A stretch of DNA of 37,881 bases from Rhodocyclaceae bacterium (GTDB lineage: Bacteria; Pseudomonadota; Gammaproteobacteria; Burkholderiales; Rhodocyclaceae), in contig JADFDU010000023.1 in the NCBI GenBank assembly GCA_018262775.1, forward strand, positions 1 through 37,881, in the 5' to 3' direction. A model generated the notes under the pieces. The model had not been told where the DNA came from and did not search any database. It saw only the letters and a program-made list of their open reading frames with translations. Below, in pieces: positions 1 through 37,881 of the stretch (position 1 is the stretch's first letter; each line of letters begins with the position of its first letter). Position numbers and translations under genes: made by a program.

Positions 1-969
1 GGCGGCCTCTCGGCGCCGGCGCTAACGCAAAAGGACATGGAGGACATCCGCACCGCGGCGGAGATCAACTGCGATTTCGTCGCCGTCTCCTTTCCGAAAT
101 CCGGCGCCGACATGCGCCTGGCGCGCGAACTGCTGCGCGCCGCCGGCTCGGACGCCCTGCTGGTCGCCAAGATCGAACGGGTGGAAGCCATCGACGCACT
201 GGAAGACATCCTGCATGCCTCGGACGTCATCATGGTGGCACGCGGCGACCTGGCCGTGGAGGTGGGCGATGCCGCCGTGCCGGCCCTGCAGAAACGCCTG
301 ATCCGCGCGGCGCGGGAGCACAACAAGGTCGTCATCACCGCCACGCAGATGATGGAATCCATGATCTCCAGCCCGGTGCCGACGCGTGCGGAAGTCTCCG
401 ACGTCGCCAACGCCGTGCTCGACGGCACCGACGCGGTGATGCTCTCCGCCGAGACGGCCGCCGGCGATTATCCGGTAGAAACTGTCGAGGCCATGGCACG
501 CATCTGCCTCGAAGCCGAGAAATCTCACGAGGTCGGGCTCGACCACCATTTCCTCGACCGCGTGTTCACCCGCATCGACCAGTCGATCGCCATGGCGGCG
601 CTGTTTACCGCCTACCACCTCAAGGTGAAAGCCATCGCCGCGCTGACGCAATCCGGCTCGACCGCGCTGTGGATGTCGCGCATCCACTGCGGCGTGCCCA
701 TCTTCGCCCTCACGCCGGAAATCCGCAGCCGTTACCGCATGAGCCTCTACCGCGACGTCTATCCGCTGCTCATGCGCTACATCGGCCACGACCGCGACGA
801 ACTGCTGCGCGAGGCCGAACACATCCTCATTGAGGCCGGCGCCGTCGAGCCGGGCGACACCATCGTGCTCACCATCGGCGAACCGATCGGCACGCCGGGC
901 GGCACCAACACCATGAAGATCGTCCGCGTCGGCGAGAACACCGCGCCGCCGCGCCACGAAAGTATTTAA
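1..969 (+). CDS. pyk: Pyruvate kinase, 3' part (5' end outside window)
   Basis: Final step of glycolysis: phosphoenolpyruvate + ADP to pyruvate + ATP, cytosolic. The frame is open from base 1, giving 322 residues of a protein usually about 470-480 long, so roughly the first third is missing. Visible family landmarks are the active-site signature LLVAKIERVEAI with the catalytic Lys, the Mg-binding stretch MVARGDLAVE, ITATQMMESM, and AEVSDVANAVLDGTDAVMLS. The C-terminal regulatory domain follows to the stop at 967-969. The next gene, aldolase, begins 24 nt downstream, so the two glycolytic enzymes are probably co-transcribed. The first Met inside the window (37) is internal and not the true start. 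Confidence 0.97.
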   Translation, partial: GGLSAPALTQKDMEDIRTAAEINCDFVAVSFPKSGADMRLARELLRAAGSDALLVAKIERVEAIDALEDILHASDVIMVARGDLAVEVGDAAVPALQKRLIRAAREHNKVVITATQMMESMISSPVPTRAEVSDVANAVLDGTDAVMLSAETAAGDYPVETVEAMARICLEAEKSHEVGLDHHFLDRVFTRIDQSIAMAALFTAYHLKVKAIAALTQSGSTALWMSRIHCGVPIFALTPEIRSRYRMSLYRDVYPLLMRYIGHDRDELLREAEHILIEAGAVEPGDTIVLTIGEPIGTPGGTNTMKIVRVGENTAPPRHESI

Positions 970-993
970 TAATCGTCAATCCAGGAGACCACC

Positions 994-2058
994 ATGCCAC
1001 TCGTATCCATGCGCCAACTGCTCGACCATGCCGCCGAAAACGGCTACGGCCTGCCCGCCTTCAACGTGAACAACCTCGAACAGGTGCGCGCCATCATGGA
1101 AGCCGCCGACGAAACCGGCAGCCCGGTCATCATGCAGGGCTCGGCCGGCGCGAGGAAGTACGCCGGCGAGGCCTTCCTGCGCCACCTCATCGAGGCTGCC
1201 ATCGAGGCCTATCCGCACATCCCGGTGGTGATGCACCAGGACCACGGCGCCAGCCCGGCAGTGTGCGTGGCCGCCATCCGCTCCGGCTTCTCCAGCGTCA
1301 TGATGGACGGCTCGCTCATGGACGACGCCAAGACGCCGTCTTCCTACGAGTACAACGTCGAAGTCTCGCGCCGCGTCGTCGACATCGCCCACGCCATCGG
1401 CGTCACCGTGGAGGCCGAGCTCGGCGTGCTCGGTTCGCTCGAGACCATGCAGGGTGACAAGGAGGACGGCCACGGCGCCGAGGGCAAGATGACGCGCGAG
1501 CAGCTGCTCACCGATCCCGACCAGGCCGCCGATTTCGTGCAGAAAACCCAGTGCGATGCGCTCGCCATCGCCATCGGCACCTCGCACGGCGCCTACAAGT
1601 TCACGCGCAAGCCGACCGGCGACATCCTCGCCATCGGCCGCATCAAGGAGATCCACGCGCGCATCCCCAACACCCACCTGGTGATGCACGGCTCTTCCAG
1701 CGTGCCGCAGGAGTGGCTGGAGATCATCCGCAAGTACGGCGGCCAGATGAAGGAGACCTACGGCGTGCCGGTCGAGGAAATCGTCACCGGCATCAAGCAC
1801 GGCGTGCGCAAGGTGAACATCGACACCGACATCCGCCTCGCCATGACCGGTGCCATGCGCCGCCACATGGCGGAGAAGCCGGCCGAATTCGACCCGCGCA
1901 AGTTTCTCGCCGACGCGCAGAAGGCCGCCCGGGAGATTTGCAAGCTGCGCTACGAAGCCTTCGGTTGCGCCGGCATGGCGGCGAAGATCAAGCCGATCCC
2001 GCTGGAAAAAATGGCCGAGCGCTACAAGAAGGGCGAACTCAACCAGATCGTCAAGTAA
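994..2058 (+). CDS. fba: Fructose-bisphosphate aldolase, class II (Calvin-cycle subtype)
   Basis: Zn-dependent aldolase interconverting fructose-1,6-bisphosphate with DHAP and glyceraldehyde-3-phosphate. It has 354 aa, the full length for the long class II group often called the Calvin-cycle (CbbA-like) subtype. Landmarks: N-terminal [11 protein letters not shown]; the metal/active-site run [10 protein letters not shown] (H81, D83, H84); EAELG near residue 140; [22 protein letters not shown]; and [11 protein letters not shown] for phosphate binding. The start is supported by an AGGAG sequence at about 982-986, a usual distance upstream. It follows pyk and is followed by a hairpin terminator. 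The decayed CbbY-type phosphatase downstream fits a former Calvin-cycle association, which is inference. Confidence 0.97.
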
Positions 2059-2079
2059 GCCGCATCGGCAACCCCTTGG

Positions 2080-2101
2080 GGAGCCGCCCTCGCGCGGCTC
2101 C
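2080..2101 (+). terminator. Hairpin after fba
   Basis: Perfect 8-bp stem GGAGCCGC/GCGGCTCC with a 6-nt loop, 22 nt after the fba stop, followed by the weak T-containing GTTCATTT. It is probably a partial intrinsic terminator between fba and the PsiE-like gene. Confidence 0.5.
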
Positions 2102-2119
2102 GTTCATTTGGAGACAGGC

Positions 2120-2566
2120 ATGGACATCCGCTCGCACACATTCGATCGCATCCACAAGTTCTTCAATGGCGGCCTGGACCTGGTCGAGTACCTCGGCCTG
2201 CTGATCATCGCCCTGGCAACAACCGTCGCCATCTACCAGGAGGCGATGGTCATGGTGGAGGCGCGCAAGGTCGGCCTCGCCGACCTGCTGCTGATGTTCC
2301 TTTACCTGGAAGTGCTGGCCATGATCGGCCAGTATTTCAAGTCCGGCCAGCTGCCCGTGCGCTTCCCCCTCTACATCGCCATGGTGGCGCTCGCCCGCTA
2401 TGTCATCCTGGAGCAGAAGGACATGAGCGAATGGCGCATGCTGGCGGTCTCGGGTTCGATCCTGCTGCTAACCATCGCCGTCCTCGTCATTCGTTACGGT
2501 CATATCAAGTATCCCTACCGCGAGGATCGCGAAGGCAAGGTCGACAAGCCCTACGTGCGCGAATAA
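2120..2566 (+). CDS. PsiE-like phosphate-starvation-inducible membrane protein
   Basis: 148-aa integral membrane protein resembling the PsiE family (Pfam phosphate-starvation-inducible E), whose biochemical role is unknown. Four hydrophobic segments are visible at about residues 24-40, 53-72, 82-97 and 106-125, followed by a charged cytosolic tail ([10 protein letters not shown]). Family-like features are the early [14 protein letters not shown] and the [17 protein letters not shown] segment. The start at 2120 is chosen because GGAGA lies 8 nt upstream; earlier in-frame codons run back into fba. It lies 4 nt before the decayed HAD gene. No Pho box was recognised, so phosphate control is assumed only from the family name. 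Confidence 0.8.
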
Positions 2567-2570
2567 TGCC

Positions 2571-3017
2571 GTGCTACAGGCGCTGATTTTCGATGTGGAC
2601 GGCACGCTCGCGGATACCGAGCGCGATGGCCACCGCCCCGCCTTCAATGCCGCCTTCCGCGAGGCCGGCCTCGACTGGGAATGGGACGAAGCGCTCTACG
2701 GCGAACTGCTTGCCGTCACCGGCGGCAAGGAGCGCATCCTGCATTTCGCCGCCGGACATCTATCCATGGGTGCTGCAGCGCCTCAGCTTGCCCGCAGCCG
2801 ACTGCCTGGCCTTCGAGGATTCCGGGAACGGCCTGAAGGCCTCTCTCGGCGCCGGATTGGCCACGCTGGTGACGCCCTGCGACCACCCCGCAGCCAGGAT
2901 TTTAGCGGCGCCACGGCGATTCTCGACAGCCTGGAGGGGCTGGCCATAACCCACCTGCAGGCATGGTTGTCCGGGGCCACGGTGTCCGTCCCACGGGGAT
3001 TCCCTTCGGTCATATAA
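2571..3017 (+). pseudogene. Decayed CbbY-type HAD phosphatase
   Basis: The remnant starts with a GTG 4 nt after the PsiE-like stop. The N-terminus is a normal HAD motif [14 protein letters not shown], followed by the cap start up to [11 protein letters not shown] near 2750. The sequence then jumps, in the +1 frame, to the C-terminal core: [11 protein letters not shown] and [13 protein letters not shown]. Around 2895 it returns to the original frame for [15 protein letters not shown]. CbbY-like proteins are about 230-250 aa, so about 100 residues of cap and core (including the motif II/III region) are missing and there are two frame changes. Recognisable homology ends near 2945. The phrase [11 protein letters not shown] is typical of CbbY, which often sits with Calvin-cycle genes. 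A non-functional product is very likely. Confidence 0.85.
2997..3013. repeat. 17-bp dispersed repeat, copy 1
   Basis: GGATTCCCTTCGGTCAT, identical to 9240-9256. Both copies are preceded by a TCCCAC-GGG-like stretch; in copy 1 an internal segment present in copy 2 appears to be absent. It lies at the edge of the HAD pseudogene and just upstream of purC. Confidence 0.7.
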
Positions 3018-3018
3018 T
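3013..3018 (+). promoter_or_regulatory. Candidate -10 box for purC
   Basis: A perfect TATAAT lies 28 nt before the purC ATG and immediately after a 17-bp dispersed repeat (2997-3013). No convincing -35 hexamer is visible at 16-18 nt upstream, so this is only a candidate. Confidence 0.35.
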
Positions 3019-3046
3019 CACGTCCTTCCTTTACCCGCATTCCCCC

Positions 3047-3943
3047 ATGAGCCAGCCTGTCTTCGAATCCCGCATCGCCAGCCTGCCCCTCATCGCCCGC
3101 GGCAAGGTGCGCGACATCTATGCCCTCGGCGAGCAGCAGATGCTGATCGTCACGACCGACCGCCTGTCGGCCTTCGACGTCATCCTCGGCGACCCCATCC
3201 CGGACAAGGGCCGCGTGCTCACGGCCGTGTCGGGTTTCTGGTTCGAGCGCCTGGCCCACATCGTGCCCAACCACCTGACCGGCATCGAACCGGAATCGGT
3301 GGTGAAAGGCGAGGACGAACGCGCCCAGGTGCGCGGCCGCGCCGTGGTGGTCAAGCGCCTGAAACCCCTGCCGGTCGAAGCCGTAGTGCGCGGCTACATC
3401 ATCGGCAGCGGCTGGAAGGATTACCAGAAGACCGGCACCGTCTGCGGCATCGCGCTGCCGGCCGGGCTGAAGCTGGCGCAGAAGCTGCCCCAGCCGCTGT
3501 TCACCCCCTCGACCAAGGCCGCAATGGGCGCCCACGACGAGAACATCGACTTCGCCACCGTGGAGAAACTCCTCGGCAAGGGGCTGGCGGAGCAGGTGCG
3601 CGACGTCACCCTGCGCTTTTATGGCGAGGCCTCCGACTACGCCCTGACGCGCGGCATCATCATTGCCGACACCAAGTTCGAATTCGGCCTCGACGACAAG
3701 GGCATGCTGCATCTCATCGACGAGGCGCTCACGCCCGACTCCTCGCGCTTCTGGCCGGCCGACGAGTACCAGGAAGGCAGCAGCCCGCCGAGCTTCGACA
3801 AGCAGATCGTGCGCGACTACCTGGAGACCCTCGACTGGAACAAGCAGGCTCCGGGGCCGAAACTTCCTGCAGAAATCATTGCCAAAACCAGCGCCAAGTA
3901 CCGCGAGGCCTACGAGCGGCTCAGCGGCCGCAAGCTTGATTAA
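3047..3943 (+). CDS. purC: Phosphoribosylaminoimidazole-succinocarboxamide synthase (SAICAR synthetase)
   Basis: De novo purine synthesis: CAIR + aspartate + ATP to SAICAR. The 298-aa product belongs to the longer PurC form common in beta-proteobacteria and yeast. Motifs: [14 protein letters not shown] (nucleotide-binding start), [12 protein letters not shown], the SAICAR synthetase signature around [29 protein letters not shown], and the second signature [10 protein letters not shown] near residues 207-216. The ATG at 3047 places the conserved N-terminus correctly; it has no clear Shine-Dalgarno sequence. A candidate TATAAT box lies upstream and a strong intrinsic terminator follows, so purC looks like its own transcription unit, separate from purH-purD at 20-23 kb. 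Confidence 0.96.
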
Positions 3944-3965
3944 ACGTTCCCTCGCCCCCAAGTAT

Positions 3966-3996
3966 GAAGGGCGCGCTTCGCGCCCTTCGCTTTTTT
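3966..3996 (+). terminator. Rho-independent terminator after purC
   Basis: GAAGGGCGCG (3966-3975) pairs with CGCGCCCTTC (3979-3988) around a 3-nt apex, followed by GC and six Ts (3991-3996). It has a strong stem and U-tract and lies 22 nt after the purC stop. Confidence 0.9.
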
Positions 3997-4004
3997 GGAA
4001 AACC

Positions 4005-6077
4005 ATGACGTCCACGAACCCACTCCTCGACTTTTCCTGCCTGCCGCGCTTCGACGCGGTGCGCCCCGCACACGTCACGCCCGCCATCGCGGAATTACTC
4101 GCCGAGAACCGCGCCCTGCTGGCGCGCCTGGAAACGGCGCCGGCCACTTGGGCGGACTTCGCGGAACCCTTCTTCGACGGCAACGAGCGCCTGGCGCGCG
4201 CCTGGGGCATCGTCGGCCACCTGCATGCGGTGATGGATGTGCCTGAATGGCGCGAGGCCTACAACGCCATGCTGCCCGAAGTGACGCGCTTCTTCGCCGA
4301 ACTCGGACAGAATCCGCATCTCTTCGCGCAGTTCAAGGCGCTCAAGACCGGGGCGGATTTCGCCGGCCTCTCGGTTGCACAGCGCCGCATCGTCGACCAC
4401 GAGATTCGCGACTTCCGCCTCTCCGGCGCCGAACTGCCGGAAGCCGCCAAGCCGCGCTTCCAGGCCATCCAGGAGGAACTGGCGAGCCTGCAGGCGAAGT
4501 TCTCGGAGAACCTGCTCGACGCCACCAATGCCTTCGCCGAGATCGTCACCGACGCGGCGGAACTCGCCGGCATTCCCGCCGATGCCATCGAGTCGGCACG
4601 CGCCACAGCCGGGAAAGAAGGTGTGACGGGCTGGAAGTTCACCCTGCACATGCCCTCCTACCTGCCGGTCATGCAGTACGCTGAAAGCCGCCGCCTGCGT
4701 GAACGGCTCTACCGCGGCTACGTCACCCGCGCCGCCGAATTCCACGACCTGGGCAGCAAGCCGGAGTGGGACAACATGCCGCTCATCCGTCGCCTCCTCG
4801 CACTGCGCGCAGAGGAGGCCGGTCACCTCGGCTACGGCAACTACGCCGAGGTATCGCTGGTGCCGAAAATGGCAGAATCGCCGGCCGACGTACTGGCCTT
4901 CCTGCGCGAGCTCGCCGGCAAATCGAAACCCTTCGCCGAGCGTGACATGGCGGAACTGCGCGAATTCGCCGCCGTCTCCCAGGGACTGACTTTGCTCGAA
5001 CCATGGGACCTCGGCTGGGCCGCGGAGAAGCTGAAGCAGGACCGCTACAGCTTTTCCGACGAGGAAGTGCGCCAGTACTTCCCTGAGCACAAGGTGCTGG
5101 CCGGACTGTTCCATGTCATCGAAGCGCTGTTCGGCGTGCGCATCCGGCCCGACACGGCACCGGTCTGGCACGAGGACGTGCGCTTCTTCCGCATCGACCA
5201 TGCCGATGGCAGCCTGCTCGGCCAGTTCTATCTCGATCTCTACGCACGCGAGACCAAGCGCGGCGGCGCCTGGATGGACGATGCCATCACGCGCCGCCGC
5301 ACCGACGCCGGCATCCAGACACCGGTGGCCTACCTCAACTGCAACTTCTCGCGCCCCATCGGCGAGAAGGATGGCGAAAAGCGGCCGGCCTTGTTTACCC
5401 ACGACGAGGTCATCACGCTGTTCCATGAGACCGGCCACGGCCTGCATCACCTCCTCACGCGCGTCGATGAACTCGGCGTCTCCGGCATCAACGGCGTCGA
5501 ATGGGATGCCGTCGAGCTGCCCAGCCAGTTCATGGAAAACTTCTGCTGGGAATGGGAAGTGCTCACCAACATGACGTCCCATGTGGACAGCGGCGAACCC
5601 CTGCCGCGTGCGCTCTTCGACAAAATGGTCGCGGCGAAGAACTTCCAGAGCGGCATGCAGACGGTGCGCCAGATCGAGTTCAGCCTGTTCGACCTGCTGC
5701 TGCACAGCGACTTCGAAGCAGCCGGGCAGAAGGACATCCTCGCCCTGATCGAGGATATCCGGCGCGAAGTGGCAGTCGTTTTCCCACCGCCCTGGCACCG
5801 TTTTCCCAACAGCTTCTCGCACATCTTCGCGGGCGGCTATGCTGCCGGCTACTACAGCTACAAGTGGGCCGAGGTGCTCTCGGCCGACGCCTTCGCCGCC
5901 TTCGAGGAGGAACGGCGCGACGGCAGCGTGCTGAATCCGGCCACGGGCCGCCGCTTTCGCGACGAAATCCTCGCCGTCGGCGGCAGCCGCCCGGCGCTGG
6001 AATCCTTCAAGGCCTTCCGCGGCCGCGCGCCCAGCGTCGATGCCCTGCTGCGCCACAGTGGTATGATTCTCGCGTAA
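4005..6077 (+). CDS. prlC: Oligopeptidase A (M3 family metallopeptidase)
   Basis: Cytosolic zinc endopeptidase that degrades short peptides, including cleaved signal peptides. It has 690 aa, close to the 680-aa E. coli OpdA/PrlC. The catalytic zinc motif HETGH is at residues 474-478 ([12 protein letters not shown]), with the third ligand expected in [20 protein letters not shown]. The conserved C-terminal [27 protein letters not shown], needed for substrate binding in M3 enzymes, is intact. The N-terminal [22 protein letters not shown] is typical of the family. The start at 4005 follows the purC terminator directly, and there is no obvious Shine-Dalgarno sequence. The downstream periplasmic protein begins 20 nt later. 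Confidence 0.96.
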
Positions 6078-6097
6078 TCGATCTTCGGAGGCACGCC

Positions 6098-6649
6098 ATG
6101 AGGATTGTCGCAATCAGCTTGCCAGTCAGCCTGCTCTTGCTGGCCATGAGCGCATCGATCGCCGATGCGCAGAACCTGTATCGCTGGGTAGACAAGAATG
6201 GCAAGGTGACCTACTCCGACCAGCCGCCGCCGAAGGAGATCAAGCGGGTCGAGCAGCCGCGCCTGCGGGAATCCACCATCGACACGAGCGGCTTGAACTA
6301 CGAGTCGCAGAAGGCCGCGCAGAACTTTCCCGTAACCCTGTACACCGCCGCCGACTGCAAGGAGGACTGTGCCATCGCGCGCAGCTATCTGCGCAAGCGC
6401 GGCATCCCCTTCGCCGAGAAGGTGCTGGCAAGCGCCGAGGATGCCGCCGCCTTCAAGAAGCGTTTCGCGGTCGACGGCCTCTATCTGCCCTCGATGACCG
6501 TCGGCAGCCTGCAGCAGCAGGGCTTCGAGGAAGGCACGTGGAACGGTCTGCTGGATTCCGCCGGCTACCCGCGCAGTGCGATTCCCAACGCTGCACCAGC
6601 CGCTCCCGCCACACCGGCGACGCCCGCACCCGCGCCCGCGGCGCAATGA
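6098..6649 (+). CDS. Periplasmic DUF4124 / glutaredoxin-like protein
   Basis: 183-aa exported protein. A signal peptide ([20 protein letters not shown], cleavage near the ADA-Q at about residue 24) leads into a DUF4124 domain ([19 protein letters not shown], about 25-50). A glutaredoxin-like domain (about 77-150) follows, with a CKEDC motif (C87, C91) and a TrxA-type Pro in LYLPSMTV. The tail is Ala/Pro-rich low complexity (about 165-183). The C-x-x-x-C spacing differs from the C-x-x-C of classical glutaredoxins, so redox activity is uncertain, although many DUF4124-glutaredoxin proteins look like this. AGGAG-like sequence CGGAGG at 6086-6091 supports the start. The stop overlaps the xthA start as ATGA. 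Confidence 0.85.
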
Positions 6650-7410
6650 AGCTCGCCACCTGGAACGTCAACTCGCTCAAGGTCCGTTTGCCGCAAGTGC
6701 TGGACTGGCTGGCGGCGAATCAGCCCAATGTTGTCTGCCTGCAGGAAACCAAGCTCGAAGACAGGAATTTTCCTCGCGTCGCCATCGAAGCGGCCGGCTA
6801 CCAGGCTGCATTCGCCGGCCAGAAGACCTACAACGGCGTCGCCATCCTCTCGCGCCTGCCGCTCGGTGACGTGACCATCGGCATCCCCGGCTTTGATGAC
6901 GCGCAGCAACGGCTCATCGCCGCGACTGCCGGCAACGCGCGCATCGTCTGCGCCTATTTTCCGAATGGACAAAGCATCGGTTCGGACAAGTACGCCTACA
7001 AGCTGCGCTGGATCGAAGCGCTGACGGCATGGCTGCGCACGGAGCTGGTGCGGCATCCGCGGCTGGCGCTGCTCGGCGACTACAACATCGCGCCGGAGGC
7101 GCGCGACGTGCATGACCCGGCGGAGTGGGAAGGGCAGGTGCTGTGCTCCGAACCGGAACGCGCCGCCTTCCGGCAGCTGATCGGGCTGGGCCTGCAGGAT
7201 GCCTTCCGGCTCTTCGAGCAGCCGGAAAATATCTACTCCTGGTGGGATTACCGCATGATGGCCTTCCGCCGCAACCGCGGCCTGCGCATCGACCACATCC
7301 TGCTGTCCGACGCACTCGCGCAAGACTGCACCGCCTGCGCGGTGGACAAGGAAGCACGCAAGGCCGAGCGGCCCTCCGATCACGCCCCGGTCGTGGCAAC
7401 GCTGGCATGA
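6646..7410 (+). CDS. xthA: Exodeoxyribonuclease III / AP endonuclease
   Basis: Base-excision repair enzyme: AP-site incision and 3'-5' exonuclease on duplex DNA. It is 254 aa, the typical length. Catalytic landmarks of the EEP superfamily: N7 in TWNVNS, E34 in [13 protein letters not shown] (Asp and Asn of the active site), RIDHIL, and the terminal PSDHAPV (D245, H246). The ATG overlaps the stop of the preceding DUF4124 gene (ATGA). Its own stop overlaps the next start in the same way, suggesting coupled translation of DUF4124, xthA and the Crp/Fnr gene. Confidence 0.96.
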
Positions 7411-8066
7411 GCATACCGTTGCCGGAAATCGAGGCGCAGTATCCGGTGCTGGCGGAACTGCCGCAGAAACTGCGCCGGGAAATCGCCGATACCGCCCAGA
7501 CCGTCACCGTGCCCTCCGGCGCCACGCTCTTCGACGAGCGCCAGCCCTGCCAGGGGTTCCCCTTCGTCCTTGCCGGCGCCATCCGCGTCTCCAAGGTCTC
7601 CGCCTCGGGCCGCGAACTGCCGCTCTATCGCGTCACGCCGGGCGAGACCTGCATCATCACTTCCAGCTGCCTGCTCGGCAACGTCCCCTACAACGCCCGC
7701 GGCACGACGGAGAGCGAAACGGTGCTGGTGCTATTACCGCAGCATGTGTTCATGGCGCTGCTGGGACAGCCCGCCTTCCGCAATTTCATCTTCCATCTTT
7801 TCGCCGAGCGCATGGCCGATCTGATGCGGCTGGTCGAGGAAGTCGCCTTCCACAAACTGGACCAGCGCCTCGCGGCACTGCTGCTGGGCAAGGGCCGCGT
7901 CGTGCATGCCACCCACCAGCAACTCGCCGACGAGCTGGGTAGCGTGCGCGAAATGGTCAGCCGCCTGCTGAAGGGCTTCGCCGAACAGGGGCTGGTTGCC
8001 CTGGGGCGCGAACAGATCGAGATTCGCGATGCGGCCGGCCTGCGTCGCATCGGACAAGCTGTGTAA
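7407..8066 (+). CDS. Crp/Fnr-family transcriptional regulator
   Basis: 219-aa regulator with an N-terminal cyclic-nucleotide-binding-like sensor domain (about 12-125), a dimerisation helix (about 125-155) and a C-terminal Crp-type helix-turn-helix (about 166-190, [19 protein letters not shown]). The canonical cAMP-binding cassette (FGE...PRxAxV) is absent: the equivalent stretch reads [14 protein letters not shown]. The N-terminal Fnr Fe-S cysteine cluster is also absent. Cysteines are C48, C82 and C88; C82/C88 in the sensor loop could be a redox or sulfur-responsive site, which is inference. The gene overlaps xthA by ATGA. Immediately at its stop begins a TGTAA-N6-TTACA palindrome, placing its likely target, the DUF2892 gene, right downstream. 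Confidence 0.9.
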
Positions 8067-8077
8067 CCTTGGTTACA
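8062..8077. promoter_or_regulatory. Crp/Fnr-type operator palindrome
   Basis: TGTAACCTTGGTTACA: TGTAA half-sites separated by 6 nt (TGTAA-N6-TTACA). This is the spacing of the CRP site TGTGA-N6-TCACA, and the arms match for 7 bp each. It overlaps the stop of the Crp/Fnr gene. Its centre (8069.5) is at -41.5 of the transcription start predicted from the TTTAAT at 8099-8104. Confidence 0.65.
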
Positions 8078-8098
8078 GACGGCGGGCCCGTTTGGCAG

Positions 8099-8104
8099 TT
8101 TAAT
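8099..8104 (+). promoter_or_regulatory. Candidate -10 box for the DUF2892 gene
   Basis: TTTAAT, 34 nt upstream of the DUF2892 start, would place +1 near 8111. No good -35 is present. That is typical of class II activator-dependent promoters, where the regulator overlaps -35, as the palindrome at 8062-8077 would. Confidence 0.45.
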
Positions 8105-8138
8105 GATTGCATCATCCCAACCCGCAACAGGAGGCAGC

Positions 8139-8333
8139 ATGAAAACCAATATGGGCGGTATCGATCGCACGCTTCGTATCGTCGTCGGCCTGGGCCTCAT
8201 CGCCTGGGCACTGATGGGTGGCCCGATATGGGCCTGGATCGGCGTGGTACCCGTTGCCACCGGCGCCAGCGGCTGGTGCCCGGCCTACCTGCCCTTCGGC
8301 CTCAGCACCTGCTCGACGAAGAAAAAGGCCTGA
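8139..8333 (+). CDS. DUF2892 family small membrane protein
   Basis: 64-aa protein matching the DUF2892 (YgaP transmembrane-like) family: MGGIDRTLRIVVGLGLIAWAL, a short turn, then WIGVVPVATGASGWCPAYLPFG. Two transmembrane helices are visible (about 11-27 and 29-46), plus a short Lys-rich C-terminus. C47 and C58 flank the second helix and are typical of the family. In YgaP this hairpin is fused to a rhodanese and linked to sulfur/thiocyanate transfer; here it is stand-alone and function is unproven. The start at 8139 is set by AGGAGG at 8129-8134; an in-frame ATG at 8103 lies inside the predicted promoter. Likely activated by the adjacent Crp/Fnr regulator. Confidence 0.88.
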   Translation: MKTNMGGIDRTLRIVVGLGLIAWALMGGPIWAWIGVVPVATGASGWCPAYLPFGLSTCSTKKKA

Positions 8334-8353
8334 GAAAACGACCTATCCCCCAA

Positions 8354-8374
8354 CCCCTTTCCCAAAGAAAGGGG
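8354..8374. terminator. Hairpin between the DUF2892 gene and rsmA
   Basis: CCCCTTTC pairs with GAAAGGGG (8-bp stem, 5-nt loop). A second small stem, GCCGC-TGT-GCGGC, follows at 8388-8400 ahead of a T/G-rich stretch. It lies between convergent genes and is likely a transcription stop region for one or both sides; the U-tract is weak. Confidence 0.5.
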
Positions 8375-8416
8375 TGACGATAGTTCAGCCGCTGTGCGGC
8401 TTCCGGTTTGTTGGTT

Positions 8417-9211
8417 TCAGCCCTCCTTGGGGCGGCCCGGCGGAGGGCTGAGACAGTTGGCGATGCGCACGTAATCGCCGACCGTCAGTTCTTCCGCACG
8501 GCGCCTCGGGTCGATTTCCAGTTTGACCCAATCCTCTTCGCCCACCCGTTCCCGCAGCGTATTGCGCAACATCTTTCGCCGCTGCGAAAAAGCCGTTTTC
8601 ACCACTTCCGCAAACAGGCTCGCATCGACGGCAGCGAGTGCTTCCTGCGGCCTCGGCGTCATGCGCACCACCGCCGATTCGACTTTCGGTGCTGGATTGA
8701 AGGCGCCCGGCGGCACCAGGAATAACCGTTCCATTTCGAAACGATACTGCAGCATCACCGACAAGCGGCCGTATTCCGAGCCGCCCGGCGCCGCCACCAT
8801 GCGCTCGACCACTTCCCGCTGCAGCATGAAGTGCATGTCCCGCACGCCACCCGCACTTGCGGCAAGATGGAAGAGGATGGGCGTGGAAATGTTGTAGGGC
8901 AGATTGCCGACTACGCGCAGCCCGGATCCGAGGCTGGCGAAGTCGAACTTCAGGGCGTCGCCCTCATGAATCGTCAGCCTGTCCGGGGGAAAGCGCGCGC
9001 GCAGGCGGGCAATCAGGTCACGGTCGATCTCGACGACGTGCAGATGATCCAGCTGCACCAGCAGCGGTTCTGTCAGGGCGCCGAGGCCCGGACCAATCTC
9101 GACAAGCGTGTCATTTCTCTGTGGGTGAATTGCAGCGACGATCTTCGCCACGATGCCGGGAGAAACCAGGAAATTCTGCCCGAATCTTTTTCGTGCGACG
9201 TGGGGCTTCAT
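8417..9211 (-). CDS. rsmA: 16S rRNA (adenine1518-N6/adenine1519-N6)-dimethyltransferase
   Basis: KsgA/RsmA dimethylates two adjacent adenines in the 3' hairpin of 16S rRNA during 30S assembly. From the Met at 9211 the product is 264 aa. It starts [15 protein letters not shown], with the family's RKRFGQNFL entry, SAM motif [12 protein letters not shown] (about 38-48), the acidic VVEIDRDL, and the catalytic NLPYNIS (about 103-109). The C-terminal domain includes [13 protein letters not shown]. An alternative in-frame ATG at 9256 would add 15 residues ([15 protein letters not shown]) and overlaps the pdxA stop as ATGA; those residues are encoded by a dispersed repeat. Neither start has a good Shine-Dalgarno sequence, so the start is uncertain. 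It is last in the lptD-surA-pdxA-rsmA cluster. Confidence 0.95.
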
Positions 9212-9239
9212 CCCACCGGGCTTTGTACTTCCTTCGGTC

Positions 9240-9256
9240 GGATTCCCTTCGGTCAT
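9240..9256. repeat. 17-bp dispersed repeat, copy 2 (pdxA/rsmA junction)
   Basis: GGATTCCCTTCGGTCAT, identical to 2997-3013. Just beside it (9230-9239) a near-copy of the CTTCGGTC core recurs, so the copy is internally duplicated. Read on the minus strand it supplies an ATG and the codons MTEGNPTEG, in frame with rsmA. Confidence 0.75.
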
Positions 9257-10230
9257 CCGCGCTGCGCCAGTTCTACCGCCAGATCCACCGCGGCAAACAG
9301 GCTGCGCGGACTGGCCTTGCCGCTGCCCGCCAGATCGAGTGCGGTGCCATGATCGACCGAGGTGCGCACGATGGGCAGCCCCAGGGTGACGTTGATGCCG
9401 TCCTCGAAGGCCGCATACTTCAGCACCGCCAGCCCCTGGTCGTGGTACATGGCAAGTTGCGCGTCCGAACCGGCCAGCACACCCGGCGTGAACAGCGTAT
9501 CGGCCGGCAGCGGACCCACCAGGCTCATGCCCTCGCCGCGCAGCATGTCCAGCACCGGCGCAATGACGTCGATCTCTTCCCGCCCCATGTGGCCGCCCTC
9601 GCCCGCGTGCGGATTCAGGCCGGCAACGAGGATGCACGGTTGCACGATGCCGAACTTCTTCACCAGGTCGGCATGCAGAATGCGCAGCACGGTTTCCAGC
9701 CGGGATTGCGTAATGGCGCTCGCCACTTCCTTCAAGGGCAGATGTGTCGTTGCCAGCGCGACACGCAGGCCGGCCCCGGTGAGCATCATGACAACCTGTG
9801 CCGTGCCGGTCTTTTCGGCCAGATATTCGGTATGTCCGCTAAAAACGATGCCCGCCTCGTTGATCGCGCCCTTGTGCACCGGCGCCGTCACCATCGCGGA
9901 AAACTCGCCTTCCATGCATCCATGCAGGGCGCGATCCAGCAGGGCCAGCACATAGGCGGCGTTGGCTGCATGCGGATGGCCGGCGCGGGATGGGACGCAC
10001 AGGGGGATATGGAGGATTTCAAGCACGCCGTCATCGGCACGACGGTCGCGCCGGTACTCGACCAGGGGCGGCGCATCTCCCGCCAGTTGCGCGCGCGTCT
10101 CGATCAACGTGCGATCGCCGAGAATCACGCAACGCGCAGGGCAGGGATGTCTTGCCAGCCTGGCACACAGCTCCGGGCCGATGCCGGCCGGTTCGCCGCT
10201 GGTCACGGCGATAACGGGAACGCGCTCCAT
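9253..10230 (-). CDS. pdxA: 4-hydroxythreonine-4-phosphate dehydrogenase
   Basis: Pyridoxal-5'-phosphate biosynthesis (DXP-dependent route): NAD-dependent oxidation of 4-phosphohydroxy-L-threonine, feeding PdxJ. It has 325 aa. Landmarks: [12 protein letters not shown] at the N-terminus, [19 protein letters not shown] (metal-ligand His), [19 protein letters not shown], and [13 protein letters not shown] at the C-terminus. All the metal-binding His regions are present. The ATG at 10230 lies 27 nt after surA, and the stop overlaps a possible rsmA start. The surA-pdxA-rsmA order is the classical arrangement in many proteobacteria. Confidence 0.96.
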
Positions 10231-10257
10231 GACGTCGACGCCGCCGCTCGTACGTCC

Positions 10258-11577
10258 CTACCGGTTGTCTTCCAGCCGGTATTCGACGTAGGCCCGGTCG
10301 CGCATCTGCCGCAACCAGTCCTGATACCCTTCATCGGCCTTGCGCTCGTGCAAGGCCTTGCGCGCAGCCTGGCGTACCCTGTCCTTGGACGCATCCATGC
10401 GGCGCGCCACCACCTGGATCAGGTGCCAGCCGAAGGGGGATCTCACGGGTTCGCCGACCTCGCCCTGCTTGAGGCTGTTCATGGCCCGTTCGAATTCGGG
10501 TACGGTGTCGCCGGGGCTTAACCAGCCGAGATCGCCACCCTTCGCCGCGGACAAGTCGTTTGAATGCAGGCGGGCAAGCTCGGCGAAATCGGCGCCGTGG
10601 GTGATCCGTTCCTTCAAGGACACCAGACGTCGTTTGGCTTCGGCCTCGGAGACCAGCTCGCTGGTCTTGATCAAGATGTGGCGCGCCTGTGTCTGTTCCA
10701 CGGGTTGCGCCTTGATCGCACCGCCACGCCGGTCGAGCAGCTTGAGGATGTGATAGCCCGCCGGACTCCGCAAAACCTCGGACACTTCGCCCGGCTTGAG
10801 CTTCGTCACGGTCTCGGCGTAGAGCGTCGGCAGTCGTTCGAGCGGCCGCCAGCCCAGCATGCCGCCGGAAAGGCCGTCCGGCGCGTCGGAGTAGTTCGCC
10901 GCCAATTGGGCGAAATCGGCGCCGCGTCTGAGCTGGGCAATGATCTCATCGGCACGCGCCCGAAGGCGTACCAACTGCTCCGGCTTCGCCTGTTCCGGTG
11001 CGCGCAGGAGGATATGCCCCAGGTTGTACTCTTCGCTGCCCGCCACTGCGGCGCTTTCGAGAAAGTTGTCGATCTCGCCCTCCGAGACGACGATCTTGCT
11101 ATCGACTTCGCGTTCCCTGATGCGGCCGATGATCATTTCGTCGCGGATATCTTCGCGGAACTTGCTCCAGGGAACGCCGTCCTGTTGCAGCGATGCGCGA
11201 AACTGGCCCAGGTCCATGCGATTGCCGTCGGCGATGCGTGCAAGCGCCTGGTCGAGCTGCGCGTCATCGATGCGCAGGCCCGTCTCCTTGGCGAACTGGA
11301 TCTGCACGCGATCGACGATGAGGCGCTCGAGAACGTGCTTCTCGAGCACATCCTGCGGTGGCATTTGCGTGCCTTGCTGCCGCAGCTGCCGCTCGACGGT
11401 CGATATGCGGGCCCTCAATTCATTCAGGGTAATGACTTCGTCGTTGACCACGGCGATGATGCGATCGGCCTCGATCACCCGTGCCGGACGCTCCTGCGCC
11501 AGCGCCTGCGCGCCGGACAGGCAGCTGAAAACCGCCATGGCAAAGAGAATACCGGCGCAATACGAATTGCGTCTCAA
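10258..11577 (-). CDS. surA: Periplasmic chaperone / peptidyl-prolyl isomerase SurA
   Basis: Chaperone carrying unfolded outer-membrane beta-barrel proteins to the BAM complex. 439 aa with signal peptide (about 1-28, cleavage near ALA-Q), an N-terminal chaperone domain (about 35-170; RIIAVVNDEVIT start), and two parvulin domains (about 184-283 and 296-393) with the typical LGHILL/ARHILI, GGMLGW/GGDLGW and SPAGYHILKL/SPFGWHLIQVV elements. A C-terminal helix follows that packs against the N-domain. It lies 21 nt downstream of lptD, one of its main clients, consistent with a single transcript. Confidence 0.96.
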   Translation of the reverse strand: MRRNSYCAGILFAMAVFSCLSGAQALAQERPARVIEADRIIAVVNDEVITLNELRARISTVERQLRQQGTQMPPQDVLEKHVLERLIVDRVQIQFAKETGLRIDDAQLDQALARIADGNRMDLGQFRASLQQDGVPWSKFREDIRDEMIIGRIREREVDSKIVVSEGEIDNFLESAAVAGSEEYNLGHILLRAPEQAKPEQLVRLRARADEIIAQLRRGADFAQLAANYSDAPDGLSGGMLGWRPLERLPTLYAETVTKLKPGEVSEVLRSPAGYHILKLLDRRGGAIKAQPVEQTQARHILIKTSELVSEAEAKRRLVSLKERITHGADFAELARLHSNDLSAAKGGDLGWLSPGDTVPEFERAMNSLKQGEVGEPVRSPFGWHLIQVVARRMDASKDRVRQAARKALHERKADEGYQDWLRQMRDRAYVEYRLEDNR

Positions 11578-11598
11578 CTGCTCACCTTTCGCTAATCG

Positions 11599-14517
11599 TC
11601 AGTCGTAGCCGAACACGGGATTGGCGGCAGGCTGGTTGATTCGGCCATAACCGGGAATTCTCCGTGCCAGCAGTTCAAGCGGATTGGAACCGATCTTGGA
11701 AAAATCGTTCAACTCCAGCTGGGCAAACAAGGCCGTGTTGGTATCCCCCGAGGCCGTGGCATAGCGCTGCAGCACGATCCGCCCGACCCAGCAGCCGCCG
11801 TTGTACTCGAGGCCACCGATGGTTTCGATGATCTTTTTTTCCAGGAGAGAATAATTGAAGCGACCCACGCCGTACCAGCCACGGCTCAACGGCCATTGTC
11901 CCGAGAAGTCGACCTGACGGATTCCGGGCGTCCCGCCAATGATGCTGGAATGGTCACGCGTGTAGCGATAGCTGGCGTTCAGCACCTTGGCAAAATCCGG
12001 CTGCCAGCGGGCACTCAGGTTGAAGCGCTCGGTCTCTCCATCGCGCGGGTCATATTGCCAGGCAGTGTCGGCATAGGTATCCGGCATCAGCCGACCCGAC
12101 AGCGTCGCGAGGAAATCGGATGCGCCGCCCGGCCGTGCCGGCTCACCGGGCAGGGTGACGTGCTGTTGGGCCAGGTAGTAGCGCTGTCCCACCATGCCCC
12201 GGGCATACTCGACCCCCGTTTGCGGGTCGAGCAATCGCGAGGTCAATGCCATCGTAATCTGATTGGCGTCGGCAATGCGATCGACACCGGAATAGGTGTT
12301 ATCGGAAAAAATCGTGGCGAAGTTGAAATCCGACAGGCCGGAATCGAAGACGGGGATCTGGTCCTGGGTGCGCTGCGGCACGAGCAGGTAATACAGCCTC
12401 GGTTCAAGCGTCTGCGTCAGGGACTTGCCAAACCAGGACTGTTCGCGTTCGAAGGCCAGACCGGCATCGACGCTGAAGATCGGCAGGTTGCGCACGATGC
12501 TGTCAGGGCCGGTGCTGGTCTTGCGATTGAGGTCGTAGCGCGTCGAGTGCAGGCCGATTTTCGGCGTGACATACCATGCAGCTGTCTGCAGCGGCAGCGA
12601 CAGCTGCGGATAGAGCATCAAGCGACGCCCCGTATCCAGAGTGGGGTGATCGAAGTTCACGTACTCGCCATTGAAGGCAAAGGCCGTCCCGCCGATGAAT
12701 TCCGGACGGCTGGCCGTGAGGGTGAACTGCGGCAACCGCTGATAAGGCTTGGCGACGGGCGGCAGGTCGGGATCCTGCAGCGTCTGGTAGGTCTGCACGT
12801 TGGCCGTCGCCGACCACCAGCCGCCGCCATAGTTCACCATCCCCTGTCGCAGCAAATTGCCCTGCGAGGCCTGTGTGATGCGACTGCTGAGATCCCTGAA
12901 GTAGGTGTCGTCGGAAACGCCGCTGACATTCAGCAGGCCGCTGAAACCGGGGCCCAGATTGTTGTGTATGTGCAGCAATGAATAGCCATAGCGTTTCCTG
13001 TCTGCAAGCCGGTCGTTCGGTAGCCATTCGACCTGCGCCTGCCCCTGATAGTCGTGATTCAGGTAGCGGTATTCGGTATTGATCTGCAGGCCTCGTTTGG
13101 ACATCAGGCGCGGCGAAATCGTCGCGTCCATGTTGGGCGCAATGTCCCAGTAGAAGGGCTGGGTAAATTCGATGCCTGACTTGGAACTGGTGCCGAAGGT
13201 CGGTGTCAGCAGGCCGGACTTGCGCTTGTTGTTGAGCGAGAAGCTCAGCCAGGGCGTGTAGAACAAGGGGACACCCCTGAACATCACCGTTGCGTCGCGC
13301 GCCTCGCCGACCTCGCGATCGTAATCGAGGTTGAGTTCCGCCGCCTTCGCGTACCAGTCCGGATCCTCCGCCGAGCAGGTGCTGTAGGTGGCGTTGGTCA
13401 TGCGCATGCGGTTCTCGCCCAGAAACTCGATCCGGTCCGCATTGCCTGAGGCGGTCGTCAGGTTTCTGCCTTCACCCACCACCTCACCTGCAATGGTGGC
13501 GATGCTGGATTTCTGTTTCTGTTCCCGCGGCAGGAAGGAGGGCAGCTTGCGCACCGGTTGTGCGCCCGTCGTGGGTGAATAGGAAGGCTTCTGTTCCTTC
13601 GCCGTGCGCGTCACCGAATAGTGCGGCTGCTCGAAATAGCCCGTGCTGTCCGTCAGGTTCAGGCGCAGTTTCGGTCCGTTTATGAACTCGGCTTCCTTGG
13701 CGTAGTGCACGTTGCCCTCCGCCTCCATCTCGTCCTCGACCTTCCAGTAGGTCAGGCGATCCGCGGTCAGGGTTGTTTGGATCTTGCGCAGTTCTGCCTC
13801 ACCCTGCGCAACGATTTCGTTGTCGTTGCGGCCGTCTATACGCGCGGCGGCAATGAAGGTGGGATAAACCGCGGTCTTGTCAACCTGCAGGGGAAGCAAG
13901 CGGTCGGAGGACTTGAGCGCCGGCACTCGTCCGGCATCCGCGTAGGCGGAATACAGCGGCGGCAGGGCGGGCTGTTCCTCCACCAGCGGCGGTTGGGCGA
14001 TCTGCGTCTGCCTGGCCAGGAGTGGCTGGGGTACATCTGCAGCGGCCGACTTGGGCGCGTCCCCTGATGTGGCTGGTTTTGCCGGACTCGACGGCAGCTT
14101 GCGCGGTTCCGCCACTTCCGCCGTAGCGGGCTCCTTGCGGGCAGGCGCTAGAGTTTCCTTTGCTACGGGGACCGCTGGCGCGCTGGTCGCGCTTTTCGCG
14201 CTTGCCTTATCTGTTTGCAGCGGAACGGCAACCACCGGCTCTTCTTGCAATGGTTTTGCCAGTGGCCGCGCTTGGGGCGGTGGCGGAATCGGCGTCACTT
14301 CAGCGGCGGGTGGCATGTCTGCACGCGTCGGCTTTGGCACCGGGACCGGCGTCACTTCTACGATGGGCGACTCGGCCGCGGGCGCCGGCTTCGCCATCAC
14401 CGCGCCAGACCCGAGCAGTGCCGGGTCGACACGCAGCGCCGGCAAATTCTCGGCAGCCTGCAGGGTGCCGGACAAGCCGAGAGCGAAAGCAAGAGCAAGC
14501 CGCGCCGTAGCGTGCAT
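11599..14517 (-). CDS. lptD: LPS-assembly outer-membrane protein LptD
   Basis: Beta-barrel LPS translocon component that inserts lipopolysaccharide in the outer leaflet with LptE. It has 972 aa, longer than the 784-aa E. coli protein. Signal peptide about 1-21; then a Pro/Ala/Lys-rich low-complexity stretch (about 40-200, with EVTPVPVPKP and EVTPIPPPPQ); a periplasmic LptA-like jellyroll (about 225-400); and the C-terminal barrel, ending in the aromatic-rich NPVFGYD. The mature sequence contains only two cysteines, C381 and C909, instead of four. An insertion rich in Lys/Gln/Ser (about 303-340) sits inside the periplasmic domain. It is first gene of the lptD-surA-pdxA-rsmA cluster and divergent from amgK. 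Confidence 0.96.
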   Translation of the reverse strand: MHATARLALAFALGLSGTLQAAENLPALRVDPALLGSGAVMAKPAPAAESPIVEVTPVPVPKPTRADMPPAAEVTPIPPPPQARPLAKPLQEEPVVAVPLQTDKASAKSATSAPAVPVAKETLAPARKEPATAEVAEPRKLPSSPAKPATSGDAPKSAAADVPQPLLARQTQIAQPPLVEEQPALPPLYSAYADAGRVPALKSSDRLLPLQVDKTAVYPTFIAAARIDGRNDNEIVAQGEAELRKIQTTLTADRLTYWKVEDEMEAEGNVHYAKEAEFINGPKLRLNLTDSTGYFEQPHYSVTRTAKEQKPSYSPTTGAQPVRKLPSFLPREQKQKSSIATIAGEVVGEGRNLTTASGNADRIEFLGENRMRMTNATYSTCSAEDPDWYAKAAELNLDYDREVGEARDATVMFRGVPLFYTPWLSFSLNNKRKSGLLTPTFGTSSKSGIEFTQPFYWDIAPNMDATISPRLMSKRGLQINTEYRYLNHDYQGQAQVEWLPNDRLADRKRYGYSLLHIHNNLGPGFSGLLNVSGVSDDTYFRDLSSRITQASQGNLLRQGMVNYGGGWWSATANVQTYQTLQDPDLPPVAKPYQRLPQFTLTASRPEFIGGTAFAFNGEYVNFDHPTLDTGRRLMLYPQLSLPLQTAAWYVTPKIGLHSTRYDLNRKTSTGPDSIVRNLPIFSVDAGLAFEREQSWFGKSLTQTLEPRLYYLLVPQRTQDQIPVFDSGLSDFNFATIFSDNTYSGVDRIADANQITMALTSRLLDPQTGVEYARGMVGQRYYLAQQHVTLPGEPARPGGASDFLATLSGRLMPDTYADTAWQYDPRDGETERFNLSARWQPDFAKVLNASYRYTRDHSSIIGGTPGIRQVDFSGQWPLSRGWYGVGRFNYSLLEKKIIETIGGLEYNGGCWVGRIVLQRYATASGDTNTALFAQLELNDFSKIGSNPLELLARRIPGYGRINQPAANPVFGYD

Positions 14518-14630
14518 TTTCGCGTTCTTTTCTTATTCGCCGCGGCGCGACCGAAAAGGACGCCACGGCACCAATGGTAGAATCGCGTAGTTTATCATCA
14601 AGCGTACTTCTGAAACCTGCGGAACCAGCC
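14518..14630. promoter_or_regulatory. Divergent lptD / amgK intergenic region
   Basis: The 113 bp between divergently transcribed lptD and amgK must hold both promoters. TAGAAT at 14578-14583 is a plausible plus-strand -10; no convincing -35 or operator was seen. Confidence 0.35.
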
Positions 14631-15626
14631 ATGCAACGCCTAGAACTGGTCCATCACTGGCTGGCCGGGCTGTTCCCCGGACAGGCGCTTGCAATCACAC
14701 CCGCCTCCGCCGACGCCAGTTTCCGGCGCTATTTCCGCATCACGTTCGACGACGGCCTCACGCGCATCATCATGGATGCGCCCCCCGAGCACGAGGACTG
14801 CCGTCCCTTCGTGCATGTCGCCGGGCTGTTGCATGCTGCGGGCGTGCATGCGCCGGAGATCCTCGCGCACGATCTGCAGCGCGGCCTGCTCCTGCTCACC
14901 GACCTCGGCGATACCACCTACCTCAACGCGCTCGATGACGGCAACGCCAACAGCCTGTTTCGCGACGCGCTCGATGCCCTCATCAAGTGGCAACTCGCCA
15001 GCCGCCCGGGTGCACTACCGTCCTATGACGAAGCCCTGCTACGGCGTGAGCTGAACCTATTTCCGGACTGGTACGTCGCCCGCCATCTCGGCTCGCCCCT
15101 CTCCGCGCCCCAGCGGGAAACGCTGGAACGCATGCACACTCTGCTCCTGGGCAACATCCTCGCCCAGCCGCAGGTATTCGTGCACCGCGACTACATGCCG
15201 CGCAACCTGATGGTCTGCGCGGATAATCCCGGCGTGCTGGATTTCCAGGATGCGGTACACGGCCCCATCTCCTACGATGTGGCTTCGCTTTTTCGCGACG
15301 CCTTCCTCAGCTGGGAGGAGGAGCGCGTACTCGACTGGACGGTGCGCTACTGGGAGAAGGCACGGCACGCCGGGCTGCCGGTGGCTGCGGACTTCGGCGC
15401 CTTCTATCGTGACATGGAGTGGATGGGCCTGCAGCGCCACCTCAAGGTACTCGGCATCTTCGCCCGCATCAATTATCGCGACGGCAAGCCGAAGTATCTC
15501 GCCGACACGCCGCGTTTCGTCAATTACGTGCACCAAGTTGCTTCGCGCTACGCTCCGCTTACGCCACTGGCGCACCTCTTCGACGAACTCGAAAAGCGCA
15601 CGCCGCATACCGGCTATACCTTCTGA
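14631..15626 (+). CDS. amgK: N-acetylmuramate/N-acetylglucosamine kinase (APH fold)
   Basis: Anomeric sugar kinase of the peptidoglycan-recycling shortcut that makes MurNAc-1-phosphate, bypassing MurA and de novo UDP-MurNAc synthesis. 331 aa, aminoglycoside-phosphotransferase fold: substrate/nucleotide N-lobe with [13 protein letters not shown], the catalytic [10 protein letters not shown] (D187, N192), and the metal-binding VLDFQDAV (D204). Assignment as AmgK rather than a generic APH protein rests on the directly coupled uridylyltransferase (TGATG overlap) and on the position opposite lptD, the same context as in Pseudomonas. The ATG at 14631 follows a weak GGAACC sequence. Confidence 0.9.
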
Positions 15627-16324
15627 TGCGCGCAATGATCCTCGCCGCCGGCCGCGGCGAACGCATGCGGCCGCTCACCGACGAAATGCCAAAGCCGCTG
15701 CTGGTGGCCGGCGGCAAGCCGCTCATCGTCTGGCACATCGAGGCGCTGGTGCACGCCGGCATCCGCGACCTCGTCATCAACCACGCCCACCTCGGACATC
15801 TACTCGAAGCTGCGCTCGGCGACGGCGCACGCTTCGGCGCGCGCATCGCCTGGTCGCCCGAGGAAGTGGCGCTGGAGAGCGCCGGCGGCATTGCCCACGC
15901 GCTGCCTCTGCTCGGCGACGAACCGTTCGCAGTGATCAACGGCGACATCACCTGCGATTTCGATTTTGCGCAGCTGCCGCGCGCGGCCGATGCCCTGCGC
16001 AAAGCGGGCGCACTGGCCCACCTGGTGCTGGTGCCCAACCCGCCGCATCATCCGCAGGGTGATTTCGCGCTGCGCGAAGGCAGGGTGATCGAACAGGCTG
16101 CGCCGATGTTCACCTTCTCCGGCATCGGCGTCTACGCGCCCGCGCTGTTCTCCGGCATCGCGGCGGGCGCCAAGGCAAAGCTCGCGCCGCTGCTGCGCGC
16201 CGCCATGGCGAACGGCAGGGTGCACGGCGAACTGCATGCCGGGCGCTGGATGGACATCGGTACGCCCGCGCGTCTGGCCGAACTCGACCGGCTCCTTCGG
16301 CTCTTGGGCCGCGGCAGTCTATAA
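15626..16324 (+). CDS. murU: N-acetylmuramate-1-phosphate uridylyltransferase
   Basis: Converts MurNAc-1-phosphate + UTP to UDP-MurNAc, completing the recycling route started by AmgK. Organisms with this pair are often intrinsically fosfomycin-tolerant. 232 aa, nucleotidyltransferase (GT-A) fold: [16 protein letters not shown] at the N-terminus (nucleotide-binding signature), [14 protein letters not shown] with the conserved Lys, [13 protein letters not shown] (metal-binding Asp), and [12 protein letters not shown] near the C-terminus. The ATG shares a base with the amgK stop (TGATG). An internal Met at residue 4 is an alternative start. Confidence 0.92.
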
Positions 16325-16325
16325 T
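16296..16325 (+). promoter_or_regulatory. Candidate promoter for pepP
   Basis: TATAAT at 16320-16325 overlaps the murU stop. A weak TTCGGC (16296-16301) sits 18 nt upstream as a possible -35. It lies 29 nt before the pepP GTG. Confidence 0.4.
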
Positions 16326-16354
16326 CCTTTCAACCTCAACGACCGGACTCGTCC

Positions 16355-17656
16355 GTGGACATCCAAGCTTTCGCCGACCGCCGCGCGCGCCTGCTCAGGA
16401 CGATGGGACGCGGCGTCGCCGTGATCCCCACCGCCCCCGAGCGCGTACGCAACCGCGACTCGCACTACCCCTATCGCCACGACAGCTACTTCTACTATCT
16501 CTCCGGCTTTACCGAACCGGAGGCTGCCGTCGTTCTCGTCGCAGGCGACGCGCCGCAAACATTGCTCTTTTGCCGCGAGAAGGACCCCGACAAGGAAGTC
16601 TGGGACGGCTTCCGTCATGGCCCGGAGGCCGCGCGCGACACCTTCGGCTTCGACGCCGCCTTGCCGATCGGCAGCCTCGACGAGAAGCTCCCGGAACTGC
16701 TCGCCGGCCAGCCCGTGCTGCACTACTCGCTGGGGCACGACGCGGAATGGGACGATCGTCTCGTCGCTGCTCTCAACCGCGTACGCGCCAATGTGCGCAA
16801 TGGGGCGCACGCGCCGGCGGAAATACGCGACGTGCACGTCGAACTCGACGAGATGCGCCTCATCAAGGATGCCCGCGAAATCGACGACATGCGCCGCGCC
16901 GCCGACATCTCCGCGGCAGCCCACCGCCGCGCCATGCGCGCCACTGCGCCCGGCCGCTTCGAATACGAAATCGAGGCGGAACTGATGCACGAATTCCGTC
17001 GCTGCGGCGCGCAGGCACCGGCCTACTCGCCCATCGTCGCCGGCGGCGCCAACGCCTGCATCCTGCATTACGTCGGCAATAGTCAGTCGCTGCAGGACGG
17101 CGACCTGCTGCTCATCGACGCCGGCTGCGAGATCGATTCCTACGCGGCCGATATCACGCGCACCTTCCCCGTCGGCGGCAAGTTCTCGCCGGCGCAGCGC
17201 GACGTCTACGAACTCGTGCTGGCGGCACAGCAGGCGGCCATCGCCCGCATCGTGCCCGGCAACGCCTGGGACGCGCCGCACGAGGCGGCGGTGCGCGTCC
17301 TCGCGCAGGGCATGCGCGACCTGAAGCTGCTCGCCGGCAGCGTCGATGGCATCATCGAATCCGGCGCCTATCGCCGCTTCTTCATGCACCGTACCGGCCA
17401 CTGGCTCGGCATGGATGTGCACGACGCCGGCGAGTACAAGGTCGACGGCCAGTGGCGCCCGCTGCAGCCCGGCATGACGCTTACCGTCGAACCCGGCTGC
17501 TACATCCGCGCCGCGGACGACGTGCCGCCGGCGCTGCGGAACATCGGTGTGCGCATCGAGGACAATGCGCTCGTCACCGCCGCTGGCTGCGAAATCCTCA
17601 CCGCCGCGGTACCCAATACCGTCGGCGAAATCGAAGCACTGATGGCGCAGGACTGA
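16355..17656 (+). CDS. pepP: Xaa-Pro aminopeptidase
   Basis: Cytosolic metalloaminopeptidase releasing N-terminal residues before proline. 433 aa, M24B family. The N-terminal control domain starts DIQAFADRRARLL and contains the YYLSGFTEPEA motif. The pita-bread catalytic domain shows the five-ligand dinuclear metal site: LIDAGCE (Asp), AADITRTFP (Asp), HRTGHWLGMDVHD (H345 start), TVEPG (Glu) and RIEDN (Glu). The GTG at 16355 is used because it gives the family N-terminus and no suitable ATG is nearby; it has no strong Shine-Dalgarno sequence. The stop overlaps the ubiH start as TGATG. Confidence 0.94.
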   Translation: MDIQAFADRRARLLRTMGRGVAVIPTAPERVRNRDSHYPYRHDSYFYYLSGFTEPEAAVVLVAGDAPQTLLFCREKDPDKEVWDGFRHGPEAARDTFGFDAALPIGSLDEKLPELLAGQPVLHYSLGHDAEWDDRLVAALNRVRANVRNGAHAPAEIRDVHVELDEMRLIKDAREIDDMRRAADISAAAHRRAMRATAPGRFEYEIEAELMHEFRRCGAQAPAYSPIVAGGANACILHYVGNSQSLQDGDLLLIDAGCEIDSYAADITRTFPVGGKFSPAQRDVYELVLAAQQAAIARIVPGNAWDAPHEAAVRVLAQGMRDLKLLAGSVDGIIESGAYRRFFMHRTGHWLGMDVHDAGEYKVDGQWRPLQPGMTLTVEPGCYIRAADDVPPALRNIGVRIEDNALVTAAGCEILTAAVPNTVGEIEALMAQD

Positions 17657-18816
17657 TGTTGCCCGTCGCCATCGTGGGTGCCGGGCCGGTAGGCCTCGCG
17701 TTCGCACTCTCGATGCAACGGGCCGGCATCGACTGCGCCGTGCTGGACGCACGCGCGGTCGGCTCGCCGCACAACGACCCGCGCATCCTCGCCCTCTCGC
17801 ATGGGTCGCGACAGATCCTCGAGCGCCTCGGCGTCTGGAGCGATATCGACGCCACCCCTATCGCCACGATTCATGTCTCGCAGAAAAATTTTCTTGGCCG
17901 CACGCTCATCCATGCACGCGATGCAGGTGTGCCGGCCCTGGGCTATGTGGTCGAGGCGGCAACGGTCTGCGCCGCGCTGGAGCGCGCCTGCACGGCTTCA
18001 GGCGTACATATCCGTCGCGGCACGCGCGCAACGGGCAGCCTGGCCCAGGCGGAGTACGCCCTTCTCTATTGCACCATGACGGCCGGCAGCGAGGAAATCC
18101 GTGCGCAGCTGATCGCCTGGGCCGAAGGCGCGACCCGCAGCGAGGATGCCATCGTCTGTCGCGATTACGCTCAGCAGGCGATCGTCGCCACAGTGCTGAC
18201 CCGCGCTCCGCTCGAGGCCATCGCCTACGAGCGGTTCACGACGAGGGGCCCGGTCGCACTGCTGCCGCTCGGCGACCGCTACGCCCTGGTGTGGAGCGTA
18301 CCCGACGACGAGGCAGCCGGTCTGCTCGCACTCGACGAACACGATTTCATTGCACGCCTGAACAGCGTTTTTTCCGGCCGCCTCGCGTTGACCACCGTCA
18401 GCGCCCGCACGGCTTTTCCCCTCGGCCTGCGCTACCGCAAATCGCCCGTGGGGAAACGCGCCGTCTGGCTGGGCAACGCGGCACAAACGCTGCATCCGGT
18501 CGCCGGCCAGGGATTCAATCTCGCCCTGCGCGACGTATCGCAACTGGCGCGCCTGCTGCAGGATCATCCGCAAGATTGCGCCGAGGCCGTACTGCTTGCC
18601 CGCTATGCTGCAGCGCGGCGTCTCGACAGGGACGGCACCATCGGTTTCACCGACGGCCTGATCCGGCTGTTTGGCGTGAGGGGAGAATGGGCGACGCACG
18701 CACGTGGCGCCGGGCTGCTGGCGCTCGACCTCCTGCCCGCGGCGCGGCGTTTTGTTGCGCAGCGCATGATCTTCGGCGCACGCGGCGGACCGTGGCGGGT
18801 AAACCCGCTCCAATAA
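17656..18816 (+). CDS. ubiH: FAD-dependent ubiquinone-biosynthesis hydroxylase (UbiH/UbiF/Coq6 family)
   Basis: Aromatic-ring hydroxylase of ubiquinone biosynthesis, using FAD, NAD(P)H and O2. 386 aa. Landmarks: Rossmann FAD motif VAIVGAGPVGLAFAL at the very N-terminus, DPRILALSHGS (family-specific), and the second FAD/ribityl motif LGNAAQTLHPVAGQGFNLALRD (about 271-292). Which ring position it hydroxylates cannot be told from sequence alone; the pepP-ubiH pairing suggests UbiH (C4) as in E. coli. The start overlaps the pepP stop. Confidence 0.9.
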   Translation: MLPVAIVGAGPVGLAFALSMQRAGIDCAVLDARAVGSPHNDPRILALSHGSRQILERLGVWSDIDATPIATIHVSQKNFLGRTLIHARDAGVPALGYVVEAATVCAALERACTASGVHIRRGTRATGSLAQAEYALLYCTMTAGSEEIRAQLIAWAEGATRSEDAIVCRDYAQQAIVATVLTRAPLEAIAYERFTTRGPVALLPLGDRYALVWSVPDDEAAGLLALDEHDFIARLNSVFSGRLALTTVSARTAFPLGLRYRKSPVGKRAVWLGNAAQTLHPVAGQGFNLALRDVSQLARLLQDHPQDCAEAVLLARYAAARRLDRDGTIGFTDGLIRLFGVRGEWATHARGAGLLALDLLPAARRFVAQRMIFGARGGPWRVNPLQ

Positions 18817-18859
18817 ATTTCTGCCATGCCGGCTTCGCCACAGTTGATGCCGACGAATT

Positions 18860-18880
18860 GCGAATTGGGTTACAATTCGC
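18860..18880. promoter_or_regulatory. Inverted repeat / candidate dusB-fis promoter
   Basis: GCGAATT-N7-AATTCGC encloses TACAAT (18871-18876), a plausible -10 located 40 nt before dusB. The A/T-rich palindrome stands out in a GC-rich context and may combine promoter and operator. A matching -35 at normal spacing was not found. Confidence 0.4.
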
Positions 18881-18915
18881 GCCTTCCCCAAGACCCCCGA
18901 ACCACAGAGCGCACG

Positions 18916-19923
18916 ATGCACTTCGCCGGCTATTCGCTACGCAATAATCTGTTCGTCGCGCCCATGGCCGGGGTCACCGACCGCCCTTTCCGCCAGTTGT
19001 GCAAACAGATGGGTGCCGGCCTCGCAGTGTCGGAGATGGTCACCTCAAATTCGCTGCTCTACGGCAGCGCCAAGACGAAGCGTCGCGCCAACCACGACGG
19101 CGAAGTGCAGCCGGTCTCCGTGCAGATTGCCGGCGCCGACCCCGCCATGATGGCGCAGGCCGCACGCTACAACGTCGACCAGGGTGCGCAGATCATTGAC
19201 ATCAACATGGGCTGCCCGGCCAAAAAGGTGTGCAACGTCATGGCCGGTTCCGCGCTGCTGCAGAATGAGCCGCTGGTCGAGCGGATACTCGATGCCGTGG
19301 TGCGTGCCGCGGACGTGCCCGTCACGCTGAAGATCCGCACCGGCTGGGACAAGTCGAACAAGAACGCGCTGGCCATCCTCAAGCTCGCCGAGCGCGCCGG
19401 CATTCGCGCGCTGGCCATCCACGGCCGCACCCGCGCCTGCGGCTACACGGGCAGCGCCGAATACGACACCATCGCCGCAGTCAAGGCGCAGGCGCGCATC
19501 CCCATCATCGCCAACGGCGACATCGCCTCGCCGGAGAAGGCGAAGCAGGTCCTCGATGCAACAGGCGCAGATGCCGTCATGATCGGCCGCGCCGCCCAGG
19601 GCCGGCCGTGGATCTTCCGCGAAATCGAACACTTCCTCGCCACCGGCGAAAAACTGCCGGCACCGCGCGTGGAAGAAATCCATCAAGTGCTGCGCGGCCA
19701 CCTGGCCGACCTCTATGATTTCTACGGTGCGGAAAGCGGCGTCCGCGTCGCGCGCAAGCACATCTCCTGGTACACCAAGGGGCTGGCGGGCTCGGCCCAT
19801 TTCCGCCACGCCATGAACCAACTGCCGACGATCGACACCCAACTCGCTGCGGTCGACACCTTCTTTCTCGACCTCGCCGCGCAGAACGACCGTCTCTTTT
19901 ACATCGAGGAACTCGCAGCATGA
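18916..19923 (+). CDS. dusB: tRNA-dihydrouridine synthase B
   Basis: FMN-dependent reduction of specific uridines in tRNA to dihydrouridine. 335 aa TIM-barrel: VAPMAGVTDRPFRQL (FMN site), the catalytic Cys in MGCPAKKVCNVMAGSALL (C100), TLKIRTGW, IHGRTRACGYTGSAEYD, IIANGDI and MIGRAAQGRPWIF (phosphate/FMN binding), then a helical C-terminal domain. Motifs fit the DusB branch, and the gene is directly joined to fis (ATGA overlap), the classical dusB-fis operon. The ATG at 18916 is chosen over an upstream in-frame ATG (18826) because the latter runs through the promoter palindrome. Confidence 0.95.
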   Translation: MHFAGYSLRNNLFVAPMAGVTDRPFRQLCKQMGAGLAVSEMVTSNSLLYGSAKTKRRANHDGEVQPVSVQIAGADPAMMAQAARYNVDQGAQIIDINMGCPAKKVCNVMAGSALLQNEPLVERILDAVVRAADVPVTLKIRTGWDKSNKNALAILKLAERAGIRALAIHGRTRACGYTGSAEYDTIAAVKAQARIPIIANGDIASPEKAKQVLDATGADAVMIGRAAQGRPWIFREIEHFLATGEKLPAPRVEEIHQVLRGHLADLYDFYGAESGVRVARKHISWYTKGLAGSAHFRHAMNQLPTIDTQLAAVDTFFLDLAAQNDRLFYIEELAA

Positions 19924-20171
19924 GCCGAGTCAGCCCTGCCAGTCGCAGCGAAATTTCCGAGTGCGTCAGGCGCTCGCTGGACCGCTACTTCAAGGATCTC
20001 GATGGCGAGAAGCCCTGCGCCATCTACGACATGGTCCTGCACAACATCGAGCGGCCGATGCTGGAAGTGGTCATGCGCGAGGCTGACGGCAACCAGACGG
20101 TGGCGGCGGACATGCTCGGCATCAATCGCAACACGCTGCGGCGCAAGCTGGTCGAGCACAAGTTGTTGTAG
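19920..20171 (+). CDS. fis: Fis-family nucleoid-associated DNA-binding protein
   Basis: 83-aa Fis homologue, slightly shorter than the 98-aa E. coli protein because the N-terminal beta-hairpin arm is reduced. The core is present: an N-terminal four-helix region with [23 protein letters not shown], and the C-terminal helix-turn-helix (about 58-80, [20 protein letters not shown]), the Fis/NtrC-type DNA-binding helix. The start overlaps the dusB stop (ATGA). Expected to bend DNA and modulate rRNA and global promoters during growth shifts. Confidence 0.93.
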
Positions 20172-20204
20172 GCCGGATTCCGGCTCGACGATCGGCCCAG
20201 GCCG
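20172..20204 (+). terminator. Hairpins after fis
   Basis: Two short stems, GCCGG-ATT-CCGGC (20172-20184) and CGGCC-CA-GGCCG (20193-20204), are followed by a pyrimidine-rich tract up to the purH start. A weak terminator or attenuator is possible; there is no clean U-run. Confidence 0.35.
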
Positions 20205-20250
20205 TCTCCACCCTTTCCCTTTCTATTTCAGCAAACCATCTCTTTCCATC

Positions 20251-21843
20251 ATGAAAATCACCCAGGCCCTCATCAGCGTCTCCGACAAGCGCGGCATCGT
20301 CGATTTTGCGCGTGCGCTCGTCGAAATCGGCGTCAGGATTCTCTCCACCGGCGGCAGCGCCAAGATGCTGCGCGAGGCGGGCGTGCCCGTGACGGAAGTC
20401 TCCGACTACACCGGTTTCCCGGAAATGCTCGACGGTCGCGTCAAGACCCTGCATCCGAAGGTGCACGGCGGCATTCTCGGCATTCGCGGCAATGCCGAGC
20501 ACGCGGCCACCATGCAGCAGCATGACATTCCGCCCATCGACCTGGTGATCGTCAACTTGTATCCCTTCGCGCAGACGGTAGCGAAGAAGGACTGCACGCT
20601 AGTCGACGCCATCGAGAACATCGATATCGGCGGCCCCACCATGGTCAGGGCGGCGGCGAAGAATCACGGCAACGAAACAGGTGGCGTCGGCATCGTCACA
20701 GATCCTGAAGACTATGGGATGGTCGCGGCTGAACTCAAGGCCAACGCCTGCGCACTCTCCTACGCGACCCGCTTCGCCCTGGCGAAGAAGGCATTTACCC
20801 ACACGGCGCGCTACGACGCCACGATCGCCAATTGGCTGACCGGCCTCGACACCGACAACAAACCCACCGCCTTCCCCGAGCGCCTGCAACTCGCCTTCGA
20901 CAAGGTTGACACCATGCGCTACGGCGAGAACCCGCACCAGCAGGCGGCGTTTTACCGCGAGCCGGCAGCGGTGCCGGGGAGCATCGCCAACTACGCGCAA
21001 CTGCAGGGCAAGGAATTGTCCTACAACAACATCGCCGATTCGGACGCGGCCTGGGAATGCGTCAAGGCATTCGACGACAATAACGAAATTGCCGCCTGCG
21101 TCATCGTCAAGCACGCCAATCCCTGCGGCGTCGCCATTGCCGCGACGGCCGAGGAGGCCTACCGCAAGGCCTTCAAGACCGATCCGACCTCGGCCTTCGG
21201 TGGCATCATCGCCTTCAACTGCGCCATCGACAAGGCGACGGCCGAAGCCGTCGCCGGCCAGTTCGCCGAAGTCATCATCGCCTCCGAGATCACGCCCGAT
21301 GCCCGTGCCGTCTTTGCCGCCAAGCAGAACCTGCGCGTACTCATCGTCCCCATTCCACAGGAAAGCCGCGCCGAGAACGCCTACGACTACAAACGTGTCG
21401 GCGGCGGCCTGCTGGTGCAGACGGCCGACATGGCACGCATCAGCGCGGCGGACATCAAGGTGGTGACGCAGCGTGCGCCGACGGCGCAGGAGATGACCGA
21501 CTTGCTCTTCGCCTGGCGCGTCGCCAAGTACGTCAAGTCGAATGCAATCGTTTACTGCAAGGACGGCATGACCATGGGCGTCGGCGCCGGCCAGATGAGC
21601 CGTGTCGATTCCGCGCGCATCGCCGCCATCAAGGCCGAGAACAATGGTCTTACGGTCGCCGGTTCCGTCGTCGCCTCGGACGCCTTCTTCCCCTTCCGCG
21701 ACGGCCTCGACGTACTCGCCAAGGCCGGCGCCACGGCCGTGATCCAGCCGGGCGGCTCGGTACGCGACGCCGAGGTGATTGCCGCCGCCGACGAACAGAA
21801 CATCGCCATGGTATTCACCGGTTTTCGCCACTTCCGCCACTGA
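20251..21843 (+). CDS. purH: Bifunctional AICAR transformylase / IMP cyclohydrolase
   Basis: Last two steps of de novo IMP synthesis. 530 aa. The N-terminal IMP cyclohydrolase (MGS-like) domain starts [15 protein letters not shown] and includes [27 protein letters not shown] and [17 protein letters not shown]. The C-terminal transformylase has [20 protein letters not shown], the catalytic [18 protein letters not shown], and the terminal [16 protein letters not shown]. All key motifs are intact. There is no clear Shine-Dalgarno sequence before the ATG. It is followed after 7 nt by purD, so the two form an operon, probably with hemF. Confidence 0.97.
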
Positions 21844-21850
21844 ACACGAC

Positions 21851-23128
21851 ATGAAACTTCTGGTCATCGGTTCCGGCGGCCGCGAGCATGCGCTGGCCTG
21901 GCGGCTGGCGCAATCGCCGCGCATCCAGAAGGTCTGCGTCGCCCCCGGCAATGCCGGCACGGCGCGCGAGAACGGCCTGGAGAACGTGCCGCTCACCGCG
22001 ATCGATGATCTCGTCGACTTCGCCGAGCGCGAACGGATTTTCCTCACTGTCGTCGGCCCGGAGGCGCCGCTCGCCGCCGGCGTGGTGAACGCCTTCCGCG
22101 CAAAGAACCTGCCCATCTTCGGACCGACGCGCGAAGCCGCGCAACTGGAATCCTCCAAGGATTTCGCCAAGCGCTTCATGCAGCGCCACCAGATACCCAC
22201 CGCCGCCTTCGAGACCTTCAGCGACGCCGAAGCGGCACATGCCTACGTCGATGCGCGCGGCGCACCGATCGTCATCAAGGCCGACGGCCTCGCCGCCGGC
22301 AAGGGCGTGGTGGTGGCCATGGATTCCGCCGAGGCGCATGCCGCCATCGACATGATGCTCACCGACAACAGGATGGGCGATGCAGGTGCGCGTGTAGTCA
22401 TCGAGGAGTTTCTCGTCGGCGAAGAGGCCAGCTTCATCGTCATGTGCGATGGCACGCATGCCCTGCCGCTCGCCACCAGCCAGGACCACAAGCGCCTGTA
22501 CGACGGCGACGCGGGGCCCAACACGGGCGGCATGGGCGCCTATTCGCCGGCGCCGGTGGTCACCCCGGCCGTGCATGCCCGCGCCATGCGCGAAATCATC
22601 ATGCCCACGCTCACCGGCATGGCGCAGGACGGCATCCCCTATACCGGCTTTCTCTACGCCGGCCTGATGATCGCGTCGGACGGCACGGTCAAGGCGCTTG
22701 AATTCAACTGCCGCATGGGCGATCCGGAAACGCAGCCGATCATGTTGCGTCTGAAGAGCGACCTGGTCGACCTCGTCGAGGCCGCCATCCACTGCCGCCT
22801 GAAAGACATCGAGGCGGAGTGGGATCGCCGCATCGCCCTCGGCGTGGTCATGGCGGCGGCGGGCTACCCGGAAGCGCCGCGCAAGGGAGATCCCATCCAC
22901 GGCCTGCCGGCCCACAATGGCAATGGGGACGACTACCACGTCTTCCATGCCGGCACCGCCCTCTCCGGCAAGGATATCGTCACCGCCGGCGGGCGCGTGC
23001 TGTGCGTCACCGCGCTCGGCGACAATGTGCGCGCGGCGCAGAAACGCGCCTACGAAATCGCTGAGCAGATCGCGTTCGACGGCATGCAGATGCGGCGCGA
23101 CATCGGTTACCGCGCCATCCGCCGCTAG
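21851..23128 (+). CDS. purD: Phosphoribosylamine-glycine ligase (GAR synthetase)
   Basis: Second step of purine synthesis: 5-phosphoribosylamine + glycine + ATP to GAR. 425 aa ATP-grasp enzyme: [14 protein letters not shown] at the N-terminus, [33 protein letters not shown] (ATP-binding lysines), [24 protein letters not shown] (family signature), and [12 protein letters not shown] (metal-binding Glu/Asn). It lies 7 nt after purH and 15 nt before hemF, indicating one transcript. Confidence 0.97.
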
Positions 23129-23143
23129 TCGGGTCGTCAGGCC

Positions 23144-24040
23144 ATGGATACCGCACCGATCCTCGTCTTCTTTCGCGGATTGCAGGATCGCCTCGTCGCA
23201 GCGTTGGAAGAATTCGACTGCGCGCCATTCAAGACCGATGTCTGGACACGTCCGCAAGGCGGCGGCGGGATCACCCGCCTGGTCGAGGACAGTAACTTCT
23301 TCGAGCGCGGCGGCGTCAATTTCTCCCACGTCATGGGCAGCAGCCTGCCCCCCGCGGCCACCGCTGCACGCCCTGCACTGGCCGGACGCGCCTGGGAGGC
23401 GATGGGCGTGTCGCTGGTGCTGCATCCGCGCAATCCCTACTGCCCGACGGCGCACATGAACGTGCGCTGCTTCGTCGCGCGCAAGGAGAGCGAGGAATCG
23501 ATCTGGTGGTTCGGCGGCGGCATGGACCTGACGCCCTATTATGGATTCGCGGAAGATGCCCGACATTTTCATGGGGCATGCAAGAAAGCCCTGGCGCCCT
23601 TCGGCGCCGACGTGCATGCGCGCTACAAGAAGTGGTGCGATGACTACTTTTTTCTCAAGCACCGCAACGAGGCGCGCGGCGTTGGCGGCATTTTTTTCGA
23701 CGATCTGAACGAGGGAAGTTTCGAGCGCTGCTTCGGGCTGACACAAGCGGTCGGCGACGCCTTCCTGCCGGCATACCGGCCCATCGCCGAACGCCGCCGC
23801 GACCTGCCTTACGGCGAACGCGAGCGGGACTTCCAGGCCTATCGCCGTGGCCGCTACGTCGAGTTCAACCTGGTATGGGACCGCGGCACCCTCTTCGGCC
23901 TGCAGTCGGGCGGGCGCACCGAGTCGATCCTCATGTCGCTGCCCCCCGTGGTGAAGTGGCGTTACGACTGGCAGCCTGAAGCGGGCAGTGCCGAGGAACA
24001 GCTCTATACGGAATTCCTCAGCCCGAGGGACTGGGTCTGA
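23144..24040 (+). CDS. hemF: Oxygen-dependent coproporphyrinogen-III oxidase
   Basis: Aerobic oxidative decarboxylation of coproporphyrinogen III to protoporphyrinogen IX in haem synthesis. 298 aa, typical. Motifs: [38 protein letters not shown] (substrate-binding His), [25 protein letters not shown], and the signature [15 protein letters not shown] followed by [16 protein letters not shown] (about 236-268). It ends in the purH-purD-hemF run. Its last 23 nt overlap the 3' end of hemY on the other strand. Its presence implies at least microaerobic growth; an anaerobic HemN is not in this window. Confidence 0.97.
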
Positions 24041-25208
24041 CGCACAGCGCGGCAGCGTTGCGATAGGCCTGGTTGGCCTCTTCGTTGCGGTCCAACTGGA
24101 CGAACAGGGAAGCCAGTTCGGCGTAGGCATCCTGATTCGGCTGCACTGCCAGCGACGCCTCGAAATAGCTCTGCGCCTTGCCCCACAGCTGCTGCTCCCT
24201 GCACAGTCTGCCCAGGGCCAGCAGCAGGCGGGCATCCTCGTGGTGTTGCTCCAGCCATTTCTCGGCGCGCGAGATGCGCGCCAGGACGTCCCCGCCGCGG
24301 CAGTCGGCATAGCGTTCCGCCAGCGTGGAATCCCATTCGTCCTCGACCTGATGCTCGATGATCCGCTGTGCCAGCGCCCCGTCGCCGGCGGCGATCAGCG
24401 CCCGCGCCGCCGCGTCCGCCAGCCGCGTCGCGCGCCGCTCTTCCGCAGGAATGGCGGCCCAGTAGGCGGCAAGCGCGCCGGCATCGCCTTCGCGGCGGCC
24501 CAGGTTCTCCAGGTGAGCACGCTGCTTCAGCGGCGCGGCAGCATCGTGCGTCAGGGCGCGATGCTTTTCGAGCTGGCGTGCCACCCTCAGCACGTCATCC
24601 CACTGCCCCAGTCCGCGGTGCGCGCGCAGCGCCAGGCGCAGCGCGGCAATGCGCCGCCCACTGTCCTCCTTGAGCGCGCCGAGCGCCTGCAGCGCCTCGT
24701 CGAAACGGCGGGCGTCGACATGAAGCTCGGCTTCCGTCATGCGGCGCGCGGCATGTGCCTCGGCATCATGCTCGGCAGCGTGCTTGAGCCATTCTTCTTC
24801 GCGCGCGGCGTCACGCAGGAAATGCGCCGCCCGCGCCGCCACCAGCGCGGCCAGGGCCGGCTCCTCGCCCGTGGCGTAGGCCATGGCGGCATTCTTCAGG
24901 GAATGGCCGTAGCGGCCTTCGAAAAGCTGCTGCACCGCCCCGCGCAGCGCGCGGCTGCCCTTTTCGCGGCGCTTGCGCAGGCGGTATTCGCGCACCGCTC
25001 GCGGCAAACGCAGGGTGGCGGCAATCGCCCGCAACAGGATGTGGCCGAGGATGAAACCGCCGACCAGCAACACGATGAAGAAATTCAGCGACAGGTCGAT
25101 GCGCCAGGGCGGCAGGACAATCAGCACGTAGCCGTCGTTGTAGCCTGCAGCGAGGGCCACGCCCACAGCAAGCGCAAACAGCGCCAGCAACCAGAACAGC
25201 GTGCGCAT
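24018..25208 (-). CDS. hemY: HemY-like TPR protein of the haem operon
   Basis: 396-aa inner-membrane protein of the gammaproteobacterial-type HemY family (not protoporphyrinogen oxidase of Bacillus). Two N-terminal transmembrane helices (about 4-22 and 40-62, around [20 protein letters not shown]) are followed by a long Ala-rich helical region with TPR-like repeats (about 80-390, for example [22 protein letters not shown]). It probably scaffolds haem-synthesis enzymes at the membrane; exact role is unproven. The start shares a base with the hemX stop (TGATG). The 3' end overlaps the convergent hemF by 23 nt. Confidence 0.9.
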
Positions 25209-26425
25209 CAGTCCGCTCCGCTGCCGCCGCCGGGCCGCCCCGCCACGGCAGCGGCGCCCTGCCCAGCAGCGGCGTTCCTCCCGGGGGCCGTGCTGCGCAC
25301 GCTGGCATTGCCGTCGCCGCCGCTCCTGGGTCGGGCAACGGAGGACGAGGTGTCCTTGCTGGCGGCGACCTTGTAGTTGCGCAGCGTCGTCAGACTGTCT
25401 TCCAGCGTGGGCAGCACCAGGCCGACATCTGCCGCCGCCAGTTGCCTGAGCGTCGCCAACGCCGCCTGCACCGGCTTGGCACGGACATCGAAGTACTGCT
25501 GCACCCAGGCCTGCGCCTGCTTCACCTCCTGGCGAAAGGTTCTGCCGTCGCGCTGCAGCAGCGACAGGCGGGCGTTGACCAGCCGCAGCTTGAGATTCTC
25601 GCGCAGGAAGAAGGCGTGGGTCGGCGACAGCAGTTCGGGATGGGGACGATCCAGGCGTTCGACACGGATCAGTGCCTTCAGCTCCGCCCACAGCTCACGC
25701 AACAGACTCTCCCAGTTGCCGGGCGCGGCGGCGGGCACGAAAGAGGCCTTTGCCGCTTCGATGCGCGGCTTCGCCTCGAACGCCAGCGGCATCTCATCCA
25801 CCGCATCGATGACGCTCTCGATGCGCAATGAAATGCCGGGCACGTCGGCCAGTGGCAGCGCCTTCAGGCGCTCGATGTCGCGCGCGACCAGCTTGCGCAA
25901 GGGCTGCAGCCGCGCGTGGCCCGCCGCAGCCAGGCGTGCATCCGCCTCCTGCAGCGCCAGCAGCGCCGCCTCGACGTTGCCGGACAGTTGCAGCTGCTGG
26001 GCAGCCGTATTCAACGCCTGCTCGACCTCCGAGAGCAGACGCTCCTCGCGGTTGTGCGTCAATTCCTGCACCAGTGCATCGAGCGCCGCCTGCTGGCCCT
26101 GCGACTCGGCCAGTTTCGCTTCCAGTGCGCCCACCTTGGCCTGCAAGGCGGCCAGCCCTTCCTGGGTCTGCTTCGCAGCGACGCGCGCATCGCCGGCGAC
26201 GCTGTCGCCCGACGACAACCTGCGAGCAACTTCCTGCTGTAGGTCGGCCATGCGGCTGCGGCCATCGAACCACTGCCAGACCAGCAGGCCGAGGGCGGCC
26301 ACCGCCAACGGCAAGGCAAGCCGCTGCAGGCCCCGCCAGGAGGCCTGTGTGTGCGCAGACTTGCGCGGCTCAGGCTTCGCAGCAGGCGGCGCGGAGGAGG
26401 TTAGGGCATCTTTTTCCATCGTCAT
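25208..26425 (-). CDS. hemX: HemX-like membrane protein of the haem operon
   Basis: 405 aa, HemX family (DUF513, uroporphyrinogen-III C-methyltransferase-like by old annotation, but without methyltransferase motifs). A short cytosolic N-terminus, one transmembrane helix (about 35-51, LALPLAVAALGLLVWQW), a coiled coil (about 58-135, Glu/Gln/Leu-rich), then the conserved domain (about 240-360; SLLRELWAELKALIRVERLD and FFLRENLKLRLVNARLSLLQRDG). A low-complexity Gly/Ala/Ser/Arg tail (about 370-405) is likely disordered. Starts at 26425 or 26419 are both possible; it lies 6 nt after hemD. Confidence 0.88.
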   Translation of the reverse strand: MTMEKDALTSSAPPAAKPEPRKSAHTQASWRGLQRLALPLAVAALGLLVWQWFDGRSRMADLQQEVARRLSSGDSVAGDARVAAKQTQEGLAALQAKVGALEAKLAESQGQQAALDALVQELTHNREERLLSEVEQALNTAAQQLQLSGNVEAALLALQEADARLAAAGHARLQPLRKLVARDIERLKALPLADVPGISLRIESVIDAVDEMPLAFEAKPRIEAAKASFVPAAAPGNWESLLRELWAELKALIRVERLDRPHPELLSPTHAFFLRENLKLRLVNARLSLLQRDGRTFRQEVKQAQAWVQQYFDVRAKPVQAALATLRQLAAADVGLVLPTLEDSLTTLRNYKVAASKDTSSSVARPRSGGDGNASVRSTAPGRNAAAGQGAAAVAGRPGGGSGAD

Positions 26426-26431
26426 TGCGGT

Positions 26432-27214
26432 TCACTTGCCGAAGTAAGCTTCAAGTCCTGCCAGAAGGCCCGCGTCGCCGGGGCCCGTCACCGTCACCCG
26501 CATGAAGCCGAGGCTTCGCGCTTCCTCTTCAATGCGCCGATGGGCGACGAAGAGCGGGGTCGCTTTCAATGCCGCCTCGTGCGCGGCGCCGAGCATGGCC
26601 AGCAGGTTGCGCAAGCCCTCGCTGCTCGTCACCGTTACGGCGTCGACCTCGCCGCGTACGAGCAGCGCCTGCAACGGCGCCGCATCGAGGCCGGGCCGGC
26701 CGCGACGGTAGCAGGGAATGCGGTCCACCTGCGCACCGCGCGCCGTCAGCGTGTCCCCTAGCACTTCGCGACCGCCGTCGCCGCGGAAGATCGCCACGCG
26801 CTTGCCGCTGATATTACTCTCGGCAAACTCCGGCCGCTGCAGCAGCGCCTCGCTGTCGAAGCGACCGCTGCTCGGCGTGACGATCCGCGTCACGCCGAAA
26901 CCGGCAATGGCGCGCGCGCTGGCTTCGCCCATGGCAGCCGCCACCACCCGCTCGGGCCAGGCGCGCCGTGCCGTAATCACCGCCAGCGCCTTCGCCGCGG
27001 CATTCGGGCTGACGAAAACCGCGTAATCGTAGGACGCCATGCGTTCTGCCGCCGCCTGCAGCGGCTGCGCATCCTCAACGTCGAAAATCGCCAGCACCGG
27101 AAAGCGCACGGCGATGCCACCACGCACTTCGATCTGCCCGGCGAGCTTGCCGGCCTGTTCGGCCGGCCGCGTCACGACGATGCGCTTACCGGCAAGCGTC
27201 GGCGCCGGGTTCAT
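26432..27214 (-). CDS. hemD: Uroporphyrinogen-III synthase
   Basis: Cyclises hydroxymethylbilane with inversion of ring D to give uroporphyrinogen III. 260 aa, two-domain HemD fold; the family is poorly conserved in sequence. Supportive features: [20 protein letters not shown] at the N-terminus, [50 protein letters not shown], and [14 protein letters not shown]. The start overlaps the hemC stop (ATGA), and gene order hemC-hemD-hemX-hemY is standard. Confidence 0.94.
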
Positions 27215-28170
27215 CCGCCCAGCGCCGCAAGTATTTCTTCCGCGCCCTGCGCGCGCAACGCATCGGCCAGTTGCAAGCCCAGCGCCTCCGCTTCAGCCTG
27301 CTCGCCGCGCAGCTCCGCACTCGCCAAGCGGCTGCCGTCGGCTGCGGCGACAAAGCCGCGCAAGCGCAAGCGGCCGGATCCGCGGCCAGATTCGCGCCCG
27401 GATTCAATTTCCGCATAGGCCCCCAGCGGCACCTCGCAGCTGCCCGCCAGTGCGCGCGAGACGGCGCGCTCGGCCAGCACGCAGGCCGTCGTCTCGCTAT
27501 CGACCAGCGGCGCCATCCAGGCGGCGACTTCCGCTCGCGACGCCAGCGCCTCGATGCCCAGCGCGCCCTGCCCCGCTGCCGGCAGCGACAGTTCCGCCGG
27601 CAGCACGGCGCGGATGCGCGCAGCCAGGCCGAGGCGGGTGAGACCAGCGGCCGCCAGGATGATAGCGTCGTACTGGCTCTCGTCGAGCTTGCGCAGGCGC
27701 GTATCGAGGTTGCCGCGCAGGCTGGCCACCGACAGCCCGGGAAAACGCGCATGCAGCTGCGCCTCGCGGCGCAGGCTGGAAGTGCCCACCACGCCGCCGG
27801 GCGGAATGTCGCCGAGCGACGCATACTTGTTCGAAACGAGGGCGTCGAGCGGATTCTCGCGCGCCAGGATGGCCACCAGCGCGAACTCCGGCTCCAGCGT
27901 CATCGGCACGTCCTTCATGGAATGCACGGCGATGTCCGCGCGTCTGTCCAGCAGCGCTGTTTCCAGTTCCTTGACGAAGAGCCCCTTGCCGCCGATCTTG
28001 GCCAGCGGCCGGTCGAGGATCTGGTCGCCGCGCGTCGTCATGCCGAGCAGCTCGACCGAAGAGCGTGGATATAATGCCCTGAGGCGATCGCGCACATGTT
28101 CGGCCTGCCACAGGGCCAGGCGGGATTCGCGGGTGGCGATGACGATGCGCTCGGGTTGCGGCTGATTCAC
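27211..28170 (-). CDS. hemC: Hydroxymethylbilane synthase (porphobilinogen deaminase)
   Basis: Polymerises four porphobilinogens into hydroxymethylbilane using a covalent dipyrromethane cofactor. 319 aa. The cofactor-binding cysteine is in [13 protein letters not shown] (C245); other landmarks are [46 protein letters not shown] (catalytic Asp87), [11 protein letters not shown] and [14 protein letters not shown] short Gly/Ser/Arg insertion ([12 protein letters not shown], about 257-268) follows the cofactor loop and is unusual. The start codon is GTG, 24 nt from the divergent thioredoxin-like gene, without an obvious Shine-Dalgarno sequence. Confidence 0.96.
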
Positions 28171-28194
28171 GATTGGGGGTTCTCGGAGGTGACA

Positions 28195-28713
28195 GTGGTA
28201 GTTGTACGTGTTGTACGCGGACGCGGCCTGCGTATCGTAGCCTTGATTTTATCATGGCTGCCGCTGGCGCTCGGCGCCGCACCCGGTGCATCCCACGGTA
28301 TTGCACCGGCGCGCGACCTGGCCGCCGACGCCCGCGAGATGCGCGCGCGGGGTACGGTCATGCTGGTGCTCTACAGCCAGGCCGACTGCCGCTGGTGCGA
28401 ACGCGCCAGGGCCGAAGTCCTCCTACCCCTGCAGGACGATCCCGCTTCGCGCGGTCGCGTCGTACTGCGCGAAATCGCCCTCGATGACGATACTTCGCTG
28501 ACCGACTTTGCCGGAAGGAAAACCACGCACCGCCAATTTGCCCGCAGTGAAGGCGCGCGCTTCACGCCGACCCTGATCGTCTATGGTCCGGACGGCACGC
28601 GGCTGGCCGAACCCATCGTCGGCTTCAGGATCGTCGATTTCTACGCCGAATACGTGAATCGCGTCATCGACGAAGGCCTGGCGCGCCTGCGACCGCCGTC
28701 CTCCAGGGACTGA
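28195..28713 (+). CDS. Thioredoxin-fold periplasmic protein
   Basis: About 172 aa with a hydrophobic N-terminal segment ([20 protein letters not shown], likely signal peptide) and one thioredoxin-like domain. The active-site motif is CRWC (C65-C68 in [13 protein letters not shown]), and the cis-Pro element is in [13 protein letters not shown]. This resembles the SoxW/thioredoxin_2 type exported reductases that work on periplasmic thiols; the substrate is unknown. The GTG at 28195 is chosen because GGAGG lies 5 nt upstream. It is divergent from hemC by 24 nt and convergent with the channel gene by 3 nt. Confidence 0.85.
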
Positions 28714-28716
28714 CTT

Positions 28717-30258
28717 TCACCCCGGCTCGCCCAGCCGGAAGAAGGTGCGCATCTTGCCGAGCAGGCTGGCGTGCTGGCGCCGCTTCTCCCGCGCCTCGGC
28801 TTCGGCGCCGAGCGCCTCCTGCGCGTCTGCGAGCTGCATGTTGCGCTCGGTGAGGATCGCCGCCAGGTCCTCGGCGATGGCCGGGCGCGAACGGATGATG
28901 TCCTCGAAGCCGGCCTTGTCGAGGCGGTAGCATTCCACCTCGCTCTTTGCCGCGACGGTGGCGCGGCGCGGCTCGCCGGTGAGCATGCCCATCTCGCCGA
29001 AGACGCTGCCGGCGGCGAGCGTCGTCAGCAGGCGGCGCGCGCCGGCCTGCTCGATCCACACTTCGGCCTCGCCCTCGACGAGGATGTAGAGCCAGTGCGC
29101 CACCATGCCCTGGCGCGTGATGACGTCGCCGCGCGCGAACGGCGCATGGACGAGCCGGTCGGCCAGGGCCTTCAGCTCCTCTTCGCTGAAGGCGGCGAAA
29201 ATGCCGACGCCGCGCAGGGCCCTGAGGCGGCGGCCGATCTCTCGCGCGCGCACCTCCGCCCGGTGCGCCTCGTTCTCCTTGATCATGTGCACCGAATATT
29301 CCGGCTCGGCGATGCGGATGCCGCCGCGCTGCAGCGCGGCGAGGACGTGGCTGCGCACGGCGGAGTCGGTCGGATCGTCAGGGCGCGGGTCGATCATCCA
29401 GTAGCGCAAGGCATAGCGGCCGTAGCTCGGGCCGAATTCCATGAGCACGCAGTTCGGCGCCGGCGTGCGCGACACGTTGGGAATGTCGGCGCTGGTTACG
29501 GCCTGCTCGACGGCCTGGATGACGCGCGCCGGCTGCGCGCTGTAATCGACGTTGAACCAGATCCAGCGCCGCCAGGTCTGCGTCGCCTGCTCGGGGCTCC
29601 AGATGACGGTGAACTTGCTCTTCATGAGCAGGCTGTTGGGCACGACGATGGTCTCGCCGTTGCGCGTCTCGATGGCGGTATGGCGCCAGCGAATGTCCAC
29701 CACGCGCCCGGAGACATCGTCGACCTTCACCCAGTCGCCGACCTCGATCGAGCTGTCGAGCTGCAGGGCCAGGCCGCCGAGGATGTTGCCCAGCGTATCC
29801 TGCATGGAGAAGGCGACCACCGCGGTGATCACCGCCGAAGTGGCGACGATGCCGGAGAGGTCGACGCCGGCCAGGCGCATGCGCACCAGGGCAAAGCCAA
29901 CATAGGCGAGGATGACGACGATGTCCTCGACGATGCGCGGCGGCCGCAGCCCCGCGGCCGGCAGCAGCACACGGAAGAGGCACAGGCCGGCCAGGCGGAT
30001 CAGCGCCACGCCGGAACCCACCACGAACAGCTCGTGTGCCGCCGCCGCGCCGACGGAGAGGCCGTGCGCATCGATCACGCCGGCGGCGAACTGTCCCGCC
30101 AGGCAGGCGGCAAACAAGCCCAGGGTGTAGGCGATGGAGCGCCGGTCGCTCGGCCGCAGGGACCACAGCAGGGCCGCCAGCAACAGCGCCGCCGACACCA
30201 CGTAGGGCGACTCCTCGCGCCAGAAATAGGCCCAGGCCGGCTGCAGCGATTCGAACAT
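28717..30258 (-). CDS. MscS-family channel with C-terminal cyclic-nucleotide-binding domain
   Basis: 513-aa membrane protein. About five transmembrane segments (roughly 18-36, 42-62, 75-98, 110-128, 133-165); the last is the MscS pore helix with AFSMQDTLGNILGGLALQLD, then the beta domain (DWVKVDDVSGRVVDIRWRHTAIETRNGE) and the C-terminal vestibule. A cNBD follows (about 350-465) with a full phosphate-binding cassette, FGEMGMLTGEPRRATVA (420-436). A charged coiled-coil tail ends the protein. This matches the bCNG subgroup of the MscS superfamily, reported to be ligand-gated more than tension-gated. The start overlaps the AlgR-like gene by TGATG. Confidence 0.92.
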   Translation of the reverse strand: MFESLQPAWAYFWREESPYVVSAALLLAALLWSLRPSDRRSIAYTLGLFAACLAGQFAAGVIDAHGLSVGAAAAHELFVVGSGVALIRLAGLCLFRVLLPAAGLRPPRIVEDIVVILAYVGFALVRMRLAGVDLSGIVATSAVITAVVAFSMQDTLGNILGGLALQLDSSIEVGDWVKVDDVSGRVVDIRWRHTAIETRNGETIVVPNSLLMKSKFTVIWSPEQATQTWRRWIWFNVDYSAQPARVIQAVEQAVTSADIPNVSRTPAPNCVLMEFGPSYGRYALRYWMIDPRPDDPTDSAVRSHVLAALQRGGIRIAEPEYSVHMIKENEAHRAEVRAREIGRRLRALRGVGIFAAFSEEELKALADRLVHAPFARGDVITRQGMVAHWLYILVEGEAEVWIEQAGARRLLTTLAAGSVFGEMGMLTGEPRRATVAAKSEVECYRLDKAGFEDIIRSRPAIAEDLAAILTERNMQLADAQEALGAEAEAREKRRQHASLLGKMRTFFRLGEPG

Positions 30259-31028
30259 CAGGCTTTGCCCTCGCCGGCAATCACTGCCTTGACGGCGGGC
30301 CATTGCCGGCGCGACACGGGCAGCTTCTCCTCCAGACCCGACAGCAGCACGGCCCAGTGCGTCTCGCCGTCCTCGGCGGCGTTCTTTTCGAAGCCGGCGA
30401 TGGCATCCCGCGCCACCAGGCAGTTACGATGCACGCGGATGAAGCGGATGGCAAACTCCTGCTCCAGGTGGGTGAGGGATTCGTCGAGCAGGTGCTCGCG
30501 CTCACGCGTGCGCGCCGTCACGTACTTCAGTTCGGCCTTGAGGTAGAGGATGTCTGCCACCGGGATCAGCAGGATGCGGCCGCGTTCGGAGACGGAAAGG
30601 TGGCGGCGCGCCTCCGGCGCCAGACTGGCAAGCGCCTCGCGCACCGGCGGCGCGGCACGGCGCGCCTTCTCCAGCGCCGCAGCCAGGCGCTGCGCCCGCA
30701 CGGGCTTGACCAGGTAGTCGATGGCATTCAACTCGAACGCCTGCACCGCGTACTGGTCGTAAGCGGTCGTAAACACCACCGCCGGCGCATGCTCGGCGCC
30801 GGCGAGGTGGCGCGCGAGTTCGATGCCGTCCATCTTCGGCATGCGGATGTCTACCAGTGCGACGTCGGCGGACACCGCCTCCAGCCGTTCGAGCGCCTCG
30901 ATGCCGTTGGCCGCCTCGCCGACGAGTTCGTTGGGCAGCTCGGCGGCGATATCCGCCAGCAGGGCCTTCAGGCGTGCCCGCGCCGGCGCCTCGTCGTCCA
31001 CAATAAACACGCGCAACGGTTCGCTCAT
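30258..31028 (-). CDS. algR: LytTR-family response regulator (AlgR-like)
   Basis: 256-aa two-component regulator. Receiver domain (about 5-125): VFIVDDEAPARARL acidic pair, phospho-acceptor D60 in VALVDIRMPKMDG, FTTAYDQYAVQAFELNAIDYLVKPV with the conserved Thr/Lys. A LytTR DNA-binding domain follows (about 150-250; LLIPVADILYLKAELKYVTA, FIRVHRNCLV). The start at 31028 is preferred over an ATG two codons upstream because AGGAGG lies 7 nt before it. The neighbours (argH, algZ-like kinase, hemCD) reproduce the Pseudomonas algR locus, though regulated genes here are unknown. Confidence 0.9.
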   Translation of the reverse strand: MSEPLRVFIVDDEAPARARLKALLADIAAELPNELVGEAANGIEALERLEAVSADVALVDIRMPKMDGIELARHLAGAEHAPAVVFTTAYDQYAVQAFELNAIDYLVKPVRAQRLAAALEKARRAAPPVREALASLAPEARRHLSVSERGRILLIPVADILYLKAELKYVTARTREREHLLDESLTHLEQEFAIRFIRVHRNCLVARDAIAGFEKNAAEDGETHWAVLLSGLEEKLPVSRRQWPAVKAVIAGEGKA

Positions 31029-31050
31029 GGTCATGCCTCCTGAAGGACCG

Positions 31051-31147
31051 CCCCGAAGGCGGCATGCGCCCCCTTGGGGGGGTGAAGCAGGGGTTTCGCG
31101 GAGCACCGCTCCGCGCCTGCGCAACGGGCCGGCTGTGCAAAGCCGGC
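31051..31147. repeat. Cluster of inverted repeats between the sensor and regulator genes
   Basis: Within the 148 bp separating the two-component genes are three palindromes: CCCCC-TT-GGGGG (31069-31080), CGCGGAGC-ACC-GCTCCGCG (31097-31115) and GCCGGCT-N6-AGCCGGC (31128-31147). They look like intergenic palindromic elements and could attenuate or protect the transcript between kinase and regulator. Confidence 0.6.
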
Positions 31148-31176
31148 ACTCCTCGAACGAAAGTGAGCGTGGGGGC

Positions 31177-32184
31177 TCATGTTCCTTCCCGGCGATAGGG
31201 CAGGCGGATGGTCACGCGAAACACGCCTGCTTCCGTCTCGGTTTCCAGTCGTGCCTCGAGATCGTAGAACAGCATCAACCGCTCGCGGATGTTGTCGAGC
31301 GCCATGCGGTTGCCGGCGTGCTGCGCATGCTCGCCATGGTAGGGATTGGACAGCGCAATGCGGATCTCCTCGCCCTCGCGCGCCGCGCGCAGCGTCACCG
31401 TCACCGGTTCCGGAGACGGCTCGACACCATGGTAGACGGCGTTCTCCAGCAAGGGTTGCAACATGAGCGGCGGCACCTGCGCGTCCAGCGGGCAGGCGTC
31501 GACGTCCCATGCCACGTGCAGCCTGTCGCCCAGACGCAGATTCTCCAGCTCGAGGTACTGCCGGCACAGTCCGAATTCCTCCTTCAGCGTCACCAGATCC
31601 TTGTTCTCGCCCATCAGCACGCGGAACAGGTCCGAGAGTTCCTCCAGCGCCTGTTCGGCGCGGCGCGGATCGGAGCGGATGACGCCGAGCACGGCATTCA
31701 GGCTGTTGAAGAGGAAATGCGGGCGGATGCGCGCCGTCAGCGCCATCAGGCGCGCCTCGGCGACGGCCGGCGAGAAGGCGCGGTTGCGCAAGTCGAAATA
31801 GGCCAGGATGGCCAGTGCCACCGCCGCGCCCCACAGGGCGGCGCGCGGCAGGGCTGCCAGCGGCAGGCCGGGCGGGTTGAGCAGGGCATGGAACAGTGCG
31901 GCGAGCAAGGCGCAGGCACCGGTCACGGCGGCCAGCGCCACGCCATACGGCAGGCGCGCCAGCCATTTGCCCGTCGCGTACAACAGTACCACGCAGGCGA
32001 TCAGCGGCGGCTCGACCACGGCGGCGAGTTCGACCATTTCCTGCGGCAGGCGCGCCAGTTCGGCGTTGCGCACCAGCGCCGCACACAGGGCCAGCAGGTT
32101 CACCGCCAGCAGGCTGCGCAACATGACGCCGAGATTGCCGAAGTCCGGCAGGCGTGTCGGCTGGGGGTTTTGCCGTATACTCAT
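31177..32184 (-). CDS. algZ: LytS-type sensor histidine kinase (AlgZ-like)
   Basis: 335-aa membrane sensor. Four hydrophobic helices (about 20-38, 55-72, 80-101, 114-131) without an extracytoplasmic domain, then a His_kinase (LytS) module: [19 protein letters not shown] with phospho-acceptor H156, the N-box [17 protein letters not shown], and a G-box [12 protein letters not shown]. This is the unorthodox kinase type that pairs with LytTR regulators, and the AlgR-like partner is next downstream (148 bp away, past an inverted-repeat cluster). Divergent from argH with only 38 bp between starts. Confidence 0.9.
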
Positions 32185-32222
32185 TTGCTGCCCTGAACAC
32201 CATAGTAGTATCCGGAACGATT

Positions 32223-33617
32223 ATGACAGATCACAGCAGTGATTCCAGTGACAAGGCCTGGTCCGGGCGCTTCAGTGAGCCGGTGGCGGATCTCGTCAAG
32301 CGCTATACGGCCTCCGTGTCCTTCGACCGGCGCCTGGCCTTCCACGATATCCGCGGTTCGCTTGCCCACGCGCGCATGCTGGCGCAGCAGGGCATCCTCG
32401 GCGAGGACGACCTCACCGCCATCGAGCGCGGCATGGCGGCGATCAAGCTGGAAATCGAGAACGGGGAGTTCGACTGGTCGCTCGACGACGAGGACGTGCA
32501 TCTCAACATCGAGAAGCGCCTCACCGCCCTCGTCGGCGACGCCGGCAAGCGCCTGCACACCGGCCGCTCGCGCAACGACCAGGTCGCCACCGACATCCGC
32601 CTGTGGCTGCGCGAGGAGATCGACGGCCTCGACGCCCTGCTGCGCAGCTACCAGGGGGCGCTGCTCGACCTGGCCGCAGCGCATGCCGCCACGCCGATGC
32701 CGGGCTTCACGCACCTGCAGGTGGCGCAGCCGGTCACCTTCGGCCACCACCTGATGGCCTATTTCGAGATGGCGGCGCGCGACCGCGAGCGCCTCGCCGA
32801 CTGCCGCAAGCGGGTCAACCGCCTGCCGCTGGGCGCAGCCGCGCTGGCCGGCACCTCCTATCCGATCGATCGTGCGTTCGTCGCCCGCGAACTGGGCTTC
32901 GACGGCGTCTGCGCGAACTCCCTCGATGCCGTCAGCGACCGTGATTTCGCCATCGAGTTCACCGCGGCGGCGGCGCTGGTCATGACCCACATCTCGCGCT
33001 TCTCCGAAGAGCTGATCCTGTGGATGAACCCGCGTGTGGGCTTCATCGACCTCGCCGACCGCTTCTGCACCGGCTCCTCGATCATGCCGCAGAAGAAGAA
33101 TCCCGACGTGCCCGAGCTGGCGCGCGGCAAGAGCGGCCGCGTCTATGGCCACCTGATGGGCCTGCTGACGCTCATGAAGGGCCAGCCGCTGGCCTACAAC
33201 AAGGACAACCAGGAAGACAAGGAGCCGCTCTTCGACACGGTCGACACCGTGCGCGACACGCTGGCCATCTTCGCCGATCTCGTCGGCGGCATTCACGTGC
33301 GCCCCGAAGCCATGCGCGCGGCGCTGCGGCAGGGCTATGCCACCGCCACCGACCTCGCCGATTACCTGGTGAAGAAGGGCCTGCCCTTCCGCGACGCCCA
33401 CGAAGCAGTGGCCCTCGCCGTGCGCGCCGCCGAGGAGAAAGGCTGCGACCTGGCCGAACTCGGCCTCGACGCGCTGCGCCGCTTCTCGCCGCTCATCGAC
33501 GAGGACGCCCTCGCCGTGCTCAGCGTGGAAGGCTCGCTCGCCTCGCGCAACCATGTTGGCGGCACCGCGCCGGAACAGGTGCGCGCGGCGATCGCCGCGG
33601 CGCGGAAAACCCTGTAG
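32223..33617 (+). CDS. argH: Argininosuccinate lyase
   Basis: Last step of arginine synthesis: argininosuccinate to arginine + fumarate. 464 aa. Landmarks: [10 protein letters not shown] start, [32 protein letters not shown], and the fumarase/lyase superfamily signature [12 protein letters not shown] with the catalytic Ser. The 38-bp gap to algZ means the two promoters must overlap. The stop is followed at once by a palindromic element, then the first kinase gene. Confidence 0.97.
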
Positions 33618-33678
33618 GTCAGTCCCCAGCCCGACAGAAAACCTGCAAGTAAACATGTCGGGCTGAAGCCCGACCTAC
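33614..33678. repeat. Palindromic (REP-like) element between argH and kinase 1
   Basis: Nested inverted repeats: GTAGGTC (33614-33620) with GACCTAC (33672-33678), AGCCCGACA (33628-33636) with TGTCGGGCT (33656-33664), and the compact TCGGGCTGAAGCCCGA (33658-33673). It starts at the argH stop and ends 5 nt before the kinase ATG. GTCGGGCTTCAGCCCGAC-like palindromes are common dispersed elements in related genomes; it may also terminate argH. Confidence 0.75.
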
Positions 33679-33683
33679 AGATC

Positions 33684-34964
<1,281 letters not shown>

Positions 34965-34971
34965 AGGCGCG

Positions 34972-36273
34972 ATGGAGACCCCGGAGAAGATCGGCAAGTA
35001 CGACGTCCGCAGCCATCTCGGCGAGGGCGCCACCAGCACGGTCTGGCTGGGCTGGGATCCGTTCGCCCAGCGTGAGGTGGCGATCAAGGTCATCGCCCAG
35101 GAAGTGCTGCGCGACAAGGAGCGCGGGCGCCTTTATCGCCACCTGCTGGTCAACGAAGCCTCCCTCGCCGGCAAGCTGATGCACCCGCACATCGTGCAGA
35201 TCTTCGACGCCGTGGTCGACGATGCGCAAAGCTACATCGTCATGGAGTACGTCGCCGGTGGCACCCTCGAACCCTTCTGCACGCCGGACAACCTGCTGCC
35301 GCTCGACCGGCTGGTGGAGATCGTCTTCAAATGCACGCGGGCGCTGGACTACGCCTACCATCTGGGCATCACCCACCGCGACATCAAGCCGGCCAACATC
35401 CTTCTCGCCGCATCTGACAACCTCGGCGGGGACATCAAGATCTCGGATTTCGGCGCGGCGCTGTTCACCAGTGGTGACCAGACGCGCACCCAGGTCTCGG
35501 GTATCGGCTCGCCCGCCTACATGTCGCCGCAACAGGTGCGTGAAATGCCGCTCAACCACCAGACCGACATCTATTCTCTCGGCGTCGTCATGTACCAGCT
35601 GCTCACCGGCCGCCTGCCCTTCCAGGCGAGCAACAACTACAGCATGGTGTACCAGATCACCCATGACGCACCGCCGCCGCCTTCGGATTTCCGCCGCGAG
35701 ATCCCGGAGAACCTCGACGCCGTCGTCGCCCGCGCCATGCAGAAAGATCTTGACGCGCGTTACACCAGTTGGGAGGAGTTCTCACACGACCTGGCGCAGG
35801 CCTTCCGCAACAAACAGCTGAAGGCGCGCGAACGCGATTTCGCCGACACGGAAAAGTACGAGACCCTGCGCGACCTACCCTTCTTCACCGAATTCAGCGA
35901 CGTCGAGATCTGGGAGGTGGTGCGTTTCTCCGACTGGAACCAGGTGGCGCCCGAGACCGTCATCATGAAGGACGGCGAACCGGGCGACTATTTCTGCTTC
36001 CTCGCCGAAGGCGAGGTGAGGATCAACAAGCGCGGGCGCATCCTCAGCATCCTCACCCCCGGCGACTGCTTCGGCGAAATGGCCGTCATCAGCAGGAGCC
36101 ACAGCAGCCGCAACGCCGACGTCGTCGCGCAGACACCGGCGAAGATCATCACCATCCGCGGCGACGCGCTACGGCAAGCCTCGGAAGTCTGCCGCATGCA
36201 TTTCTACGCCGCCTTCCTCGAAGTGCTGGCCAACCGCCTGGCGCTGGCCAACGCGCGTCTCGCCTCGGTTTGA
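34972..36273 (+). CDS. Ser/Thr protein kinase with C-terminal cNBD-like domain (kinase 2)
   Basis: 433 aa, tandem paralogue of kinase 1, 7 nt downstream, sharing the whole architecture. Kinase: GEGATSTV, VAIK (K39), HRDIKPAN (D137, N142), DFG (D159), GIGSPAYMSPQQV, SLGVVMYQLLTG. cNBD-like part (about 303-420) with FFTEFSDVEIWEVVRFSDW and FGEMAVISRSHSSRNADV. The two proteins differ most in the alphaC region and the cassette loop, suggesting different partners or ligands. It ends in a TGATG overlap with a fructosamine-kinase-like gene, so the three genes are likely one operon. Confidence 0.93.
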   Translation: METPEKIGKYDVRSHLGEGATSTVWLGWDPFAQREVAIKVIAQEVLRDKERGRLYRHLLVNEASLAGKLMHPHIVQIFDAVVDDAQSYIVMEYVAGGTLEPFCTPDNLLPLDRLVEIVFKCTRALDYAYHLGITHRDIKPANILLAASDNLGGDIKISDFGAALFTSGDQTRTQVSGIGSPAYMSPQQVREMPLNHQTDIYSLGVVMYQLLTGRLPFQASNNYSMVYQITHDAPPPPSDFRREIPENLDAVVARAMQKDLDARYTSWEEFSHDLAQAFRNKQLKARERDFADTEKYETLRDLPFFTEFSDVEIWEVVRFSDWNQVAPETVIMKDGEPGDYFCFLAEGEVRINKRGRILSILTPGDCFGEMAVISRSHSSRNADVVAQTPAKIITIRGDALRQASEVCRMHFYAAFLEVLANRLALANARLASV

Positions 36274-37154
36274 TGCCACTGGGCGAATCGCTCTCGGCTG
36301 AGATCAGTCGCGTCTCGGGTCGTCCGTTCCATGCGTTGTCCAGCCGTGAGGCGAGCGGCGGCTGCATCCATCGCGCGTGGGTGCTTGAAGGCGACGGGGC
36401 AAACTGGTTCGTAAAACTGAACGACCCGACAGCCCTGTCGATGTTCGAGGCAGAAAGCGATGGACTGGTGGCCTTGGCCGGGGCGAACGCATTCCGCATG
36501 CCGCGGCCGCTGTGCTGCGGCGTGATCGACGGGCAGGCGTATCTCGTATTGGAACATCTGCACCTGCGGCCGGTCGCTGAACACGTCGGTGCCATCGCCT
36601 GCGGCCGCGCGCTGGCGGCGTTGCACCTAAGCCGTGGCGCGCATTACGGCTGGCGCCGCGACAACTTCATCGGCGCCACGCCGCAAATCAACCCGCAGAG
36701 CGACAGCTGGCCGCGCTTCTTCGCTACGGCGCGCCTGCTGCCGCAGGTGAGACGCGCCGCTACACACGGGCGGCAACTGCAGGACAAGGGAGCGTTATTG
36801 GCGGAAAAGTTACCAGCATTTTTTCTCGACTATCGTGCCCAGCCGAGTCTGCTGCACGGTGACCTGTGGCATGGCAACGCGGCAATGTGCGGCGACGCGC
36901 CGGCCGTCTTCGATCCGGCCGTGTATTTCGGCGACCGCGAGACGGACCTGGCGATGACGGAATTGTTCGGCGGATTTCCGCAGGCGTTTTATGCCGCCTA
37001 TCGCGAGGCCTGGCCGCTGGCGGAAGGCTACGAGTCGCGCAAGACACTCTACAACCTCTACCACGTCCTCAACCATCTCAACCTGTTCGGCGCCGGCTAC
37101 CTGCGCCAGGCAGAGCGGATGATCGACCGGCTGCTGGCCGAATTGCGCGGTTAG
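36273..37154 (+). CDS. Fructosamine/ketosamine-3-kinase family protein
   Basis: 293-aa APH-fold kinase of the fructosamine kinase family (YniA type), which phosphorylates sugar adducts on protein lysines so that they fall off. Landmarks: N-lobe WFVKLN (K48), LVLEHLHL, HYGWRRDNFIGATPQ (typical), the catalytic LLHGDLWHGN (D197, N202), and VFDPAVYFGDRETDLAMTELFGGF (metal-binding Asp214). The start shares a base with the kinase 2 stop, so translation is coupled. A GC-rich hairpin spans its stop codon (37145-37160). Confidence 0.9.
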   Translation: MPLGESLSAEISRVSGRPFHALSSREASGGCIHRAWVLEGDGANWFVKLNDPTALSMFEAESDGLVALAGANAFRMPRPLCCGVIDGQAYLVLEHLHLRPVAEHVGAIACGRALAALHLSRGAHYGWRRDNFIGATPQINPQSDSWPRFFATARLLPQVRRAATHGRQLQDKGALLAEKLPAFFLDYRAQPSLLHGDLWHGNAAMCGDAPAVFDPAVYFGDRETDLAMTELFGGFPQAFYAAYREAWPLAEGYESRKTLYNLYHVLNHLNLFGAGYLRQAERMIDRLLAELRG

Positions 37155-37169
37155 CCGCGCCCTGCCGGC

Positions 37170-37211
37170 AAAAGTCAGCCGCTGCAATACGGTGGTGGTA
37201 GCGGCAGCGGC
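37170..37211 (-). terminator. Candidate terminator after grxD
   Basis: Read on the minus strand: GCCGCTGC (37211-37204) pairs with GCAGCGGC (37185-37178) around an 18-nt loop, followed by TGACTTTT. The stem is good, but the loop is long and the T-run short. Confidence 0.4.
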
Positions 37212-37224
37212 GACAGGAAAGCCG

Positions 37225-37545
37225 CTAGGCGGCGATGCCTTCGAGTTTCTTCTGCAGCTCGCCCGTCTGGTACATCTCGCTGACGATGTCGGAACCGCCG
37301 ACGAACTCGCCGTTGATGTAGAGCTGCGGAATGGTCGGCCAGCTGGAGAAGTCCTTGATGCCGGCGCGGATGCCCGGATGCTCCAGGACGTTCACCGAGA
37401 AGTAGTCCTTCACACCGCACTGCTTGAGGATCTGCGCCGCCTTGGCGGAGAAACCACATTGCGGAAATGTCGGCGTGCCCTTCATGTAGAGCACCACCGG
37501 GTGGGTGGAAACCTGTTCCTTGAGGAGGTCTTGTACGTTGTCCAT
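37225..37545 (-). CDS. grxD: Monothiol glutaredoxin, Grx4/GrxD type
   Basis: 106-aa CGFS-type glutaredoxin that binds and transfers [2Fe-2S] clusters, with glutathione, to apoproteins. Landmarks: K22 in YMKGTP, the CGFS active site (C30 in FPQCGFSAKA), SSWPTIPQLYINGEFVGGSDI (cis-Pro and GSH-binding residues). GAAGGGAA lies about 6 nt before the ATG. The upstream region is unusually AT-rich with a TTGACA box and a 15-bp tandem repeat. prmC lies upstream on the same strand, the common beta/gamma arrangement. Confidence 0.96.
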   Translation of the reverse strand: MDNVQDLLKEQVSTHPVVLYMKGTPTFPQCGFSAKAAQILKQCGVKDYFSVNVLEHPGIRAGIKDFSSWPTIPQLYINGEFVGGSDIVSEMYQTGELQKKLEGIAA

Positions 37546-37559
37546 TGCTGTTCCCTTCG

Positions 37560-37598
37560 AAATAATCCTACTAAAAATAACCCTACTAATTTTGTCAA
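37560..37598 (-). promoter_or_regulatory. grxD promoter with tandem repeat and IscR-like site
   Basis: Minus strand: consensus TTGACA (37598-37593), with TTTAGT as possible -10 17 nt downstream (37575-37570). The spacer and -10 region consist of two 15-bp tandem units, TTAGTAGGGTTATTT (37589-37575) and TTAGTAGGATTATTT (37574-37560), differing at one base. ACTTGAC-N6-AGT resembles much of an IscR type 1 site. Confidence 0.55.
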
Positions 37599-37623
37599 GT
37601 TTAACGGTTACCGCCGTGTCGCG

Positions 37624-37881
37624 TCAAGGTTTCACTCCGCCCGTGACACGCACAATCCCTGCCAGATCCCGCAGATGCCCCATGCCGGCAAAGCCCGCTT
37701 CGACGAGCAGGGCGCCGACCGCCTGTGCCTGGTCGTAACCGTGCTCGAACCAGAGCTGTCCGCCCGTCTCGAGATGGGCGCCCGCAGCGGCAACAATACG
37801 GCGTATGTCATGCAGCCCGTCTGCTCCCGCGGCCAGCGCGCCGCGCGGCTCGAAACGCACGTCGCCCTGCGACAAGTGAGG
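37624..37881 (-). CDS. prmC: Peptide chain release factor N5-glutamine methyltransferase, 3' part
   Basis: PrmC (HemK) methylates the GGQ glutamine of release factors. Only the C-terminal 85 residues are in the window; the frame is open to the edge with no start. The visible sequence starts PHLSQGDVRFEPRGALAAG, which in PrmC follows the NPPY motif (expected just outside), and continues through DIRRIVAAAGAHLETGGQLWFEHGYDQ to the stop. Together with grxD downstream it matches the usual prfA-prmC-grxD order. Confidence 0.92.
   Translation of the reverse strand, partial: PHLSQGDVRFEPRGALAAGADGLHDIRRIVAAAGAHLETGGQLWFEHGYDQAQAVGALLVEAGFAGMGHLRDLAGIVRVTGGVKP

What the first reader, a model, noticed from the sequence alone, without database searches (positions are those of the whole stretch)
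28717..36273. Three proteins with C-terminal cNBD-like domains around a two-component pair: possible cyclic-nucleotide signalling cluster
Seen: an MscS/bCNG-type channel with an intact cassette (FGEMGMLTGEPRRATVA) and two Ser/Thr kinases with related C-terminal domains lie within 7.6 kb, together with a LytS/LytTR pair. Known: bCNG channels respond to cyclic nucleotides; Hanks kinases with a C-terminal cNBD are rare compared with PASTA or WD/TPR types. Inference: one ligand could control ion flux and protein phosphorylation together, with the two-component pair controlling channel expression (its gene overlaps the regulator gene).
Basis: partly seen in the sequence, partly recalled or inferred. 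Interest (0 to 1): 0.75.

Follow-up and report, generated by a model that had tools for sequence, protein, structure and literature searches.

The report
Bacterial kinases with cAMP-type switch domains
This betaproteobacterial gene cluster encodes two protein kinases that each end in a cyclic-nucleotide-binding domain, near an ion-channel gene with the same kind of domain; the kinases are predicted to be switched by cyclic AMP, which would give bacteria a one-piece counterpart of the cAMP-controlled kinases of animals, though no binding or switching has been tested.

Summary
In detail: an MscS-type channel and two Hanks-type Ser/Thr kinases (K1, K2), each with a C-terminal cNMP-binding domain, lie in 7.6 kb around an AlgZ/AlgR-like pair. 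The "cluster" reading is only partly right. Channel and kinases sit on opposite strands with algR, algZ and argH between. Some pair of the genome's cNBD genes falls this close in 0.28 of random placements. The channel adjoins algR in 11 of 43 kinase loci with room, and in 0 of 9 channel loci from other genomes. The kinases' constant companions are argH (74 of 80 loci) and a fructosamine-3-kinase gene whose start overlaps the kinase stop in 46 of 54.
The stronger finding is the kinase family. Catalytic residues are invariant in 72 of 72 rows; cassette Glu and Arg are kept in 71 each. In other families of the order, related kinases lie within 50 kb of a CHASE2 cyclase in 14 of 41 genomes that have both (14 of 20 on one contig). 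The argH-linked clade carries an R-x-A-D cassette (97 of 104, against 2 of 37 elsewhere). Best reading: cAMP-responsive one-chain kinases; ligand and effect untested.

The parts
28717..30258 (-). MscS-type channel with C-terminal cNBD (bCNG-like), 513 aa; start overlaps the algR stop (TGATG)
   Evidence: Pfam PF00924 + PF00027; overlap read
28951..29001 (-). phosphate-binding cassette of the channel, FGEMGMLTGEPRRATVA, Glu and Arg kept
   Evidence: sequence, coordinates
30258..31034 (-). AlgR/LytTR-type response regulator
   Evidence: PF00072 + PF04397 (on the ORF to 31124)
31177..32184 (-). AlgZ/LytS-type sensor histidine kinase
   Evidence: PF06580
32223..33617 (+). argH, argininosuccinate lyase; conserved upstream neighbour of the kinases
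   Evidence: TIGR00838 606 bits, cut-off 279.5 (on the ORF from 32154); next to the kinase in 74 of 80 named loci
33684..34964 (+). K1: Hanks-type Ser/Thr kinase with C-terminal cNBD, 426 aa
   Evidence: PF00069 158 bits, PF00027 52.6 bits
34761..34814 (+). K1 cassette FGEMAYLGEEAGTRGADV
34972..36273 (+). K2: Hanks-type Ser/Thr kinase with C-terminal cNBD, 433 aa, 7 bp after K1
   Evidence: PF00069 167.9 bits, PF00027 63.7 bits; model pLDDT 87.2
36070..36123 (+). K2 cassette FGEMAVISRSHSSRNADV
36273..37154 (+). fructosamine-3-kinase family protein; start overlaps the K2 stop (TGATG)
   Evidence: PF03881 327.5 bits (on the shorter stretch from 36297); overlap, kept in 46 of 54 loci

Best explanation
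K1 and K2 are Hanks-type Ser/Thr kinases joined in one chain to a C-terminal cyclic-nucleotide-binding domain, and they are predicted to be switched by cAMP. Shown here: intact kinase catalytic residues, an intact cassette (Glu, Arg and the beta2-beta3 Gly), a close argH-K1-K2-fructosamine-3-kinase layout, and kinship with kinases that lie near a CHASE2 cyclase in other families of the order. Predicted: the cNBD fold. Inferred: when the cyclase raises cAMP, the ligand fills the C-terminal pocket, the helices behind the barrel move and change their hold on the kinase lobe, the kinase autophosphorylates its loop (Thr173 in K2 is invariant) and phosphorylates targets; FHA and PP2C proteins coded elsewhere in the genome could read and erase the mark. 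The channel is likely a second, separately encoded cNMP effector, not a fixed partner.
Confidence: 0.55

Rival explanations
1. The kinase cNBDs bind a cyclic mononucleotide or related ligand other than cAMP (cGMP, a pyrimidine cNMP, a nucleoside); the R-x-A-D cassette of the argH clade marks a ligand change.
Against: Cassette Glu and Arg are kept; one clade change counts once; the genome codes adenylyl-type cyclases (recalled residue rules) and a Crp-like protein with an intact cassette; structural rank says nothing on ligand.
Confidence: 0.21
2. The cNBDs of K1/K2 are structural (dimer or docking) modules without ligand; the cassette is a relic.
For: cNBD-fold domains without cNMP ligand are known (Fnr type, recalled); in this genome about 5 of 15 cNBDs lack the cassette Arg (my reading of the sequences).
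Against: Glu and Arg in 71 of 72 rows each while neighbouring cassette positions vary freely.
Confidence: 0.14
3. One reading: AlgZR expresses the channel, and channel plus kinases form one dedicated cyclic-nucleotide circuit at this locus.
For: TGATG overlap algR-channel; channel next to algR in 11 loci that also hold the kinase; channel and kinase co-occur in 22 of 150 genomes, Fisher p 4e-6, not corrected for kinship.
Against: No channel found in 32 of 43 loci with room; near a kinase only in the window's genome among 22 with both, 19 of which have them on different contigs; AlgR/AlgZ within about 1.5 kb in 0 of 9 other channel loci; chance proximity 0.28.
Confidence: 0.1
4. The kinases serve arginine synthesis or protein deglycation, with ArgH or the fructosamine-3-kinase as target or partner; the ligand is secondary.
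For: argH adjacent in 74 of 80 loci; fructosamine-3-kinase start overlaps the kinase stop in 46 of 54.
Against: All from one clade, so one ancestral placement may explain it; related kinases are elsewhere; no target data.
Confidence: 0.15

Closest known systems
Eukaryotic cGMP-dependent protein kinase (PKG) and PKA holoenzyme
   Same: Ser/Thr kinase under a cNBD with cassette Glu and Arg; PKG 9p74 is the top solved sequence match of the K2 cNBD (whole-sequence E 7e-18, summed over several weak cNBD matches, none passing alone)
   Different: Here the kinase comes first and one cNBD follows; PKG has several cNBDs before the kinase; K1/K2 kinase lobes are PknB-like; regulation untested
Bacterial Hanks-type kinases of the PknB group
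   Same: Kinase lobe 35-36% identical over 255-260 residues of PknB
   Different: NF033483 (PASTA kinase) scores 260/268 against a cut-off of 450; no PASTA domain in the Pfam scan; Gln replaces the APE-type Glu
Bacterial CNB-kinase fusions noted by Kannan et al. 2007 (PMC2246266, passages of Table 1 seen)
   Same: Row 23 notes bacterial CNB domains attached to 'kinases'
   Different: Kind of kinase not stated there; no family, synteny or mechanism in the passages seen
Planctomycetota Ser/Thr kinases surveyed in 2024 (PMC11032199, passages seen)
   Same: One passage implies that some carry a cyclic-nucleotide-binding domain
   Different: Domain order, cassette and context are not in the passages seen; other phylum
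bCNG channels (Caldwell 2010, Malcolm 2012; titles only, seen in a reference list)
   Same: MscS beta-domain plus C-terminal cNBD
   Different: Nothing tested; placed behind algR in some relatives
AlgZ/AlgR (LytS/LytTR) pair by argH and hemC
   Same: Domain make-up and argH-algZ-algR-hemC order (recalled from Pseudomonas)
   Different: Channel gene added behind algR in some relatives

Membership tests
Hanks-type Ser/Thr kinase | catalytic Lys, alphaC Glu, HRD Asp, catalytic-loop Asn, DFG Asp | tested here: met
   72 of 72 rows each
Hanks-type Ser/Thr kinase | APE-type Glu at the end of the activation segment | tested here: not met
   Gln in K1, K2 and 50 of 72 rows in all, Glu in 22; Pfam Pkinase is met far above cut-off, so I take it as a departure within the fold family, not an exclusion
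PASTA kinase (NF033483) | score over NCBIfam cut-off | tested here: not met
   259.9 and 267.7 against 450
cNMP-binding domain, ligand-competent | Pfam PF00027 over cut-off with cassette Glu and Arg | tested here: met
cNMP-binding domain, ligand-competent | measured binding | not testable with these tools
   none
PKG/PKA-type cyclic-nucleotide-dependent kinase | cNBDs before the kinase in the chain (PKG) or on a separate regulatory subunit (PKA) | tested here: not met
   kinase first, one C-terminal cNBD
PKG/PKA-type cyclic-nucleotide-dependent kinase | activity changed by cAMP or cGMP | not testable with these tools
   none; works-like claim only
bCNG channel | MscS beta-domain with C-terminal cNBD | tested here: met
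   PF00924 63.6 bits, PF00027 74.4 bits
bCNG channel | ion flux gated by cyclic nucleotide | not testable with these tools
   none
AlgZR/LytSR two-component system | His_kinase PF06580 sensor and LytTR regulator | tested here: met

The most novel reading that the evidence does not exclude
A lineage of betaproteobacteria uses one-chain, cyclic-nucleotide-gated Ser/Thr kinases, the bacterial counterpart of PKA/PKG. The family began near a CHASE2 adenylate cyclase with its own phosphodiesterase, PP2C and FHA reader, then moved to argH, duplicated in tandem, changed its phosphate cassette to R-x-A-D (a new ligand or set point) and became coupled to a fructosamine-3-kinase, so that a cyclic nucleotide controls protein repair or arginine flow by phosphorylation.
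Probability: 0.18. Interest if true: 0.78.

Novelty: new variant of a known kind. Interest (0 to 1): 0.5.

Why it matters
To my knowledge (recalled) cAMP in bacteria acts mainly through Crp-type transcription factors. A kinase family common in one bacterial order, with an intact cNMP pocket and often near an adenylate cyclase, would make direct second-messenger control of protein phosphorylation in bacteria testable with two purified proteins. My kinase searches listed no experimental study of a bacterial kinase with a C-terminal cNBD in the open-licence library, which lacks most subscription journals. The clade-wide cassette change also gives a natural test of how cNBDs change ligand.

Tried and rejected
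Clustering of cNBDs as evidence in itself: rejected, chance 0.28 for one pair. The 0.007 for three in 7.3 kb does not apply, because K1/K2 are tandem copies.

Channel as fixed partner of AlgZR or of the kinases: rejected as general.

Rarity of kinase-cNBD: rejected for this order (54 of 150).

Structure for the inter-domain switch: inconclusive, as the linker is low-confidence. The 50 rows listed cover the kinase lobe only (one row reaches residue 298), so nothing is concluded on whole-chain matches.

Literature: ten searches used. Searches found 0 papers; one search found one, a Planctomycetota kinase survey (passages seen) that implies cNBDs on some kinases there; two searches listed no study of such a kinase (of PMC12088040, on PP2C, passages seen); two searches concerned the channel; one search found Kannan 2007.

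Limits: the 80 named loci are the best 80 of 108 by likeness to K2, so they lean to the argH clade. Of 142 kinase ORFs one was dropped by length; identical rows were merged to 137 for the tree, which used the quick method. The 37 non-argH rows hold 4 repeats of genes fetched twice (33 distinct). The cassette pattern could not be read in 3 of 141. The CHASE2-cyclase list holds some distant matches (35-43% identity), and the far cases G024 and G139 rest on such. Of cNBDs without cassette Arg, C10:32300 and C52 have an Arg shifted by a few places; I counted the first as lacking and the second as kept. Cluster make-up was scanned with Pfam in the window's genome only (plus two genes of L132); in other genomes neighbours of the cyclase were named by sequence look. 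The cyclase substrate residues are recalled rules.
Full report
What is there. In 28717-36273 the window holds, on the minus strand, algZ-algR-channel and, divergently on the plus strand, argH-K1-K2 and then a fructosamine-3-kinase gene. Pfam calls cNMP_binding (PF00027) above cut-off in channel, K1 and K2, the MscS beta-domain in the channel, Pkinase in K1 and K2, and His_kinase and Response_reg/LytTR in the pair. The channel most likely starts at 30258, where TGATG joins it to algR. K1 and K2 are 7 bp apart, and K2 and the fructosamine-3-kinase gene share TGATG. So there are two operon-like units, not one.

Is the grouping more than chance? The assembly has 15 cNBD matches in 3.09 Mb. K1 and K2 are 60% identical neighbours, so I count them as one event. 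Random placement puts some pair of 14 places within 5.5 kb in 0.28 of trials, 0.12 for 9 intact places. By itself the grouping means little.

Is it conserved? A scan of one-per-species genomes with K2 kept the best 80 of 108 related loci. The kinase lies next to argH in 74 of 80, in tandem in 22, and with a fructosamine-3-kinase gene in 54 of 71 argH loci with room. In 46 of those 54 the fructosamine-3-kinase start overlaps the kinase stop: 34 by four bases, 12 as TGATG. The channel is next to algR in 11 of 43 loci with at least 1.7 kb of room and was not found in 32. Seven of the 11 are close to the window's channel (79-85% identical) and four are more distant (50-59%). In a 150-genome sample of the order the channel is in 30, the kinase in 54, both in 22. 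Of the 22, only 3 have them on one contig, and only the window's genome has them close (the others about 40 and 212 kb apart); the assemblies are mostly in many contigs, so neighbours could be missed. Of 29 other genomes with the channel the best 9 loci were fetched, and 0 of 9 has AlgR or AlgZ within about 1.5 kb. The channel-kinase grouping is thus a local arrangement of some relatives, by their record titles mostly Rhodocyclales and other betaproteobacteria.

The kinase family. 120 of 120 listed database relatives carry both kinase and cNMP domains (the first is the window's own, and only the 8000 candidates sharing most words were scored). It is common in this order (54 of 150, E <= 1e-60, K2 query) and scarce in the phylum (3 of 299, E <= 1e-80, K1 query, the window's genome included). 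A quick tree of 137 rows puts all 104 argH-linked kinases in one clade (SH-aLRT 100), split into a K1 branch (23 rows, 100) and a K2-containing branch (81 rows, 85); 33 other rows lie outside. The order of branching among the argH clade, a 21-row branch and a 6-row branch is open, and the root is a midpoint. This fits one placement at argH followed by tandem duplication and loss of one copy in many, which is inference.

Are the parts intact? In a 72-row alignment (2 window, 59 locus, 11 database rows, picked for spread; at least two pairs are one gene fetched twice) catalytic Lys39, Glu62, Asp137, Asn142 and Asp159 are invariant; loop Thr173 too. Gln replaces the APE-type Glu in 50 rows, K1 and K2 included. 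In the cNBD the cassette Glu is kept in 71 (Asp in L108), the Arg in 71 (His in L098) and Gly338 of the beta2-beta3 loop in 70. Kannan et al. 2007 (PMC2246266, passages seen) report that this Arg holds the phosphate and co-evolves with a glycine in that loop. As an inner control, about five of the 15 cNBDs of the genome lack the Arg by my reading, among them the fourth one in the window; three of the five are Crp-type by Pfam, two were not scanned. The argH clade differs at one cassette place: R-x-A-D in 97 of 104 rows against 2 of 37 elsewhere (33 distinct). That is one inherited change, not 97, with Ser in the four rows of the Denitromonas group.

Where does the ligand come from? The genome has 5 class III cyclase matches. 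Contig C15 (L121) holds CHASE2-Ser/Thr kinase, PP2C, FHA, CHASE2-cyclase, class-II phosphodiesterase-like, cNBD-rhodanese, a type II/IV secretion ATPase and GAF-HD genes in a row. Both cyclases that I read keep the substrate Lys, with Thr or Asp at the second place, which I recall as adenylyl-type (sequences). In the order sample the CHASE2 cyclase (E <= 1e-80) is in 69 of 150, and in 41 of the 54 kinase genomes (Fisher p 3e-8, not corrected for kinship). In 14 of these 41 the nearest pair is under 50 kb (12 under 30 kb); 6 more are on one contig at 58-613 kb, and 21 have them on different contigs. Random placement would give 0.025-0.073 per genome. The near cases are in 9 families, the far in 4. 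Twelve of the 14 nearest kinases are in the 21-row branch, one (G132) lies outside it and one (G023) is not in the tree. Any class III cyclase: 52 of 54 against 58 of 96. Against the reading: this linkage is not of the argH clade; in the window's genome the two are on different contigs.

Mechanism. I commit to cAMP-responsive one-chain kinases (0.55). Shown: domain make-up, intact active site and cassette, kinship with cyclase-linked kinases, close gene layout. Inferred: ligand identity, direction of the switch, targets, role of FHA and PP2C. The channel is likely another cNMP effector of the same cell.

Novelty. CNB domains attached to bacterial kinases were tabulated in 2007 (kind of kinase not stated in the passage seen), and a 2024 survey implies them on Planctomycetota Ser/Thr kinases (PMC11032199, passages seen), so the combination is known. 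I saw the order-wide family, the cyclase linkage, the argH/fructosamine-3-kinase placement and the cassette change in none of the titles, abstract starts and passages that my ten searches and four paper look-ups showed; the library lacks most subscription journals.

Noticed in passing
window 7125-8066 (+): Crp-type regulator with a cNBD (PF00027 43.6 bits) whose cassette lacks the Arg; likely not a cNMP binder.
   Followed up: partly
window 33617-33684: Palindrome (CATGTCGGGCTGAAGCCCGACC, REP-like by look) between argH and K1, which could lower read-through into the kinases.
   Followed up: no
L121 698-13252 (G000 contig C15): Eight signalling genes in a row: CHASE2-kinase, PP2C, FHA, CHASE2-cyclase, class-II phosphodiesterase-like, cNBD-rhodanese, GAF/T2SSE ATPase, GAF-HD; in other genomes a pilin-like gene (by sequence look) and kinase-cNBD genes lie near such a cyclase.
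   Followed up: partly
L122 8280-9680 (G000 contig C55): Third kinase-cNBD of the genome, 42% identical to K2, divergent to grpE and next to a thioredoxin gene.
   Followed up: partly
L127 2779-3735 (G000 contig C52): cNBD-GGDEF fusion with an unusual cassette (Arg shifted), a possible cNMP to c-di-GMP link.
   Followed up: no
window 36273-37154 (+): Fructosamine-3-kinase gene whose start overlaps the kinase stop in 46 of 54 loci; a more constant link than the channel.
   Followed up: partly
L132/L133, L134/L135, L140: In three other genomes kinase-cNBD genes lie on both sides of a succinyl-CoA ligase gene pair (named from sequence, not scanned); in two of them the CHASE2 cyclase is within 12 kb of one kinase.
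   Followed up: no
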